The position numbers were made by a program, and so were the translations under genes. Positions 1 to 64,000 of a stretch of 64,000 nucleotides of DNA are shown piece after piece. The stretch is from Alkalihalobacillus sp. FSL W8-0930 (GTDB lineage Bacteria; Bacillota; Bacilli; Bacillales; Bacillaceae_D): the NCBI GenBank assembly GCA_037965595.1, contig CP150183.1, positions 3,658,001 to 3,722,000 on the forward strand, read 5' to 3'. Within the stretch, counting starts at the first letter, position 1. Every line of letters starts with the position of its first letter. The notes under the pieces are model-generated. The model saw nothing but the letters and a program-made list of their open reading frames with translations. It was not told the DNA's origin and made no database searches.

Positions 1-2094
<2,094 letters not shown>

Positions 2095-2117
2095 GGTAAA
2101 TCCTCCTTTTTTTCCAT

Positions 2118-2162
2118 AAAAAATACCCAAACAGACGGCCAGTGGCTCGTTCCATTTGGGTA
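2118..2162 (-). terminator. RAT-controlled intrinsic terminator before bglP
   Basis: On the minus strand an 8-bp stem, ACCCAAA-type arm at 2155-2162 and its complement at 2124-2131, is followed directly by TTTTTT (2118-2123). The 5' arm overlaps the 3' end of the RAT at 2158-2188, so RAT folding and terminator folding are mutually exclusive. This is the classical BglG/LicT switch. Confidence 0.85.
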
Positions 2163-2188
2163 ATGCCTGATCAAATCAGTAACAATCC
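2158..2188 (-). promoter_or_regulatory. Ribonucleic antiterminator (RAT) for LicT, bglP leader
   Basis: On the minus strand the sequence begins GGATTGTTACTGATTTGATC and ends AGGCATTACCC. It has the conserved GGATTGTTACTG...CAGGCA frame of LicT/SacT/BglG RAT hairpins. It lies between licT and bglP and overlaps the terminator stem. Dimeric LicT CAT domain should bind and stabilise it. Confidence 0.9.
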
Positions 2189-2197
2189 GCCGTGATG

Positions 2198-3052
2198 CTA
2201 TTTAGTTATTTGTCGATTCGTCACTCTCCATACATGAAGAGTTAAATAAAGTCGTTCATTTGAAGATAAACTCCATCCATACCGTTTCTCAAGTAGGTTC
2301 GAAATTTTTTCAACAGCTTGATACGCCTTCTCATACTTGGTTTTCACAAGCTCCAATAAGGTGATATCCACTTCCTCTTGCTCCGTTTGATCCTGCTTAT
2401 ATTGCCGGATAAAGAAGTACCTGAGGTGAGTGATAAAGCGCGTATAATTAAGTGAGTCTTCATCAAGCTTAAGCTGAAAATGGTATTGAACAATCTCTAT
2501 GATTCGATTAATGACCTCTGTCATCTTTAGCGTTTCTTCAATCTTTGTTTTCTTGGCTTGTTGCCCATTTACAAAGTGATACGTAATAAATGTCTCTTCA
2601 CTTAAAGGAAGAAGAACATCTAAACGATCAAACACTTGTCTAATGGCATCCTTCGCCGCTGCATATTCCTTAGGGTATAAGTTTTTAACTTCCCATCGGT
2701 TTGTATCTGCATAATCAATTCGCTCATTCGCACGCTTAACAGCGAAATTCAAATGATCCGCAAGGGTAAGATAGATATTATTACTAAATGTAACGCCCAG
2801 CTGTGCTTCTGCATTCTTAATGATTTCTACCGAAACATCAAGGACATCTGAATCAATCTCATCCAATACCTGCAGCAACGGTTTGCGAGTCGAAGACTTC
2901 TCAGCCACAAATTTCCGGCGTATGTTTTCCTCAGGAATGAGATCTCCCTTATTCTTTTGGTATCCTACGCCTGTGCCCATGACAATCCATTCTACTCCCG
3001 ATGAATCCTTTACCAAGGCCACGTTATTATTGAATGCTTTTGAGAATTTCAT
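2198..3052 (-). CDS. licT: Transcriptional antiterminator, BglG/LicT family
   Basis: A 284-residue RNA-binding antiterminator. Residues 1-55 form the CAT RNA-binding domain (KAFNNNVALV...GTGVGYQ). Two PTS-regulated domains follow: PRD1 about 65-170, with the phosphorylatable His in LADHLNF and a second His in TYHFVN; PRD2 about 175-284, with His in THLRYFF and LTLHVWRV. The start MKFSKAFNNN sits 9 bases after GGAGG; upstream in-frame Met codons lack a site. EII-BglP normally phosphorylates PRD1 to inactivate LicT without substrate, and HPr phosphorylates PRD2 to activate it. The gene is first in the operon and has a RAT in front of itself, so it is probably autoregulated. Confidence 0.93.
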   Translation of the reverse strand: MKFSKAFNNNVALVKDSSGVEWIVMGTGVGYQKNKGDLIPEENIRRKFVAEKSSTRKPLLQVLDEIDSDVLDVSVEIIKNAEAQLGVTFSNNIYLTLADHLNFAVKRANERIDYADTNRWEVKNLYPKEYAAAKDAIRQVFDRLDVLLPLSEETFITYHFVNGQQAKKTKIEETLKMTEVINRIIEIVQYHFQLKLDEDSLNYTRFITHLRYFFIRQYKQDQTEQEEVDITLLELVKTKYEKAYQAVEKISNLLEKRYGWSLSSNERLYLTLHVWRVTNRQITK

Positions 3053-3094
3053 GATATGTCCTCCATATCTCATCACACAACAAAATCCCATCTT

Positions 3095-3120
3095 AAAAAC
3101 ATCTAAACTTCTAGTATGTT
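3095..3120 (-). terminator. Terminator in licT leader
   Basis: On the minus strand AACAT-A-CTA pairs with TAG-ATGTT (one bulged base), followed by TTTTT. It lies just downstream of the licT RAT. An alternative TATGTTAAGAACATA hairpin links it to the RAT end. It is weaker than the bglP terminator. Confidence 0.6.
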
Positions 3121-3129
3121 CTTAACATA

Positions 3130-3159
3130 GGTAATGCCTGATCGAATCAGTAACAATCC
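3130..3159 (-). promoter_or_regulatory. RAT for LicT, licT leader
   Basis: A near-copy of the bglP RAT (GGATTGTTACTGATTCGATC then AGGCATTACC on the minus strand), differing only in the loop. It lies 20-50 bases downstream of the promoter -10 box, so the nascent licT leader should be under the same LicT control as bglP. Confidence 0.9.
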
Positions 3160-3179
3160 TAATATAATGTTGTACCCAT

Positions 3180-3208
3180 ACTATACATTTCGATGTAAAC
3201 GATGTCAA
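3180..3208 (-). promoter_or_regulatory. SigA promoter of licT-bglP operon
   Basis: On the minus strand TTGACA (3203-3208), a 17-bp spacer and TATAGT (3180-3185): a near-consensus vegetative promoter. The RAT starts about 20 bases after the -10 box. Confidence 0.85.
3194..3207 (+). promoter_or_regulatory. cre site (CcpA operator) on the licT promoter
   Basis: TGTAAACGATGTCA matches the 14-bp cre consensus TGWAANCGNTNWCA at every position and overlaps the -35 hexamer. CcpA bound here would block initiation, giving glucose repression on top of LicT induction. Confidence 0.85.
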
Positions 3209-3232
3209 TCTCTTTCGACAAATTCCTTGTAG

Positions 3233-3266
3233 AAAAAGCTGAGAGGATCGGTTTATCCGCTCAGCT
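3233..3266 (-). terminator. Terminator after the GntR gene
   Basis: On the minus strand AGCTGAG-C-GGAT pairs with ATCC-T-CTCAGCT, followed by TTTTT. It ends the manD-gntR transcript before the licT promoter region. Confidence 0.85.
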
Positions 3267-3325
3267 ATGCTTATCTTCCATTCGTACTTTTCTATTTGTC
3301 TCATTTTACTAATTATAAGAACTTA

Positions 3326-4036
3326 CTATTTATTCAATCGTTGCTGATGATGGTCATTATTAAATGGAGTAAAATAGGAAACGGTATAATCAAGGTTTAT
3401 GAGCTCACTGTATTCAAAAACTCGACCATCATCCAATATCCCCCGATTCATTATTTTCATTGCTGGTATTCCTTTTTTACAGTTTAATAACGCTGCTTCG
3501 TCCCTTGTAATAGAGACTGCACTATACGTTGTAATAAAGTGTGAAATAAGAAATCCACATTGTTGAACATAGTGATGAACAGACTTTGCTAATATTTCTT
3601 CAGTAAGGTCCGGGAAAAGTTGAAACGGCAATAAAGATGTTTCAATTTGAACTTTTTGGTAATCAACTATACGAACTCGCTTGTACTCCCAAAGTTCCTG
3701 TTGTTTAAGATCAAATGTCTTTTCAAGTAGGGGAGTAGCTTGAACTTTTTTTAAATGGACAATCTTTGATTCAATTTCATTAAACTTCTTCTCAGTTAAA
3801 GAATTGTAAATCAACGGACTTTTATACTTAGTGTCCGTTACAAAGATACCTGAACCTTGGACTACACGTACACAGCCTATATTGAGAAGCTTTTTAATTG
3901 CATGCCGAATGGTATAACGCGAAACCTGATAATGGGTGGCAAGATCCCTTTCAGTTGGAAGTTTTTCACCGGGACTATACTTATTTTGATAGATCTTACT
4001 AAGAAGATCATCGGATACAAATTCGGTCTTTGTCAT
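3326..4036 (-). CDS. GntR-family regulator (HutC/UTRA subfamily)
   Basis: A 236-residue sugar-responsive regulator. The N-terminal winged helix-turn-helix is at about residues 5-68 (GEKLPTERDLATHYQVSRYT then GSGIFV wing). A UTRA effector domain covers about 85-230, with the typical ending YSELINLDYTVSYF. The start is preceded by GGTGGAG with good spacing. It follows the ManD-like gene on the same strand. The divergent EIIBC promoter region carries repeated ATTGGTA motifs that are its probable operators. The effector is likely a phosphosugar or sugar acid handled by the adjacent permease and dehydratase. Confidence 0.85.
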   Translation of the reverse strand: MTKTEFVSDDLLSKIYQNKYSPGEKLPTERDLATHYQVSRYTIRHAIKKLLNIGCVRVVQGSGIFVTDTKYKSPLIYNSLTEKKFNEIESKIVHLKKVQATPLLEKTFDLKQQELWEYKRVRIVDYQKVQIETSLLPFQLFPDLTEEILAKSVHHYVQQCGFLISHFITTYSAVSITRDEAALLNCKKGIPAMKIMNRGILDDGRVFEYSELINLDYTVSYFTPFNNDHHQQRLNK

Positions 4037-4082
4037 AAAACTCCACCAGCTATCTCATTGATTTGAGTTTAGTTTAGCAAAT

Positions 4083-4135
4083 AAGAGCTGCTCCTTAAAG
4101 TAAACCATCACCTGGTTACTTTAGAACAAGCTCTT
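4083..4135 (-). terminator. Long hairpin between manD-like gene and gntR
   Basis: AAGAGCT (4083-4089) pairs with AGCTCTT (4129-4135), with an inner GGTTTACTTT/AAAGTAACC-type stem. Only a weak T-stretch follows on the minus strand. It may be a partial terminator or mRNA stabiliser that lowers regulator expression relative to the dehydratase. Confidence 0.5.
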
Positions 4136-4139
4136 ACAC

Positions 4140-5339
4140 TTAAGGTGTGTGGATGGATCCGTTAGGGAGTCTCGACTGAGTCCATTCATGCTTTCTATAT
4201 TTAACTGGATGCGCCTTAGCTAGTGCTTCGTCAAACTCAACACCAATCCCAGGCCGATTTATAGGATAAATATACCCCTTTTCTACTTCAACCGAATGCT
4301 TGAACATTTCTTTAATGGTTTCACCAGGTTCTTGAACCTCTTGAATGGCGGCATTATGAAGGTGAATATTTAGATGTGTGTTAACAGCCACTCCAATTGG
4401 CGTCATATCAGAAGGGCCATGCCAAGCAATTTGTACGCCAAAAGCATCACATAACGCAGCTAGTTTTAATGCCGGAGTAATCCCCCCAATTTGAGAAACA
4501 TGGCAGCGAATGTAATCAATTCTTCTATTAATAATAAGATCTTTCCATTCCATAGGATTATTAAACAACTCACCTGTGGCAATTGGAGTAGTAGACTGAC
4601 TTCTTAACTGAGCTAACCACTCATTTTGGTTTGGTGGAAGAATATCTTCTAAGAAAAAGAGCTTATACGGCTCCAAATCTTTAGCAAGCTGCAAGGCTTG
4701 ATTCGGAGAGAGGCGTTCATGAACATCATGTAAGAAATGAATACCATAGCCGTATTTCTCGCGAAGAGCCTTAAACATCTGAACAACATCTTGGATATAG
4801 ATATCTGGATCATAATATTCTCCATCCATCTTCGTAGTAGGCATATGCATATCATGATTTTTTCCACCGTATAACCCCAATTGACAGCGAATATGCTTGA
4901 ACCCTCGTTGAATCAGATTGTCCACATTCGTAAAGAGCTCCTCTATTGTTAATCCATCCGCGTGAGCATAAGCGGCGATTGCACTCTTTGATTTGCCTCC
5001 AAATAATTGATAAAGGGGCATGTTTGCTAGCTTGGCTTTAATATCCCAAAGAGCCATGTCTACACCAGAAATTGCATTATTAAGTATCGGTCCATTTCTC
5101 CAATATGAATTGACCATCATCATTTGCCAAAGATCCTCAATATCATGAGCATCCCGATTCATTAGAATTGGTTTAAGGTACTCCTCAACCACCATCTGTA
5201 CAGGAAGTGGCCTTTGTTGGAAGGTAGCACAGCCATACCCTGTCACACCTTCGCTTGTTTCTACTTTTACAACAACCAGATTATGACGCTGTGGATTGGT
5301 AACAAATGCTTCTACATTTGTTATGAGATTAGGCTTCAT
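4140..5339 (-). CDS. Enolase-superfamily sugar-acid dehydratase, ManD/RspA type
   Basis: A 399-residue mandelate racemase/enolase-superfamily protein of usual ManD length (about 400). The barrel shows the ManD metal ligands Asp205, Glu231 and Glu257, spaced as in characterised D-mannonate dehydratases, with His207 of the DVHERL motif and His307 in AWHGPSD as acid/base candidates. The C-terminal VQEPGE segment is also typical. Members dehydrate D-mannonate or related aldonates to 2-keto-3-deoxy acids; some RspA-like members have very low activity. GGAG precedes the ATG. It is transcribed divergently from an EIIBC permease and upstream of a GntR regulator, which suggests a catabolic role for an imported sugar-acid-type compound. 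Substrate unknown. Confidence 0.85.
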
Positions 5340-5423
5340 CGTCGTTACTCCTTTTTCCTTCTAGTACATAGCATTTAACATTATTAAAATATAATGATTT
5401 GTTTTATCCAATATGTTGATTAA

Positions 5424-5590
5424 AGCATACCAATTTTTACGGGTCAATTTGGTCAGAAAATACGTACTAATCTTCATTATTTACCGTACCAATTCACTAG
5501 AATAAATTAAATAACCCTTTAACAACAAGGGTTCATAAGAAAATTGGTGTTTTGTGAACCGTTTTCAATAAATGATTGGTATGCTACGAT
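5424..5590 (+). promoter_or_regulatory. Promoter, cre-like site and repeated operator motifs for EIIBC
   Basis: AGCATACCAA (5424-5433) and TTGGTATGCT (5576-5585) are perfect inverted copies 142 bp apart. Further TACCAATT/AATTGGTG half-sites lie at about 5486 and 5541. A plausible SigA promoter is TTTTCA (5562-5567), 17 bp, TACGAT (5585-5590), so the right-hand motif fills the spacer, as expected for a repressor site. GTGAACCGTTTTCA (5554-5567) resembles cre. The motifs probably bind the neighbouring GntR protein. No gene is seen in the 300-bp gap. Confidence 0.6.
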
Positions 5591-5639
5591 AAACGTGTAA
5601 AGATGATCATCTTAATCGAATAGAAGGAAGGCTGGCACT

Positions 5640-6995
5640 ATGAGTGATACAAAAAACGTCAAACATATTATTGAATATGTAGGCGGAGAACATAATATTA
5701 AGAAAGTATGGCACTGCATGACAAGACTTCGCTTTGACTTGCATGATTTTTCAAAAATAAAACGAGAAGACATTAAAGATCTTGATGGTGTAATGGGTGA
5801 TCAACTAACAAATGATCAATATCAAATCGTTATAGGTACACATGTTCAAAAAGTTCATGAAGCCTTAATAAACGAACTTAACATAGAAGAAAAAGTTGAG
5901 AGCCAACCATCTTCTAAGAAAAAAGGATTTTTCGGTGCTCTTCTTGATGTAGTATCAGGCGTTTTTGGACCAATTGTTCCAGCGATTGCCGGAGCTGGTA
6001 TGATTAAAGGAATTTTAGCTGGACTCATTGCTCTTGAGGTATTAAATGCAGAGAGTGATGCGGTCATTATTCTTGATTTAGTAGCAAGCGCGGTCTTTTA
6101 CTTTTTACCATTTTTCCTAGCGGCTTCTGCTGCAAACATTTTTAAAACCAATCAATATCTTGCTTTAGCTGTAGCCGGTGGATTTATGTATCCTTCTTTG
6201 CTGGATGCTGCAAAATTAGGAGAAATCAGCCAGTTTACCTTTATCGGACTTCCTGTACCGGTTATTAATTACAGTGCAACCGTTATACCGATTATCCTTT
6301 CTGTTTGGGCATTAAGCTATATTCAAAAATATGTCGACAAGTTTATGCCGAGTGTATTAAGAACCGTATTTACACCGACATTGACCTTATTTATTGCTAT
6401 TCCATTTGCTTTAATTGCCACGGGACCACTAGGAGCCTATGTGGGAAGCTTACTTGCTTCATTCATTGAGATGCTGTTTAACCTTTCACCCATTCTTGCA
6501 GGAAGTGTAGTAGGGGGAATTCGCCCTATTGCTATCGTGTTTGGTATGCACCACGCAATGACACCGATTGCATTACAAAACTTTGCCGATAATGGATTTG
6601 ATATGCTCATGCCTATGTTCTTTATGACTAACATGGCTATAGCAGGAGCAACCTTTGCTGTTTTCTTTAAAGCGAAAGGAAAAAAAGAAAAGTCGGTCAT
6701 TTTATCAGCCGGTATCTCAGCATTACTTGGAATCACGGAACCTGCCCTGTTTGGAGTCCTAATTAAATATCGTAAAGCGTTTATTGCTTGTACGGTGGCA
6801 AGTATTATTGGGGCAACTTTCTTTGCCATACTCGGTGTTCGTATTTATGGATACATCTTATCCAGTATAGTAAGTCTGGTTGCTTATGTAGGCCCTTACT
6901 TCTGGTATGCGATTATAGGCGTTTTACTCACGTTAACGATCGGATTTGTCATTACGTTCTTCACATTGAAAAGCAGAGAAGTAAATAGTAAATAA
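5640..6995 (+). CDS. PTS EIIBC permease, beta-glucoside type, without EIIA
   Basis: A 451-residue PTS permease. EIIB is at about residues 1-85, with phospho-accepting Cys26 in KVWHCMTRLRF. EIIC follows (about 100-445), with the family motifs GMHHAMTPIALQ and LGITEPALFGV. The protein stops after the last membrane helix, so it lacks the EIIA domain present in BglP. It must receive phosphate from an EIIA in trans, perhaps that of BglP or a glucose-type EIIA. AAGGAAGG precedes the ATG. Clear homology to BglP suggests an old duplication. It is divergent from the ManD-like gene and ends at a strong terminator. Substrate unknown. Confidence 0.88.
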   Translation: MSDTKNVKHIIEYVGGEHNIKKVWHCMTRLRFDLHDFSKIKREDIKDLDGVMGDQLTNDQYQIVIGTHVQKVHEALINELNIEEKVESQPSSKKKGFFGALLDVVSGVFGPIVPAIAGAGMIKGILAGLIALEVLNAESDAVIILDLVASAVFYFLPFFLAASAANIFKTNQYLALAVAGGFMYPSLLDAAKLGEISQFTFIGLPVPVINYSATVIPIILSVWALSYIQKYVDKFMPSVLRTVFTPTLTLFIAIPFALIATGPLGAYVGSLLASFIEMLFNLSPILAGSVVGGIRPIAIVFGMHHAMTPIALQNFADNGFDMLMPMFFMTNMAIAGATFAVFFKAKGKKEKSVILSAGISALLGITEPALFGVLIKYRKAFIACTVASIIGATFFAILGVRIYGYILSSIVSLVAYVGPYFWYAIIGVLLTLTIGFVITFFTLKSREVNSK

Positions 6996-7000
6996 ATCAA

Positions 7001-7040
7001 AGAAGCTGAGCGAATCAATCATTCGCTCAGCTTTGTTTAT
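7001..7040. terminator. Bidirectional terminator between EIIBC and small ORF
   Basis: AGCTGAGCGAAT pairs perfectly with ATTCGCTCAGCT around a 5-base loop, with T-rich sequence on both sides. It serves the rightward EIIBC gene and the leftward small ORF/MFS operon. The arms resemble the terminator at 3233-3266. Confidence 0.85.
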
Positions 7041-7192
7041 CTTTTCTCTTTCTTATCCGTGTGATCTAATTCCTTTTGAATAGCCCGACCTACGCTTGAT
7101 GAATCAATGCCTCTTTGCACTGCTTTCTCTATTACAATAAAAAGCAGGACCAAGAAAATAATAATTGAAAGTATGAAGATTAGGGTGTTCAT
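7037..7192 (-). CDS. Small single-pass membrane protein (51 aa)
   Basis: A short ORF starting MNTLIFILSIIIFLVLLFIV, one transmembrane helix, followed by a charged cytoplasmic tail ending DHTDKKEKR. GGAGGTGA lies 8 bases before the ATG, which strongly supports translation. It starts 20 bp after the MFS transporter on the same strand and ends inside the shared terminator, so the two are co-transcribed. I do not recognise a family. A small accessory or regulatory subunit of the exporter is possible but is inference. Confidence 0.7.
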   Translation of the reverse strand: MNTLIFILSIIIFLVLLFIVIEKAVQRGIDSSSVGRAIQKELDHTDKKEKR

Positions 7193-7212
7193 CTAACCAG
7201 TCACCTCCTATA

Positions 7213-8430
7213 TCAAGCTTGCTCTTCCTTCACACGACCGCCCTTCGCTAAGAACGTAAACGACAGGAAGGCACCTGCGCTCATAATGAAGATGATAAAG
7301 CCCATAGGAACGGCTGTTTCTTCGCCCGCAATTCCGACAAGCGGGGCTGTTGTTGCACCAATAGCGAATGGTAGTAAACCAAGTAAAGCTGAGGCACTAC
7401 CTGCTTGTTCCCCCTTTGTTTCCATCGCAAGTGAAAAGGAAGTGGTTCCGACCATACCGATCATTGATACGAAGAAGAAGATTGGAATGACAATGGAAAG
7501 CAGTGGGCCTTCAAGTAAAGTCATCACAAATAAAAATGCTCCTGCCACAACCGCAATAATTAACCCTACTTTTAAGAACACTCTCTCTGGTACAATACCC
7601 GCATAGCGTCCAACTAAATGTGTACCTAATATAATGCCAAGGCCATTTATCCCAAATAGCACACTAAACATCTGTGGACTAACATCATAGATGGACTGAT
7701 AGACAAAGGGTGTCCCTGAGACATAGGCAAAGATTCCACCTGTCATTAACCCTTGAGTGAGGGCAAGCCCCATGAACAGACGATCCTTTATTAAATAGGA
7801 GAACGTTCTCAAGGTTGCACCGATTGAGCTTGGCACACGTTTTTCGGCCGGTAGTGTTTCTTTTAACTTCAAAGAAACGGCTGTAACAATAATTAATCCA
7901 AGGATACCTAATACAATAAAGACCCAATTCCAAGTTGCACCAGGTACAAGTAATACACCGGCTCCGAATACAGGCGCCATAATTGGAAACAATCCATTAA
8001 TCAACATAAGAAGCGAGAAGAATTTCGTTAATTCCCTCCCACTAAACAAGTCACGGACAACCGCACGTGAGATGACAATTCCCGCAGCTGCTGTGAACCC
8101 TTGAAGAAAACGTCCAATAATTAAAAAGTAGATATTGGGTGCGAATGCACATGCGAAAGATGCGAGCACATATAAAAAGATAAATACAATGAGCGGTTTC
8201 TTTCTCCCTTTTGCGTCACTTAAAGGCCCAACCACTAACTGACCAACAGCTAGCCCTAACAAACACGCGGTTAAGCTTAATTGAACAAGCGATGCTGTTG
8301 TATCTAATCCCACTGTAATATCTGGAAAACTCGGCAAATACATATCAATGGTAAGTGGTCCAAATGCCGCTAACATTCCTAGAAGAAACGCAAGACCAAG
8401 ACGCTTCTTCCCTGCAATTTGTTGTTCCAA
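7213..8430 (-). CDS. MFS drug exporter, Bcr/CflA family
   Basis: A 405-residue 12-helix major facilitator. The N-terminus has the DHA1 signature MLAAFGPLTIDMYLPSFPDI, and the loop 2-3 motif A is GQLVVGPLSDAKGRKKPL. Bcr/CflA members export bicyclomycin, chloramphenicol, sulfonamides or small metabolites by proton antiport. The start is TTG with GAAGGGG upstream; no ATG is available nearby. The neighbouring sugar O-acetyltransferase diverges. Export substrate not predictable. Confidence 0.85.
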   Translation of the reverse strand: MEQQIAGKKRLGLAFLLGMLAAFGPLTIDMYLPSFPDITVGLDTTASLVQLSLTACLLGLAVGQLVVGPLSDAKGRKKPLIVFIFLYVLASFACAFAPNIYFLIIGRFLQGFTAAAGIVISRAVVRDLFSGRELTKFFSLLMLINGLFPIMAPVFGAGVLLVPGATWNWVFIVLGILGLIIVTAVSLKLKETLPAEKRVPSSIGATLRTFSYLIKDRLFMGLALTQGLMTGGIFAYVSGTPFVYQSIYDVSPQMFSVLFGINGLGIILGTHLVGRYAGIVPERVFLKVGLIIAVVAGAFLFVMTLLEGPLLSIVIPIFFFVSMIGMVGTTSFSLAMETKGEQAGSASALLGLLPFAIGATTAPLVGIAGEETAVPMGFIIFIMSAGAFLSFTFLAKGGRVKEEQA

Positions 8431-8593
8431 GGTTACCCCTTCTCTCTTCTACTCTTTAACCCATATATAATCCTATTCATAATCTCTCGAACAAGGATAG
8501 CACATAATCTTAGTTTATTCGCAAACTTACTAGCTTATGTTCGCGTGTAATGCTAGTGTAGCGTATAGAAGAACATATGATAAGGAGTTCAAC

Positions 8594-9148
8594 ATGAAAT
8601 CTCAAAAAGAAAAAATGCTTGCTGGAGAAATGTATGACCCCTCTGATGCAGAGCTACAACAAGAACACCAACAAGCGCGTGAGCTAACTCATCAATTTAA
8701 CGCAGAAACCAATCAAACGGTGCGGACGACTCTTTTAAAAAGACTGTTTGGAAGCACTGGTGAAAGCATCCATGTAGAAGGGAATTTCCAATGTGATTAT
8801 GGATCTAACATATATGTAGGAGATCATTTCTTTGCGAACTTTGACTGCGTATTCTTAGACGTCTGCCCCATTACAATTGGAGATCACTGTATGCTTGCAC
8901 CAGGAGTTCATATCTATACAGCGACTCACCCTCTTGATCCTATCGAGAGAGCAAGTGGATTAGAATACGGGAAGCCTGTGACCATTGGCCATAACGTGTG
9001 GATTGGTGGAAGGGCCATCATTAATCCAGGTGTCCACATTGGCGACAATGCGGTCATTGCCTCAGGAGCTGTTGTGACAAAGGATGTACCAGAGCGTGCC
9101 GTTGTTGGTGGAAATCCCGCGCGTATTCTTAAAATGATTGAAGAGTAA
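8594..9148 (+). CDS. maa: Maltose/galactoside-type sugar O-acetyltransferase
   Basis: A 184-residue left-handed beta-helix acetyltransferase. The N-terminal helical MAC domain ([20 protein letters not shown]) is followed by hexapeptide repeats. The catalytic His sits in YTATHPLDP, and the C-terminal NPARILKMI ending is typical of Maa/LacA. It transfers acetyl from acetyl-CoA to a sugar hydroxyl. AAGGAG is 6 bases before the chosen ATG; a longer in-frame reading from 8537 has no ribosome binding site. Monocistronic, with a terminator directly downstream. The exact acceptor sugar is uncertain. Confidence 0.88.
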
Positions 9149-9166
9149 AGGTCAGATGATGATAAG

Positions 9167-9205
9167 AAAGATCTCCCTCACTTGAGAAAAGAGGAGATCT
9201 TTTTT
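9167..9205 (+). terminator. Terminator of the acetyltransferase gene
   Basis: AAAGATCTCC pairs with GGAGATCTTT and is followed by T6. A strong intrinsic terminator. Confidence 0.9.
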
Positions 9206-9220
9206 CATGCCGATCTGAAC

Positions 9221-9478
9221 TTCTCCAAGAAAAACTCCGCATCAAGCAAGCAGTTTGTTCGTTGTACCAAGCTGAGCGGAGCGTTACCAAGAGGATTGTA
9301 GATTCTATTAAGCTCAGAGAAACTTTTAATAAGAAGTAAGCCTCGATAGCAAGATGATCGCACACGTTACCAAGCTCACCCATCCGGTACCAAGATCGAC
9401 TGCCACTACACAAAGAACATCCTTCAATTTATCAAGCTCCTTGCGCTACTTACCAAGATGTAACAACAGTCTCTAAGC
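9221..9478. repeat. Degenerate array with 20-21 bp period, TACCAAG-type core
   Basis: The gap between the acetyltransferase terminator and the fucosidase stop codon holds no gene but is periodic. On the plus strand AAG occurs at 9227, 9248, 9269, 9289, 9310, 9331, 9351, 9372, 9392, 9413, 9434 and 9455, with a further weak copy at 9475. Every step is 20 or 21 bp, mean 20.7. The best units share TTACCAAG or TACCAAG followed by CTC or ATG (9265, 9285, 9368, 9388, 9451); others keep only part of the core. A period that is not a multiple of three argues against coding and equals about two DNA helical turns. I do not recognise a named repeat family. Confidence 0.8.
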
Positions 9479-11761
9479 CTTACTCAATTGGTAGGTCTCA
9501 CCTTTCACCGATTTAAACTGGTACACATTTTCTCCCGCTTCGGTCGTTTCAACTTTTTCGCCACCCAATGTAACGACTAGAGGTGAGGCGCTTCTTATCA
9601 CACACTGACCACCCAGAAGACTTTGAATGTCCCCTTGAATAAACTGACCATGCTCCCACTGTAAGCTGAGTTCAAATCCTCCTCTTGCTTTTATTCCTCT
9701 GACGGATCCCTTAGACCATTCAGAAGGTAGTGCTGGAAATAAGTGAATGGTTTCGTTATGGCTTTGGAGGAGCATCTCTGCTATTGCCGCTGTGCCTCCA
9801 AAGTTCCCATCTATCTGAAATGGAGGGTGGTTATCAAATAAGTTTGGCAACGTAGACTGTGTTAACAAAGCGAGAAAATGTTCATACGCACGCTCTGATT
9901 GTCCGAGACGAGCCCACATATTAATAATCCACGCTCTGCTCCAACCTGTATGTCCTCCTCCGTGCTTCAACCTGCCTTCAAGTGTCTTAATGGCTGCGTC
10001 TGCCAGCTCTGGTGTTTGCTGTGGAGTGATTTGACTCCCAGGATGCAAGGCAAACAAGTGAGAGATGTGTCTGTGTCCTGGTTCTGCCTCAGCGTAATCC
10101 TCTAGCCATTCTTGAACCTGGCCATTCCCTCCAATCGTTGTTTCAGGTAAACGACTTTGTAGGCTACGTAGTTCCTCAGCAAATACTTGATCCATTTCAA
10201 GAATTTCTGTTGCACGAATACAATGAGAGAAAAGCGCATGTACGATTTGATTGTCCATGGCAGGACCAACACAAAGAGTGCCAGACTCACCATTTGGAAG
10301 GAGATAACGATTTTCCGGTGATACTGAAGGAGCCGTAACAAGCCTTCCTTGCTCGTCTTCAACTAGAAAGTCAACAAAAAACAACGCAGATTCCTTCATG
10401 GTTTCATATGCTTTCTTGAGAAACGTCACATCACCTGTAAACGAATAATGCTCCCACAGATGTAAACAAAGCCAGGCTGCTCCGAGCGTCCAGTTTGTTG
10501 CTGGCATATACAAGTCCTGAGGTGCTGTATCTGCCCATATATCTGTATTATGGTGAGCAACAAAGCCTCTGCATCCATACATGGATTGAGCCGTCTCCCT
10601 GCCTGTCTCTCTCATTCGTTCAATTAAATCAAATAGCGGAAGATGGCAGTCTGAGAGATTACATGTTTCTGCAGGCCAATAATTCATTTGGGTATTAATA
10701 TTGATCGTGAATTTACTATCCCATGGCGGCAGCATCTCTGCATTCCAGATTCCTTGAAGGTTGGCTGGTAAGGAACCAGGGCGACTCGAAGACATGAGCA
10801 AGTACCTGCCATAATGAAAATAAAGATTCATTAACCCGAGATCCTGCCCTCCCTCTTGTACACGTTGAAGCCTTTGATCTGTCGGTAGATTTGTCAGGCT
10901 CGGGTCATCCTCTAGTTCAAGCTCCATTTTTTCATACAGCGTTTGATAGTCTTTCAGGTGGTCATCTAGCAGCTGCTCGTAAGTCTTTTGAGACAATTGG
11001 TTTAGCAGGTTTTCACACCATTGCTCGGGTTGCGGGTGCCTAAAGGTTGTAGCTGCCACCAGAATGAGCGTAAGTGAATCGACGTTCTCAACAATTAACC
11101 GATTCCCAATCGTTTGCACATGGCCCCCTTCTGGGATAGCCTTCACCTTCGTATAAAAAGAAATCCCGTCTTTCCCGCCAGTCACACCTGACATACTAAT
11201 TGAATCGTCCTTTTTGGCCCTTGATTCGTCTACGCTTGTTGCGTCCATGCGATCCAGCATCGCTTTTAATGATATGGCGTTCGGCTTAGATGCTGTTAAC
11301 CTCATAACCAGAGACTGGTCAGGGTAACTGGCTATCAGTTCTCTTTTATAGGTTATTTCATTGCAAGTATACGTTGTAATAACCGCTCCTCTTTTTAAAT
11401 CAAGCTCTCGTTTATAATGATTAAAATCGGATCCTTCATGCGAAAATTGTAGGAGTAAATCACCCAAAGGTTCGTAATGCCGTTGCCTAAATGGAACACC
11501 GGTTAACGCTACGTCTGCAAGCTCCTCGGCTTCCTTTAATCTTCCACTAAATAAAAGTTCTCGCACCTTAGGTAAGTTCTCTAGGGCGTCAGGATTGTTA
11601 CGGTTTCGTTTTCCACCGTACCAGACAGAATCTTCATTTAAATAGATTTTTTCCTTTGTGATCTCTCCGAGGACCATACCACCTAATACTCCATTACCTA
11701 CAGGCAGTGCTTCATTCCAATTCTTTGCGGGCTGTTCGTACCATAATGTATGCCTATTCAT
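9473..11761 (-). CDS. Alpha-L-fucosidase-type glycoside hydrolase, GH95
   Basis: A 762-residue protein of GH95 length and architecture: N-terminal beta-sandwich (HTLWYEQPAKNWNEALPVGN, LNEDSVWYGG), linker, (alpha/alpha)6 barrel with NMQ-type motif TQMNYWPAETCNLSDCH and HHNTDIWADTAP, then a C-terminal beta domain. The Asn pair in the HHNTD region and the acidic residue in QIDGNFGGTAAIAEML match positions used by GH95 inverting alpha-1,2-L-fucosidases. GH95 also contains alpha-galactosidases, so the sugar is not certain. There is no signal peptide, so it acts on imported oligosaccharides. AGGAGGAG precedes the ATG. A cre-like site lies upstream, and an FAH-family hydrolase gene diverges. Confidence 0.87.
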   Translation of the reverse strand: MNRHTLWYEQPAKNWNEALPVGNGVLGGMVLGEITKEKIYLNEDSVWYGGKRNRNNPDALENLPKVRELLFSGRLKEAEELADVALTGVPFRQRHYEPLGDLLLQFSHEGSDFNHYKRELDLKRGAVITTYTCNEITYKRELIASYPDQSLVMRLTASKPNAISLKAMLDRMDATSVDESRAKKDDSISMSGVTGGKDGISFYTKVKAIPEGGHVQTIGNRLIVENVDSLTLILVAATTFRHPQPEQWCENLLNQLSQKTYEQLLDDHLKDYQTLYEKMELELEDDPSLTNLPTDQRLQRVQEGGQDLGLMNLYFHYGRYLLMSSSRPGSLPANLQGIWNAEMLPPWDSKFTININTQMNYWPAETCNLSDCHLPLFDLIERMRETGRETAQSMYGCRGFVAHHNTDIWADTAPQDLYMPATNWTLGAAWLCLHLWEHYSFTGDVTFLKKAYETMKESALFFVDFLVEDEQGRLVTAPSVSPENRYLLPNGESGTLCVGPAMDNQIVHALFSHCIRATEILEMDQVFAEELRSLQSRLPETTIGGNGQVQEWLEDYAEAEPGHRHISHLFALHPGSQITPQQTPELADAAIKTLEGRLKHGGGHTGWSRAWIINMWARLGQSERAYEHFLALLTQSTLPNLFDNHPPFQIDGNFGGTAAIAEMLLQSHNETIHLFPALPSEWSKGSVRGIKARGGFELSLQWEHGQFIQGDIQSLLGGQCVIRSASPLVVTLGGEKVETTEAGENVYQFKSVKGETYQLSKA

Positions 11762-11822
11762 ATAAGACGTCTCCTCCTGATCTTCACCTGAGTGTCTAAC
11801 CGAGCCTCAACAACCAATCATA

Positions 11823-11836
11823 TTAAAACGCTTTCA
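11823..11836 (-). promoter_or_regulatory. cre-like site between GH95 and FAH genes
   Basis: Minus-strand TGAAAGCGTTTTAA matches the cre consensus except the penultimate base. It lies about 65 bp upstream of the fucosidase start and about 80 bp upstream of the divergent hydrolase, so it could repress either. Confidence 0.5.
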
Positions 11837-11918
11837 TATAGATGAATCTTTATGCTACCATGAAGAGAATCATAATAGAAGGTTGATCGGCATTAAGAAT
11901 GAAAGAGGAGTGATTTTT

Positions 11919-12800
11919 TTGATCGTTAGTACCATTGTTAAACATAATGAGCAAAGACTAGCTGTCTCTTATAAAGGAATGCAAATAGATCTCATTAGCG
12001 TATTACATGAGTACCCGAAAGAGGGAGTCCCCCGTTCCATTGATGAGATGATACATGGATACGCTGAATCAACTTCAACTATTTATGCATACCTCGAGTC
12101 AATCAATGACGTCACACCTTTTCACGTGAATGAAGAGGAGACTTCATTTGCCCCAGTGGTAACGACTCCTGAAAAGATCATTTGTGTTGGCTTGAACTAT
12201 CGTAAGCATGCAGATGAAACAGGTTCGCCGTACCCTGAAGTCCCGATTCTTTTCAATAAGTTTAACAATACACTCGCTGGTCACCATCAAACCATTACTA
12301 TTCCAGAGGTAACGCAGGAAGTGGATTATGAAGTTGAGCTTGCCATTGTTATTGGGAAAACGGCCAAAAATGTGAAAGAGGAAGACGCCCTCAATTATGT
12401 ATTTGGCTATACAGTTGCAAATGACCTCTCTGCTCGAGATCTTCAAATGAAAACACCTCAATGGCTATTAGGCAAAACCTGTGATGGATTTAATCCTATT
12501 GGTCCGTTTCTTGTAACAGCTGATGAAATTGAGGATCCTCAGAATCTTACGCTTGAAACAAAGGTAAATGGCGAACGCAGGCAGCATTCCAATACATCAG
12601 ATATGATTTTTTCCTGCAAGGAAATCATTAGTTATATCTCTCGCCATTTCACATTAAAGCCTGGAGATCTTATCTTAACCGGTACTCCTGAGGGGGTTGT
12701 TCTAGGCCTTCCAAAAGAAGAACGCGTGTATCTTAAGTCTGGAGACACGGTTTCTGTCAGTATTGAAAAGATCGGAACGCTTACGAATACATTCATATAA
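11919..12800 (+). CDS. Fumarylacetoacetate hydrolase (FAH) family protein
   Basis: A 293-residue FAH-fold enzyme. A small N-terminal domain (1-75) precedes the catalytic domain, which starts at KIICVGLNYRKHADE. The metal-binding acidic residues are in VDYEVELAIVIG and ANDLSARDLQ, and the conserved LTGTPEGVVLG lies near the end. Family members cleave or decarboxylate 2-keto-3-deoxy acids and acylpyruvates. Neighbouring GH95 makes an L-fucose/L-rhamnonate-type oxidative pathway imaginable, but this is inference. The chosen start is TTG, 8 bases after GAGGAG; the upstream in-frame TTG at 11883 has poor spacing. A strong terminator follows. Confidence 0.82.
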   Translation: MIVSTIVKHNEQRLAVSYKGMQIDLISVLHEYPKEGVPRSIDEMIHGYAESTSTIYAYLESINDVTPFHVNEEETSFAPVVTTPEKIICVGLNYRKHADETGSPYPEVPILFNKFNNTLAGHHQTITIPEVTQEVDYEVELAIVIGKTAKNVKEEDALNYVFGYTVANDLSARDLQMKTPQWLLGKTCDGFNPIGPFLVTADEIEDPQNLTLETKVNGERRQHSNTSDMIFSCKEIISYISRHFTLKPGDLILTGTPEGVVLGLPKEERVYLKSGDTVSVSIEKIGTLTNTFI

Positions 12801-12811
12801 GATGAATTTTC

Positions 12812-12836
12812 GCCAGGTGCATCCTGGCTTTTTTTG
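12812..12836 (+). terminator. Terminator of the FAH gene
   Basis: GCCAGG-TGCAT-CCTGGC hairpin followed by T7. Confidence 0.9.
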
Positions 12837-12955
12837 TTTCATGACTATGAAATTCGTAAATATGGCATAAAAGCTTGTCAGATAATCTCTGTTTCCCAAC
12901 ACTCATTTCATCTAAAGATGCTATCGTGTAACGATCAACGATAGGAGTGATCAGC

Positions 12956-14310
12956 ATGTATAAAAAGACATTAACATTTTTAGGCGCATTATCCATTATT
13001 CTTTCTTATCCAGTGAACGCACAAGCCGAATCCATCCCTTTTCCGCTTAATAAAGACAATCCGTACAAAATAGATGGTGATCACTTTTTGTCATCATCCC
13101 TAGATACCATTACGTGGGGACACTTGCCAAATAAGCAATCTAGTCCGGTAATGGAGATTGAATCTGGAGAAACCGTCACAATCGATACAGTCTCACACGA
13201 AGGATTACTTGAAGATCAAGGAAGAGATCCGCTTCAATACTTTGGCGAAAATGGTGTCAACGAGGACCATGTACTGGATGAAGCCGTTGAAATTGCCGAA
13301 TCAGATATTGACCACGATTTTGACGACCACGGACCACATATTGTTACTGGACCCATTGCAGTAAAAGGTGCCGAGCCTGGAGACGTCTTAAAAGTGGACA
13401 TCCTATCATTAACTCCACGTGTCCCATACGGCGTGATTTCAAATCGTCACTACAAAGGGGCACTTCCAGATGAATTTCCTGAGAATGATGGACCCCAAGA
13501 AGGAGCCAGCGCAGAAAACCCAGAACTTTATAACAATGTTTCGTTATTTACACCAATTGAATACATAGATGATCAGTGGTTCGGTCAGATTTTGGGAGAA
13601 GATGTACAGTTCCCAATTGATCCTTTTATGGGGTTGATGGGCGTTGCGACTGATACCGACGAATTAGTGCATTCGGTTCCACCCACTCACACAGGCGGTA
13701 ATATCGATATTAATGATTTAACGCAAGGATCTACACTCTATCTTCCAGTTGAGGTGGCTGGTGCCCTCTTCTACACAGGTGATCCTCATTTCGCTCAAGG
13801 GGACGGCGAAGTAGCTTTAACAGCACTTGAAGCCTCCCTTCGCACAACATTTCGTTTCGTTTAACGGTGTTAAAAAATGGGGATGAAGCCATTCCTGGAA
13901 ACGGTACAGCCTTTACTCACCCATTCGGTGAAACCGATGAATTTTGGATTCCGATTGGTCTGGACCCTGACTTAAATGAAGCAATGAAGGATGCGACAAG
14001 ACGTTCAATTGACTTTTTAGAGACCGAACTTGGAATGGATCGTGCCAAGGCTTACGCCTATTTAAGTGCAGCCACCGATTATGAAGTTTCTCAAGTGGTC
14101 GACAAGACAAAAGGAATTCACGGGATGATTCGAAAATCAGATTTCAAAAACAAGATAACATCTCCTGAGGCACAAGCCACAGAGGGAGGAATCCTTCCAG
14201 AAACAGCAACCAATACAGGTAGCTGGACAATACTTGGGGCTTCAACGCTTGCCGTGAGTCTCTTACTTTACATCGTAACTTCCATAAAAAGAAAAAGGTT
14301 TGGGACATAA
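12956..14310 (+). pseudogene. Wall-anchored acetamidase/formamidase, frameshifted
   Basis: Two adjacent reading frames (12956-13864 and 13867-14310) form one acetamidase/formamidase-family protein. The first has a signal peptide (KKTLTFLGALSIILSYPVNA), then the amidase core with THTGGNIDINDL and GDPHFAQGDGEVAL motifs, and hits TAA at 13862 after TTFRFV. The second continues the family sequence (LKNGDEAIPGNG...EFWIPIGL) in the -1 frame. One extra base near 13858-13863 would restore a continuous protein of about 452 residues. The C-terminus is a sortase-like signal: LPETA, a hydrophobic helix and KRKR. AGGAG precedes the ATG. Loss of one base, sequencing error and frameshifting are all possible; no canonical slippery heptamer is seen. 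Confidence 0.75.
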
Positions 14311-14530
14311 CTTAAAATGAACTAGAAAATAGCGATTGATTCAACATGCGAATCAGTCGCTATTCGTGTTTTTGCAAAACAAGCGGAGGGAGAACCCGAG
14401 ACTCCTACGGAACAGAACGTGGTGAAGACACTGTAGCGGCGCTTTCCCCGCGAAAGAGGCTGAAGCCGTTCCCGGCGGGTGCGAGGGATTCTCCTGTAGC
14501 GGATTTGTTGCTATGTTCGTGTTTTTGCGA
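14297..14530. repeat. MITE-like intergenic repeat, copy A (one end truncated)
   Basis: Begins with terminal sequence GGTTTGGGACATAAC. It continues with a GC-clamped hairpin (14329-14362, AGCGATTGATTC with its complement), then the conserved core (GAGAACCCGAGACTCC..GTGGTGAAGACACTGTAGCGG..GGATTCTCCTGTAGCGG) and fades after GTTCGTGTTTTTGCGAG. It is related to the copies near 21008, 30552, 31160, 38541, 50960 and 62842. It supplies the stop codon of the preceding acetamidase frame. Confidence 0.8.
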
Positions 14531-14840
14531 GTAATTTACTGTTATATTTAACCATTTATTACCTCGTTTAGGTGTATCCACACTCCATTCATGACAAATT
14601 GAATAATCTTATATTACGAGTTTGTAAATTTTTTGTGTAAAAGTGATGTACCTACTTTTTTTATATCGGAAAAATCCGTATACTCTTCTCAACACTATTA
14701 TGGCAGGAATGAAAACCGTTTCATTCATTCTTAATTCTGCATAGTGTGAACAATCTATTTCAATGAAAGAATGGAGGAACGTACATTGGGAAGGCGATAT
14801 TGCATACTCGTTACTTGGAAGAAGTAAGCTGCGCATTTGT

Positions 14841-14995
14841 TGTTCATATGAGAACATACAATAGCAGTCTTTCTGTTCATCCCTTCTTCTAATCTATAGG
14901 TAACAAACTAATAAGTAAGAGGATGGCTTTGGAACAGAATCCTGCTGTTGTAACTAAACTTATCTCCCTGACAAAAAGATAGACTCATATGAACA
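14841..14995 (+). other. Potential structured leader RNA upstream of the CNNM genes
   Basis: No gene is seen between 14531 and 15034. Within it TGTTCATATGAG (14841-14852) pairs perfectly with CTCATATGAACA (14984-14995). Inside are nested pairs ATAAGT/ACTTAT (14911-14916 with 14958-14963) and AGGAT/ATCCT (14920-14924 with 14939-14943). An alternative pairing CATACA/TGTATG would cross the outer stem. This could be a regulatory 5' UTR. I see no match to the M-box magnesium riboswitch. Confidence 0.35.
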
Positions 14996-15034
14996 TGTAT
15001 GAATCATTGGTCGGTAAGAGTTTTTAATTCTGTT

Positions 15035-15064
15035 GGAGGTGAATCCCTCATCTGAGGGAAATAA
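15035..15064 (+). promoter_or_regulatory. Shine-Dalgarno, hairpin, TTG start module (first CNNM gene)
   Basis: GGAGGTGA (15035-15042) is 22 bases from the TTG start, too far for normal initiation, but a hairpin TCCCTC-ATCT-GAGGGA (15044-15059) fills the gap. With the hairpin folded the effective spacing is about 6 bases. The codon just before TTG is TAA, so no earlier in-frame start exists. The same arrangement precedes the next gene. Confidence 0.8.
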
Positions 15065-16399
15065 TTGGATTTAATTACAATAGTTAATCTTGTTCTGCTT
15101 GTCATTTTACTAGCACTAACCGCTTTCTTTGTTGCATCTGAATTTGCCGTTGTTAAGATTCGTGGTTCACGAATTGAACAGTTAATTGCAGAAGGGAACA
15201 AAAAAGCAGTTATAGCCAAAAAAGTAACTGAAAATCTAGACTATTACTTATCAGCTTGTCAGTTAGGTATAACAGTAACGGCTTTAGGGCTTGGTGCCCT
15301 TGGAAAGCCAGCAGTAAGCAGTCTCATGTATCCCGTGTTTAATTTCTTAAACGTTCCAGATTCTTTGACATCAGTCATCTCTTATGCGATCGCCTTTCTC
15401 CTCGTTACTTATCTTCACGTGGTTGTTGGAGAAATGGCACCAAAGACATTGGCGATTCAGTTTTCTGAGAAGATGACATTACTTCTTGCCGCGCCTCTAT
15501 ATTGGTTCGGAAAGATCATGTTTCCATTTATCTTAACGTTGAACGGAGCTTCACGTGTCTTGTTAAGAGTATTTGGTGTAAAGCCAGCAGGTCATGAACA
15601 GACCTATACAGAGGAAGAACTTAAGATTATTATGACTCAAAGCTATCAAGGCGGAGAGATCGATAAGGAAGAGCTCCAATACATGGAGAACGTCTTTTCA
15701 TTTGATGAGCGCGTGGCAAAAGATATCATGGTGCCACGAACCGAGTTTGTAGCCATTCATCAGGATATGACAAAGGAAGAACTAGTTGCCGTACTCGATG
15801 AGTACAACTTTACTAGATACCCTGTCATTGAAGGCGGCGACAAAGATAAAATCATCGGGGTCGTAAACGCGAAGAAAATGCTACAAGCCATTGTCGCTGG
15901 TCAAGAGCTTGATATCAAGGCCTATATGCGTGACCTTCCATTTATTTTAGAAGCAACAAGCATTCAAGATGTGATGCTGAAGATGCAGCAAGAGAAAGTT
16001 CATATGGCTGTCATCATGGATGAATATGGCGGAACATCAGGAATTGTCACAATGGAAGAGGTCATTGAAGAATTAGTCGGTGAGATTCGTGATGAGTTTG
16101 ATGAGTATGAAGAAGCAGATATTGAAAAAGTTAGTTCCGACGAATATGTGATTAATGGTCGTGTGTTACTTGATGATTTAGAAGAACAGTTCGGCTTACA
16201 GTTCGACGAACGCGACAATATCGACACAATCGGTGGGTGGATTCTTTATAAAACTCAAGCTGTTGTAGATTCTCATCAACAAACACAAGTTAAGCTTCAA
16301 GAGCATCTTTGGTCCATCTTCGAAGTGGATAACCATCAAATTAAAAAAGTTAAATTTAAGCAACAACGTATGGACAACACTCAATTAGAACAAGTCTAA
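15065..16399 (+). CDS. CNNM/CorC-family transporter (hemolysin C family, CBS domains)
   Basis: A 444-residue membrane protein: DUF21/CNNM transmembrane domain about 1-195 (FFVASEFAVVKIRGSRIEQL; SACQLGITVTALGLGALG; VVGEMAPKTLAIQFSEKM), two CBS domains about 215-335 (IMVPRTEFVAI; MAVIMDEYGGTSGIVTMEEV), and a C-terminal CorC_HlyC domain about 350-430. Relatives such as S. aureus MpfA mediate Mg2+ (and Co2+) export or tolerance. It starts at TTG within a special leader. The paralog follows 50 bp downstream, so the two are probably one operon. Confidence 0.88.
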   Translation: MDLITIVNLVLLVILLALTAFFVASEFAVVKIRGSRIEQLIAEGNKKAVIAKKVTENLDYYLSACQLGITVTALGLGALGKPAVSSLMYPVFNFLNVPDSLTSVISYAIAFLLVTYLHVVVGEMAPKTLAIQFSEKMTLLLAAPLYWFGKIMFPFILTLNGASRVLLRVFGVKPAGHEQTYTEEELKIIMTQSYQGGEIDKEELQYMENVFSFDERVAKDIMVPRTEFVAIHQDMTKEELVAVLDEYNFTRYPVIEGGDKDKIIGVVNAKKMLQAIVAGQELDIKAYMRDLPFILEATSIQDVMLKMQQEKVHMAVIMDEYGGTSGIVTMEEVIEELVGEIRDEFDEYEEADIEKVSSDEYVINGRVLLDDLEEQFGLQFDERDNIDTIGGWILYKTQAVVDSHQQTQVKLQEHLWSIFEVDNHQIKKVKFKQQRMDNTQLEQV

Positions 16400-16416
16400 A
16401 AGCATACAACAACCAT

Positions 16417-16449
16417 GGAGGTGAATCCCTCTTTCATTAGAGGGAATAA
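16417..16449 (+). promoter_or_regulatory. Shine-Dalgarno, hairpin, TTG start module (second CNNM gene)
   Basis: GGAGGTGA (16417-16424), hairpin TCCCTCT-TTCATT-AGAGGGA (16426-16445), then ATAA and TTG at 16450. The stem is 7 bp and the loop differs from the first copy, yet SD, stem placement and the TAATTG junction are the same. Effective spacing with the stem folded is about 5 bases. Confidence 0.8.
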
Positions 16450-17502
16450 TTGGACTCACTCATTTACGTTAACTTATTTCTTGTAGCTGTATTCATATTT
16501 TTGACGGCCGTCTTTGTAGGTGGAGAATTTGCTATCCTTAAAGTACGTATGTCTCGAATTGATCAGCTCATTTCTGAAGGTAACAAGAAGGCTGTTTTAG
16601 CGAAAAAAGTTGCACACGAGCTTGATTACTATTTATCAGCTTGTCAGTTAGGGATTACGATTACAGCGTTAATTCTTGGTGCTTTAGGTGAACCGACTGT
16701 ACAACGAATCCTTCAACCGCTTTTTGAAGCGTACAGTGTTCCTGCTGCTCTCGCAACAGCACTATCTTACGCGATCGCCCTAGCCATTGTAACCTTTCTA
16801 CATGTTGTTATTGGTGAACTCGCTCCAAAAACGTTAGCTATTCAATTTCCTGAGAAAATGACGTTGCTTTTGGCTCCTCCACTTTATTGGTTTGGTGTCA
16901 TTATGGGACCATTTATCCGAATCTTAAACGGTTCAGCTCAAAAGATACTTGGATGGTTTGGGGTTAAACCAGCTGGTCATGAGACGGTGTACTCAGAGGA
17001 AGAACTAAAGCTCATCGTATCAGAAAGCTATAAGGGTGGAGAAATCAATCAAACAGAGCTTGCCTATCTTGAGAATTTCTTTTCATTTGATGGACGAACA
17101 TTAAGTGAAATCATGGTTCCAAAAGAAAAGGTCATCATGCTTCAAGCTGAAATGAACCTTGATGAGATCCTGGAGGTTCTTAACCAGTATGAGTACACTC
17201 GGTACCCTGTTATAAAAAATCAAAAACTGATTGGGTTCTTGAACACAAAGGAAATGCTAACAAGTATCGCCGCAGGACGAAACGGCGGGATTGAGCAATT
17301 TCTACATCATATTCCACAGGTGCGAGAATCAATGTTCATTCAAGACGTATTCTTAAAAATGAAGCAAACACGGACTCACATGGCAGCAGTCAAAGATAAA
17401 CACGGTTCTATCATTGGACTGGTTACCATGGAGGATATCCTAACTGAAATTGTTGGGGAAATGCGTGATGAGTACGGCGGAAGCGAGAGCTTTGCGACGT
17501 AA
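16450..17502 (+). CDS. CNNM-family transporter paralog lacking the CorC_HlyC domain
   Basis: A 350-residue paralog of the preceding gene, clearly similar through the DUF21 domain (about 1-190: GGEFAILKVRMSRIDQL; VIGELAPKTLAIQFPEKM) and both CBS domains (about 210-335). It ends at GEMRDEYGGSESFAT, shortly after the second CBS domain, so it has no C-terminal CorC_HlyC domain. The stop is followed at once by a strong terminator, so the short form looks settled rather than a recent truncation. It may heterodimerise with the longer paralog; that is inference. Confidence 0.85.
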   Translation: MDSLIYVNLFLVAVFIFLTAVFVGGEFAILKVRMSRIDQLISEGNKKAVLAKKVAHELDYYLSACQLGITITALILGALGEPTVQRILQPLFEAYSVPAALATALSYAIALAIVTFLHVVIGELAPKTLAIQFPEKMTLLLAPPLYWFGVIMGPFIRILNGSAQKILGWFGVKPAGHETVYSEEELKLIVSESYKGGEINQTELAYLENFFSFDGRTLSEIMVPKEKVIMLQAEMNLDEILEVLNQYEYTRYPVIKNQKLIGFLNTKEMLTSIAAGRNGGIEQFLHHIPQVRESMFIQDVFLKMKQTRTHMAAVKDKHGSIIGLVTMEDILTEIVGEMRDEYGGSESFAT

Positions 17503-17518
17503 GAAATGTAGGAACTAA

Positions 17519-17558
17519 AAAGAAGCAAGCATTTCTCACTGAGAGATGCTTGCTTCTT
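17519..17558. terminator. Bidirectional terminator between CNNM operon and hmp
   Basis: AGAAGCAAGCAT pairs with ATGCTTGCTTCT, with an inner TCTC/GAGA extension. A-rich and T-rich flanks allow both orientations. It lies between convergent genes. Confidence 0.88.
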
Positions 17559-17560
17559 TG

Positions 17561-18730
17561 TTATACCGGAATCCGTGGTGTAAACACTTCAATATGAACT
17601 CGATTTGAAGCAACCCCTGCCTCATTCAAAAATCCTGAGATGTCTTGAACAAACGACTCTGGTCCACAAATATAGAAATCCTGATTTTGATTATGCTTAA
17701 CCGCTTGATTGATTTCCTTCGCCGTTACTCTTCCACCCATTTCTTCTGAGTAAAAGATGTCCCTTTTAAAAGATGGATAGGCTCGATCTAATTGATCTAT
17801 TTCATCTAAAAAGACGTGCGCCTGAGTATGTGTAGTGGCGTGTAGAAAGTGTACAGAACGAGTAGGCTTCACCTCAAGTGCTCCCTTTGCCATACTCATG
17901 AGTGGTGTGATGCCAATGCCAGCACTAATGAGAACAAGCTCACCTTCCCCTTCTGGATCAATGAAAAACTCTCCAGCAGGTGCTGTTAATTCTACGGACA
18001 TTCCTTCCTCTACGTGTTGATGCAAATAAGTAGAAACCGTTCCTTCGCGTTTGATTGACAGACGGAAATAACCTTGGTTCGGTGCATCAGATAAGCTGTA
18101 TTGGCGTAGATGGGTATACTCATCATTCTCACTATATCCCTTAATCGTAATATACTGACCGGGTTCATACGAAGGGATGGCTTGCCCATCCTCTGGAACA
18201 AGGTAAAAGGATGTCACATGACTCGTTTCAGATTTTTTCTTCTTAACAATAAATCGCCGATATCCACTCCATCCTCCAGCCTTCTCTTGAGCTTCTTCAT
18301 ACATCTCCTTTTCTACTGAAATGAAGATCTCCGCGATGATACCATAAGCAACCTCCCATGCTTCTAATAGCTCATCCGATGCCGCTTCCCCAAGAACTTC
18401 TTTTATTGCTTCAAGCAAATGGTGCCCGACAATTGGATAATGCTCTGGCTTCACTTGAAGACTCCGATGCTTTTGGGCAATCTGACGGACCACAGGTAGA
18501 AGTGATTCAAGCTGTTCAATATTTGCCGCAGCTGCGTACAACGTGTTAGCCAATGCTTGCTGTTGTTTTGTTTGCTTTTGATTCGTATGGTTGAATATGT
18601 TGATTAGTTCTGGGTGCGCGTTAAACAGGTTCGAGTAGAAACACTTTGTAATCGTCGTCCCGTGCTCTGCCAGTACAGGGACACTTGATTTAATATAATC
18701 CATTTGCTCTTTCGTTAACGCCTTTGCCAT
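17561..18730 (-). CDS. hmp: Flavohemoprotein, nitric oxide dioxygenase
   Basis: A 389-residue NO-detoxifying enzyme (NO + O2 + NAD(P)H to nitrate). The globin domain is at about 1-140, with the proximal heme ligand His88 in AQKHRSL and the B10 Tyr in the KCFYSNLF segment. The FAD-binding domain is about 150-260 (RQYSLSDAP), and the NAD domain contains LISAGIGITPLMSM and YICGPESFV. Its promoter region carries an NsrR-type palindrome, and nsrR is divergent, so induction by NO is expected. Length and motifs are complete. Confidence 0.95.
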   Translation of the reverse strand: MAKALTKEQMDYIKSSVPVLAEHGTTITKCFYSNLFNAHPELINIFNHTNQKQTKQQQALANTLYAAAANIEQLESLLPVVRQIAQKHRSLQVKPEHYPIVGHHLLEAIKEVLGEAASDELLEAWEVAYGIIAEIFISVEKEMYEEAQEKAGGWSGYRRFIVKKKKSETSHVTSFYLVPEDGQAIPSYEPGQYITIKGYSENDEYTHLRQYSLSDAPNQGYFRLSIKREGTVSTYLHQHVEEGMSVELTAPAGEFFIDPEGEGELVLISAGIGITPLMSMAKGALEVKPTRSVHFLHATTHTQAHVFLDEIDQLDRAYPSFKRDIFYSEEMGGRVTAKEINQAVKHNQNQDFYICGPESFVQDISGFLNEAGVASNRVHIEVFTPRIPV

Positions 18731-18748
18731 TCCCTACACCTCGTTTTA

Positions 18749-18771
18749 AAGTTATATTTTAAATACAACTT
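18749..18771. promoter_or_regulatory. NsrR-type operator upstream of hmp
   Basis: A 23-bp near-perfect palindrome, AAGTTATATTT on one arm and AAATACAACTT on the other, 20 bp upstream of hmp. It fits the AT-rich 11-1-11 pattern of NsrR sites. CGGAAACGTTTTCC at 18781-18794 is a separate cre-like palindrome. Confidence 0.75.
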
Positions 18772-18885
18772 CAGTATACTCGGAAACGTTTTCCATTCAA
18801 GGGTGTACGAAAATTCTTCACAAAATCGAGATAACTTTTAGAAAAAAAATCAAAATGATATACTATGAGCAACTAAAAAAGGGGT

Positions 18886-19335
18886 GTGATTTCGATTCAA
18901 TTAACTAATTACACCGATTATGCATTACGAACGCTTCTTTACCTCGGCAGTTTATCGGATGATGAACGTGCGCAGGTAAAAGAGATTGCGAATGCATATC
19001 AAATCTCCATTCATCATCTTCAAAAGATTGTTTATGATTTGGGTAAAAAAGGACTGTTACATACAACGCGTGGCAAAAACGGAGGCGTTACGTTAGCAGT
19101 ATCACCTAAGACTGTTAACCTAGGCAAACTTGTTCGGGAGCTTGAAGTGTTTGATCTTGTGGAATGCTTTCATGCTGACGGGCAATGCTTGATCAGATGT
19201 TCATGCAAACTAAAATCAGTCCTGTACCAAGCGAAAGCAGCTTTTCTCGACGTATTAGACCAATATACGTTAGATGATCTGCTTGAAAATAAGCAAGAGT
19301 TATACAGCCTATTCATGGGCAAACAAATGGATTAA
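18886..19335 (+). CDS. nsrR: Rrf2-family nitric-oxide-sensing repressor NsrR
   Basis: A 149-residue (or 146) Rrf2 regulator. The winged helix begins LTNYTDYALRTLLYL, the recognition helix includes ISIHHLQKIVYDL, and the iron-sulphur loop has Cys94, Cys101 and Cys107 (plus Cys105) for a [4Fe-4S] cluster that senses NO. It is divergent from hmp with an NsrR-type operator between them. The GTG at 18886 lies only one base after AAGGGG. The ATT at 18895 has ideal spacing and would give the family-typical N-terminus MQLTNYTDYA, so the true start may be ATT. Confidence 0.88.
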   Translation: MISIQLTNYTDYALRTLLYLGSLSDDERAQVKEIANAYQISIHHLQKIVYDLGKKGLLHTTRGKNGGVTLAVSPKTVNLGKLVRELEVFDLVECFHADGQCLIRCSCKLKSVLYQAKAAFLDVLDQYTLDDLLENKQELYSLFMGKQMD

Positions 19336-19336
19336 G

Positions 19337-19374
19337 AAAAGGAGTTGCCCACATGTGGACAACTCCTTTTGTTT
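19337..19374 (+). terminator. Terminator of nsrR
   Basis: AAAAGGAGTTG pairs with CAACTCCTTTT around CCCACATGTGGA, which itself can pair. Followed by GTTTCTTT. Confidence 0.85.
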
Positions 19375-19404
19375 CTTTCATTATCATTTATTTATCCACA
19401 ATGC

Positions 19405-19884
19405 TTACAGTTTCATTCCCATTCGACTCTTGTACCGCTTTAAGAGCATTTGACAATCTACACTGACAACACCCTTTAATGGGTAGATGGTATGAATCAA
19501 GAATTGCTCCATTTCTTGTTGAGTGGAAAAGATCCCATGCATATGCAGCTTACTAGGTCCGGACATCAAGTATAAGCTGGATACAGCATTTTCATTTTCT
19601 AGCTTTTGAGCAACCTCATCTAGAAACTGTGGTTCAACCTCCACATTAAAGAATGCTGAAACATGAATCCCCATCTTTGCCGGGTTCACTACAACGGTGA
19701 ACTGTTCAATGACTTCTTGTTCAACCAGGTTCTGAATGCGCATCTGTACAGCAACTCGCGATAAACCAACTTGTTTGCCAATGTCTGTGTAAGACACTCT
19801 GGAATTCTCATGTAGCATTGAGATAATTAACTTATCTATATCATCTAGTGAAGCAGAGCTCGGCATTTGATATAAATCACTCAT
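19405..19884 (-). CDS. Lrp/AsnC-family transcriptional regulator
   Basis: A 159-residue feast/famine regulator. An N-terminal helix-turn-helix at about 14-65 ([32 protein letters not shown]) is followed by a C-terminal RAM/AsnC ligand domain (about 75-150: [25 protein letters not shown]). A GGGGGAT-type site precedes the ATG. It lies 21 bp after the LCP gene on the same strand, possibly co-transcribed. The ligand, usually an amino acid, cannot be told. Confidence 0.85.
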
Positions 19885-19905
19885 GACAATCTATCCCCCA
19901 CATCC

Positions 19906-20859
19906 TTATTGAAGATCTAAGTGCTCTTTTAACTTCGCTCGGATGGTTTGTAAGGAATCGTCGTTTACTCGTACGTAACTAATTCCGTCGTTTCCGCGGA
20001 AAGGCGTACCTTCTAATTGAACAGTTTCCATATCAACTAGCGAGGTTGCATAGCCGTGTAAAGATAGTAGATTCGCAAACGTTAGGTCCGTCCTTAGATT
20101 ACCACCCAGACTCTCAAATAGTTTATCATAGTTTTGTATACTACTAAGCGATGCTGCTTCATTAATAATCCCCTCAAGCACCTGCTGTTGTCGTTGTCCT
20201 CTACCAAAATCTCCGCCTGCCTTCGGATTTTTCCGTTCTCTTGAATAAGCAAGCGCCTCTTCACCAGTAAGATGAGAAGGACCTTCGGTAAAGTGAAGTG
20301 TTTTCCCTTTTTCAGTGAAATCGAAGGTAAATGCCACATCGACATCAATGCCACCTAATGCATCAACAATATCTTTTAATCCATCAAATTTTGCGACAGC
20401 ATAGTGATCAATCGGAATTTGAAGTAATTGCTCTACTGTATCAACAGCCATATCCACTCCACCAAATGCATTGGCATGTGTAATCTTGTCCATTTTTCCT
20501 TTACCTACAATGTCTACATAGGAATCTCGAGGAATACTCGTAAGAATAATCGTTTTTTTCTCTTTATTAAATGTAGCTACGAGCATCGCGTCCGATCGCG
20601 CATGATCTTCACCTGGTCGTGCATCATCACCCATAAGTAATACAGAAAAGCTATCTTTTCCAATGTCTACAGGTTGAGTACGGAGCTCTGATTTCTCTCC
20701 ACGTTCTAATTCAAGATAGGATTTTGATGCTACTTGATTGGCTTTCACATATAGATATCCTGCTCCGGAACAAACAAGTAGTACAACTAATGTTGTGAGT
20801 AATGCCGTTACTTTTAACCATTTCTTCTTCCTTCTCGTACTTCGCGTCTTTCGTTCCAA
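19906..20859 (-). CDS. LytR-CpsA-Psr (LCP) family wall-polymer ligase
   Basis: A 317-residue membrane-anchored LCP protein: short basic cytoplasmic N-terminus (KTRSTRRKKKW), one transmembrane helix about residues 15-40, then the extracellular LCP domain. Conserved residues that bind the polyprenyl pyrophosphate are in GDDARPGEDHARSDAM, SIPRDSYV and FGRGQRQQQVL. LCP enzymes attach teichoic acids or other glycopolymers to peptidoglycan. The start is TTG with GAAGGGG upstream, as for the MFS gene. It could be TagU/LytR-like, but paralogs cannot be separated here. Confidence 0.88.
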   Translation of the reverse strand: MERKTRSTRRKKKWLKVTALLTTLVVLLVCSGAGYLYVKANQVASKSYLELERGEKSELRTQPVDIGKDSFSVLLMGDDARPGEDHARSDAMLVATFNKEKKTIILTSIPRDSYVDIVGKGKMDKITHANAFGGVDMAVDTVEQLLQIPIDHYAVAKFDGLKDIVDALGGIDVDVAFTFDFTEKGKTLHFTEGPSHLTGEEALAYSRERKNPKAGGDFGRGQRQQQVLEGIINEAASLSSIQNYDKLFESLGGNLRTDLTFANLLSLHGYATSLVDMETVQLEGTPFRGNDGISYVRVNDDSLQTIRAKLKEHLDLQ

Positions 20860-21081
20860 CCTTAACCCCTTCTCTCTTTATCTAGCCATTTTTAACGTAT
20901 GATACTTTCTAATAGTAAATGTAATTCTATTATCATAATACAAATGAATAGAAAAAGGAAGATAACATGACAATTGGAAAGAATGTCCTCGCATTGTTTA
21001 TAGATTAAGAAGGCCGAGACATGGATAGCCAAACACGAACTTAGCACAATAACCGCTGCAGGAGAATCCCTCCCTTTCCGT

Positions 21082-21091
21082 GGGTACGGCC
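21082..21091. repeat. Target site duplication, left
   Basis: GGGTACGGCC, repeated exactly at 22662-22671 on the other side of the IS. A 10-bp duplication is normal for IS231-type IS4 elements. Confidence 0.85.
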
Positions 21092-22661
21092 CATAGCCGT
21101 CAAGTTAAGTAAAATCGGTTTAACTATAGACGATTCTTCGTTAGGATGGGGGTTTAACCAGTCCTAGGGAGGGATCGTTTGTGTCTTTAAAAGAGGAGTT
21201 CAGTACGTTTGCGAAAACCGTGTTGGACGTTTTATCTGTACCGAACCTTCGCCAATCTGCCCGAGATGTTGGGTTTGTACAGCGTCTAAAGAAATTAAAA
21301 CCTGAGGATTTCCTAAGTATTTGTTCCTTTCTTCCTCAACCCGTCGGTGCGACAGAGTTAACACAGCTTTGCGGGGCTCTTTCACGTGAATCCAATACCC
21401 ACCTTTCCAAACAAGCCTTACATCAACGCTTCGATGAAAAAGGAGCGGCTTTTTTGAAGCATGTGTTTTTTCAATTGGCGGCCAAACAAGAGTTGATGGC
21501 CATGCCACCTCTTCCTGAGACCCCGTTTTCTCGGATCCGCATCTTAGATGCGACTTCATTTGAACGACCAAAGAAAGATGGTACTTCTTCAGATGGAGCG
21601 AAAATTCATTTAGAGTATGAGCTATATGAGGGGAAATTTTTGCATACCTTACTTTCCGGTTCAAGAGAAAGTGACCATCACGCCGCCTATGCATTAGCCG
21701 ATACGATTCAACCAGGTGATTTGATCATCCGTGATCTCGGCTACTTTTCTGGCGACCATTTGAAACAAATCGATCGTGCAGGCGCTTCTTATATCACGCG
21801 GACGCCGGCCAATATGACCTATTGGACTAGAGATGATCAAGGGGAACGAATCCAAATCAAACCAGAAGAAGATGCGAAGCAGCTAGAACCGGGAGCGATC
21901 AAAGATTATGGGGTCATCCAATTAGGGGTCAAAGGAAAGAACACCCTTCAAACCCGTGTCATCGTGCAACGATTGACAGAGGATCAACAAAACAAGAGGA
22001 AAGCCGGTTTACGAAAAAGAAGACGGAAAGGGGGTCATACCCAATCCGCCGACAAAAAGGATCATACCCAAATCCTTGCCACTAACCTAACACAGGAAGA
22101 AATGGATGTGCAAGCATTGTATCCGATGTATTCCTTACGCTGGCAAGTCGAGATTCTTTTCAAAACGTGGAAATCCCTTTTCGCCATTGATCACGTGCGC
22201 GCGATGAATCCAGATCGGTTTCTCTGCCACATGTATGGGAAACTTATACACATTCTGCTTTCCTCGATGGTGGCGTTTCAATGCCGGTTCTATCTTCATC
22301 AAAAGCACCACCTCGAAGGCAGTGAATACAAGTGTATCCATCATGCCAAAAGGGCTATAGAAGAGTCAAAAGGATACGCTCTCTATCATCGTTCTTCATT
22401 AGAAGACGTTCTAGAAAATATCTACGAGAGCATTTACCGACATGGACGAAAAGACCATCGCCACCGCCATCAAAGTCCCTATGACATCTTACAGATCGCC
22501 TATGAAACACATGCGCGTGTGGAGTAAAACGGTAGAATCCGGTGCAAAAAAAAATAGAAAAAGAGCCAATCTACCCATACGTACCCTGATGGAAAATACT
22601 AGATCCACTACAAGAGAAAGGATGAGCTCTTTCTTTTTCCTTTCTTAACTTGACGGCTATG
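21092..22661 (+). mobile_element. IS4-family (IS231-like) insertion sequence, complete
   Basis: A 1570-bp element bounded by perfect 18-bp terminal inverted repeats (CATAGCCGTCAAGTTAAG at 21092-21109 and its complement at 22644-22661), flanked by a 10-bp direct duplication. It carries one intact transposase. Terminal repeats starting CAT and containing TCAA.TTAAG resemble those of IS231. It sits inside an intergenic repeat copy, not in a gene. Confidence 0.9.
21181..22527 (+). CDS. IS4-family DDE transposase
   Basis: A 448-residue transposase. The catalytic triad is visible: Asp in RILDATSFERP, Asp in IIRDLGYFSG, and Glu in the YREK signature YSLRWQVEILFKTWK (Tyr-x2-Arg-x3-Glu-x6-Lys). The N-terminal region (LSKQALHQRFDEKGAAFLK) is the usual helical DNA-binding part. 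The start is GTG after GGGAGGGATCG. No internal stops, and both ends of the element are intact, so it may be active. Confidence 0.93.
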   Translation: MSLKEEFSTFAKTVLDVLSVPNLRQSARDVGFVQRLKKLKPEDFLSICSFLPQPVGATELTQLCGALSRESNTHLSKQALHQRFDEKGAAFLKHVFFQLAAKQELMAMPPLPETPFSRIRILDATSFERPKKDGTSSDGAKIHLEYELYEGKFLHTLLSGSRESDHHAAYALADTIQPGDLIIRDLGYFSGDHLKQIDRAGASYITRTPANMTYWTRDDQGERIQIKPEEDAKQLEPGAIKDYGVIQLGVKGKNTLQTRVIVQRLTEDQQNKRKAGLRKRRRKGGHTQSADKKDHTQILATNLTQEEMDVQALYPMYSLRWQVEILFKTWKSLFAIDHVRAMNPDRFLCHMYGKLIHILLSSMVAFQCRFYLHQKHHLEGSEYKCIHHAKRAIEESKGYALYHRSSLEDVLENIYESIYRHGRKDHRHRHQSPYDILQIAYETHARVE

Positions 22662-22671
22662 GGGTACGGCC
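22662..22671. repeat. Target site duplication, right
   Basis: GGGTACGGCC, the second copy of the 10-bp duplication generated by IS insertion. Confidence 0.85.
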
Positions 22672-22860
22672 TCAGCCTCTTCCGCGCGAACCCACCGCTA
22701 CAGAGTCTTCACCACGTACTTATCCACAGGAGTGTCGGGTTCTCCTTCCGCTCGTTTTACTAGAAAGTACGGAAAACACGAATGGCGAATGATTCGATCG
22801 TAGAATCACTCGCCATTTACTCATTACTTTTTAGTTTTGTCTCGGTCTCTTTGTAATGAC

Positions 22861-23691
22861 CTATGACTTAACCGCTCCTGCGACACCTTCTATAAAGAAA
22901 CGTTGCATCAGTAGGAACATGACCATGACCGGCACTAATGAGATTGTGGCAGCTGCTGTCATTCCTACGTAATCTGACGTATACGTACCTACGAAGTTTT
23001 CCATCCCTACAGCTAAGGTCCGTAGTTCGGGTCGATTTGCTGTGAAGATAAGTGGAATAAGGAATGAGCTCCATGTCCAGATAAATTGCATGATCCCCGC
23101 GGTTGCCACAATCGGTGCACTTAAAGGCAACATGATCTGGGTGAAAGTCCGCAAGAACCCTGCTCCATCAATCTCGGCAGCTTCCTCAAGCTCTTTAGGA
23201 ATTTTAGCAAAGAAGGAAGCAAAGAGAAGTATGAACAAGACATGTGCCCCGGAAGACTCTGCTACAATCACACCTAGTAATGAATCTGAAAGACCTAACG
23301 TACTGACAATCTTAAAAAGCGGAATAATCGTGTAGCCCTTCGGAATGAACATAATGGCTACTACGATGATGATGATCGCTTTTCGTCCAGGAAACTGAAT
23401 TCGACCAAGCACATATCCTGTGAGTGCGCTTAACACGAGTACGATAAATACGGTGGCTATTGTAAATATAACCGTATTCACAAAATAACTTGAGAAGTTG
23501 GCACTCGTCCAAGCACGAACATAGTTGTCCCATTGAAAGACTTCAGGAATTGGGTTCGGTCCTCCTGTTAGAAATTCAGTATTCGTTTTAAACGAAGATA
23601 GAATCATCCAAATGAATGGATAAATCCATATAAAGCCGAAGACTAGGAGACATGTGTGAATGATTATTCGAGCCGATTTACTTCGTATCAT
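22861..23691 (-). CDS. Sugar ABC transporter permease (MsmG/MalG-like)
   Basis: A 276-residue inner-membrane permease with six predicted helices. The ABC-ATPase docking EAA loop reads ELEEAAEIDGAGFLRTFTQI. Last gene of a GH35/binding protein/permease/permease operon; it overlaps the upstream permease by 4 bp. It should form a heterodimeric channel with that protein. No ATPase gene is present, so a shared MsmX-type ATPase is expected, as is common in Bacillus. The terminal repeat hairpin downstream (about 22775-22815) may end transcription. Confidence 0.9.
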   Translation of the reverse strand: MIRSKSARIIIHTCLLVFGFIWIYPFIWMILSSFKTNTEFLTGGPNPIPEVFQWDNYVRAWTSANFSSYFVNTVIFTIATVFIVLVLSALTGYVLGRIQFPGRKAIIIIVVAIMFIPKGYTIIPLFKIVSTLGLSDSLLGVIVAESSGAHVLFILLFASFFAKIPKELEEAAEIDGAGFLRTFTQIMLPLSAPIVATAGIMQFIWTWSSFLIPLIFTANRPELRTLAVGMENFVGTYTSDYVGMTAAATISLVPVMVMFLLMQRFFIEGVAGAVKS

Positions 23692-24677
23692 TTTCCAATC
23701 CTCGCTTTCTTACGGTTTAAACGAAACTGTCTAATTTCTTTAGAGAACGCACCTATGCTAAACAAAATACTAATGAAAAATGTAAATAACCCTAGCAAAA
23801 CCCCGGCAGCAGACGCGTATCCCATCCTTGTTTGTCCACCAGAGAACTCTGAGGAGAACGCATAATTATAAATAAACAAATCAAGCGTTTCCGTCTGATA
23901 GTAAGGCCCTCCATTCGTCAACGTCTTAACTAAATCAAACGCATTAATTCCCCCAACGATGGATAGAAGAAGAATAACAGATAAGATAGGCTTAAGGAGT
24001 GGAAGCGTAATGTGGAACAAGGTTTTCCAGAATCCCGCACCATCCAATTGAGCTGATTCATACAAATCATTCGGAATGGATTGTAAGCCCGCTAACCAGT
24101 AAACCATGTTGATTCCAAGCCCTTTCCAAGAACCAATGACGATCAGTAAGATCATCGCCAGAACTCCATCTGTTAACCAGGAGACAGGCTGACTTAAGAT
24201 ACCAAACGTAGTCATCAAATCATTAAACAAACCATTCAGTCCAAAGATATTATTCATGACAATTCCAATTACGGCTGTTGTCGTAACAACCGGCAGAAAA
24301 TACACCGTACGATACAGTGTCTTTCCTCTTAACTTCTGATCATTCAAGATTATGGCAAGAATTAAAGCAAATCCTACGCTAATAACGGTTGTACCCGCTA
24401 CATAATAAATTGAGTTAATGAAAGACTGCCAGAATCGATCAGATGTTAACAGCTGTCTGTAATTATCTAACCCAATGAACCGATTTAAAGGTCCTATTCC
24501 TGACCAATCATAAAAGGAATAGACATAACTCATGATGATCGGATAAGCTGATAAACCAAAAAAAACAATAATCTGGGGCATTAGAAAAACGTACGCCCAT
24601 ATTGCTTTTTTTCTATTACGAGGACTTAGTTTTCCTTTAGGTACTGTTTGTTGACTGATCTCTGTCGGAACTTTCAT
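23688..24677 (-). CDS. Sugar ABC transporter permease (MsmF/MalF-like)
   Basis: A 329-residue permease with a basic N-terminal extension (KLSPRNRKKAIWAYVFLMPQ), six helices and the EAA loop SIPNDLYESAQLDGAGFWKT. It pairs with the downstream permease, with which it shares an ATGA-type 4-bp overlap. The gene follows the binding protein by 65 bp. Confidence 0.9.
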   Translation of the reverse strand: MKVPTEISQQTVPKGKLSPRNRKKAIWAYVFLMPQIIVFFGLSAYPIIMSYVYSFYDWSGIGPLNRFIGLDNYRQLLTSDRFWQSFINSIYYVAGTTVISVGFALILAIILNDQKLRGKTLYRTVYFLPVVTTTAVIGIVMNNIFGLNGLFNDLMTTFGILSQPVSWLTDGVLAMILLIVIGSWKGLGINMVYWLAGLQSIPNDLYESAQLDGAGFWKTLFHITLPLLKPILSVILLLSIVGGINAFDLVKTLTNGGPYYQTETLDLFIYNYAFSSEFSGGQTRMGYASAAGVLLGLFTFFISILFSIGAFSKEIRQFRLNRKKARIGK

Positions 24678-24742
24678 AGCATGAACTCCTTTTTAAAAGA
24701 TGTACCGCCATAAATGAATTGGCGGCACATCTTGCATTTGGT

Positions 24743-26173
24743 CTATTCTAATTCCTCATAATCATCCAACGTGTATGGTGTGAAAGGTTCCCAATTTGGA
24801 AAGATGAAGTCATCAAGTGATACGTCCGGATGATCTTCGAGTGTCGTTTCAAAGATCTCAACCGCTGTCGCATCCATCTCTTTTAACTGAGCTTCAATAT
24901 CCGGAATGGCACCGGACAGATATCCTACAACAGGCTCTCCAACACCTGTGAACTCGCGGCGAGAACTAACATCTCTTTGGAATTCAATCGTTTCTAAGTT
25001 TCGTTGCTCCGGTTTTGGAATGGTTATTGCAAGCTCCTCCTGCAATTGCTTGATATCCTCGTATTGAGGATACGGTGCTTCCCCTCCTACATCCATCTTT
25101 GCAGGGATTGCCGTTCCTGTTTTCACATAAAGCTCTTCATGTAAGTGATCTAGAGAATACTCTAAAAAGGTCTTAGCTTCTTCCCAATTCTCTGTGTTCG
25201 CATTTACATGCATTCCATCTACCTGACGTCCTGCTGGATAGTAGTAAGGGTTTCCATCTTTTGTTGGCATAGGAGCGACTCCCCAGTTTTCAAAACCATT
25301 CGACTGTACTAGCTGAGTACCCGTCCAGTTCCCACTGATCCAGAAAGCAGATTGACCAGCTATAAAGCTTGCCTCAGCTGCTGCAGTATCAACCTCCATG
25401 CTGTTTGGAGTCATCACACCATCATCAAAAAGTGTTTTTAGGTATTCGGCCGTTTCAATTAAACCTGGTGTCGCATAACTCGGCAGGCCAACTTTAAAGT
25501 CATGACGCCAAGCCGTATCAGGTGAAATCGCTGTGGCCATTTGATTCATGACCCCTTCATTTGACCATGCCTCATTGTTCCAAGATAAAGCATGAATGGC
25601 ACCATCTGATTCCTCATAAATGTAGGATCCGATCTCCTGAAACTCTTCCCACGTCTCTGGCACATCTTCTTCAGTCAGACCTAATTGATCAAACACATCC
25701 TCGTTGTAATAAAGGATGAATGCACCACTTTGTGGAGAAACAAATGGGAACACATACACATCACCGTCGAGCTCTGTGAAATTCTCACCCCATGTTCCTT
25801 CGTAAAACTGCTCTTTCACATCGTCCGTAAATACTTCATTTAACGAATGAACAGCACCAACGTCCACGAGCTCACGTAGATCAGCAGCCGTTGTAAACAA
25901 GTCTGGTAACTGATTTTCAGAGAGTGCTGTTTGGAACTGCGCTTCATGACTTCCAAGCGGAAGATCCTGTTTCTCTATTTTGATGCCTGGGTGCTCCTCT
26001 TCAAAGTTTGCGATTAATTCATCAAAAGGAACTCGTAACTCAGGGTATCTGTTCCATAAAGTCAGTGTGACTTCACCGTCTTCTGATGTTCCCGCATCTT
26101 CTCCACTACAAGCCGTTAACGCAAATAAACCGATTCCAAATAAAGAAAGACCCCATTTAGCTTGCTTCTTCAT
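24743..26173 (-). CDS. Sugar-binding lipoprotein of ABC transporter (family 1)
   Basis: A 476-residue extracellular solute-binding protein. A lipoprotein signal peptide (KKQAKWGLSLFGIGLFALTA, Cys22 as lipidated residue) is followed by a mature bilobal domain (TLWNRYPELRVPFDELI; AFWISGNWTG) typical of the MalE/MsmE group. It delivers an oligosaccharide to the two permeases encoded next. Its ATG overlaps the stop of the GH35 gene (ATGA), so translation is coupled. The ligand is probably a galactoside, judged only from the GH35 neighbour. Confidence 0.9.
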   Translation of the reverse strand: MKKQAKWGLSLFGIGLFALTACSGEDAGTSEDGEVTLTLWNRYPELRVPFDELIANFEEEHPGIKIEKQDLPLGSHEAQFQTALSENQLPDLFTTAADLRELVDVGAVHSLNEVFTDDVKEQFYEGTWGENFTELDGDVYVFPFVSPQSGAFILYYNEDVFDQLGLTEEDVPETWEEFQEIGSYIYEESDGAIHALSWNNEAWSNEGVMNQMATAISPDTAWRHDFKVGLPSYATPGLIETAEYLKTLFDDGVMTPNSMEVDTAAAEASFIAGQSAFWISGNWTGTQLVQSNGFENWGVAPMPTKDGNPYYYPAGRQVDGMHVNANTENWEEAKTFLEYSLDHLHEELYVKTGTAIPAKMDVGGEAPYPQYEDIKQLQEELAITIPKPEQRNLETIEFQRDVSSRREFTGVGEPVVGYLSGAIPDIEAQLKEMDATAVEIFETTLEDHPDVSLDDFIFPNWEPFTPYTLDDYEELE

Positions 26174-28521
26174 GAACTAGCACGCCCCTTTTTATCGTTT
26201 ACTTCAAACTCATAGATTGGTTTTACTTCAACAGAATGAATCGCTGCTATTTCTTTTAATGCGACTTCACTTCTTGCTGCCATCGGTGAATCGCTTTTAA
26301 CTTCTCGACCTTCTTTAATGGGAGTAATCATGAGATATAGAGAATCGTTCCCTAATTTTTCTAAGAGATGGCTCAAACCAATTTCCCATACATCGCCATT
26401 GTGAAAATGATCATGCACGAGCTCATTTGAGATATAGGCATAACCAATATCACCCTCATAGGAAATACGAAGTAGCCATTCTTTTACATGAGCGTAATCC
26501 ATTTGCGTAAGGCAAAGCTTCATTCTTCTCTCATCCACTTGATCAATGATCGGTTGGTTTTGAACCTTTTCTTTCGTCCATGTATATTCGGTGAGTAACC
26601 CCTCTTTTGAATATTCAGTTAAATGATCAGTAAGTTCTGATGTGACCATGCCATCAATAACGGAGATTTTTAGTGTTTCAGAATCTGACTCAAAGCGAAT
26701 TCGGTCAGCTTCTACTAATACCGTTGCCTCAGTCAACAGTGCATGCTGCGTTCCTTTCCATTCAAAGGACCAAAAATCTAAGCTTTGCTCATCTGTCATT
26801 GTGAATAGATCAATACGCATTCCATCATTTGTTTGAATAGAGATTTTACTCAAACTCGCCTCACTCGGGTAAATGATCCAGCTACTATCATCTTCTTGAA
26901 TGTCTCCCATAGAGCACGTAATATCTGCGATCTGTATCTTATTTAATTGATAACTCGGTTTCATGCCAAAAGGATAAAAGAAAAAGTATTGATGGTGCGT
27001 TTCACTCTTTACGTGTTTCTTTAACAATTGAGCTGTAGCATAAAGCAATTCTAGGCCTGACAAATCTTGATTAAACGGTAAGATACAGCTGATATCCTCT
27101 TCAAGTGAAAATCCACCTTCATAAGGAATCGAAATCGATTGCTTATCTAACTGTAGCTGAAGCTGAAGATTGTGCTTGGCAGGAGATTGAAGATGATCTT
27201 GATAGTTATTCATAAAAATAAACCCTCTGCCTTCATTCACTCGCAGGGCATATCGTAAGCTGTCTACATCATCTGGTCGCATGTGGTCTGTATTTGTAGG
27301 TAGGTAGGTGGTTGTTTCACAAAAAAGATCTTCAAAGTCTTTATAGAAATAGTGTTGTCGTTTCAGACGTTTATACGAATCTCTTACTTGACCAAATTCT
27401 CCAATTGGCGCCTGATAATCATAAGAGATTTTAGGTGTAGCGTGTTCATTTAAGTATGGGGTGAGCTTGCCTTTCGGATTAGAGCTTCCGTGGAACACAT
27501 AATACCCGACAAAGTTACACCCGCCGGCCACTTTAATATTCGCCATCGCCTCAACACTTTGGTAAGGGAGCTTGAAACGGTATTTATAAAAAACAGTCAT
27601 CCCCCCACCCATTTCACAGCAGGCAAATGGAATTTCCTCCGGATTGTATGCTGGATCAAAGTTATAGGTTGGTTGGTTATAGTTGCGATAAATGTATTCA
27701 GGAGTGATAGGGTGCTCCGTTACGTTTGGATCGTAGAAAACCCACGGCCAAAATGCATATCCTCCCCAAAGTGGGAGCACTTCAGACGTTGGTGCAACAG
27801 CTCCACCCCAGCCTGTTGCTGTATAAAAAGGTGTGACTAATCCCGCATCGTTCGCTATATCTTTTAAGCGAACAATATGTGCTTCTCCGTCCTCTCCACC
27901 CGGTACCCATTCATTACTCGTACCAGTTGTTTGTTCCCAAGGTGCACCAGCATGATAGAATTCGTTTTCTAATTGGATACCAATAACTGGGCCATCGTCA
28001 CGATACATTAGCCCTTTTACTTGATGACCTATCTCACCATATAACCGCTCAACATAATGAAGATAGGTTGGATCATTACTTCTAACTCGGCAAGGCTCCC
28101 CGTATAGCCAATCCGGAAACCCACCATTTCTCACTTCTCCATGAGCAAATGGCCCAATTCGTAAAATGCATTGAAGCCCTAACTCCTGACAAAGACTCAC
28201 AAACAGGTTAAGGTTTTTAGAACCTTCCCAGTCAAACTCTCCTTTTACTTCTTCATGGTGATTCCAAATCACATAGGTTGGAACGATTGTAATTCCACCC
28301 ATCTTCATCTTAAGGAGTTCGTCCTTCCACTTTGAGCAATCATACCGACTAAAGTGAAATTCGCCGCAGATCCCAAACGTTGGTTTACCATCGATCATCA
28401 TAAAATGATTTGAAAAATGGAGAAGCTCATTCTTTGAGTTTCTTCCTTGTAGGTTTGTTAAAGCTGGTTTGAATCTATTCTTTTCTGTATTGATTGTGAT
28501 TGTTTCTATCTTTCTAGTCAT
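26170..28521 (-). CDS. Beta-galactosidase-type glycoside hydrolase, GH35
   Basis: A 783-residue intracellular enzyme with a GH35 TIM barrel at about residues 30-380. The acid/base Glu187 is in GIQLENEFYHAG, and the probable nucleophile is Glu303 in ACCEMGGGM. The N-terminal GEFHFSRYDCSKWKDELLKM is the family signature. C-terminal beta domains follow. No signal peptide. The start MTRKIETITI was preferred because GGAGGT lies 9 bases upstream; the ATG two codons earlier is too close. First gene of the operon with a perfect cre site upstream. It releases terminal beta-galactose (or related sugar) from imported oligosaccharides. Confidence 0.87.
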   Translation of the reverse strand: MTRKIETITINTEKNRFKPALTNLQGRNSKNELLHFSNHFMMIDGKPTFGICGEFHFSRYDCSKWKDELLKMKMGGITIVPTYVIWNHHEEVKGEFDWEGSKNLNLFVSLCQELGLQCILRIGPFAHGEVRNGGFPDWLYGEPCRVRSNDPTYLHYVERLYGEIGHQVKGLMYRDDGPVIGIQLENEFYHAGAPWEQTTGTSNEWVPGGEDGEAHIVRLKDIANDAGLVTPFYTATGWGGAVAPTSEVLPLWGGYAFWPWVFYDPNVTEHPITPEYIYRNYNQPTYNFDPAYNPEEIPFACCEMGGGMTVFYKYRFKLPYQSVEAMANIKVAGGCNFVGYYVFHGSSNPKGKLTPYLNEHATPKISYDYQAPIGEFGQVRDSYKRLKRQHYFYKDFEDLFCETTTYLPTNTDHMRPDDVDSLRYALRVNEGRGFIFMNNYQDHLQSPAKHNLQLQLQLDKQSISIPYEGGFSLEEDISCILPFNQDLSGLELLYATAQLLKKHVKSETHHQYFFFYPFGMKPSYQLNKIQIADITCSMGDIQEDDSSWIIYPSEASLSKISIQTNDGMRIDLFTMTDEQSLDFWSFEWKGTQHALLTEATVLVEADRIRFESDSETLKISVIDGMVTSELTDHLTEYSKEGLLTEYTWTKEKVQNQPIIDQVDERRMKLCLTQMDYAHVKEWLLRISYEGDIGYAYISNELVHDHFHNGDVWEIGLSHLLEKLGNDSLYLMITPIKEGREVKSDSPMAARSEVALKEIAAIHSVEVKPIYEFEVNDKKGRASS

Positions 28522-28567
28522 CGCCATTTCACCTCCAAGCTTTTGATTCACCTATACTCGGACCACT

Positions 28568-28581
28568 TGATAACGCTTTCA
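28568..28581 (-). promoter_or_regulatory. cre site upstream of GH35 operon
   Basis: Minus-strand TGAAAGCGTTATCA matches the cre consensus at all positions. It lies about 50 bp before the GH35 start, consistent with CcpA repression of the galactoside operon. Confidence 0.8.
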
Positions 28582-28595
28582 TATTTTTATATTAG

Positions 28596-28640
28596 TTTAA
28601 ATAACTTTATTAAGTCAAGCGTATATTTAAGTTATTTTAA
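28596..28640. promoter_or_regulatory. Inverted-repeat operator between GH35 operon and ROK gene
   Basis: TTTAAATAACTT (28596-28607) and AAGTTATTTTAA (28629-28640) form inverted arms 21 bp apart in an AT-rich divergent promoter region. ROK/XylR-type repressors bind such A/T-rich dyads. The assignment to the adjacent regulator is inference. Confidence 0.55.
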
Positions 28641-28691
28641 TAAATGAGGATATGGTATGATACGGTAAAAACTAAGAATACAGGTGAGCTC

Positions 28692-29939
28692 ATGACACAA
28701 TTCTTCTCAAAGCTGAGCAGAGAACAAATGAAAACCTTTAATCAAAAGGTGATCTTAAAGCTTTTAAAGGAACATGGCGTTCTCTCAAAAGCTCAGCTAT
28801 CAAAAATAAGTCAACTAACTGTACCAGCTGTCACGGGAATCATTCAAACCTTGATGCAAAGCCAATTAATAGAAGAGATCGGTCCCACCAAAACAAGCAG
28901 AGGGAGATTCCCATCGACCTATAAAGTTCGTTCAGATGGTATTCATATACTAGCTTTTACCATAGCCACTACATTTGCTAAAGCAGCCGTCATTAATCTG
29001 GAAGGCGAAATCAAAGAAATATGTCAGACCACGTTACCAAAACATGTGACGTCTGAGCAGGCACTTAGTTATGTTGAAAAGCTTGTCCAACAGTGCAAGC
29101 CTGATCAGTATCAGATTATTGGAATGGGTGCAGGACTCCACGGCATTGTTGACACCAAAAAGGGAATTCTTGTATTTCCTCCGCAGCTTTCTTGGAGGTC
29201 TTTTCCGATACTAGAAGAGCTAGAAAAACGATTTTCTTACCCGGTCTTAATTGATAACGACTGTAATGCGCTTGTACTCGCTGAAAGGTGGTTTGGTCAA
29301 GCAAAGGAAGGGGAAACTACTGTTACGTTAAATGTTGATTACGGAATTGGCGCAGGAATCTATATGAATAGAAGCTTGTTTAGAGGTTCGCACAGCGCGG
29401 CTGGGCAAATTGGTCATTCGATCATAAATGAAGATGGGCTGGATTGCCCCTGCGGAAACAGAGGATGTTTGGAGATGCATGCAAGTGAGCCATCCATTGT
29501 TCGAGAACTAAAGACAAAGATCGATTCTGGTTTAACCTCAATCTCAACAGATTTAGCTGGTGATGTTCTCTCCATTCAAATCCAGCATATTTATGAAGCT
29601 GCATTATTAAATGATGAATTAGCTATCTCATTACTATCAAGAGCTGGCGCACTCACAGGTAAAGCAGCGTCAAGCCTGGTCAATATCCTTAATCCTGACA
29701 GGATAATTCTATCCGGTGGGATCCTAAAATCAAATCATACTTTTTTTGAACCATTCCAAACAGCCATTCAGGTTGCTTCCATTCAGACCAATTCAGCAAA
29801 ACTTGAAATCGTAAAATCCAACCTTGGAGATCATGCAGATGTTATAGGAGCTGCTTCTCTGTGGATTGATCAACTCTTTGATAGCTCAGTGCCCTTGGAA
29901 TCAATCATTAACCATACATCAACCCTTAGTGAGCAGTAA
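28692..29939 (+). CDS. ROK-family (NagC/XylR-like) transcriptional repressor
   Basis: A 415-residue regulator: winged helix-turn-helix at about 10-80 (LLKEHGVLSKAQLSKISQLT), then a ROK sugar-kinase-like domain with the structural zinc motif CPCGNRGCLE and phosphate-binding LNVDYGIGAGIYM. It is divergent from the GH35/ABC operon and likely represses it in the absence of a galactoside inducer. The start at ATG 28692 follows GGTGAG; the earlier ATG at 28644 lies within the operator region and lacks a ribosome site. Confidence 0.85.
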   Translation: MTQFFSKLSREQMKTFNQKVILKLLKEHGVLSKAQLSKISQLTVPAVTGIIQTLMQSQLIEEIGPTKTSRGRFPSTYKVRSDGIHILAFTIATTFAKAAVINLEGEIKEICQTTLPKHVTSEQALSYVEKLVQQCKPDQYQIIGMGAGLHGIVDTKKGILVFPPQLSWRSFPILEELEKRFSYPVLIDNDCNALVLAERWFGQAKEGETTVTLNVDYGIGAGIYMNRSLFRGSHSAAGQIGHSIINEDGLDCPCGNRGCLEMHASEPSIVRELKTKIDSGLTSISTDLAGDVLSIQIQHIYEAALLNDELAISLLSRAGALTGKAASSLVNILNPDRIILSGGILKSNHTFFEPFQTAIQVASIQTNSAKLEIVKSNLGDHADVIGAASLWIDQLFDSSVPLESIINHTSTLSEQ

Positions 29940-29961
29940 CATATCCACATGTGGATATGTT
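29938..29961. other. 24-bp perfect palindrome after the ROK gene
   Basis: AACATATCCACA and its exact complement abut at the centre, starting at the stop codon of the ROK gene. It can form a 10-bp hairpin but has no T-run. It may be a weak terminator or a protein site. ATATCCACA on both strands is one base from a DnaA box. Confidence 0.4.
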
Positions 29962-30074
29962 ATAAACAATATTTCATTTGATTACATGTTGTGGATAGTG
30001 AATGCCTCCTTACTTATTGTTATTTTCTTACTTTTTCTATACACTTAGAAAAACGAGTTTTATAGGGGGAGATT

Positions 30075-30518
30075 ATGGACGTTTATCACGCTACACTCGA
30101 AGACCTAAAAGCAGTTTCACACTTATTCAACAACTACCGTGAGTTTTACCAACAGAAAACCGATTTGACCGGAGCTACCTCTTACATACAGGAACGTCTA
30201 ACAAATCAAGATTCGATTATCATTGTTGCAAAGGATGGTCATGACTATCTCGGATTTGCTCAACTTTATCCGACCTTTTCATCTATTGCTATGCAAAAAG
30301 CCTTTATCTTAAATGACCTGTATGTATCCGAGTCGGCACGTAAGCGCGGTGTGGGCGATGGGTTACTTCAAGCGGTAAAAGACACGATCTTGCAACATCA
30401 AATCTTTCGTTTAAGCTTAAGCACCGCTTTTGATAACCACGCTGCTCAACGACTATATGAAAAGCATGGATTTGTTCGTGACACTGAGTTTTATCATTAT
30501 CAGTTAACACTTGAATAG
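30075..30518 (+). CDS. GNAT-family N-acetyltransferase
   Basis: A 147-residue single-domain acetyltransferase. Acetyl-CoA-binding motif A is LNDLYVSESARKRGVGDGLL and motif B is LSLSTAFDNHAAQRLYEKHG. GGGGGAGATT precedes the ATG. It stands alone and ends just before repeat copy D. Acceptor unknown; general GNAT enzymes modify small amines or protein N-termini. Confidence 0.85.
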   Translation: MDVYHATLEDLKAVSHLFNNYREFYQQKTDLTGATSYIQERLTNQDSIIIVAKDGHDYLGFAQLYPTFSSIAMQKAFILNDLYVSESARKRGVGDGLLQAVKDTILQHQIFRLSLSTAFDNHAAQRLYEKHGFVRDTEFYHYQLTLE

Positions 30519-30551
30519 TAGAAACATAACAGGTATTGTTCATGCGAACAC

Positions 30552-30680
30552 GAAGAGCCTGGGACAAAACTAAAATTAATAAGAATATGGCGAATGATTC
30601 AATTGCAGAATCATTCGCCATTCATGTTTTTTGAAAAACAAGCGGAGGAGGACCCTAGACTTCTATAACAAATAAGATTA
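30552..30680. repeat. MITE-like repeat, copy D, hairpin half
   Basis: Starts GAAGAGCCTGGGACAAAACT, contains the hairpin GGCGAATGATTCAATTGCAG..ATCATTCGCC and the beginning of the core (AAGCGGAGGAGGACCCTAGAC), then stops near 30680. The missing half reappears at 31160, beyond a small membrane-protein gene. It lies between convergent genes, where the hairpin may terminate both. Confidence 0.75.
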
Positions 30681-30702
30681 ATGAGGCGCTCTTAATTAGA
30701 TT

Positions 30703-31077
30703 TTAACTATTACCCTCTTCTTCTATGGAACCATTTTTCCCTTCTTCTAAGCGGTCGCCAGATCTAAAAGGTTCGCCATCAAATATTGAATCTAGAATTA
30801 TGCCTCCAGAATAAAGATAAACATAAGTTAATTCTGGTTCATCCTTATAAACAACATTAATATCAAAATCACCTCTACTAGATAACCATCTAGCATCTAT
30901 ATCATCAATGTTATCAAGTGAACCATTATATTCAACAATATGCTCTTCCACTTGGCCAATACGTTCGTTCCTTAGAAATGGGTTGCCATAAAATAAAAAA
31001 TAAATAAATCCCAAAAAAGATAAAAACGCTAAAACTAGTAACACAGTAAAAATCACCATTAATAATTTCCTCATCAT
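30703..31077 (-). CDS. Small membrane-anchored protein of unknown function
   Basis: A 124-residue protein with an N-terminal transmembrane helix (LLMVIFTVLLVLAFLSFLGF) and an acidic extracytoplasmic part ending EEGKNGSIEEEGNS. No lipobox is seen. GGAGG lies 7 bases before the ATGATG start. I do not recognise the family. It is enclosed by the two halves of a broken intergenic repeat, suggesting it arrived or was rearranged with it. Codon use looks AT-rich relative to neighbours. Confidence 0.65.
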   Translation of the reverse strand: MMRKLLMVIFTVLLVLAFLSFLGFIYFLFYGNPFLRNERIGQVEEHIVEYNGSLDNIDDIDARWLSSRGDFDINVVYKDEPELTYVYLYSGGIILDSIFDGEPFRSGDRLEEGKNGSIEEEGNS

Positions 31078-31159
31078 TACATTACCTCCTCTTAAAATGA
31101 TGGTTAACACATAATATCCAAAGGTATATGTAAGAGTTGGTGGTCAAAGCGACGTATTG

Positions 31160-31235
31160 AGCATGGATACGGAACAGTAAGCGGTGAGACACTATAGCGG
31201 ATTTATTGCTATGTTTGAGTTCCTGCTCGCCCCTG
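31160..31235. repeat. MITE-like repeat, copy D, distal half
   Basis: GGATACGGAACAGTAAGCGG, then GACACTATAGCGGATTTATTGCTATG, corresponds to the second half of copy A (ACGGAACAGAACGTGGTGAA..ACTGTAGCGGATTTGTTGCTATG) with several changes. It is in the same orientation as the hairpin half at 30552 and continues it across about 480 bp of other sequence. Confidence 0.65.
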
Positions 31236-31251
31236 CCTCTTTCTTGCTTGC

Positions 31252-31602
31252 TTATGATTCTACTCTTTCCATTAGTAGACTCGACGTTTGAGTGAGTCGA
31301 ATGAGATCTCCCACTTCGAAGGTGAGTGTAACCGAGTTATCTAGCTCATTCCCGATCAGTTCAAAAAGACGCACTTCTTCTCCCTCGCGATGTAATTCTA
31401 GTGATGCTACACCGTAATATTCATGTATAAGCTGATACGTACCTGGCTCCAAGTCCATGCCTACCTCTGTAATTCCAGACGGCATTACTTGTGGTGAGTT
31501 CTTTTCTACAGGGGTGAGGGTCAACCCTTCAAAACCACTGTAGATAAGTGTGTCGGGTAGAACCTTCAAACATTTCGGACAATTCTGAAGTGGAAATACC
31601 AT
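31252..31602 (-). pseudogene. C-terminal fragment of an unidentified protein
   Basis: An open frame of 116 codons whose first part (to about SGFEGL) overlaps the end of the next fragment in another frame. The remainder (EVGMDLEPGTYQLIHEYYG) looks like a genuine beta-rich domain. There is no ribosome binding site or sensible start. It appears to be the tail of a gene that lost its front and was joined to the ABC-2-like fragment. No family recognised. Confidence 0.45.
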
Positions 31603-31954
31603 ATCCAGGTTCCAGCATTTTCAACTGAAGATAGCGACTCGCTTGATCATTTTCGTATGCAAATAAAAGACGAGAATACCGATCATTATCTGCTGTGAAC
31701 ATATGATATGCGGCTTGTTTCGTAAATGAATTTTGCCCTGTATATCCTTTCTCTAACCTGGATTTTATGAGAGGCTCATTCGTGATTATGCTCTCTTCAA
31801 GCTCCTCATGATCCAATGTATGTATGCTCTTTATATCTGGTAAAACAATGAAGCAATACCCTGCCATTAAGAGAAACAAAAAAATAATAAAAAAGACGTT
31901 TTTCTTACTCTTCCACATCAATGACCATTCGTGTTTAAAAAGTGATCGATACAT
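31529..31954 (-). pseudogene. N-terminal fragment of an ABC-2-type permease
   Basis: The start MYRSLFKHEWSLMWKSKKNV plus one transmembrane helix (FFIIFLFLLMAGYCFIVLP) and an extracellular segment are typical of the first part of bacterial ABC-2 permeases, which normally have about six helices. After 141 codons the frame ends in unrelated sequence (STRHTYLQWF). No ATPase gene is adjacent. Interpreted as a truncated relic next to a repeat copy. Confidence 0.5.
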
Positions 31955-32076
31955 ATAAGCCCTTTCTTTTCAGACGTCCTACAGATAAAACAAATAGTTC
32001 CAATTTAAGTATATCAGTTTAATGGAGAATCGCGGTTGTATTTTTTATCATTTTGGAATTTTCAGACCAGTGCAAA

Positions 32077-32105
32077 TGTATAAATGTATCCTTTATCACA
32101 CACTG
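32077..32105 (+). promoter_or_regulatory. Possible SigG-type promoter of the ger operon
   Basis: TGTATA (32077-32082), 16 bp, CACACTG (32099-32105) resembles forespore SigG promoters (TGAATA / CATACTA), which drive gerA operons in B. subtilis. The match is partial. Confidence 0.35.
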
Positions 32106-32134
32106 TATAAAGAATACTTGTTGAGGGGTGAGGG

Positions 32135-33652
32135 ATGGTCGTGCTTAGAAAATGGAAACAAAAGCGTCTGCATCAAAAGCTTAATCAAACGCCTAAGCAG
32201 CCTATACAATCCTTTGAAGAACTACTGGCGCTTTGTAACCTTTCTTCTGACTTTGAAGGTTTAGAGCATCAATCGTTCTCACTCTATTATTTTGCATCTA
32301 TTATCAAGCCAGAAATTCTGCATGATGAAGTGCTACTGTCTCTAACCAATCACCCTGATGCATCTTTACGTGAACTAAGAAATCTCATCCCTATTGAAAA
32401 GGTTGAGTTAACTAACTCCTTTAAAGCTTTAATGGCATCATTTATGCGCGGATCCATTGTTATTCAGTCTGTACGTGAATCTGGATTGTTTCTTATTATT
32501 CCAGCTGAACATGCTGAGACGCGTTCAGTTAGCTTACCCGAAGTTGAATTCAGTGTGGTTGGACCAAAAGAGGCATTTGTTGAATCACTACAAACCAATC
32601 TAAACCTTGTCCGAAAACGATTGCCTATTCCTGAACTTATTGTTCGCGAGTATAAAGTGGGTGATTTAAGCAAAACGAGAACGGCTATCTTATACCTTCA
32701 TGGAATTGCAGATGAGCAGGTTGTTCAAACAATGACTCAAAGAGTTCAAGATATTCGGTTTGACCAGGTTGTAGACAGTTCATTTGTTGCTCAACTTATC
32801 GCTGACGACTCAAACTCTGTTTTCCCACAGTTAATTGACACGGAGCGTCCGGACCGGGTGGCGTCTGTTCTTGCAGAAGGGAAGGTTGTTTTGCTACTAG
32901 ATGGCTCCCCTCACGCGTTGACGGGTCCGACATCGTTTGTTGAGTTTTTCTCTGCGTTCGAGGATTATTTTTTACCTTGGCCAATCGCTTCTGTTTTTCG
33001 ACTCATTCGCTTGTTTGCGATTTTATTTTCCATTCTCTCGACCGCTTTATACGTGGCTGTCTTAACGTATCATTATGAAATGATTCCAACGAACCTACTT
33101 AATACACTCGTTTCATCCAGAAGCGGAATCCCCTTTTCTCCAGTTTTTGAAGCCATTATCCTTGAACTCGTTATTGAGCTTTTAAGAGAAGCTGGCGCGC
33201 GCTTACCAACAAAAATCGGTCAAACGATTGGGATCGTAGGGGGGATTGTAATTGGGACGGCAGCCGTTGACGCTGGTTTAACAAGCAATATCCTGCTCAT
33301 CATCGTAGCATTAACTGCGCTCGCATCCTTTACCACACCGATCTATCAAATGAGCAACACGATTCGACTGATACGCTTTCCATTTATTTTATCTGCTCAG
33401 TGGTTAGGTTTGTTAGGAGTAGCTGCCTGCTTCGCTCTTTTCTTGAGTCATCTACTAGCTTTGACCTCGCTCGGAAAGCCATATTTAACCCCTATCTATC
33501 CTTTACGCATTGCAGACTTAAAAGATTCATTTTTTCGACTGCCTTTTCGGTTACAATCACTACGCCCAGCAAGTGTGGGGGCGCAGAAACGAATAAGGTT
33601 TAAGCGAATAAAAGAAGGAAATCATTTAAAAAAATCTGACATTGAAGAATGA
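32135..33652 (+). CDS. Spore germination receptor A subunit (GerAA/GerKA family)
   Basis: A 505-residue germinant-receptor subunit. A hydrophilic N-terminal domain (about 1-270) precedes a membrane domain with about five helices (LIRLFAILFSILSTALYVAV; FEAIILELVIELLREAGARL) and the family motif GIVGGIVIGTAAVDAGLTSN. The protein sits in the spore inner membrane and senses nutrients with the B and C subunits. GAGGGGTGAGGG precedes the ATG. First gene of a three-gene operon. Confidence 0.93.
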   Translation: MVVLRKWKQKRLHQKLNQTPKQPIQSFEELLALCNLSSDFEGLEHQSFSLYYFASIIKPEILHDEVLLSLTNHPDASLRELRNLIPIEKVELTNSFKALMASFMRGSIVIQSVRESGLFLIIPAEHAETRSVSLPEVEFSVVGPKEAFVESLQTNLNLVRKRLPIPELIVREYKVGDLSKTRTAILYLHGIADEQVVQTMTQRVQDIRFDQVVDSSFVAQLIADDSNSVFPQLIDTERPDRVASVLAEGKVVLLLDGSPHALTGPTSFVEFFSAFEDYFLPWPIASVFRLIRLFAILFSILSTALYVAVLTYHYEMIPTNLLNTLVSSRSGIPFSPVFEAIILELVIELLREAGARLPTKIGQTIGIVGGIVIGTAAVDAGLTSNILLIIVALTALASFTTPIYQMSNTIRLIRFPFILSAQWLGLLGVAACFALFLSHLLALTSLGKPYLTPIYPLRIADLKDSFFRLPFRLQSLRPASVGAQKRIRFKRIKEGNHLKKSDIEE

Positions 33653-33662
33653 GGAGAGAGTT

Positions 33663-34769
33663 ATGCAACTTTATGATCATCCAGATATCACGCGTCAACT
33701 CTCACCGTTCTTTAGCTTTTTTATTATAATTGGTGTGCAGATTAGTGTTGGTATTCTTGGTTTTGAGCGGTTTATCGTGATAAAAGCAGGCCATGATGCG
33801 TGGATTTCTATCATTATTGCTGGACTAGCTACCCATGTCATCATCTGGATGATGTATACACTTTTGAATAAAAGCAATGGAGATCTAGTCACCATTCACT
33901 TAATGACGTTCGGGCCATACCTTGGCTACCTTTTAAATCTTTTTTTCATTTGTTATTATTCGTTGCTCGCCTACACCGTTATTTGCACGTATACAGAGGT
34001 TCTAGAAACATGGATGTTCCAAGATGTATATTCGTGGGTGTTCACTCTCTTATTCATAACCATTGCATATAGCTATATGACAAAGGGCATTCGAGTGGTA
34101 ACGGGACTGGCGGTTCTTAGCTTGTTCATTGCGTTCCCTCTAATCGTTACAATCTTTTTCACTCTCCGTGACTCTCAAATTGAAAACCTTGAACCCATTT
34201 TTAATCATTCCATTCTTGATATTGTGAAAGGGTCAAAAGCCATGGCATTAAATGTTTTGGGTCTATGTGTACTTTTAATGATTTATCCCTTTTTCAAGAA
34301 TCCCCGCGCTTCGCAAAAATGGACGCACCTTGGTCTGTTTTTTAACATGAGCATGTATATGATTGCGATCATTCTAACCATTTCTTATTATAGTAAAACT
34401 CAATTGCAGCAAACCATTTGGCCAACCATTACATTATGGAAAGCTGTAAATCTTGGCGTCATTGAGCGTTTTGAGTACATAGGAGTATCATTGTGGCTGT
34501 TTGTTGTTCTCCCATCAATCTGCTTACTTTTATGGTCAGCAAGCCGATTAGCTAAACGAGTGATGCCAATGAAACAGCGTACATGGCTACGGTTGTTATG
34601 TCTTATCTTATTTGTTCTTTCCTTTACGATTAATGGACGTATCAAAGTTGAAACATTAAACGATATAACTGCAACGATTGGATTTTACGTACTTTTTGGA
34701 TATATTCCATTCCTATTTATTTGCTTTGTGATTAGTCAATTTCTTAGAAAAAGGAGAGTGAGAGCATGA
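33663..34769 (+). CDS. Spore germination receptor B subunit (GerAB family)
   Basis: A 368-residue APC-superfamily-like membrane protein with about ten helices (LSPFFSFFIIIGVQISVGIL). It is the likely germinant-binding subunit. The start MQLYDHPDIT follows GGAG with 7-base spacing; the longer frame from 33642 lies within the A gene end. It overlaps the C subunit start by 4 bp. Confidence 0.92.
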   Translation: MQLYDHPDITRQLSPFFSFFIIIGVQISVGILGFERFIVIKAGHDAWISIIIAGLATHVIIWMMYTLLNKSNGDLVTIHLMTFGPYLGYLLNLFFICYYSLLAYTVICTYTEVLETWMFQDVYSWVFTLLFITIAYSYMTKGIRVVTGLAVLSLFIAFPLIVTIFFTLRDSQIENLEPIFNHSILDIVKGSKAMALNVLGLCVLLMIYPFFKNPRASQKWTHLGLFFNMSMYMIAIILTISYYSKTQLQQTIWPTITLWKAVNLGVIERFEYIGVSLWLFVVLPSICLLLWSASRLAKRVMPMKQRTWLRLLCLILFVLSFTINGRIKVETLNDITATIGFYVLFGYIPFLFICFVISQFLRKRRVRA

Positions 34770-35863
34770 GAAAGGTGTGTGCACTTGTCTTCTGTTTTCT
34801 GATGATTTGTGGGTGTGCCCCTCGTCCAAAGGTAATAGAAGAGCTACAATTAATACAGGCATTAGGTTACGACGTTCATCACGAGGATGAATTTCGTACC
34901 GTAGCGGGATCTCAAATTATTCTCCCGGGTGAAGAAGAAGCACTTCCTAATGCAGTTGTATTTAGTGCATCCGGAGACACGTCTCGCATCACCAGAAAGA
35001 AAATGCAAACAGAGTCATCTAAACTACTTGTTTTAGGGCGTATGAATCTATTGCTATTCCAAGATAAGTTGGCAGAACAAGGAATCTTTTATTTTTTAGA
35101 TATTCTTCAACGAGATCCCGTCATTGGCCGAAATGTAAAACCCGCTATCGTTGAAGGATCAGTCTATGACCTTCTTACACAGGATTACAAACTCGATATT
35201 ACTGTGTATGAATACCTAAACGATCTCATTGAAGAAAGTGAAGAAGAGATCTTCCCTAAAGTGACTTTGCACTCTTTGTTGTATCACTATTATGAGGAAG
35301 GAAGCGACATGTATCTTCCAATGATTAAACCACACAAAGATCGTGCCCGGGTGACTGGCTTAGCCTTATTCAAAGAGGATCAATGTGTCTATAAACTAAA
35401 TGTTAGGCAAGCCTCCTATCTTAAGTTACTAAGAGAACGATTTTCAGGAGGGTTTTATCAAATTGATCTAGCCGATGACAATCACGTTAGTGTTGAGAAT
35501 GTGCAAGTTAGCCAGTCGTACACAATTAAGAGGGATACAGATGGTGGTTTTGTCACCTCCATCGATGTTCAATTAGAAGGAGCTATCAATGAACTAGGAG
35601 ATAATAAGGGAGAGACTCGTTCCTACAGTATGAAAGAACTTGAACAGTATGGTGTAAATCAATTTCAAGAAAGGCTTTCCTCGCTTGTTCATTTATTTCA
35701 GGAATTAGAGATTGATCCATTAGCATTAGGCTCTATAGCCAAGAATCGGATCAGAGGGTTGACCATGGAAGAATGGTACGAATCCTATCCCTCTATGGAT
35801 ACGAAAGTAAATGTAGAACTTACCCTTGTTCATAGTGGCATTATAGATGAGTCAGAGAAGTGA
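34766..35863 (+). CDS. Spore germination receptor C subunit, lipoprotein (GerAC family)
   Basis: A 365-residue lipoprotein. The signal peptide ends LMICGC, with Cys17 as the lipid-anchored residue. The three-domain GerAC ectodomain follows (ELQLIQALGYD; IVEGSVYDLL). It completes the receptor with the two upstream genes. The ATG overlaps the B subunit stop. No fourth (D) gene is seen. Confidence 0.92.
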   Translation: MRKVCALVFCFLMICGCAPRPKVIEELQLIQALGYDVHHEDEFRTVAGSQIILPGEEEALPNAVVFSASGDTSRITRKKMQTESSKLLVLGRMNLLLFQDKLAEQGIFYFLDILQRDPVIGRNVKPAIVEGSVYDLLTQDYKLDITVYEYLNDLIEESEEEIFPKVTLHSLLYHYYEEGSDMYLPMIKPHKDRARVTGLALFKEDQCVYKLNVRQASYLKLLRERFSGGFYQIDLADDNHVSVENVQVSQSYTIKRDTDGGFVTSIDVQLEGAINELGDNKGETRSYSMKELEQYGVNQFQERLSSLVHLFQELEIDPLALGSIAKNRIRGLTMEEWYESYPSMDTKVNVELTLVHSGIIDESEK

Positions 35864-35901
35864 ACAACTTGATGTTTTTTTCTTACTTTAAAGGGTAGAG
35901 A

Positions 35902-35929
35902 CTCTCTAGATACAACACCATCTAGAGAG
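35902..35929 (+). promoter_or_regulatory. Hairpin covering the ribosome binding site of the DUF2254 gene
   Basis: CTCTCTAGA pairs perfectly with TCTAGAGAG around a 10-base loop. The 3' arm contains the AGAGAGG that must serve as Shine-Dalgarno for the next gene. There is no T-run, so translational control rather than termination is suggested. Confidence 0.55.
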
Positions 35930-35939
35930 GATGATCCGC

Positions 35940-37334
35940 TTGCATCCGGTTCAATACATAAAACGCACATACCAACGTTTGAACAGCCTGTCCTATCATC
36001 AAATGAAATATAGCCTTAAATCAAATGTTTGGTTGATCTGTTTAGCCTATGGCTTTATCGGTTTTCTTTTTGCCGTTCTTGCCTGGTATTTAGACATGCA
36101 TCTTAAGATTGGTACAGAGGCAACAGATTTTTTTCAGGCAGATTATGAATTAACAAGACAAATTGTTAGTTCTCTTGTGGCCGGTATTATTACACTCAAT
36201 GCGTTCACGCTAAACTCTATCTTAGTTGTTCTCACAAATTTCTCCGGTCAGTTTACACCACGAATGCTAACAACCTTTATCTCCGATCGTCGTACACGTC
36301 ATTTGATCGGTATTTTTAATATGGCATTTGTGTTTATTCTTCTGACCTTTTTTGTGTTGGATGAAGCGGTAGCCTCACATTATTCAGCCATCCCCATACT
36401 AACCGTGCTCTTTATGCTGATTGCTGTTGGATCGTTTGTTATCTTTATCAGTCATACGATTAATTGGATGCAGGTTCCAAATATTATGCAGCACATGAAG
36501 GATGAATCACAGCAACAAATTCTCACAACATTAGTTAGAGATTTAGAAGAATACCGTACAACAGAACCACAACGAAATTTGGCTGATCAGCTTGAAGGTG
36601 AAGGAATTACGATCACAGCTTCTAAAACAGGCTATATCCAAATCGTTGATTACAAACGTCTCATTGAATACGCTGAGTCTGTAGATACCGTCATCGAATT
36701 TGAAAGACGAATTGGCGAATTTGTATTAAAAGGCTCTCCATTACTCACCTATTGGAAAACGGGCCGTTATCCAATCGATCCCGATGAGATTAACAAGCGT
36801 GTCTTTATTGGCTCAAAAAAAACAGAGGTACAGGATATTGAGTTCGGCATTAACAAACTAAAAGAAATTGCGATTAAGGCACTCGGCAACGATGACCCAC
36901 ACACAACATCTAACGCAATTTTTCAGCTGTCAGATTTATTGCTATCAATCTCTCAGGTTTCAAGATTCTCACCTTATTTAACAGATTCAAACAATGAATT
37001 ACGTGTCATTATTCGTAAGGAATCGTTTGCCTTTTACTTAAACTCTACGTTTTCACACATCTGCTTGTACGCCAAAAGAGATCCCGTGATTACAAACAAT
37101 ATTCTGGAGGCCATCAGTCTGTTGGTCGAAGCGATAGATGACGTATACCACGATTGTTCATGGGAATTCGCTTTAATGGTCGCAAAGGGGTATGAAGCCT
37201 CATTTTCCTTTGAATACAATGAACAATCTTACTATCAAACGCTTGAAAAGATTTCAAATACAACAAACAATGAGGATGCATATAAGAAATTTTTAGAGGA
37301 ATTAGACGAGAAAAGAAAAAATCAGGATGTTTAA
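35940..37334 (+). CDS. DUF2254 family membrane protein
   Basis: A protein of about 464 residues, matching predicted DUF2254 membrane proteins. Four transmembrane helices lie in the first 190 residues (VWLICLAYGFIGFLFAVLAW; LLTFFVLDEAV), with the family motif LNAFTLNSILVVLTNFSGQF. A soluble C-terminal domain follows. Function unknown; a channel- or sensor-like role has been guessed for the family. The ATG at 35931 touches AGAGG with no spacing, so TTG at 35940 (9-base spacing) is the preferred start. Monocistronic after the ger operon. Confidence 0.8.
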   Translation: MHPVQYIKRTYQRLNSLSYHQMKYSLKSNVWLICLAYGFIGFLFAVLAWYLDMHLKIGTEATDFFQADYELTRQIVSSLVAGIITLNAFTLNSILVVLTNFSGQFTPRMLTTFISDRRTRHLIGIFNMAFVFILLTFFVLDEAVASHYSAIPILTVLFMLIAVGSFVIFISHTINWMQVPNIMQHMKDESQQQILTTLVRDLEEYRTTEPQRNLADQLEGEGITITASKTGYIQIVDYKRLIEYAESVDTVIEFERRIGEFVLKGSPLLTYWKTGRYPIDPDEINKRVFIGSKKTEVQDIEFGINKLKEIAIKALGNDDPHTTSNAIFQLSDLLLSISQVSRFSPYLTDSNNELRVIIRKESFAFYLNSTFSHICLYAKRDPVITNNILEAISLLVEAIDDVYHDCSWEFALMVAKGYEASFSFEYNEQSYYQTLEKISNTTNNEDAYKKFLEELDEKRKNQDV

Positions 37335-37387
37335 TCTTTGTTGAAAAAGGAATACTCCCCCTAAAATGGTATAAGGAGAGTGCGACG

Positions 37388-38527
37388 ATGAAAGCTGTAA
37401 CGTTTCAGGGTAAAGAAAACATCCAGATGAAAGAGGTAAGCGCACCATCGATTCAAGAGAATACAGATATCATTGTTCGTATCACGGCAAGTGGTATTTG
37501 TGGATCTGACCTTCACTTATACCACGGTGGGATCGTTCCAGAACAAGATTATGTGATTGGTCACGAGCCAATGGGTATTGTGGAAGAAGTAGGTTCAGAG
37601 GTTAAGAGCCTTAAAAAAGGTGACCGTGTTGTTATTCCTTTTAATGTAAGCTGTGGAGATTGCCATTACTGCAATCATCAAATGGAAAGTCAGTGCGACA
37701 ATTCTAACAATAGCCCACATTCGGATGCAGGCGGTCTGTTTGGGTTTGCTGAAGATTTTGGTAACCATCCGGGTGGACAAGCAGAATACTTACGTGTCCC
37801 TTATGGTGACTCAACTTCATTTAAATTACCTGAATCAAGTGAGCTTGAGGATGAGCAGGTAGTCTTTTTATCAGATGTTATTCCGACAGCTTATTGGAGT
37901 GTAGAGCATAGTGGTGTTAAAGATGGCGACACAGTCATTGTACTTGGATCTGGTCCAATCGGGTTAATGACGCAAAAGTTCGCCTGGATGAAAGGCGCCA
38001 AACGTGTCATTGCCGTCGATCAGGTTGATCATCGCCTTGAACACGGAAAACGTACGAATCATGTGGAGACCTATAATTTCAAAGACAACCCAGAGCTTGG
38101 CAGTCAGCTGCATGAACTTACAGAAGGTGGCGCGGACGTTGTCATAGATTGCGTGGGAATGGACGGAACCGTACCAAACGGTCAAACCTTTGGATCTGAG
38201 TTCGATAATCAGTTTGGAACGATTTCACCAATCATTACGGCAAGTCAGTCGGTTCGTAAGTTCGGTACAGTTCAATTAACCGGTGTGTATGGAACAGAAG
38301 CAAACGGCTTTCCAATCGGTGATTTCTTCACTCGAAATGTCAGCTTAAAAATGGGACAAGCACCTGTAGTTCACTTGATGCCAAAGCTATACGATATGAT
38401 TGAAGCAGGCACATTTGACCCAACAGATATCATTACGCACAAAGTGGCACTTGAAGACGCAGCAGAAGCCTATCGTGTGTTTGATAAAAAAGAAGAAGGT
38501 AGTATTAAGACTATTTTCAAACCGTAA
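37388..38527 (+). CDS. Zinc-dependent alcohol/formaldehyde dehydrogenase, MDR family
   Basis: A 379-residue medium-chain dehydrogenase of the glutathione-independent formaldehyde dehydrogenase-like group. Catalytic zinc ligands are in SGICGSDLH and GHEPMG. The structural zinc loop has four Cys (SCGDCHYCNHQMESQC). The NAD(H) Rossmann motif is LGSGPIGLM, with Asp of AVDQVDHR favouring NAD+. A long insertion (MDGTVPNGQTFG) is typical of this subgroup. AAGGAG precedes the ATG. Substrate probably short-chain alcohol/aldehyde; not resolvable further. Confidence 0.87.
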   Translation: MKAVTFQGKENIQMKEVSAPSIQENTDIIVRITASGICGSDLHLYHGGIVPEQDYVIGHEPMGIVEEVGSEVKSLKKGDRVVIPFNVSCGDCHYCNHQMESQCDNSNNSPHSDAGGLFGFAEDFGNHPGGQAEYLRVPYGDSTSFKLPESSELEDEQVVFLSDVIPTAYWSVEHSGVKDGDTVIVLGSGPIGLMTQKFAWMKGAKRVIAVDQVDHRLEHGKRTNHVETYNFKDNPELGSQLHELTEGGADVVIDCVGMDGTVPNGQTFGSEFDNQFGTISPIITASQSVRKFGTVQLTGVYGTEANGFPIGDFFTRNVSLKMGQAPVVHLMPKLYDMIEAGTFDPTDIITHKVALEDAAEAYRVFDKKEEGSIKTIFKP

Positions 38528-38540
38528 AGGATTTTCTTAG

Positions 38541-38816
38541 AAGAGGCTGGGACATAGCATTAATGTGGATATCAAAACACGAACTTAGCAATTAATCCGC
38601 AACAGGAGAATCCCTCGCTTTCCACGGGAACGGCCTCAGCCCCTTCCGCGGAAAATTCACCGCTACAGTGTCTTCACCGCGTTCTGTTCCGTAGGAGTCT
38701 CGGGTTCTCCTTACGCTTGTCTTACTAAGATACAAAAATACGAATGGCGAATGATTCGATCGTAGAATCATTCGCCATTTTTCTAGTTGATTTATAGTTT
38801 TGTCTTAGCCCCTTTT
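38541..38816. repeat. MITE-like repeat, copy E (most complete)
   Basis: A 276-bp copy with imperfect terminal inverted repeats (left AAGAGGCTGGGACATAG; right GTTTTGTCTTAGCCCCTTTT). The core includes GGAGAATCCCTCGCTTTCCA and CCGCTACAGTGTCTTCACCG, and the hairpin is GGCGAATGATTCGATCGTAG with ATCATTCGCC followed by TTTTT (38743-38783). It fills the space between convergent adh and citR genes and can terminate both. Used as the reference for the family. Confidence 0.85.
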
Positions 38817-39694
38817 CAGGTTAGATGTAAGATGGTTTCCTCAAGCGCAATCGCTTCATTAGACGGGGATTTGGTTAAGAGGTATGTGGAGACCACAGGC
38901 AAAGTGAGTGATGGTAGCTCTCCTTCTAGCATTCTTCCTTCAGCGAGCTCCCTTCTTACTGCAGACAGTGGGAGGAACGAACAGCCTAACCCCTCCTCGA
39001 TAAACCGTTTTGTTACATGAACCTGAGACACTTTCATCTCCCTTATGGTAGGTACAAGACGTTTACAGAAAAGGAGAATCTCGTCCCAATACATGGGATG
39101 GTTATGAGTTAATAGAACCTGCTCTGATAGAATCGCTTCAGCATCAATTGGACCCCCACTTTCCACGTCACGCCCATCATGCGGGACCACAAATACCACA
39201 TTTTCAGACTGTATCTGCTTGCAAGACAGTTGATTGGACAGGACTGGCATTCGAGACAACCCAATGTCCACCTCTCCCTCACTAACTGCAGATCCGATGA
39301 ATTTTGATTCCATGACCTCAATCTTCACTTCCGTATTGGGATGATCCTTCGTAAATACTTTAATCCAATGTGGAAGATAGCTTGTTGCGATAAGGGGAGA
39401 AACAGCTACTCGAACTTCTTTTAGAAAGCCTTGTATTTTCTTATCCATGTGTGACATCCCCGCACGATACGTCGCAAGCATGGCACGCGCATGTGGAACA
39501 AATTCCCGTCCGAAATGAGTAAGTACAACCCTTCGCCCAGTGCGCTCAAATAATTCGGCGCCAACAAGCTTTTCAAGCTGATGAATATGAACCGTTACAG
39601 TTGGCTGGGACACATAAAGCGAAGAAGCCGCCTTTCGAAAATTTTCGTAGTGGGCTGCTGCTAGAAAGCTTTCAATCCAATGCATATTCAACAA
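38816..39694 (-). CDS. citR: LysR-family regulator of citrate synthase
   Basis: A 292-residue LysR regulator. The winged helix at 1-65 (YENFRKAASSLYVSQPTVTV) is almost identical in pattern to B. subtilis CitR/CcpC. A periplasmic-binding-like effector domain covers 90-290. It is divergent from a citA-type citrate synthase, as in B. subtilis. The start is TTG (39694 or the adjacent 39691) after GAGGGGTG; ATG at 39685 is spaced too far. The C-terminus meets the edge of repeat copy E. The AT-rich intergenic region 39715-39770 holds dyads suitable for LysR binding. Confidence 0.85.
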   Translation of the reverse strand: MLNMHWIESFLAAAHYENFRKAASSLYVSQPTVTVHIHQLEKLVGAELFERTGRRVVLTHFGREFVPHARAMLATYRAGMSHMDKKIQGFLKEVRVAVSPLIATSYLPHWIKVFTKDHPNTEVKIEVMESKFIGSAVSEGEVDIGLSRMPVLSNQLSCKQIQSENVVFVVPHDGRDVESGGPIDAEAILSEQVLLTHNHPMYWDEILLFCKRLVPTIREMKVSQVHVTKRFIEEGLGCSFLPLSAVRRELAEGRMLEGELPSLTLPVVSTYLLTKSPSNEAIALEETILHLT

Positions 39695-39807
39695 CTTTCA
39701 CCCCTCTTTATTAATTACGTATCATAATCAATTTAATCAATATTATTTAATATTTATTATCATATCACTCTAGTACACTAAAGAAAATATAGGAGAGGAT
39801 GAGGGTC

Positions 39808-40893
39808 ATGTTAAAACGAGGATTAGAAGGAGTTATTGTTGCAGAGACAGTGATTGGAGACGTAGATGGACAAAAAGGACAGTTGCTTTACAGAGGATAC
39901 AACGCAGCCGATCTGGCAGAGACAAAAAGCTTTGAAGAAGTAGCCTTTCTTCTTTTAAATGGGGAGCTGCCGACTTCCGAAGAACGTAAGGAGTTTGAGA
40001 CAGAACTCATCGAAAAAAGAAGCCTTCCAAAAAGTATTCAAACACTTATGCACTCGCTCCCGTTATCACTTTCTATTATGGATGTCCTGCGTACATGTGT
40101 TTCTAGCTTAAATAGTAAAGCCACCTGGCCCCCTACCAAAGCAGAGGCCATTCAACTCATTGCCCTTTTTCCAACAATCATTGCCACATGGGTTTGCCAT
40201 ACCAAAGGAGAAGACCTTCCTAACACAGATCCAACACTAAATCACGTAGATCATTATTTTTATTTACTCACTGGTAAAAAGCCCGAGCCTGCGCAAAGTG
40301 CAGCATTAACTGCTTACCTCGTTTTAACAATGGAGCATGGGATGAATGCATCTACATTTGCAGCGCGAGTCGTTTCCTCAACTGAATCGGACCTGCCATC
40401 GGCAATCTGCGGCGCACTCGGTGCGATGAAGGGGCCACTGCACGGCGGTGCACCCACAGGAGTCCTGCAATTATTAAAGGATGTGCAGACTTCATCAGAC
40501 AAGCCGGAACGTGTTCTGCGAAAGAAATTAGATGCAGGAGAGAAGCTCATGGGGTTTGGCCATCGCGTTTATAAAACGTATGATCCAAGGGCCGTAGCGC
40601 TTCGGAACGTTTTACAGAAGTCTGGAGACGACCACCATGCACTTCAGGATGCAGTTACCCTTGAAGCGCTGATCACACAGCTTCTTGCTGAATACAAGCC
40701 TGGTCGCAAGCTGCATGTCAACGTCGAATACTATGCAGCCGCCGTAATGGATGCACTTCAACTCGATTCCAATTGGTTCACACCCACTTTTTGTGTCAGC
40801 AGGATCGTAGGCTGGTCAGCCCATGTGCTGGAGCAATCAGTCGATAATCGAATCTTCCGTCCTAGTCAGGAGTATACTGGAGGCGTGAAGTAA
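39808..40893 (+). CDS. citA: Citrate synthase (minor, CitA type)
   Basis: A 361-residue type I-like short citrate synthase condensing oxaloacetate and acetyl-CoA. The three conserved active-site regions are visible: His in MEHGMNASTF, His in GPLHGGAP and GFGHRVYKTYDPRA, and a C-terminal Arg-containing binding segment. The ATG at 39808 has AGGAGAGG 9 bases upstream; the ATG at 39799 is too close. Divergent citR and stand-alone arrangement match B. subtilis citA rather than the citZ-icd-mdh operon. The related 2-methylcitrate synthases cannot be fully excluded. Confidence 0.88.
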   Translation: MLKRGLEGVIVAETVIGDVDGQKGQLLYRGYNAADLAETKSFEEVAFLLLNGELPTSEERKEFETELIEKRSLPKSIQTLMHSLPLSLSIMDVLRTCVSSLNSKATWPPTKAEAIQLIALFPTIIATWVCHTKGEDLPNTDPTLNHVDHYFYLLTGKKPEPAQSAALTAYLVLTMEHGMNASTFAARVVSSTESDLPSAICGALGAMKGPLHGGAPTGVLQLLKDVQTSSDKPERVLRKKLDAGEKLMGFGHRVYKTYDPRAVALRNVLQKSGDDHHALQDAVTLEALITQLLAEYKPGRKLHVNVEYYAAAVMDALQLDSNWFTPTFCVSRIVGWSAHVLEQSVDNRIFRPSQEYTGGVK

Positions 40894-40904
40894 GAGGTAT
40901 GAGG

Positions 40905-40946
40905 AGCGCACATGTTCACATAGCGATGTGAGGGTGTGCGCTTTTG
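40905..40946 (+). terminator. Terminator of citA
   Basis: AGCGCACA pairs with TGTGCGCT, with inner CACAT/ATGTG, followed by TTTTG. Confidence 0.85.
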
Positions 40947-41030
40947 TTAAGTGGGGGCGTTATCATCTCACTTCCCCTCAGAAAACAAAAAAACAGCGGA
41001 CACTTGGTCCACTGCTTCTTCTGCTCCCAT

Positions 41031-42632
41031 TTAATAAGGACTAGATGGTTCACTTAATTGCTCTGCTTCTTCTACAGCGGATGGTTTCATAGCGCCTCGT
41101 TTTTTGAACGATTCAATGCCCTCTTTCACTCTGCGACCGTAGTCTGAGTCCGCTTCAGTTAGGTTATGAATCATCTGGGTTTGCACTCGTTCGTCGGCTT
41201 GGCTAATTCCTGCGACAAGGTTTTTGATTAACTCATCTTTTTCCCAGTCAGATAAACGATTGTAGGTCTCTCCCGCCTGACCGAAGTTATTTGGTCGGTC
41301 AATTGGCTCTTTCACTACGCGGCCACTTACTTCAGGCTCATGTGGCTTTCCGTTTCGCTTCGCTTCTTTTAGCCCTTCTACCGATGGTTCATAATTAATA
41401 TGTGGATTGTGAGAAGGTGGTGTATCTACGTAATAAGTCATCTGCCCATCACGTTGGTTTGTTGCCACTCGTTTCTTAGGTGCATTAATCGGAAGCTGTA
41501 AATAATTCGCCCCAACTCTATGTCGCTGCGTATCAGAGTAACTGAATGTCCGTCCTTGAAGCATCTTGTCATCTGAAAATTCCAATCCATCAACCAATAC
41601 GCCTGTTCCAAATGCGGCTTGCTCCACTTCAGCAAAGTAGTTTTTCGGATTACGATTTAGCGTCATCTTTCCTACTTTATGCCATGGAAACTTATCTTTG
41701 TACCATAGCTTCGTATCATCCAGCGGATCAAAATCCAGCTCTGGATGATCGTGGTCCTCAATGATCTGCACATAGAGCTCCCACTCAGGATAATTTCCTT
41801 CCTCAATCGCCTGATATAGGTCCACTGTCGCATGGTTAAAATCTTCTGCTTGGATCTTTTCAGCTACTTCCTGCGTTAAGTTTCTAATGCCTTGAAGCGG
41901 CTCCCAGTGATACTTCACAAGTACACCTTTGCCTTCATTGTTGACCCACTTGTATGTATTCACACCAGAACCCTGCATCTGCCTGTAATTGGCCGGAATC
42001 CCCCACGGTGAAAACAAGAAAGTAATCATATGTGTCGCTTCAGGTGTGTTTGATATGAAATCAAAGATGCGCGCAGGATCCTGTGTATTTGTAACTGGAT
42101 CCGGTTTAAAGGCATGAATCAAATCAGGAAACTTCATCGCATCACGAATAAAAAAGATCTTGAGATTGTTCCCTACCAAATCCCAGTTGCCATCCTCTGT
42201 GTAAAATTTAACGGCAAACCCACGAGGATCTCGTAATGATTCTGGTGAATGGGTACCATGTGTAACAGTAGAGAAGCGAACAAACACAGGTGTTTCTACA
42301 TCTGTGTTCGTAAATACTTTGGCACGCGTATACTTTGAGATCGGATCATCCCCTACTTTTCCATACGATTGGAAGATCCCGTGTGCACCTGCCCCACGAC
42401 CATGGACCACACGTTCAGGGATACGTTCACGATCAAAGTGACTAATTTTTTCTAAGAAATCATAGTTCTCAAGTGTGGACGGCCCTCGATTTGAAACGGT
42501 TTTGATGTTTTGATTATCAACAATAGGTTGTCCCTGTCGATTGGTTAACGTTTGATCTGTTTCGTTCGCTGCCATCCGACCATCATGTGAATCGCCGTCA
42601 TGCTGAGCATTTGTTTCGGTATGATTATCCAA
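41031..42632 (-). CDS. katA: Catalase (heme, monofunctional)
   Basis: A 533-residue cytoplasmic catalase (2 H2O2 to 2 H2O + O2). The distal His is in [12 protein letters not shown], the active-site Asn in [12 protein letters not shown], and the heme-ligand Tyr in [20 protein letters not shown]. The start is TTG 9 bases after AAAGGAG. An in-frame extension to 42707 is open but runs through a long hairpin and lacks catalase similarity. The C-terminal tail is short, so this is a small-subunit type. The ribosome binding site lies in a strong stem (see 42636), suggesting post-transcriptional control. No PerR box was identified by eye. Confidence 0.92.
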
Positions 42633-42635
42633 GTA

Positions 42636-42698
42636 AAAAATCTCCTTTATCCGGTTAATTTTGGTCAAACTTATTGTTAACCGGATAAGGAGATTTTT
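42636..42698 (-). promoter_or_regulatory. Long hairpin with T-run containing the catalase ribosome binding site
   Basis: A 22-bp stem with a single bulged base: AAAAATCTCC and TTATCCGGTTAA on one side, TTAACCGGATAA and GGAGATTTTT on the other, with an 18-base loop. On the minus strand it follows the GNAT gene by 5 bases, ends in T6, and contains AAAGGAG of katA in its 3' arm. It can act as a terminator of the GNAT transcript, a block to catalase translation, or both. Confidence 0.75.
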
Positions 42699-42703
42699 AT
42701 TCT

Positions 42704-43204
42704 TCACTTCACTTTTTTTTCCATAATATAATCGTCCATCACAAAGCCGTGTCCGATATCGTTCACTTCCTCTGCGACAATCTTAAATCCTTTCTTTTTA
42801 TAAACTTCAATCGTATGACGGTTTTCACGATTCACGGTTAACCAAAGTACTTCAAGATCTCTTTGTTTACATAGATTCTCTAGAAACGACATGGCTTCAC
42901 TCGCATATCCTTTGCCTCTAGCTTCTTTAAGCATGTATAACTTACTTAGGAAAAGCCTAGATCCTTCCTCTTTCACAGCCAAGTACCCTATTGGAGCTTG
43001 ATTAACATTTAAATTAAAATACTCATAACCTTCCGTTTCAATCTGACGCGTCACTGCCTCAGCCGATTGAAATTTTCCGATCATATAATCTACCTGTTCC
43101 TTCGTAATGATACCGATGTAGTGTTCGTTCCAGATCCCAACAGCTTGCTCAGCCAGTGTATGGATCTCACTCTCTGTATGTACCTTTGTAATCTCTACTG
43201 TCAT
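42704..43204 (-). CDS. GNAT-family N-acetyltransferase
   Basis: A 166-residue acetyltransferase with motif [21 protein letters not shown] and motif [21 protein letters not shown]; the closing [10 protein letters not shown] is typical of a GNAT subgroup. The ATG at 43204 follows AAGGTGAG by 7 bases. It lies just upstream of katA on the same strand, separated by the hairpin at 42636. Substrate unknown. Confidence 0.85.
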
Positions 43205-43238
43205 CTCGCAACTCACCTTTCTATACTGGCATTATACG

Positions 43239-43270
43239 AAAAAAAAAGCTAAATACAAAATGTATTTAGC
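43239..43270 (-). terminator. Terminator of the GH43/ABC locus
   Basis: GCTAAATAC pairs with GTATTTAGC. The stop codon of the oxidoreductase gene lies in the stem, and T9 follows on the minus strand. It ends the large oligosaccharide transcription unit. Confidence 0.88.
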
Positions 43271-44561
43271 CCTTAATCTCTTCATAGTTATGCTGTAAAA
43301 GTTGCTCAATATCGATCGGTAACCCGCTCTTCGTCGATTTCCAAACAGCCTCTCCAACGGCAATAGAATAAGCTCCTGCCTCGGATCCTGCTAAAATTTC
43401 ATATGGTCTTGTTGGGTCTGGCCCAAGGAAGATATCTTCTTGGATGAGTGGATCACCACCACCGTGTCCACCATCGTTCTTCACAACGTGAATGACTTCT
43501 TTTGATCCGAATAACGGGAAGAAATCTATTGTCTGTTCAGGTATTGGGAATGGTGTGCGGTCAGGAGAGTGGAATTCTGTTGTCTCCAGTCTACCTTTTG
43601 TTCCATTAATCGCTAGACGGTACCCTTCATATGGAAGAGAGAAGTTGATAGAGTAACTCAGTAACGCACCTTTGTCATAACGAACACTAGCTGTGTACGT
43701 ATCCTCAATCTCTATTTCATGATCATAGATACAAGCGTCAGGACGGTAATTCGTATACTCTTCCATCTTTTGATCACTATTCAAATGATCGTCCTCTGTC
43801 TTCCCAGTTCCTCGTCCAAACCAGCGAGTATAGTAAGGGCACACGTGTTGCTCCTTACAGGTACCACAGAAACGATTGTCAGTTGGGCTAGGGTTTAGGT
43901 CCCCGTCTTTTCCATAGTAGTGGAGGGCACCGTGAGCAAAGACCTGCTCTGGCTTCTGGTCAATCCACCAGTTTACTAAATCAAAATGGTGAGTTGATTT
44001 GTGAATAGATAGGCCACCAGAATATTCTCTCATACGATTCCAACGTTTAAAGTAACTTGATCCATGATACGTATCAATGTACCAGTTTAAATCAACGGAA
44101 GTAATGCGGCCCAGTTTTCCATCAGCAATTAACTCTCTAATTTTACGATGGTATGGACTGTAGCGATAGTTAAAGGCAACTGTTACTTTCCCTTTACTTT
44201 TACCTTCTGCTTCCATTACTCGTTTTGCATCTTTAACCGTTGTCACCATTGGTTTTTCAGTTATTACATCTAGATCATGTTCAAGGCCTTTTACGATATA
44301 GTCAACGTGTGAGTCGTCTCGACCTGTGACGATAATCGTATTGGCCCCTGTTGTTTTAATCATCTCATCAAAGTGCTCAAATTGAGTATAGAACGGGGTT
44401 CCGAGAAGCTCTGGAAACTTATTCATACAGATCTCTTCTCGTCTAGGATCAATATCCAGTAAGCCTACAATTTGATTCGTTTGCGAAAACTGATACATCA
44501 CAGGTTCCATAAACATTTTTAATGCACGATTACTAAGACCACATACTGCTATTTTCCTCAT
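43266..44561 (-). CDS. Gfo/Idh/MocA-family oxidoreductase
   Basis: A 431-residue NAD(P)-dependent sugar oxidoreductase. The N-terminal Rossmann fold is degenerate (AVCGLSNRALKMF). The family signature VITEKPMVTTVKDAKRVM contains the catalytic Lys. The C-terminal alpha/beta domain includes CGTCKEQHVCPYYTRW, a Cys cluster (Cys-x2-Cys-x4-Cys) unusual for the family. Last gene of the locus; its start overlaps the YesL-like gene by 4 bp. It probably oxidises or epimerises a sugar released by the GH43 enzyme. Confidence 0.85.
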   Translation of the reverse strand: MRKIAVCGLSNRALKMFMEPVMYQFSQTNQIVGLLDIDPRREEICMNKFPELLGTPFYTQFEHFDEMIKTTGANTIIVTGRDDSHVDYIVKGLEHDLDVITEKPMVTTVKDAKRVMEAEGKSKGKVTVAFNYRYSPYHRKIRELIADGKLGRITSVDLNWYIDTYHGSSYFKRWNRMREYSGGLSIHKSTHHFDLVNWWIDQKPEQVFAHGALHYYGKDGDLNPSPTDNRFCGTCKEQHVCPYYTRWFGRGTGKTEDDHLNSDQKMEEYTNYRPDACIYDHEIEIEDTYTASVRYDKGALLSYSINFSLPYEGYRLAINGTKGRLETTEFHSPDRTPFPIPEQTIDFFPLFGSKEVIHVVKNDGGHGGGDPLIQEDIFLGPDPTRPYEILAGSEAGAYSIAVGEAVWKSTKSGLPIDIEQLLQHNYEEIKG

Positions 44562-45196
44562 GTTTGTTGTACCTCCTGTGTCTGGGCTTTTCTTTCAAGA
44601 GAATGATGAACTAATTTGAAGACCCACATTAAGAATGTAGCGGGTACCGCTGCACCAAAGAATAAGATGAGACCTGGCACAGTCATGAACAGCATTTGCA
44701 ACGCATACAAGCCAACTAAAACTAAGATGAGATACGTTGGATGTCCAAAGGCTAAGGCCAAAGCCGTCTTAATTCGGTCTAATCCCACAACGTCAAAACT
44801 CACGTATGTCGGGAAAAGAAAAATAAGCATAATTGCAAACGCAACGCCAACAGCTATCATCGTGTATCGAATAACGACGTAGGTCCATTCCATTCCGGTG
44901 AATAAAGTAAGATTCCAATAAATCAAAAAGCCTACTAAAATTAGAGCGACACCTAGTCCATTTGAACGGAGGAACTCTTTTTTATAGTTAGCCCAAAATG
45001 TAGCAAACACCGGCTCATCCCAGTCCCCTTGCATCCATTTCTTACACACAGCAAACATAGCGATCGTCGCTGGCATGAAACCGAATACAACCAAACCTAC
45101 AATCGTAAACCCTAGCCATAAAGCGTTTACATAAGCAAGTTTATAAATTGCTGTGCTGATCCGATAGAAGCTTCCCCAAATACCTGGCATTTCCAT
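44558..45196 (-). CDS. DUF624 (YesL-like) membrane protein
   Basis: A 212-residue integral membrane protein with about five helices (LAYVNALWLGFTIVGLVVFG; YLILVLVGLYALQMLFM) and the family motif AVCKKWMQGDWDEPVF. DUF624 proteins occur with LplABC/YtcQ-type oligosaccharide transporters in Bacillus pectin and xylan loci; their role is unknown, perhaps as a transport accessory. Placed between a lipoprotein gene and the oxidoreductase. Confidence 0.85.
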   Translation of the reverse strand: MEMPGIWGSFYRISTAIYKLAYVNALWLGFTIVGLVVFGFMPATIAMFAVCKKWMQGDWDEPVFATFWANYKKEFLRSNGLGVALILVGFLIYWNLTLFTGMEWTYVVIRYTMIAVGVAFAIMLIFLFPTYVSFDVVGLDRIKTALALAFGHPTYLILVLVGLYALQMLFMTVPGLILFFGAAVPATFLMWVFKLVHHSLERKAQTQEVQQT

Positions 45197-45209
45197 GATC
45201 TCACCCCAT

Positions 45210-45716
45210 TTAGTTAGAAAATAATGCGTTTACTAATTCTGTTGCCTTTTCTGGTTCAGGACTATATACAGGTACTCCTACCAAATGGTCCTCTGTTAAT
45301 TCAATATCATGTAAATCCATTACGTTACTCTTATTCAAGTTTAGTGCCTTAATTTCCTCTTGATTTGCGTCATTCTTAACATATTGATTTAATGCAAGTT
45401 TCGTCTCGAATCCCTCAAGTGGTATTAGTGCTTCGTACTCCACCATATGCTCTGCTAGATTCCCTTCAACAATAAGCAGGCTAGATTGGTGACTAGCAAG
45501 CTCTGTTAAGAGTCTCTCTTCAACTTCTGGGAAAAAGGTGATCTCTGTATTTGAATCAAGCTCTAGTTCCGATTCAATCATTTCTTTTTGCTCATAGATT
45601 TCATCAGAGAACACAATGACTTTCATTTGTTCGTCATCTGAACTGCAAGCAGCCAGAAGGATACAGAGAAAACCAAACCCTATTAATGCAGTCCTCTTCT
45701 TATGATTTCGTTTCAT
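45210..45716 (-). CDS. Small lipoprotein of unknown function
   Basis: A 168-residue protein with basic N-terminus, hydrophobic stretch ALIGFGFLCILLAA and lipobox LAAC (Cys24), followed by an acidic domain (SDEIYEQKEMIESELELDSN). The start ATG follows GGGGGATACACG; the longer frame overlaps the GH43 end. It lies between GH43 and YesL genes, so it probably belongs to the same uptake system. I do not recognise the family; it resembles a reduced binding-protein lobe only in general terms. Confidence 0.7.
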   Translation of the reverse strand: MKRNHKKRTALIGFGFLCILLAACSSDDEQMKVIVFSDEIYEQKEMIESELELDSNTEITFFPEVEERLLTELASHQSSLLIVEGNLAEHMVEYEALIPLEGFETKLALNQYVKNDANQEEIKALNLNKSNVMDLHDIELTEDHLVGVPVYSPEPEKATELVNALFSN

Positions 45717-45745
45717 CGTGTATCCCCCTGTTCTACTAGTCTCAT

Positions 45746-47311
45746 TTACTCGTTTCCTTGGTAGTGAAACCAATCAAAGTCAGCAACATTATCACTTGAT
45801 CTACCTGCACTCGTAGCAAAAGGTCCCAGATAAGCTCCGGTAAATCCTCCTGCCTTATCCGTACTTAAAATCCGACCATCTTCACTTTCAGCAAGTACGT
45901 TCCATTGATCTGGTTTCTCCGCGTAATAGAAATGATACTCCTGTCCATCTGCCTCTACCTTTAAGTAGATGGTCTTATCTTTATATACGTTGCTTGCAAC
46001 TACATGCTCGTTTCCACTCTCTCGTCTAATCAATTGAACGACTTGCTCACCATCTGTAAGAGCCACTTCAAATCGGAATTGATAGTCATGATTTTGGATG
46101 AGTAACAATCCAGCCGTTTCATTCTCAGACTGAGGCGTGAAATCGAGTACAGTCGTTGCCGAAAAATGTTCATGTTGTTGACGACGCCCAATAAAACTAG
46201 GAGTGGCGTGTTCAACTGTCGACTCTGGACGCAGATTTAACCTTAAGAAACCTGGTCTATCCGTCAGGGAATAACTTGTTTCATCCGGTGTTCGCAAGAA
46301 ATTCCACCGTAAGTCGAGTACCTCACTTTCAAATGAATCAAAGGTTGGCACGCTCGGCCATTTATGTTCTGGTAGATTTGGCTTTGTCATCTCGAATTCA
46401 ATTTTGCCTGTATCCGGACACATGACCGGCCAATCATCTTCCCACGTCATCGGAGCAAGAAATGTCTCTCTTCCAAGGTTACGGTAGTGTCCACCATAAG
46501 GCCTTGAAGCTAAGCAAACCAACCACCACTCTCCGTTTTGCGTTTCGATGATGTCTGCATGACCAACGTTTACGATCTTAGAGTCTCTACCTAAATGTCT
46601 GTGTGTCAGAATTGGGTTCCGCTTCGACGATTCGTATGGACCGGTAACGGATTTACTTCGTGCCACAGTCACTGCATGCGTGTAACCAGTGCCACCTTCT
46701 GCAATAATCAAGTAGTAGTATCCATCTTTTTTATAAAGATGAGGTGCTTCCTGTGCATGAGCATTTTTTAATGCTCCATCCCAGATACTGATTGGTTCCC
46801 CAATAAGTTTCCCAGCGTTAATATCCAGCTCCTGCAACCAAATCTCTTCATGCTTGTGATGTGTTTGACCAGTCGGTGGTACACGATTTCCGGTGTAATA
46901 CACCCGTCCATCGTCATCAAAGAGTAACGATGGATCAATACCTGGTGCTCCTTCAAGCCATACAGGATCTGACCAAGGTCCAGCTGGATCGTTTGCTGTC
47001 ACATAGAAGTTTCTTCTCTCTCCTTGTCTGCTCACAACAAACGTAGTAATCATGTAAAAGATTCCTTCATGATAACGAATGGTGGGTGCCCAAATTCCGG
47101 CGGATGGCTCTGTCCCACCCAGCTCTAGCTGAGAAGGACGATCCAACACATGCCCGATTTGCTTCCAGTTCACTAAATCTCGACTGTGAAAGATGGGTAC
47201 ACCCGGGAAATATTCAAAGGTTGATGTAACTAAGTAATAATCTTCTCCCACTCGACAAATGGAAGGGTCCGGGTAAAACCCGGGTATAATCGGATTTTTA
47301 AACGTATTCAC
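45746..47311 (-). CDS. Beta-xylosidase/arabinofuranosidase, GH43 (XynB-like)
   Basis: A 521-residue intracellular GH43 enzyme with five-blade propeller about 1-310 and C-terminal beta-sandwich about 325-520, the subfamily 11 layout. The catalytic base Asp15 is in FYPDPSICRVG, the pKa-modulating Asp in PGIDPSLLFDDDG, and the acid Glu in QEAPHLYKKDG. It removes xylose (and often arabinose) from imported oligosaccharides. No signal peptide. It sits directly after the two permease genes, linking the transporter to xylo-oligosaccharides. Confidence 0.9.
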   Translation of the reverse strand: MNTFKNPIIPGFYPDPSICRVGEDYYLVTSTFEYFPGVPIFHSRDLVNWKQIGHVLDRPSQLELGGTEPSAGIWAPTIRYHEGIFYMITTFVVSRQGERRNFYVTANDPAGPWSDPVWLEGAPGIDPSLLFDDDGRVYYTGNRVPPTGQTHHKHEEIWLQELDINAGKLIGEPISIWDGALKNAHAQEAPHLYKKDGYYYLIIAEGGTGYTHAVTVARSKSVTGPYESSKRNPILTHRHLGRDSKIVNVGHADIIETQNGEWWLVCLASRPYGGHYRNLGRETFLAPMTWEDDWPVMCPDTGKIEFEMTKPNLPEHKWPSVPTFDSFESEVLDLRWNFLRTPDETSYSLTDRPGFLRLNLRPESTVEHATPSFIGRRQQHEHFSATTVLDFTPQSENETAGLLLIQNHDYQFRFEVALTDGEQVVQLIRRESGNEHVVASNVYKDKTIYLKVEADGQEYHFYYAEKPDQWNVLAESEDGRILSTDKAGGFTGAYLGPFATSAGRSSDNVADFDWFHYQGNE

Positions 47312-47323
47312 AATTGCCTCCTA

Positions 47324-48199
47324 TTAACCTTTCATTGAACCAATTAGTGCACCCTTTGCAAAATACTTTTGTAGGAATGGATACACCATTAGTACAGGAA
47401 TTGTTGCCACAACGATAACAGCCATCTTCACTGCAATCTCTGGTGGTGGCACATCTGTATATTCGGATCCATCGTAACTTAATCCAGATGCTAGAACGAC
47501 CACTTGTCTAAGTAGTACCTGAACCGGCCATTTTGAAGCATCATTTAGATAAAGAATGGCGTGCATGTAAGTGTTCCAGTACGTTACCGCATAGAACAAT
47601 GAAATCGTTGCAATCGCTGGCATCGAACATGGAAGTACGATTCGGAATAACACACCAAAATCATTACATCCATCGATTTTGGCTGACTCTTCTAAACCAG
47701 CTGGAAGGTTCATAAAGAAACTTCTTAGGATAATCATGTTAAAGGCATTTATTGATACCGGTATAACGAGTGCAAGCAAGCTGTTCATTAATCCAGTCTG
47801 TTGAACAACAAGGAACGTAGGAATCATTCCCCCGTTAAAAAGCATAGTGAAGATGATAAAAAACATAATGAAACGTCTACCAACTAAGTCTCTTCTTGAT
47901 AATCCATAAGCTGTTAGAACGGAAAGGAACATACTCCAAGCCGTTCCACCAAGTGTGACACCAATTGAGACTAGCATAGCAGTCATGATGGTATCTGTTG
48001 AGAAAATGTATCGATATGCATCTAAGCTAAATGTTGTTGGAAAGATTAAGAAGCTTCTTGAAGCAATTTCAGCACTCGTCGCGAAGGAGCTACCAATAAC
48101 GTGTACAAAAGGAAGTACACACAAAAGTGCTATTACGCCGAGAATGAAGGCATTTGCGCCTGAAAACAATCGGTTTGAAATACTTTTTTCGCCTACCAT
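47324..48199 (-). CDS. ABC permease, LplC/YtcP type
   Basis: A 291-residue permease with six helices and EAA loop LPAGLEESAKIDGCNDFGVL. The closing KYFAKGALIGSMKG is the hallmark of the LplC/YtcP carbohydrate group. It pairs with the LplB-type permease 14 bp upstream. Helices begin at AFILGVIALLCVLPFVHVIG. No ATPase gene in the locus; MsmX is the usual partner. Confidence 0.9.
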   Translation of the reverse strand: MVGEKSISNRLFSGANAFILGVIALLCVLPFVHVIGSSFATSAEIASRSFLIFPTTFSLDAYRYIFSTDTIMTAMLVSIGVTLGGTAWSMFLSVLTAYGLSRRDLVGRRFIMFFIIFTMLFNGGMIPTFLVVQQTGLMNSLLALVIPVSINAFNMIILRSFFMNLPAGLEESAKIDGCNDFGVLFRIVLPCSMPAIATISLFYAVTYWNTYMHAILYLNDASKWPVQVLLRQVVVLASGLSYDGSEYTDVPPPEIAVKMAVIVVATIPVLMVYPFLQKYFAKGALIGSMKG

Positions 48200-48213
48200 A
48201 TGTGCACTCCTTT

Positions 48214-49176
48214 CTAATAAACGCCCTCTTCGCCGTATTTTTTGGCCAGTTTATTGGCACCAATAACAAGGATCAGGCCGACTATTCCTTTAAAGAAACC
48301 TACTGCTGTACTGTAACTAAATTGTCCTTGCTGGAGACCTGCGGTAAAGACGTACGTATCAAAGATCTCGGCTACGGCTCGGTTAGAAGAGTTTAAGAGT
48401 AGATACACATGCTCAAAACCTAACTCGAGTACATCACCAATTTTAAGAATTAATAAAATGATGATTACACTTCTGATAGACGGAAGAGTAATATGCCAAA
48501 TCTGTCTTAAACGACTTGCTCCATCGATCTTTGCCGCTTCATAAAGCTGTGGATCAACCCCAGCAATGGCAGCTAAGAAGATAATCGTTCCCCAACCTGA
48601 CTCACGCCAGATAATCTGTAGGATATACATTGGTCTGAACCACTCTTCACTTAAAAGGAAGTTAATTGGCCCAAAGCCCATTGCTCGTAACAAACTGTTA
48701 ATGATCCCACCGTCTAACGTGAGCATCACATAACTGATTGAAACGATTACTACCCAAGACATAAAGTGTGGAATGTAGATAAGCGTCTGGATACTCTTTT
48801 TGTAAAACTGATGTCTTATTTCATTTAACATAAGAGCTAAAATAATCGGTATTGGAAACGCTATGACTAACTGAAGAATAAACAAAACAATTGTATTCTT
48901 AAAGATCATCCAGAAATCAGGGTCTTGGAATAACCGTTCAAAGTGAGCGAAACCCACCCATGGACTTCCAGTAATTCCGAGATAAGGCTTGTAATCTTGA
49001 AAGGCAATAATCAATCCGTACATTGGGAAGTACTTATAAATCAGAAAGTACAAAATACCTGGAGCAATCATTAAGTATATAAGCTTATTTTTCTTTAATT
49101 TATTAACCCGTTCCTTACGCCTTGCTGCTTTGAGGTTTATTTTCTGATTAGGTTCTAAAGAAACTTGATTAGCCAT
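48214..49176 (-). CDS. ABC permease, LplB/YteP type
   Basis: A 320-residue permease. The basic N-terminus (AARRKERVNKLKKNKLIYLM) leads into six helices. The EAA loop is VDPQLYEAAKIDGASRLRQI. LplB-type motifs GLIIAFQDYKPYLGITGSPW and IGGANKL-like end are present. It forms the channel with the LplC-type protein. A small GGAGCAG hairpin separates it from the upstream binding-protein gene. Confidence 0.9.
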   Translation of the reverse strand: MANQVSLEPNQKINLKAARRKERVNKLKKNKLIYLMIAPGILYFLIYKYFPMYGLIIAFQDYKPYLGITGSPWVGFAHFERLFQDPDFWMIFKNTIVLFILQLVIAFPIPIILALMLNEIRHQFYKKSIQTLIYIPHFMSWVVIVSISYVMLTLDGGIINSLLRAMGFGPINFLLSEEWFRPMYILQIIWRESGWGTIIFLAAIAGVDPQLYEAAKIDGASRLRQIWHITLPSIRSVIIILLILKIGDVLELGFEHVYLLLNSSNRAVAEIFDTYVFTAGLQQGQFSYSTAVGFFKGIVGLILVIGANKLAKKYGEEGVY

Positions 49177-49197
49177 ACTACACCCCTTTCATTGAGA

Positions 49198-49215
49198 GGA
49201 GCAGTTTCCTGCTCC
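49198..49215 (-). other. Intercistronic hairpin after binding protein 1
   Basis: GGAGCAG-GAAA-CTGCTCC on the minus strand: a 7-bp stem with a GNRA-type tetraloop and no T-run. Such stems stabilise the binding-protein mRNA and lower permease expression. Confidence 0.6.
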
Positions 49216-49225
49216 TTGATTGTGA

Positions 49226-50725
49226 TTAGTTCAACTCGTTATAAGACTCTGTGTACTCGTCCATGATTGTTTGTCCGCCTTGATTTTTCCAGTTGTCGAT
49301 CGCTTTATTAAATCCATCTTCGTCAAGTTGTCCAAGAATGTACTGGTATGTTGCATCTTGAATAATTCCTTGAAGTCTTTCACCATTTTGAATGTATTCA
49401 TCTGAATGTAAACCAATCGAAGCGTCTTGAATTAAATACTGCTCATTATCTTTTTCAAGCTCCGTTGCTTTTGTTTTAGGTGGATAATCAGAATATCCTT
49501 CATAACGGCCACTCGTTTCAGCCTCACCAATTTCAATAGATAGATATGGTTTGACTTCACGGTCAGCTGCTTGCTGGTTCTCAGCAATTGTCTTAGCTAG
49601 TCCATCTTCTACTGTGTAATGCTCATCTTCTACTCCCCAAACAAGTGTGTTCATCGTGTCTGTATCCATCAACTTATCAAAGAAATCAAGGATTTTCTTA
49701 AGCTCATCCTCCGTTTCAACAGCTGATTTAGGAAACATCATTAAGCTTCCATAACCAGGGATCGACCAAATGCCGTATTCTCCATCTGGACCTTCAACAT
49801 AGTTGTGTACATCTAATTCAACATCAGGATTTAATGCGACCGCATCACGGTAAATGGTTTCAACATCTCCCATTGAACCAATGTAAATGCCGGCTTTTCC
49901 TGTTTTAAACATATCTTGCTGGTCTGTTTTACTTGTTACCGGGAAGTCTTGATTCATGTATCCGTTTTCATGAATATCTTTAATATAATTTAACGTATCC
50001 ATATACTCATCAAACATAAATTCTGGAGTAATTACGCCATCTTTAATTCCCCAGTCGTTTGGAGTACCATGCCATGATGCAACTGCCTTAAAAGCACCGT
50101 ACTGCATGTCATTACGGTCTGTAATCCCGAAAGTATCATCTCTACCGTTTCCATCAGGATCGTCCTCTGTAAAGGCACGAGCCATTTCATATACTTCATC
50201 AATATTTGTTGGGGCTTCAAGTCCTAAGTTATCTGCCCAATCCTTACGGTAGATAATACCTGATCTAGATAACGGTCTTCCTTGATAGATAGAATAAATC
50301 TTTCCATCAATTTTAGAGTTTTCTAAAATTTCCGGCTTCAACTTACTCAAATTTTCGTACTCATCTAGATAAGGTCCTACTTCCCAGAATTGATCATCTT
50401 GAATGGCGCCGATAAATAGATCCGGATTTTGAATTGAAACAACCTGTGGAAGTGTACCTGTTGCGAATGCAGCATTTAACCGCTCATCATAGTTATCACC
50501 CGGTACCCACTGAATATCAAGTGTTGCACCTGTTTCTTCTTCAATCATATTTTGGATTTTTTTATCCGGAACTTCAGGAGTATGCAAGGTAGCCATCATT
50601 GTGATGGGACCGTCACTTGCTCCCCCGCCTTCAGATGAAGCGCTTTCATTTTGATTACAGGCAGCTAGTCCTACAAGCCCTACACATACACCTGCATATA
50701 GAACAACTTTCTTAGATCTTTTCAA
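49226..50725 (-). CDS. LplA-like oligosaccharide-binding lipoprotein, copy 1
   Basis: A 499-residue extracellular solute-binding lipoprotein. The signal peptide ends VGLAACNQNESAS, with the lipidated Cys in LAAC. Mature protein motifs are LDIQWVPGDNYDERLNAAFA, YRKDWADNLGLEAP and FTEDDPDGNGRDDTFG, typical of YtcQ/LplA proteins. The start is TTG after GAGGAATTACA. It lies directly before the two permeases and is the one most likely to serve them. Three very similar genes lie upstream (copies 2-4). Confidence 0.9.
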   Translation of the reverse strand: MKRSKKVVLYAGVCVGLVGLAACNQNESASSEGGGASDGPITMMATLHTPEVPDKKIQNMIEEETGATLDIQWVPGDNYDERLNAAFATGTLPQVVSIQNPDLFIGAIQDDQFWEVGPYLDEYENLSKLKPEILENSKIDGKIYSIYQGRPLSRSGIIYRKDWADNLGLEAPTNIDEVYEMARAFTEDDPDGNGRDDTFGITDRNDMQYGAFKAVASWHGTPNDWGIKDGVITPEFMFDEYMDTLNYIKDIHENGYMNQDFPVTSKTDQQDMFKTGKAGIYIGSMGDVETIYRDAVALNPDVELDVHNYVEGPDGEYGIWSIPGYGSLMMFPKSAVETEDELKKILDFFDKLMDTDTMNTLVWGVEDEHYTVEDGLAKTIAENQQAADREVKPYLSIEIGEAETSGRYEGYSDYPPKTKATELEKDNEQYLIQDASIGLHSDEYIQNGERLQGIIQDATYQYILGQLDEDGFNKAIDNWKNQGGQTIMDEYTESYNELN

Positions 50726-50959
50726 TGTAATTCCTCACTTTCTTTCGTGGATTTCTCGTTTGTCTTTTGAAGCTTAGACTTAGTGTACCGATCAATGAAC
50801 GTATTGAGAATAATCATTGCGTTGGTTGGTACACCCTAATACGGATAAGGGTTTGAAGTGACATATGGTCTAATGATTACTTGCGTTACTTTACAAGTTA
50901 TAGGTAAATCCGGCTTCATTCACGATAAGATTTCTAAGAAGGAACTAGTTAAAAATTAG

Positions 50960-51125
50960 TAAAGAGGCATTAACATACCATTGATGTGAATAACAAAAAA
51001 TGAACACAGCACAACACCCGCTGCAGGAGCATCCTTCCGCTTGTTCAAATTAAAATGGCGAATGATTCTGCAATCGAATCATTCACCATTTTCGTATTGA
51101 TTTTAGTTATGTCCCAGGCTCTTTC
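50960..51125. repeat. MITE-like repeat, copy G (internally deleted)
   Basis: A short copy between binding-protein genes 1 and 2. Left end AAAGAGGCATTAACATACC, right end TTTTAGTTATGTCCCAGGCT. It retains CCGCTGCAGGAG and the hairpin GGCGAATGATTCTGCAATCG..ATCATTCACC, but the GTCTTCACC core is missing. Nothing else is seen in 50726-50959. Its hairpin may partly terminate transcripts from copies 2-4. Confidence 0.7.
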
Positions 51126-51138
51126 GTCTAAGATTGTT

Positions 51139-52641
51139 TTATTGTCTCTGCTTATAATGTTCCGTGAACTCATCCATAATTTTTTGTCCACCTTGGTTCT
51201 TCCAATTTTCTACTGCCTTATTAAATCCTTCTTCATCAATTTGTCCAAGTACATATTTGTACGTTGCATCGTTGATGATTTCTTGGAGTCTTTCATTGTT
51301 ATGAATGTATTCTTCAGAATGTAGACCAATCGATAAGTCTGGGATCAAATAATTTTCATTATCCTTTTCAAGCTCTGTTGCTTTCATCTTAGGCTCATAT
51401 TCAGAATAACCTTCATAGCGACCAGAGGACTCTGCTTCTCCAATTTCAAGTGATAGAAATGGTCTTACTTCACGATCAACTGCTTGTTGATTTTCAGTCA
51501 TTGTTTTTGCCAACCCATCTTCTACTGTGTAATGCTCACCTTCGATTCCCCACACTAACAAATTCATTGTTTCGGTCTCCATTAACTTGTCATAGAATCC
51601 TAGAATTTTCTTAAGATCCTCTTCCGTTTTTACGGAGTCTTTAGGAAACATGAGTAAACTTCCGTATCCAGGAATGGACCAAATTTTATACTCACCATCA
51701 GGACCTTCAACATAGTTATGAACGTCAAACTCAGCGTCAGGGTTTAAAGCCGTTGCATCTCGGTAAATTCCTTCTACGTCACCCATTGAACCAATATATA
51801 GTCCAGCTTTTCCTGTTTTAAACATATTGACCTGATCTGTTTTACTTGTAACAGGGAAATCCTGATTCATATATCCATTCTCATGAATCCCTTTAATGTA
51901 GTTGAGTGTATCCATGTATTCATCGAACATAAATTCTGGCGTGATGACTCCGTCTTTTTCACCCCAGCCATTAGGTGTACCATGCCAGGAAGAAATTGTT
52001 TTAAAAGCTCCATAATACATTTCACCGCGGTCAACTAAGCCAATTGTATCGTCTTGCCCATTTCCATCCGGATCATCCTCTGTGAATGCACGGGCCATCT
52101 CGAATACCTCGTCAACGTTTGTTGGCGCTTCAAGTCCCAGCTTATCCGCCCAGTCTTTTCTGTAAATAATGCCTGATCTTGATAGTGGCCTTCCAAGATA
52201 TAGAGAGTAAAGCTTGTCGTCAACTTTTGAATTATCTAAAATGTCTGGGTTAAGCTTACTCAGATGCTCAAATTCATCTAGGTAGGGGCCGATCTCCCAG
52301 AACTGTCCATCCATGATGGCTTCTCTGAATAAATCAGGATTTGAGACCGTTACAACTTGCGGAAGAGTGCCCGTTGCAAAAGCCGTATTAAGTCGTTCGG
52401 TATAATTGTCACTTGGAACCCATTGAATATCGAGTTTAGAATCTGTTTTTTCCTCCAGTAACTCCCGAAGTTTATTATCAGGTACTTCTGGTGTATGCAA
52501 TACTGCCATAATTGAGATGGGATCATTACTTGCCTTTCCCTCTTCATTATTCGAAGCGCTTTCATTTTCGTTGCATGCTGATAATCCTAATAATCCGATA
52601 CAAATACCCAAAAATAGAGCTACCTTTTTTATGTTTTTCAA
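51139..52641 (-). CDS. LplA-like oligosaccharide-binding lipoprotein, copy 2
   Basis: A 500-residue lipoprotein closely similar to copy 1 along its whole length (signal peptide ending LGLSACNENESAS; FTEDDPDGNGQDDTIG; GKAGLYIGSMGDVEGIYRD). The start is TTG at 52641 after GGGGGAGTACTT; the longer frame to 52713 covers an intergenic hairpin and has no signal peptide at its start. It is separated from copy 1 by repeat copy G. Differences are scattered, so the duplication is not recent. Confidence 0.87.
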   Translation of the reverse strand: MKNIKKVALFLGICIGLLGLSACNENESASNNEEGKASNDPISIMAVLHTPEVPDNKLRELLEEKTDSKLDIQWVPSDNYTERLNTAFATGTLPQVVTVSNPDLFREAIMDGQFWEIGPYLDEFEHLSKLNPDILDNSKVDDKLYSLYLGRPLSRSGIIYRKDWADKLGLEAPTNVDEVFEMARAFTEDDPDGNGQDDTIGLVDRGEMYYGAFKTISSWHGTPNGWGEKDGVITPEFMFDEYMDTLNYIKGIHENGYMNQDFPVTSKTDQVNMFKTGKAGLYIGSMGDVEGIYRDATALNPDAEFDVHNYVEGPDGEYKIWSIPGYGSLLMFPKDSVKTEEDLKKILGFYDKLMETETMNLLVWGIEGEHYTVEDGLAKTMTENQQAVDREVRPFLSLEIGEAESSGRYEGYSEYEPKMKATELEKDNENYLIPDLSIGLHSEEYIHNNERLQEIINDATYKYVLGQIDEEGFNKAVENWKNQGGQKIMDEFTEHYKQRQ

Positions 52642-52687
52642 AAGTACTCCCCCGCCCAATTTTAATTTGTACTGCGAATTTAAAACG

Positions 52688-52716
52688 ATAGTGCTCTCCA
52701 TAAGAGAAAGCACTAT
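52688..52716 (-). terminator. Hairpin between binding-protein copies 3 and 2
   Basis: ATAGTGCTCTC and GAGAAAGCACTAT pair across a short loop. On the minus strand CGTTTTAAATT follows. A weak terminator or mRNA-stabilising stem. Confidence 0.55.
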
Positions 52717-52731
52717 AGGTACTATATTCGA

Positions 52732-54234
52732 TTACCTTTGCTGATAATCCTCTGAAAATTCATCAATAATTTTTTGGCCGCCTTGGCTCTTCCAATTTTC
52801 AATTGCTTTATTAAAGCCGTCTTCATCAATTTGACCTAGAATATATTTATACGTAGCGTCATCAATGATGTCTTGAATGCGATCGTGACTTTTGATGTAT
52901 TCTTCAGAATTGAGCCCAATAGATAGATCTTGAACTAAGTACTTTTCGTTATCCTTTTCAAGCTCTGTAGCTTTTACTTTAGGTGGATACTCAGAGAACC
53001 CGGTATATCTGCCATTCGACTCTGCATCTCCCACTTCAATTGATACATATGGTCTAACTTCTCGATCAATTGCCTCACGATTTTCAGTGATCGATCGAGC
53101 CATTCCGTCCTCTAATGTATAATGCTCGCCTTCCACACCCCATAAAAGGAGATTCGTTGTATCTGGCTCCATTAACTGGTCATAGAAATTAAGAATTTTC
53201 TTGAGCTCTTCTTCTGTTTTCACTGAAGACTTAGGAAACATAAGTAAGCTTCCGTATCCAGGTAGGGACCACGTTTTAAATTCGCCATCTGGACCTTCTA
53301 CATAGTTATGGACGTCGAATTCAACATCCGGATTCAAAGCGACTGCATCTCTATGAATTCCTTCAATATCACCCATTGACCCAATATAAAACCCTGCTTT
53401 CCCTGACTTAAACATATTTTGCTGGTCTGTTTTACTAGTTACAGGGAAGTCTTGATTCATATAGCCATTTTCGTGAATACTCTTCATGTAATTTAATGTA
53501 TCTAGATACTCATCAAACATAAATTCAGGTAAGATCTCGCCATCCTTTTCTCCCCAACCGTTTGGTGTCCCAAACCATGAAGACATGACTTTAAATGCTC
53601 CATAGTACAAATCACTCATATCAGTTAAGCCAATCGTATCATCTTTCCCATTTCCATCCGGGTCATCTTCAGTAAAGGCACGAACCATTTCGAATACTTC
53701 ATCCGTATTGGTTGGTGCATCTAGCCCCAAATTATCTGCCCAATCTTTTCTATACATAATTCCCATTCTAGAAAATGGTCTGCCTTGATAGATCGAATAG
53801 ATTTTTCCGTCTAGTTTTGAATTTTCCAGAATATCAGGGTTAAGCTTACTTAGATTTTCGTACTCGTCTAAATAAGGTCCAACCTCCCAAAACTGATCAT
53901 CTCTGATCGCTTCTCTAAATGGGTCCGTGTGTTGAATCTGTACTACTTGAGGGAGAGTACCTGTTGCAAAGGCTGCATTTAGACGCTCCGTATAGCTATC
54001 ATTAGGAATCCATTGAATATCAAGCTTTGTATCTGTTTTTTCTTCAATCATTTCTTCAATTCTCTGGTCAGGCACTTCAGCAGTATGCAGGATTGTCATG
54101 ATAGAGATCGGATCATCACTTTGCTTAGCTTCACCTGTCGGATTTGAAGCGCTTTCATTTTGGTTGCAAGCTGTTACACCTAATAATCCTATACTTACAC
54201 CTGCAATCAGTACTACTTTTTTTGCTTGATTCAA
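52732..54234 (-). CDS. LplA-like oligosaccharide-binding lipoprotein, copy 3
   Basis: A 500-residue paralog (signal peptide ending LGVTACNQNESAS; FTEDDPDGNGKDDTIG; GKAGFYIGSMGDIEGIHRD). The start is TTG after GGGGATGAACA. It shares most residues with copies 1, 2 and 4, with changes in the middle of the protein (MYYRKDW-type region reads IMYRKDWADNLGLDAP) that may alter ligand range. Confidence 0.9.
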   Translation of the reverse strand: MNQAKKVVLIAGVSIGLLGVTACNQNESASNPTGEAKQSDDPISIMTILHTAEVPDQRIEEMIEEKTDTKLDIQWIPNDSYTERLNAAFATGTLPQVVQIQHTDPFREAIRDDQFWEVGPYLDEYENLSKLNPDILENSKLDGKIYSIYQGRPFSRMGIMYRKDWADNLGLDAPTNTDEVFEMVRAFTEDDPDGNGKDDTIGLTDMSDLYYGAFKVMSSWFGTPNGWGEKDGEILPEFMFDEYLDTLNYMKSIHENGYMNQDFPVTSKTDQQNMFKSGKAGFYIGSMGDIEGIHRDAVALNPDVEFDVHNYVEGPDGEFKTWSLPGYGSLLMFPKSSVKTEEELKKILNFYDQLMEPDTTNLLLWGVEGEHYTLEDGMARSITENREAIDREVRPYVSIEVGDAESNGRYTGFSEYPPKVKATELEKDNEKYLVQDLSIGLNSEEYIKSHDRIQDIIDDATYKYILGQIDEDGFNKAIENWKSQGGQKIIDEFSEDYQQR

Positions 54235-54289
54235 TGTTCATCCCCGCTCTCTAAATGGATTGTTCTCTTTTTATAAAATACATAAAAGA

Positions 54290-54318
54290 AGCGCTCCTTT
54301 CCCTCTGAAAGAAGCGCT
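54290..54318 (-). terminator. Hairpin between binding-protein copies 4 and 3
   Basis: AGCGCTTCTTTC pairs with GAAAGGAGCGCT on the minus strand (one mismatch), followed by TCTTTT. A weak terminator or stabilising stem, analogous to 52688. Confidence 0.6.
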
Positions 54319-54334
54319 ATTCCATTATTAAAGC

Positions 54335-55843
54335 TTACTGAGCATTATAAGCCTCTGTATATTCATCAATCATATCCTGACCACCTTGATTCAACCAGTT
54401 ATCAACAGCAGAGTCGAAACCTGCTTCGTCAATTTGCCCTAGCATGTACTTATACGTAGCATCATCAATGATTCCTTGCAGACGTTCACCATTTTGTACA
54501 TAGGTATCTGACACTAGGCCAAGAGAATAATCTTGAATAAGGTAATTCTCGTTATCCTTTTCGAGTTCTGTGGCTTTCGTTTTTGGATCGTACGTAGATA
54601 ATCCTTCATACTTGCCTGTATTTTCAGGCTCACCAATTTCTAGTGACAGGTATGGTTTCACTTCTCGATCATTCGCTTGCTGGTTCTCAGCGATTGATTG
54701 TGCTTTTCCATCTTCAAGTGTGTAATGCTCGCCTTCTACACCCCAAGTCATTAGGTTCATGTTCTCAGGCTCCATCATTTGATCAAAGAAGTTAAGAATA
54801 TACTTTAGCTCTTCTTCTGTTTCTACAGATGAACGTGGGAACAATAACATTCTGCTATATCCCGGGATTGACCAGATACCATATTCTCCATCGGGGCCTT
54901 CCACATAGTTATGAACTTCAAATTCTACGTCAGGATTTAAGTCCGCTGCATCTCTGTATAACGTTTCAACATCTCCCATTGAACCAATGTACATCCCGGC
55001 TTTCCCAGTTTTAAGTAGGTCCTGCTGATCCGTCTTACTTGTTACCGGAAAGTCCTGATTAATGTAACCGCTCTCATGAAGATCTCTAAAAAAGTTTAGT
55101 GTATCTTTATACTCATCAAACATAAACTCCGGTGTAATTTCTCCATCTTTTTCACCCCATTGGTTTGGTGTACCAAACCAAGAAGCAACGGATTTAAAAG
55201 CACCGTACTGTAACTCATTTCGATCTGTTAAACCAAACGTATCGTCTCTTCCATTTCCATCAGGATCATCTTCTGTAAATGCTCTTAGCATTTCATATAC
55301 TTCGTCCGTTGTAGTAGGAGCTTCCAGTCCTAGATTATCAGCCCAGTCTTTACGGTAGATGATTCCCTGTCTTGAAAGAGGTCTCCCTTGATAAATCGAA
55401 TATAATTTTCCTTCAAACTCCATATTGGATAATACATCAGGTTTTAATTTTTGTAGGTTTTCGAATTCTTCTAGATAAGGGCCAATCTCCCAAAATTGAT
55501 CGTCTCGTAATGCTTCATAGAACATTTCAGGTCCCTGTACGAATAAAACTTGAGGTAATGTGCTGGTAGCGAACGCTGCATTTAAGCGTTCTTCATAGTT
55601 GTTTTGAGGAACCCATTGAATATCTAATGTTGTATCTGTATTCTCTTCAATCATATTCTGGATTTTCTTATCTGGTACTTCAGGTGTATGAAGCACCGCC
55701 ATCATTGAGATGGGTTTTGCATCTCCTTTAGCTTCACCAGAGTCACCACTTGGGGAAGCGCTTTCATTTTGGTTGCAACCAACTAAACCCAACATTCCAA
55801 CTAATACACTTGTACAGACTACCGCCCTCTTCATTTTTTTCAT
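54335..55843 (-). CDS. LplA-like oligosaccharide-binding lipoprotein, copy 4
   Basis: A 502-residue paralog (signal peptide ending LGLVGCNQNESAS; FTEDDPDGNGRDDTFG; GKAGMYIGSMGDVETLYRD). It has an ATG start with GGGAGG upstream and is the first binding-protein gene downstream of the AraC-type membrane regulator. It is closest by eye to copy 1. A hairpin follows the stop, so expression may fall off toward copies 3 and 2. Confidence 0.9.
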   Translation of the reverse strand: MKKMKRAVVCTSVLVGMLGLVGCNQNESASPSGDSGEAKGDAKPISMMAVLHTPEVPDKKIQNMIEENTDTTLDIQWVPQNNYEERLNAAFATSTLPQVLFVQGPEMFYEALRDDQFWEIGPYLEEFENLQKLKPDVLSNMEFEGKLYSIYQGRPLSRQGIIYRKDWADNLGLEAPTTTDEVYEMLRAFTEDDPDGNGRDDTFGLTDRNELQYGAFKSVASWFGTPNQWGEKDGEITPEFMFDEYKDTLNFFRDLHESGYINQDFPVTSKTDQQDLLKTGKAGMYIGSMGDVETLYRDAADLNPDVEFEVHNYVEGPDGEYGIWSIPGYSRMLLFPRSSVETEEELKYILNFFDQMMEPENMNLMTWGVEGEHYTLEDGKAQSIAENQQANDREVKPYLSLEIGEPENTGKYEGLSTYDPKTKATELEKDNENYLIQDYSLGLVSDTYVQNGERLQGIIDDATYKYMLGQIDEAGFDSAVDNWLNQGGQDMIDEYTEAYNAQ

Positions 55844-55940
55844 ACATTCCTCCCGAATATTCTGTCTATTGGCTCCTAAACACTGTTAAAAACCTACTCA
55901 AAGTGTAGTCGCTTAACAGGAAAACAGTAATAATCATTTT

Positions 55941-55987
55941 ATTAGGTTCGTGTAACCCCTGATATATCAGGGATACACGAACCTAAT
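55941..55987 (-). terminator. Large hairpin between the AraC-type regulator and copy 4
   Basis: TTAGGTTCGTGT and ACACGAACCTAA form a perfect 12-bp outer stem. An inner CCCTGATATATCAGGG palindrome extends it. A T-poor tail (TAATAAAATG) follows on the minus strand. A likely terminator of the regulator gene, or an operator-like palindrome. Confidence 0.7.
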
Positions 55988-56005
55988 TTGGTTGATTTTC
56001 ATATT

Positions 56006-58345
56006 TCATCCATTTTTAGAACGAATCGTATGATCTCTACGATTGTCTGTGCGATACTGTCCTGGAGTCACTCCTTCTTGTTTTTTGAAGGAGCGGATGA
56101 AGTTTTGTGAGTTATTGTATTGAAGTTTCTCAGCAATTTCTTTGACTGGTTTTGTTGTCTCTGACAAAAAGTGTTTAGCCATTTCAAAACGATAATAGGT
56201 TACATATTCACTAAAGGTCTTTCCGGTACTTTGCTTAAAAACCGTACTTAAGTAATTTGCATTGTAGTGAAGGTTAGCTGCACATGATTCGAGTGTTAAT
56301 TCTTTATCATAATGTTCCTGCACATAAACAATCATCCGATCAGCTAACTGCTGATACTGAGAATCATGTATGGAATTAAATCGATCGAGCAACGGCTTCA
56401 ATAAATTCTTCTTAAACCATGCCTTCACATCTTCCTTACGATGAAGCTTAAGCAATTCCTTATAGAGATCTGCTTCTGTCCTGTCCTCAAGCTTCGTTTG
56501 ATAGAGGCCACTTTCTTGCCTTAGTCTTAAGAGCTTTGTTAAAAGCTGATTAAATGAGACTTGATATTCACCTAAAAATTCAGCCTTATCAAAGATACTG
56601 TTGATCCAATCATCAAACAATGTATAGGCGTTGGTGTGATCCCCTTCTCGAAGGGCTAACATTAGCTCGCCTTCCACTTTCTTAGGGTACTGATAATCGG
56701 CCAGCTTCTTTCGGGAACCAGACTTAATACTTTCGTAGAAAATCACAACATTTTGCTCATACTTTAAACGGTGAGCTAGTGCCTCATTCGCTTCCTGCAT
56801 AGCAGAAGGCGCATCTTCAAATTCTGAAAAAGGTGCACTTACGCCTATACTGATCGGTAGTTTTAGATACCTTTCAATGTAGTCATGAATCAGCTCCGTG
56901 ACCTTATATGCACATTGATTAATATCATCTTTTGAACCATCTAATCCAATTAAAATTAATAGCGAGCGGTCATTCCACACCGTCGGTAGACGATTTGGCT
57001 CTTGTATCACTTCTTCAACAATGTTCTTAATGGCAAACGTATGCCACTCTTCCTGCGGCACGTTTTTTTCTCCATCTTTAACTTGATGATCATGATCATA
57101 CCTTAGAACAATCATCGTCATGGCATCCCATGTCTCAATCTTCTCATCAAGATTATAGATCTTTCTTTTTTCGTCCACTTCCACGGAGTCAAACGTTTTT
57201 CCTTCATAAAAGCTTCTAAGAAAAAATAGCACCGACTGCTTTAAATGTTTGTGAATATCCTTTTCCAACCCTGCCTTCGAATCAAATAACTCATTTAAGT
57301 GACGTTCAATCTCTGCAACGTCATTGTTTTTTGTTGTGACCGGTACCGACTGAGATTGCCTTGCAAGATGCAGTAAGTTATTAATTGGTCGATACAGGTT
57401 TCTACTAATAAACCACACAGCGAGTAAACAAAACAGAATGATTCCAGATACAACAAAAAAGGTAAACCAACCAATGGTATTCGATTCTTTAGTTAAATCT
57501 TTTAGTGATGCGCTATATACATAGGTCCAGTGATTATCCGGTGAAGTCGCATACGTAACCACATGCTCGTCCCCATTTACATTCGTTTGGAACTGACCTA
57601 CTTCATTCAGTTCTTCTGGCAGGCCTTCAGAATATCCAATATCTAAAAGTGATTGACCAATTCGCTCAATGTTTTGATCAATAAGGATATTTCCATCTCG
57701 ATCAAGTACAAACTTTTCACCTGTTCCCCCGTCATCAGCAATCATATCCATTAACGTACACATGGGTACATTGGCAAGCACCATGCTTGTTTTATTAATG
57801 GTTTTTTCAGGGAGCTTTTTCACTAACCCAATGGTATAAGGACAATCTCGATTAATCAGATTTTCGCTAAATTCTTCATTATTCAGTAATACCCAGCCCA
57901 TGTCATTCTCAATATTCATAAGAGATTCATAGTTTTCTCTGTCTTCGTACTGGTCAAGCCTTTTTAACCCCTCATTTTTCACAATCCAATTCTGCTCTGT
58001 ATTTACCATAATCACTTCTTCTACTTTTGTACCTAGTGATTGAAGCCTGAAAAAATCACCCTTTATATTCTCCAATAATTTAAAATCTTCAGCAATCAAA
58101 GGGCGCCTCAATGCTTCATTAATTGTTTGGGAATCCACTAATACATCTACAGAGTGACTGACGATCGAAAGAGTTTGTTCAATATTAGAGCGCATCTGTT
58201 GTATAAATTCGATATTTTCATTACTAATCTTCTCTTCAACCTGTTTAACGGACTGATTGTAAGAAAAAACCCCGACAATAAGAACGGGGATAATACTTAT
58301 GAGTGCTCCATACAAAATCAATCTTGCTTTATAACTATATTTCAC
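56006..58345 (-). CDS. Membrane-bound AraC-family regulator (YesS/YtdP type)
   Basis: A 779-residue one-component regulator. The first transmembrane helix is about 9-30 (LILYGALISIIPVLIVGVFS), then an extracellular Cache-like sensor about 35-290, a second helix about 293-315 (FTFFVVSGIILFCLLAVWFI), a HAMP-like linker and long cytoplasmic region, and an AraC-type double helix-turn-helix at about 675-770 (ESCAANLHYNANYLSTVFKQ; FIRSFKKQEGVTPGQYR). It lies upstream of the binding-protein genes and probably activates the locus in response to extracellular or transporter-bound sugar. The start is GTG after GGGGGTACTGAA. Confidence 0.88.
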   Translation of the reverse strand: MKYSYKARLILYGALISIIPVLIVGVFSYNQSVKQVEEKISNENIEFIQQMRSNIEQTLSIVSHSVDVLVDSQTINEALRRPLIAEDFKLLENIKGDFFRLQSLGTKVEEVIMVNTEQNWIVKNEGLKRLDQYEDRENYESLMNIENDMGWVLLNNEEFSENLINRDCPYTIGLVKKLPEKTINKTSMVLANVPMCTLMDMIADDGGTGEKFVLDRDGNILIDQNIERIGQSLLDIGYSEGLPEELNEVGQFQTNVNGDEHVVTYATSPDNHWTYVYSASLKDLTKESNTIGWFTFFVVSGIILFCLLAVWFISRNLYRPINNLLHLARQSQSVPVTTKNNDVAEIERHLNELFDSKAGLEKDIHKHLKQSVLFFLRSFYEGKTFDSVEVDEKRKIYNLDEKIETWDAMTMIVLRYDHDHQVKDGEKNVPQEEWHTFAIKNIVEEVIQEPNRLPTVWNDRSLLILIGLDGSKDDINQCAYKVTELIHDYIERYLKLPISIGVSAPFSEFEDAPSAMQEANEALAHRLKYEQNVVIFYESIKSGSRKKLADYQYPKKVEGELMLALREGDHTNAYTLFDDWINSIFDKAEFLGEYQVSFNQLLTKLLRLRQESGLYQTKLEDRTEADLYKELLKLHRKEDVKAWFKKNLLKPLLDRFNSIHDSQYQQLADRMIVYVQEHYDKELTLESCAANLHYNANYLSTVFKQSTGKTFSEYVTYYRFEMAKHFLSETTKPVKEIAEKLQYNNSQNFIRSFKKQEGVTPGQYRTDNRRDHTIRSKNG

Positions 58346-58371
58346 TTCAGTACCCCCTTTTTCCGAAAGAC

Positions 58372-59127
58372 CTACTCCCTTAAAACATCCTGTGCATTAC
58401 GTTTAGAGTGATAATGAAGCTCTTCCTGTGCACGCTCAGTTGACCATGGCTTACCTTCATTATCTGACACTGCATAATAGGTTCCTGATACCCTCGTCGA
58501 CTCAAGTGCTAATTTAAAAAATTGGACAAGGTCCTGCTCTGTTAATAACGTATGCTGCAGTCGCTTGTTCTGGATAAGGGCTTGCTTTGATGCATCTTTC
58601 GGAAACGATCCAATTCTTATGTTCAAAACGGAAAGGTTTTGTTGATTTGAAAATAGTAAGCCTAATTGTTCTGTTGCGAATTTTAATAAGCCATATAAAC
58701 CCTTTGTACTCGGGACATCATCTGTTGTAATTTCTCTATTTAAACGTGAGATTCCCTCTTCTTCATAGCTATCGGTTACATGATTAGAACTTGCAAAGAT
58801 AACTTTTGGGACCTTTTTTTCAACAGCCGCTTGAAAGACATAATAGCTAGCACGAAAAAAGATATCCGTCATTTCATGAAAACGCGTTTCATCGAGACTA
58901 TTTTTAGTATTTGCATTTAGAAGGTTAATTAAAGCGAGCGTATGACATGGTATATGTTGAATAAATTCATTTTTATTTAATACGTTCGTTTGTCGAAATT
59001 GAATAGTTGGATGGTTCAGATTTGGATCCTTCAAATCCAAAATAATCACCTTATAAAGTGATGAAAGGCCTTTCGCGAGCGCTTGCCCGACGGTCCCTGC
59101 TCCTCCAATTAGTACAATCGTTTCCAT
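58372..59127 (-). CDS. NAD-dependent epimerase/dehydratase family protein
   Basis: A 251-residue extended-SDR protein with dinucleotide-binding motif VLIGGAGTVGQALAKGL at the N-terminus and an active-site-like FASSNHVTDSYEE...YGLLKFATEQLG (Tyr-x3-Lys). The layout resembles uronate dehydrogenase-like SDRs. The ATG at 59127 follows GTGGAG by 7 bases; the longer frame has no site. It lies 26 bp upstream of the AraC-type regulator, so it may be co-transcribed and act on a sugar of this locus. Confidence 0.78.
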   Translation of the reverse strand: METIVLIGGAGTVGQALAKGLSSLYKVIILDLKDPNLNHPTIQFRQTNVLNKNEFIQHIPCHTLALINLLNANTKNSLDETRFHEMTDIFFRASYYVFQAAVEKKVPKVIFASSNHVTDSYEEEGISRLNREITTDDVPSTKGLYGLLKFATEQLGLLFSNQQNLSVLNIRIGSFPKDASKQALIQNKRLQHTLLTEQDLVQFFKLALESTRVSGTYYAVSDNEGKPWSTERAQEELHYHSKRNAQDVLRE

Positions 59128-59317
59128 CGCTAGACTCCACATCCTTTGTACAGCATAATTGTGACCTACAACCATGTAGTTTCTCAATAACACTATATCT
59201 TATACATTGGCACCAAGCGATGAATCAACAAAAATGACATATCTTAACTATATCATGTTACCGTTTTCATAACAACGAGTCATTTTTCTGCTGAAACTTG
59301 ATGAATCCACATTAAAA

Positions 59318-59346
59318 TAAAAAACAGGCATCGCTAGGATGCCTGT
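59318..59346 (-). terminator. Terminator of the iron-binding-protein gene
   Basis: ACAGGCATC-CTAGC-GATGCCTGT followed by TTTTTTATTTT on the minus strand. Confidence 0.9.
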
Positions 59347-59347
59347 C

Positions 59348-60304
59348 TTATTCCGCTTTAATCAATTCTTCTGCTACTTGATCAACCACAATATTTAAAG
59401 CAAGCGGCGAGTAGTAACCTACCCATAGCGCTGTATCTTTTTCATACACTTGATCTTCTTTAACGGGTTTTAATCCCTGCCACACGGCGGTTTCCATAAA
59501 CTCTTTGGTTAGCTCCGTATTTGTCGCATCCTGCAGCAAGAAGAAGTGATCTGCATCTACTTCAGGTAGTATTTCAATTGAGATCATCGAACTTGTTTCT
59601 GTATGACCCTCAGCAAGCTCTGGCGCTTTTAATCCTAAATCATCATAAAGAATTTCCGAAGTTCGGTGATCGGTTGTATGCAAACGAATCATGTCATCTC
59701 TTGGACGAATCAAAGCAACTGTTTCATCGGACATCGTCTCAGATAGTTCTTCTTTTAATGCACCAACCTTCTCATTGTAATCTGCGATGATTCCCTCTGC
59801 TTGATCTCTTTTCCCTAAAATATCTCCCATCTTTAGTTGAATCGTTTTCCAATCTTCCATCCGATCAAATATAAGCGTAGGAGCAATACTTTCTAATTGG
59901 TCTTGAATCCCTTCATGAGCATCTGTTGCAATAATTAAATCGGGTGTTAATGAAAGAATTTGTTCAACATTTGGTTCTTCATATGTTCCAAGTAGCGTTG
60001 GGTCTCCAGGTAAGTCCTCAAGGTATTCAGGAAGTGCCTGGTCTGTACTCGCATATACGGTTCCTACTGGCTGTTTATCTAAAGCCAATAAATGATCCAA
60101 GAATTGAACATCAAGAACGACAATATCCTCTGGCACTTCTTCAAATGTCATTTCCCCATTCAAATGCTCAATCGTTGTAGTCTGTTGTTCGTTAACTGAT
60201 TCTCCTGACTCTTCGTTTATCTCTTGATCCGTTGTGGATTCTCCGCACGCAGTTAGAAACAAAACGATACTTGCGAACAACGTAATCAGACTTTTCCCTT
60301 TCAT
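59348..60304 (-). CDS. Iron-siderophore-binding lipoprotein (FecB/FeuA family)
   Basis: A 318-residue ABC binding protein. The signal peptide ends VLFLTACGES, with Cys in the lipobox. It is a type III (TroA-like) fold with ITIEHLNGEMTFEEVP-like opening and LTPDLIIATDAHEG. It captures Fe(III)-siderophore at the cell surface. The ATG at 60304 follows GAGGGTGG. A Fur box lies 23 bp upstream. No permease or ATPase gene adjoins, so it must use a transporter encoded elsewhere. Confidence 0.87.
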   Translation of the reverse strand: MKGKSLITLFASIVLFLTACGESTTDQEINEESGESVNEQQTTTIEHLNGEMTFEEVPEDIVVLDVQFLDHLLALDKQPVGTVYASTDQALPEYLEDLPGDPTLLGTYEEPNVEQILSLTPDLIIATDAHEGIQDQLESIAPTLIFDRMEDWKTIQLKMGDILGKRDQAEGIIADYNEKVGALKEELSETMSDETVALIRPRDDMIRLHTTDHRTSEILYDDLGLKAPELAEGHTETSSMISIEILPEVDADHFFLLQDATNTELTKEFMETAVWQGLKPVKEDQVYEKDTALWVGYYSPLALNIVVDQVAEELIKAE

Positions 60305-60326
60305 TTTATCCACCCTCAACTCTAAT

Positions 60327-60341
60327 TGATATTGATAATCA
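60327..60341. promoter_or_regulatory. Fur box between binding protein and Btr-like gene
   Basis: TGATATTGATAATCA fits the 7-1-7 Fur motif TGATAATNATTATCA with two mismatches. It lies in the divergent promoter region, so both genes should be derepressed by iron starvation. Confidence 0.8.
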
Positions 60342-60443
60342 TCTGCACTTATAATACTATATAGAATCAAAGATTAATCGTCCATGGATGAACTGGTTTC
60401 CAGATGGACATTTCAGATATGAATGAAAAAGGAGAGGTCTCAA

Positions 60444-62042
60444 TTGGCAGATGAGAAAGCGCTATTCTCGTATCTCTACAAACTCGAATACCTTCATTAC
60501 ATACAAACAGAAACAAACATTAACCTCGAAGTATATCAGCATGGATTGCTATATATTGATCAATCTGATGGATCTTTTTGTATAAACGGGCTTGTACAGG
60601 AAGTAAAACAGAACTCGCTCATTTTTATTCCAGCAAACGTAAAGCAGAAAAAGATTATTACATTTGATAAAGGCTTAAGAGGATATTTCTTATCGTTTAG
60701 TTCCCTATTAGACCAAGGAAACGGGATCTACAAAGCAACCTCTCTCAAACTACCAACCTTACTTGATTCTCATCAATCCGCTCATTCATTCGTTACGACT
60801 GCCCGTGGTATTCTAGAACTCCAACAGCAGGACCAATTGAAAGCGAACCTTTTATTCCAAAAGTGGATCCACTCACTTTTAACTGAATTAACAACCAATG
60901 CAACCCTAACGGTAAAGCAATTGATTCAAAAAAGTAAAAACTATATAGATGACCATTATCATACAGATTTAACACGTGAGCAGCTGGCTGAGTTAACAGG
61001 ACTGAATACGGATTATTACTCACGCACCTTTAAATCGTATTATCAACAGACACCAATTGAATATGTAAATGAAGTACGCCTTCTTCATGCAAAACAGAAG
61101 CTACTCCAATCAGACGAAACGATCCGTACCATCGCAAAAAGCGTAGGGTATAACGATGAATTTTATTTTAGCAGACGATTTAAAGCGAAGGAGGGGTACT
61201 CGCCCTCGGTCTATATCAACAAACATAAGAATGTAATTCGGTTAGCTTCACTCAACCACCTGGTAACAGGTCACACCCTGGCGCTTGGTGTTGAGCCATA
61301 TGCAGCGATGAGTCATTCCGCCTTTCCGTTATCGGAAACCTTTGAGCATGCCATCACTCTAGGGAATCATCAGCCCAGTATAGACAAATTGCTTGCCGCA
61401 AATCCGGATTTGATTGTTCGTTGTTCAACTCAAACTCAAAATACAGAATCAAATCATAACGAAAAGCTTTATTACACCATAGCCCCTACGGTTAGCCTGT
61501 CACACCAAGATAGCTGGCAAAGCCATTTACATACCATTGCGCGCTTAGTAAACAAAGAGGCTGAAGCAAAGCTTTTTCTAGAAGAATATGAAACAAGAGT
61601 AGACGTCATAAAAACGAAAGTAAATCATTCAATTGGTAGCAAGAATCTATTAGTCATCGGACTTGGTGGAGATTCACTATGTATCTATGGGAAACGAAAT
61701 CTAGGAACGGTTCTTTATCATGATCTAGGGATTGCTATGCCTCCAGGGGTTGAGGATATTCAGCATGTAAAGGAGACTACTTTAGATGAGATTCATCAGA
61801 TAGACCCAGACTATATTCTTTTAACCATTTATCGTAGTCATAACAAGCTCCCGAGTAAACAGGCTCTGCGCACGCAATTACATGGCTTAGAGCAAGACCA
61901 TCGTTGGAGTGCTCTACAGGCCGTACAGAATCAGCAATGCTACTCGATTATGAAGAGTAATCATTTATATACAAGCTATAATTCACTTTCAAACAAGCTA
62001 TTTTTAGAAAAAGTGCATCAGATGCTCGTTACTTCCTCTTAA
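60444..62042 (+). CDS. AraC-type activator fused to a siderophore-binding domain (Btr-like)
   Basis: A 532-residue protein with the layout of B. subtilis Btr: N-terminal AraC sensing domain about 1-145, AraC helix-turn-helix about 150-255 (EQLAELTGLNTDYYSRTFKS; SVGYNDEFYFSRRFKAKEGY), and a C-terminal FecB-type periplasmic-binding domain about 265-530 (LAANPDLIVRCSTQ; LVIGLGGDSLCIYGKRNLGT). It binds intracellular Fe-siderophore and activates uptake genes. The start is TTG, 6 bases after AAGGAGAGG; the ATG at 60423 overlaps this site. It is divergent from the binding protein across a Fur box. Confidence 0.85.
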   Translation: MADEKALFSYLYKLEYLHYIQTETNINLEVYQHGLLYIDQSDGSFCINGLVQEVKQNSLIFIPANVKQKKIITFDKGLRGYFLSFSSLLDQGNGIYKATSLKLPTLLDSHQSAHSFVTTARGILELQQQDQLKANLLFQKWIHSLLTELTTNATLTVKQLIQKSKNYIDDHYHTDLTREQLAELTGLNTDYYSRTFKSYYQQTPIEYVNEVRLLHAKQKLLQSDETIRTIAKSVGYNDEFYFSRRFKAKEGYSPSVYINKHKNVIRLASLNHLVTGHTLALGVEPYAAMSHSAFPLSETFEHAITLGNHQPSIDKLLAANPDLIVRCSTQTQNTESNHNEKLYYTIAPTVSLSHQDSWQSHLHTIARLVNKEAEAKLFLEEYETRVDVIKTKVNHSIGSKNLLVIGLGGDSLCIYGKRNLGTVLYHDLGIAMPPGVEDIQHVKETTLDEIHQIDPDYILLTIYRSHNKLPSKQALRTQLHGLEQDHRWSALQAVQNQQCYSIMKSNHLYTSYNSLSNKLFLEKVHQMLVTSS

Positions 62043-62135
62043 ATGTTCAGCGAGAACACGGAATTGTCCATGTTCAACCTTCAATTCTTCGCAAATAATG
62101 AAAAGTAGCGATGATTTGGAAGGTGATTTGATTCT

Positions 62136-62876
62136 ATGAATGAATTATTGAAAGAAGAGTTAATAGGGTTAGGAATACGCCCTGTAGATAGAATAGAAGA
62201 CCAGCAATCGATACCCTCTCAATACTTAGTTCATGAAGAGAGGTGTATGGATTTTCTTCAAAGCTATATGAAGAAGATTCATGCACCAAATATTAGAATC
62301 ACAGCTTCGCTATTTATGAAGCAGTATGCGCGAATAACGATTGCCGCTGTACTTTATCAAATGGGTTCCAAGAATAGACATGTTACACTTCCACTTTCAA
62401 GCTGCTATGTTGGAGAAGATCGCAAACTGTTTGTTGATCGAAAACAAGTGGTTTGGAATGAGTGGACTTTTGGCACTCGCGAAGAGTGGTTAGACCGTAG
62501 TCTGCGACCATTGTTCACCTCTCACATAACATCCGTGATCTCAATGCTGCAGCAAACAGCAAAGGTCTCTTCTTCTATACTGTGGGAGAATGTTGCCGTT
62601 CGTATGAACTCTTTTTACCGCGTACTTCTTCAAGAAGACCTTAGTAATGAACAACAGGACCTGATCAAAAGAGACTTTTCCTTTTTAAAACAAGCAACCG
62701 GAGACCTTTTCGGGTTGGAGGTAAATCCACTTTCATCCTACTTGCATCTAGATACATCATTTAACACAAGACGTACATGCTGCATGTACTATTTAGTTGG
62801 CAAAAAAGAATATTGCGGTGTGTGTCCGTTAACAAAAGAGAGCGGACATAACGTTAAAGCAGCGAATAAAACATGA
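62136..62876 (+). CDS. FhuF-like [2Fe-2S] ferric-siderophore reductase
   Basis: A 246-residue protein. The C-terminal cluster motif RTCCMYYLVGKKEYCGVC (Cys-Cys-x10-Cys-x2-Cys) is the FhuF signature and binds a [2Fe-2S] cluster that reduces iron released from siderophores in the cytoplasm. The N-terminal part (FMKQYARITIAAVLYQM) fits FhuF/IucA-like helices. It follows the Btr-like gene on the same strand. The last dozen residues and the stop codon come from repeat copy F, which begins at 62842. Confidence 0.85.
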   Translation: MNELLKEELIGLGIRPVDRIEDQQSIPSQYLVHEERCMDFLQSYMKKIHAPNIRITASLFMKQYARITIAAVLYQMGSKNRHVTLPLSSCYVGEDRKLFVDRKQVVWNEWTFGTREEWLDRSLRPLFTSHITSVISMLQQTAKVSSSILWENVAVRMNSFYRVLLQEDLSNEQQDLIKRDFSFLKQATGDLFGLEVNPLSSYLHLDTSFNTRRTCCMYYLVGKKEYCGVCPLTKESGHNVKAANKT

Positions 62877-63104
62877 ACATAGCAATATATCCGCTACAGG
62901 AGAATCCCTCGCACCCACAAGAACGGCCTCAGTCCCCTCCACGGAAAAAGCACCGCTACAGTGTCTTCACCACGTTCTGTTCCGTAGGGGTCTCGGGTTC
63001 TCCTTACGCTCGTTTTTCCAAAAAAAAGAAATGACGAATGATTAAATAGTCAAATCATTCGTCATTTCTTTTTTTATTTTAATGTTATGTCCCGGCCTCC
63101 TTAC
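62842..63104. repeat. MITE-like repeat, copy F
   Basis: Starts GCGGACATAACG inside the fhuF-like gene and ends GTTATGTCCCGGCCTCC before the GntR stop. It carries the core (GGAGAATCCCTCGCACCC; CCGCTACAGTGTCTTCACCA; TCTCGGGTTCTCCTTACGCT) and a diverged hairpin GAAATGACGAATGATT..AATCATTCGTCATTTC followed by T7. It lies between convergent genes and probably terminates both. Confidence 0.8.
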
Positions 63105-63812
63105 CTAAGAAGAGTATCCAGTTGATTGGAAAAAGAATTGGGATTGCTCGTAGTTATACGTTACTTTTGAGTAGTCAAATGGTTGGGCATTATTTAGGTA
63201 GAATATCGTCTCCACAAATAGTTTAGGATCGCCCACTTTAAGCTCCAATAGCTCTGCCTCTTCCCTCTTCAGCTTATTAATGTGCATGTACATGTCCGAG
63301 AACCCAATCTTCTGACCTAACCCCTCGGAGATGTAATCAAAGATCGAACCCTCTACAATCTCCTGATTCAAATACGTAACAATTGATTTATTGTAATATG
63401 ACTCCTCTAGGCAAAGTGTCTGACCACTAATGTAGCGTACACGCTTTACGTAATAGACGTCTTCTGTTAAATCGATATTCAGATTCTCCGCCACTTCTTC
63501 TGTTGGTTTCCGCACATCTAATTCAAGCACCTTAGCCGTTATGTTAAAACGACGCAGTTCTCCACTAAACCCTTGATTAGAGAAGCGAATATAGCCATTT
63601 CGCTTTTGCTTTCTTACAAAAATTCCACTTCCCCTTACTTGATAGATGAGTCCTTTTTTCTCGAGTAAACTAACTGCTTTCATCACCGTACTTTTACTCG
63701 CTTGAAATTCGGTCATCAAATGCTCGAGTACAGGTAGCTTTTTCCCTTGTTCATATTTTTTATCTACAATGGTCTGTTCGATCTTCTGCGCGATTTCTTC
63801 GTACTTTAACAT
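63105..63812 (-). CDS. GntR-family regulator (HutC/UTRA subfamily)
   Basis: A 235-residue regulator: winged helix at 1-70 (GKKLPVLEHLMTEFQASKST; GLIYQVRGSGIFVRK) and UTRA domain about 90-230 (YYVKRVRYISGQTLCLEESY). The second Met was chosen because AGAGGA lies 6 bases before it; the first Met is too close. It is divergent from a gene starting at 63981 with a strong promoter, which it probably represses. Related in layout, but not closely, to the GntR protein at 3326. Confidence 0.83.
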   Translation of the reverse strand: MLKYEEIAQKIEQTIVDKKYEQGKKLPVLEHLMTEFQASKSTVMKAVSLLEKKGLIYQVRGSGIFVRKQKRNGYIRFSNQGFSGELRRFNITAKVLELDVRKPTEEVAENLNIDLTEDVYYVKRVRYISGQTLCLEESYYNKSIVTYLNQEIVEGSIFDYISEGLGQKIGFSDMYMHINKLKREEAELLELKVGDPKLFVETIFYLNNAQPFDYSKVTYNYEQSQFFFQSTGYSS

Positions 63813-63918
63813 ATACATTCCTCTTTTTTACGAATTAGTCTCTTGGATAAATGATACCACATCATGAACAGTAGCTCTTCTTGAAAAATAGTGTATAAAT
63901 AAATTTATTATTAGGTTA

Positions 63919-63947
63919 TTGATAAATTAGTACGTAACAATTATAAT
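63919..63947 (+). promoter_or_regulatory. SigA promoter of the gene at 63981
   Basis: TTGATA (63919-63924), 17 bp, TATAAT (63942-63947). The spacer holds TTAGTACGTAA, a near-palindrome suitable for the divergent GntR protein. TGTAAGCGTACAAC immediately after the -10 resembles cre with two mismatches. Confidence 0.75.
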
Positions 63948-63980
63948 GTAAGCGTACAACAGAATAAAGGAGTGTATGAG

Positions 63981-64000
63981 ATGAGCAAATCTGTTAGAAA
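63981..64000 (+). CDS. Start of an unidentified gene (6 codons)
   Basis: ATGAGCAAATCTGTTAGAAA (MSKSVR) after AAGGAG with 8-base spacing and a good promoter. It runs off the right edge. Too short to assign; the divergent GntR/UTRA regulator suggests a sugar-related gene. Confidence 0.6.

What the first reader, a model, noticed from the sequence alone, without database searches (positions are those of the whole stretch)
9221..9478. Intergenic array with a strict 20-21 bp rhythm (TACCAAG core), 12-13 degenerate units
AAG recurs on the plus strand at 9227, 9248, 9269, 9289, 9310, 9331, 9351, 9372, 9392, 9413, 9434, 9455 (and 9475), every interval 20 or 21 bp, mean 20.7. Surrounding bases often read TTACCAAGCTC or TACCAAGATG. 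The rest of each unit is unrelated, so only a phased core is kept. The period is not a multiple of three and is close to two B-DNA turns, suggesting one protein face reading an array, or a repeated RNA motif. It fills exactly the space between a terminator and a stop codon.
Basis: seen in the sequence. Interest (0 to 1): 0.75.

Follow-up and report, generated by a model that had tools for sequence, protein, structure and literature searches.

The report
Helix-phased CAAG arrays at gene ends
Dozens of places in this bacterium's chromosome, mostly just past the ends of genes and of several ribosomal RNA operons, carry ladders of a tiny DNA signal spaced two turns of the double helix apart, which points to an undescribed protein-binding structure that related bacteria share in varied forms.

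Summary
The window array has 12 phased AAG-core units (a 13th AAG lies in the next gene); its chain of 13 compares with at most 4 in 200 shuffles. It is one of 36 array loci found in this genome, 33 after joining IS-split ones. The four other same-genus genomes searched have 39-55 matches each. Arrays with other 5' halves but a CAAG core occur in other Bacillales, with mean steps of 20.1-21.0 bp. Between two species, 19 of 20 array stretches are syntenic, and AAG is 96% conserved against 71% for other unit positions: the phased core is under selection. No conserved RNA fold is predicted. Arrays tend to lie past transcription-unit ends on the sense strand of the upstream gene (44 of 58), including straight after four rRNA operons. 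All four close copies of one insertion sequence sit in arrays, at nearly one position of the unit. Best reading: a ladder of sites on one face of DNA for a cooperatively assembling or DNA-wrapping protein, acting as a boundary past terminators. Phasing, conservation and placement are shown; protein and function are inferred.

The parts
8594..9148 (+). upstream gene, maltose-acetyltransferase family (Mac cap + hexapeptide repeats), on the AAG strand
   Evidence: Pfam; ORF
9168..9203 (+). probable intrinsic terminator of the upstream gene (bulged stem, about 11-nt loop, T run)
   Evidence: seen by eye; not listed by the simple scan
9218..9467 (+). 12-unit phased module; AAG at 9227, 9248, 9269, 9289, 9310, 9331, 9351, 9372, 9392, 9413, 9434, 9455; steps 21,21,20,21,21,20,21,20,21,21,21 (type A)
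9475..9477 (+). 13th in-phase AAG, inside the convergent gene's last codons; probably not part of the module
9473..11761 (-). downstream convergent gene, glycoside hydrolase family 95
   Evidence: Pfam

Best explanation
A conserved ladder of short asymmetric sites (TANCAAGAA) kept on one face of the DNA: 12 sites per module here, about 20.7 bp apart, fitting a helical repeat of about 10.25-10.4 bp per turn (shown). The inferred mechanism: a protein that assembles cooperatively along the DNA, or a ring or solenoid that DNA wraps around, contacts one site every two turns. The resulting directional nucleoprotein block sits past the ends of transcription units and acts as a boundary, stopping read-through and/or holding the supercoils that pile up past strongly transcribed units such as rRNA operons. 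Shown: phasing, conservation of the core against the rest of the unit, the bias in placement and orientation, IS targeting. Inferred: the protein, its assembly, the boundary function.
For: Selection on the core: in ten orthologous pairs AAG is kept at 439 of 456 positions vs 1918 of 2704 other unit positions, p 7e-40; A at -3 95%, C at -1 81%. Phase lock without an interval limit: 423 of 430 intervals of <=30 bp are 18-22 bp in 25 loci; best periods 20.25-21.0; R at best period >=0.97 in 22 of 25, over runs of 7 to 43 sites (short runs give high R easily). A search that allowed 10-40 bp spacing still led to 18-21 bp arrays in five of six outlier genomes looked at. Of five helical repeats tried, signatures A, B, C fit best at 10.35, 10.4 and 10.25 (10.25 was the lowest tried). 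No consensus RNA structure. AAG strand = sense strand of the upstream gene 44 of 58, of the downstream gene 26 of 59, p 6e-4. Arrays start 86-87 bp past 4 of 9 5S rRNA genes and follow tRNAs at 2 loci. All 4 close IS copies lie in arrays, 4-bp duplications at offsets 4-8 from AAG.
Against: No reader protein identified; RemA-like copy number does not track arrays. In 11 of 33 arrays of this genome the upstream gene is on the opposite strand. In 16 of 26 arrays of other genomes an ORF of 100 codons or more overlaps the array and was passed over without a coding test. A same-strand terminator was detected upstream in only 12 of 36. Arrays are patchy in the order (17 of 348 genomes with model R1). 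Some relatives step by exactly 20 or 21 bp, which needs no helical explanation. The boundary role rests on position only.
Confidence: 0.45

Rival explanations
1. Gyrase or other topoisomerase capture sites: phased DNA that wraps well and relieves positive supercoils past transcription units, a Bacillales counterpart of BIME-2/REP.
For: Placement past rRNA operons and between 3' ends. In E. coli gyrase cuts are enriched past rRNA operons and in BIME-2, and well-phased DNA binds gyrase better (PMC6379681, passages read).
Against: [quoted passage not shown] Gyrase is universal (recalled), arrays are patchy and cores differ by genus. By eye the unit shows no clear one-turn AT/GC alternation. A repeat below 10.5 bp per turn suits left-handed rather than gyrase's positive wrapping (inference).
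Confidence: 0.15
2. RNA-level element: read-through or 3' UTR RNA, poor in U and unstructured, is bound at CAAGAA by an oligomeric RNA-binding protein (TRAP-like logic, recalled) for termination or stability.
For: Sense orientation to the upstream gene; in most arrays examined the AAG strand is poor in T, with no fold beyond shuffles in 9 of 11.
Against: Where a terminator was found, and at the four rrn arrays, the array begins after it, so most transcripts would lack it; flexible RNA linkers do not explain phase kept over up to 43 sites.
Confidence: 0.15
3. Selfish or neutral satellite DNA that spreads by duplication and is tolerated at gene ends.
For: Module number varies between species; higher-order tandem copies in relatives; an insertion sequence lands there.
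Against: Core-only conservation at orthologous loci, shared interval signatures although unit bodies differ, positional conservation of 19 of 20 stretches.
Confidence: 0.13
4. The reader is RemA, the octameric regulator with a LytTR-related fold that is proposed to wrap DNA.
For: RemA binds repetitive, poorly conserved DNA and is proposed to wrap it round its ring (PMC8481266, abstract and passages); a RemA-like match is in 57 of 60 genomes.
Against: Reported protection is of 7-bp regions with 3-bp gaps, i.e. every 10 bp, upstream of promoters; copy number is the same with or without arrays (two matches in 55 of 60).
Confidence: 0.08
5. Small protein gene or CRISPR-like guide array.
For: Some type-B modules begin AAGGA-ATG with an open frame of about 60-100 codons; third codon positions differ a little more (27 of 90 vs 19 and 17).
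Against: The 20/21-bp steps break any frame; the G000 copy compared has a stop after 61 codons. Across the window array the longest ORF on the AAG strand is 40 codons. No phage or plasmid match to the whole array (too coarse for 12-bp spacers); no Rfam hit.
Confidence: 0.03

Closest known systems
REP / BIME elements of enterobacteria
   Same: Dispersed, intergenic, gene 3' ends and convergent regions, targets of IS elements including IS3 family (PMC1525189, passages), proposed link to supercoiling
   Different: REPs are palindromic units; here the unit is a short asymmetric direct repeat in helical phase, only a core is kept and no fold is predicted
TAACTGA direct-repeat arrays of Beggiatoaceae, Cyanobacteria and Bacteroidetes (PMC4679880, abstract and passages)
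   Same: Abundant, mostly intergenic direct-repeat arrays of unknown function, patchy across lineages
   Different: Contiguous 7-nt repeats, most of them just upstream of start codons; no helical phasing
Iteron arrays / ParR-centromere repeats (recalled)
   Same: Direct repeats about two helical turns apart, read by oligomeric proteins on one face
   Different: Those are single loci next to their replication or partition genes; these are tens of chromosomal loci, with no linked reader found
RemA binding regions
   Same: Poorly conserved repeats, proposed to be wrapped round a ring protein
   Different: About 10-bp repeat, upstream of promoters
bcr repeats of the B. cereus group (recalled)
   Same: Dispersed Bacillus intergenic repeats
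   Different: Not described as helix-phased ladders, as far as recalled

Membership tests
REP/BIME | palindromic unit able to form a hairpin | tested here: not met
   RNAalifold predicts 0 pairs on 15 modules; single folds near shuffles in 9 of 11 items (exceptions L056, L080). A palindromic linker lies between or before some modules
REP/BIME | high copy, intergenic, gene 3' ends | tested here: met
   36 loci; bias to 3' ends, not a rule
REP/BIME | specific IS target | tested here: met
   4 of 4 close copies; a 69% relative is elsewhere
REP/BIME | bound by gyrase/IHF/Pol I | not testable with these tools
   needs Topo-seq or ChIP
CRISPR array | near-identical repeats separating unique spacers | tested here: not met
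   only a short core is kept
CRISPR array | spacers from foreign DNA, cas genes | tested here: inconclusive
   no match of the whole array in phages or plasmids, but 12-bp stretches are too short to trace; the two neighbours in the window are Mac and GH95, others not named
Tandem repeat / VNTR | whole unit conserved head to tail | tested here: not met
   TRF lists nothing at 9221-9478; unit bodies differ. Some relatives do have near-exact tandem arrays
Structured RNA family | conserved secondary structure or Rfam match | tested here: not met
Iteron / centromere array | linked Rep or ParR gene at a replicon origin | tested here: inconclusive
   tens of chromosomal loci speak against it; most neighbouring genes were not named
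RemA target | binding by RemA | not testable with these tools
   copy number uninformative

The most novel reading that the evidence does not exclude
A new class of bacterial genome element: 'helical ruler' arrays, ladders of one short oriented site repeated at two turns of DNA (mean 20.1-20.9 bp, by mixing 18-22 bp steps) in chains of up to 55 units, placed mainly past transcription-unit ends in several Bacillales families and read by an unknown protein that coats or wraps the DNA: a dedicated transcription/topology boundary whose core changes from genus to genus along with its reader.
Probability: 0.4. Interest if true: 0.9.

Novelty: new variant of a known kind. Interest (0 to 1): 0.78.

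Why it matters
If right, Bacillales genomes hold an unnoticed layer of chromosome organisation: direct-repeat ladders in helical phase at gene ends and behind rRNA operons. They would give a natural in vivo ruler of DNA twist, a handle on an unknown DNA-coating or wrapping protein, and a Gram-positive counterpart to the BIME/REP story. A standard tandem-repeat finder missed the window array because only the core is kept, so such arrays may be more widespread than any list shows.

Tried and rejected
RNA fold: RNAalifold on 15 modules gives 0 pairs. In single folds of 11 items, both strands, against 20 shuffles each, 19 of 22 z lie between -1.1 and 1.5; exceptions are L056 forward -2.4 and L080 -2.9/-3.4, an AT-rich array of another family.

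Coding: some type-B modules have an RBS-like AAGGA and an ATG inside the palindrome, but the one pair tested shows a stop in one species and weak codon-position bias. The 94-aa minus-strand ORF 9129-9413 has no Pfam match. Long ORFs overlapping arrays of other genera were not tested.

RemA paralogue as an array-specific reader: two matches per genome in 55 of 60 genomes, arrays or not; that the second, weaker one is YaaB/RemB is recalled.

Chi (AGCGG, recalled for B. subtilis): 16 on the AAG strand of 15 modules vs 2.5 in shuffles, 3 on the other strand. Modules share ancestry; left as a note.

Dropped rows: one of 37 loci (3336568-3336828, a tandem repeat of another sequence). In one search, 6 of 41 pattern hits looked at gave no chain (four of them Sporosarcina, two outside Bacillales), and several outside Bacillales look like 21-bp, possibly coding repeats; I do not claim them. 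In some searches ORFs overlapping arrays were passed over. In some searches the window array's start was set too early (9148) by the chain finder, so its own terminator is not among the 12.

Literature: searches, 75 of an open-access library; in the listings I saw no description of these arrays. Subscription papers are not covered. The RemA footprint paper is not held.

Full report
CHECKING THE OBSERVATION. All 13 AAG positions are right. A chain of 13 AAG at 20/21-bp steps compares with at most 4 in 200 dinucleotide shuffles of the 64-kb window, and with 5 for the next best of 64 trinucleotides and 29 step pairs. With a weight matrix written by hand from the arrays, the window array scores 67 against a maximum of 12 in 10 Markov-resampled windows.

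A FAMILY, NOT A SINGLE ARRAY. A DNA search of the window's own genome (3,885,014 bp, one contig; window at 3,658,001) found a second array at 3,320,245 with the identical interval string 21,21,20,21,21,20,21,20,21,21,21; 156 of 266 columns are identical, 120 of 230 outside the shared AAGs. Searching with that copy gave 13 matches at E<=1. Fifteen 12-place modules were extracted with five preset interval strings: A as above, B with a 22 in place 5, C 21,20,21,21,21,20,20,20,21,21,21, and one-step variants of A and B. Twelve of the 15 have AAG in all 12 places, the others 11, 11 and 9. Over 177 units only the core TANCAAGAA stands out. A sequence-only model of the 15 modules (R1) finds 62 matches at E<=0.1 in the genome, 48 of them at E<=2e-9; 150 of 769 candidates were scored, and the training modules match by construction. 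Chains in the fetched loci give 36 array loci after one exclusion, 33 after joining IS-split arrays. Some modules are preceded by a conserved palindromic linker, TAAGGAATAAAAATGNNCATTTTTAT or close to it; the window copy lacks it.

RELATIVES. In 60 genomes (own included) R1 matches in 10: the five of this genus (36, 39, 40, 55, 44 matches, under stricter filters) and five others with 1-9. In 348 genomes of the order, 17 match at E<=1e-4, in 9 of 127 genera, with only 6 candidates scored per genome. Relatives have their own 5' halves but keep CAAG: ATATCAAGAAA, GTAGCAAGAGCG, TCGCAAGAATA, TTATTCAAGAA, GTCGCAAGAAG.

THE PERIOD. These searches favour 20-21 bp, so I measured intervals without a limit, using each array's own core in 25 loci picked from them: of 430 intervals of 30 bp or less, 423 are 18-22 bp (21: 329, 20: 73, 19: 18, 18: 2, 22: 1). 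Best periods are 20.25-21.0; for example 43 sites of L233 fit 20.65 with R 0.99 but 21 with R 0.14. I then searched 397 genomes for three CAAGAA with any spacing of 10-40 bp; 356 have a match. By eye most counts are like those of the reversed-pattern control, but some stand out: G038 192 vs 1, G083 142 vs 4, G114 110 vs 2, where overlapping triples of one array count many times. I looked at 30 loci (five each) of six chosen genomes. Spacing is 18-21 bp or its double in five (G038, G083, G114, G222, G353), 21 mixed with 29 bp in G337, and L290 and L294 are background. Against a purely helical reading: G222 is a 20-bp tandem, and arrays of G069, G109, G262 and G332 and G042 step by 21 almost throughout. 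Of five helical repeats tried, signatures A, B and C fit best at 10.35, 10.4 and 10.25 bp per turn, the last being the lowest tried.

SELECTION ON THE CORE. Twenty stretches cover the G001 matches that one search listed. Nineteen lie at the locus of a G000 array with the same relative orientation (two of them flank one array across a contig break); in one (L262) the G000 locus has no array. Module numbers differ (e.g. 12 vs 26 units at L024/L251). In ten aligned orthologous pairs, AAG positions are identical in 439 of 456 and other unit positions in 1918 of 2704 (p 7e-40); A at -3 is 95% and C at -1 81% identical. Units were chosen on the G001 sequence and gapped columns left out, which favours AAG somewhat but is unlikely to make this gap. 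Flanking stretches are about 77-97% identical, so unit bodies drift at least as fast as their surroundings while the core is held.

PLACE AND DIRECTION. dnaA is at base 4. AAG lies on the leading strand in 28 of 36 loci (p 0.0012; 25 of 33 after merging near neighbours, p 0.0046), and loci crowd towards the origin (median 0.24 of an arm, KS p 4e-8). In this genome the upstream gene is on the AAG strand in 22 of 33 and the downstream gene in 13 of 33 (p 0.048). In arrays of other genomes it is 22 of 25 and 13 of 26 (counted; p 0.006); several of these share a genome, one is from a Bacteroidota, and in 16 of 26 an overlapping ORF of 100 codons or more was passed over. In the 10 without such an ORF and with both neighbours, upstream is same-strand in 10 and downstream in 5. 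Pooled: 44 of 58 vs 26 of 59 (p 6e-4). Genes were called by a simple ORF rule. Same-strand terminators lie within 150 bp upstream in 12 of 36, and opposite-strand terminators face in from downstream in 11; the two control positions give 2 and 8. The genome has nine 5S genes. Arrays begin 86-87 bp past four of them, after the rrn terminator; of the other five, three run on into tRNAs, one has a terminator then a tRNA, and one orphan 5S itself lies past an array. Two arrays follow tRNAs.

IS TARGETING. An insertion sequence with HTH_Tnp_1 and rve ORFs (IS3-family label recalled) has four copies at 93% identity or more; all four are inside arrays, and a 69% relative at 3,387,621 is not. Each has a 4-bp duplication at offsets 4-8 from the first A of AAG; with one copy removed, the step across the empty site is 21, 21, 21 and 20 bp. 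The IS lies on the AAG strand in three and opposite in one. G001 lacks the insertions at L263 and L266. IS elements that target REP sequences are known (PMC1525189, passages).

WHAT IT IS NOT. No Rfam match in the window, no consensus structure, single folds mostly near shuffles, no phage or plasmid match, no reading frame over the window array on the AAG strand beyond 40 codons, no TRF entry.

MECHANISM. Shown: a short asymmetric site, kept by selection, repeated on one face of the helix, 12 to a module here and in chains of up to 55 elsewhere (52 with AAG), with a bias to transcription-unit ends in the sense direction. Inferred: a protein that assembles along DNA or is wrapped by it, one contact per two turns. 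A pitch slightly below 10.5 bp per turn fits left-handed wrapping better than gyrase's positive wrap; this is inference. The likely role is a directional boundary past terminators, for read-through or supercoiling. RemA (PMC8481266, passages) and gyrase (PMC6379681, passages) are the named candidates; neither is favoured by what could be tested.

NOVELTY. The general kind, dispersed intergenic repeats that may bind proteins, is known. Helix-phased, core-only, oriented ladders with a module of 12 and changed cores in other genera did not appear in the listings of nine searches of an open library, which does not cover subscription journals.

Noticed in passing
L207:2280-3660 (G000:C1:318779-320159) and three more copies: Insertion sequence (IS3-like) whose four close copies all lie in arrays, with 4-bp duplications 4-8 bp after the start of AAG
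   Followed up: yes
L003, L010, L022, L058, L072 and others: Palindromic linker TAAGGAATAAAAATGNNCATTTTTAT between or before modules, with variable centre; some copies include an RBS-like ATG
   Followed up: partly
L020:1568-1828 and neighbouring sequence (G000:C1 near 3336600): Near-exact 20-bp tandem repeats of an unrelated unit (AATCAACAAAGAGAGGAAAG) next to GA-rich 20-bp tandems
   Followed up: no
15 modules of G000: AGCGG (recalled as the B. subtilis Chi) is enriched on the AAG strand: 16 vs 2.5 expected, 3 on the other strand; modules share ancestry
   Followed up: partly
L054:1931-2046: An orphan 5S rRNA gene just downstream of an array that itself follows an rRNA operon
   Followed up: no
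L081 (Thiomargarita MAG): Array alternating 21/20 bp with a different, alternately inverted-looking unit
   Followed up: no
array strands in L029, L042, L056 and others: The AAG strand is poor in T, and in several arrays goes from G-rich at the 5' end to C-rich at the 3' end
   Followed up: partly
L154, L233, L235 and 13 more: ORFs of 100-390 codons overlap arrays of other genera, often on the strand opposite CAAG; coding not tested
   Followed up: no
G000:C1:3656336-3656575: Another array lies about 1.4 kb before the window's first base
   Followed up: yes
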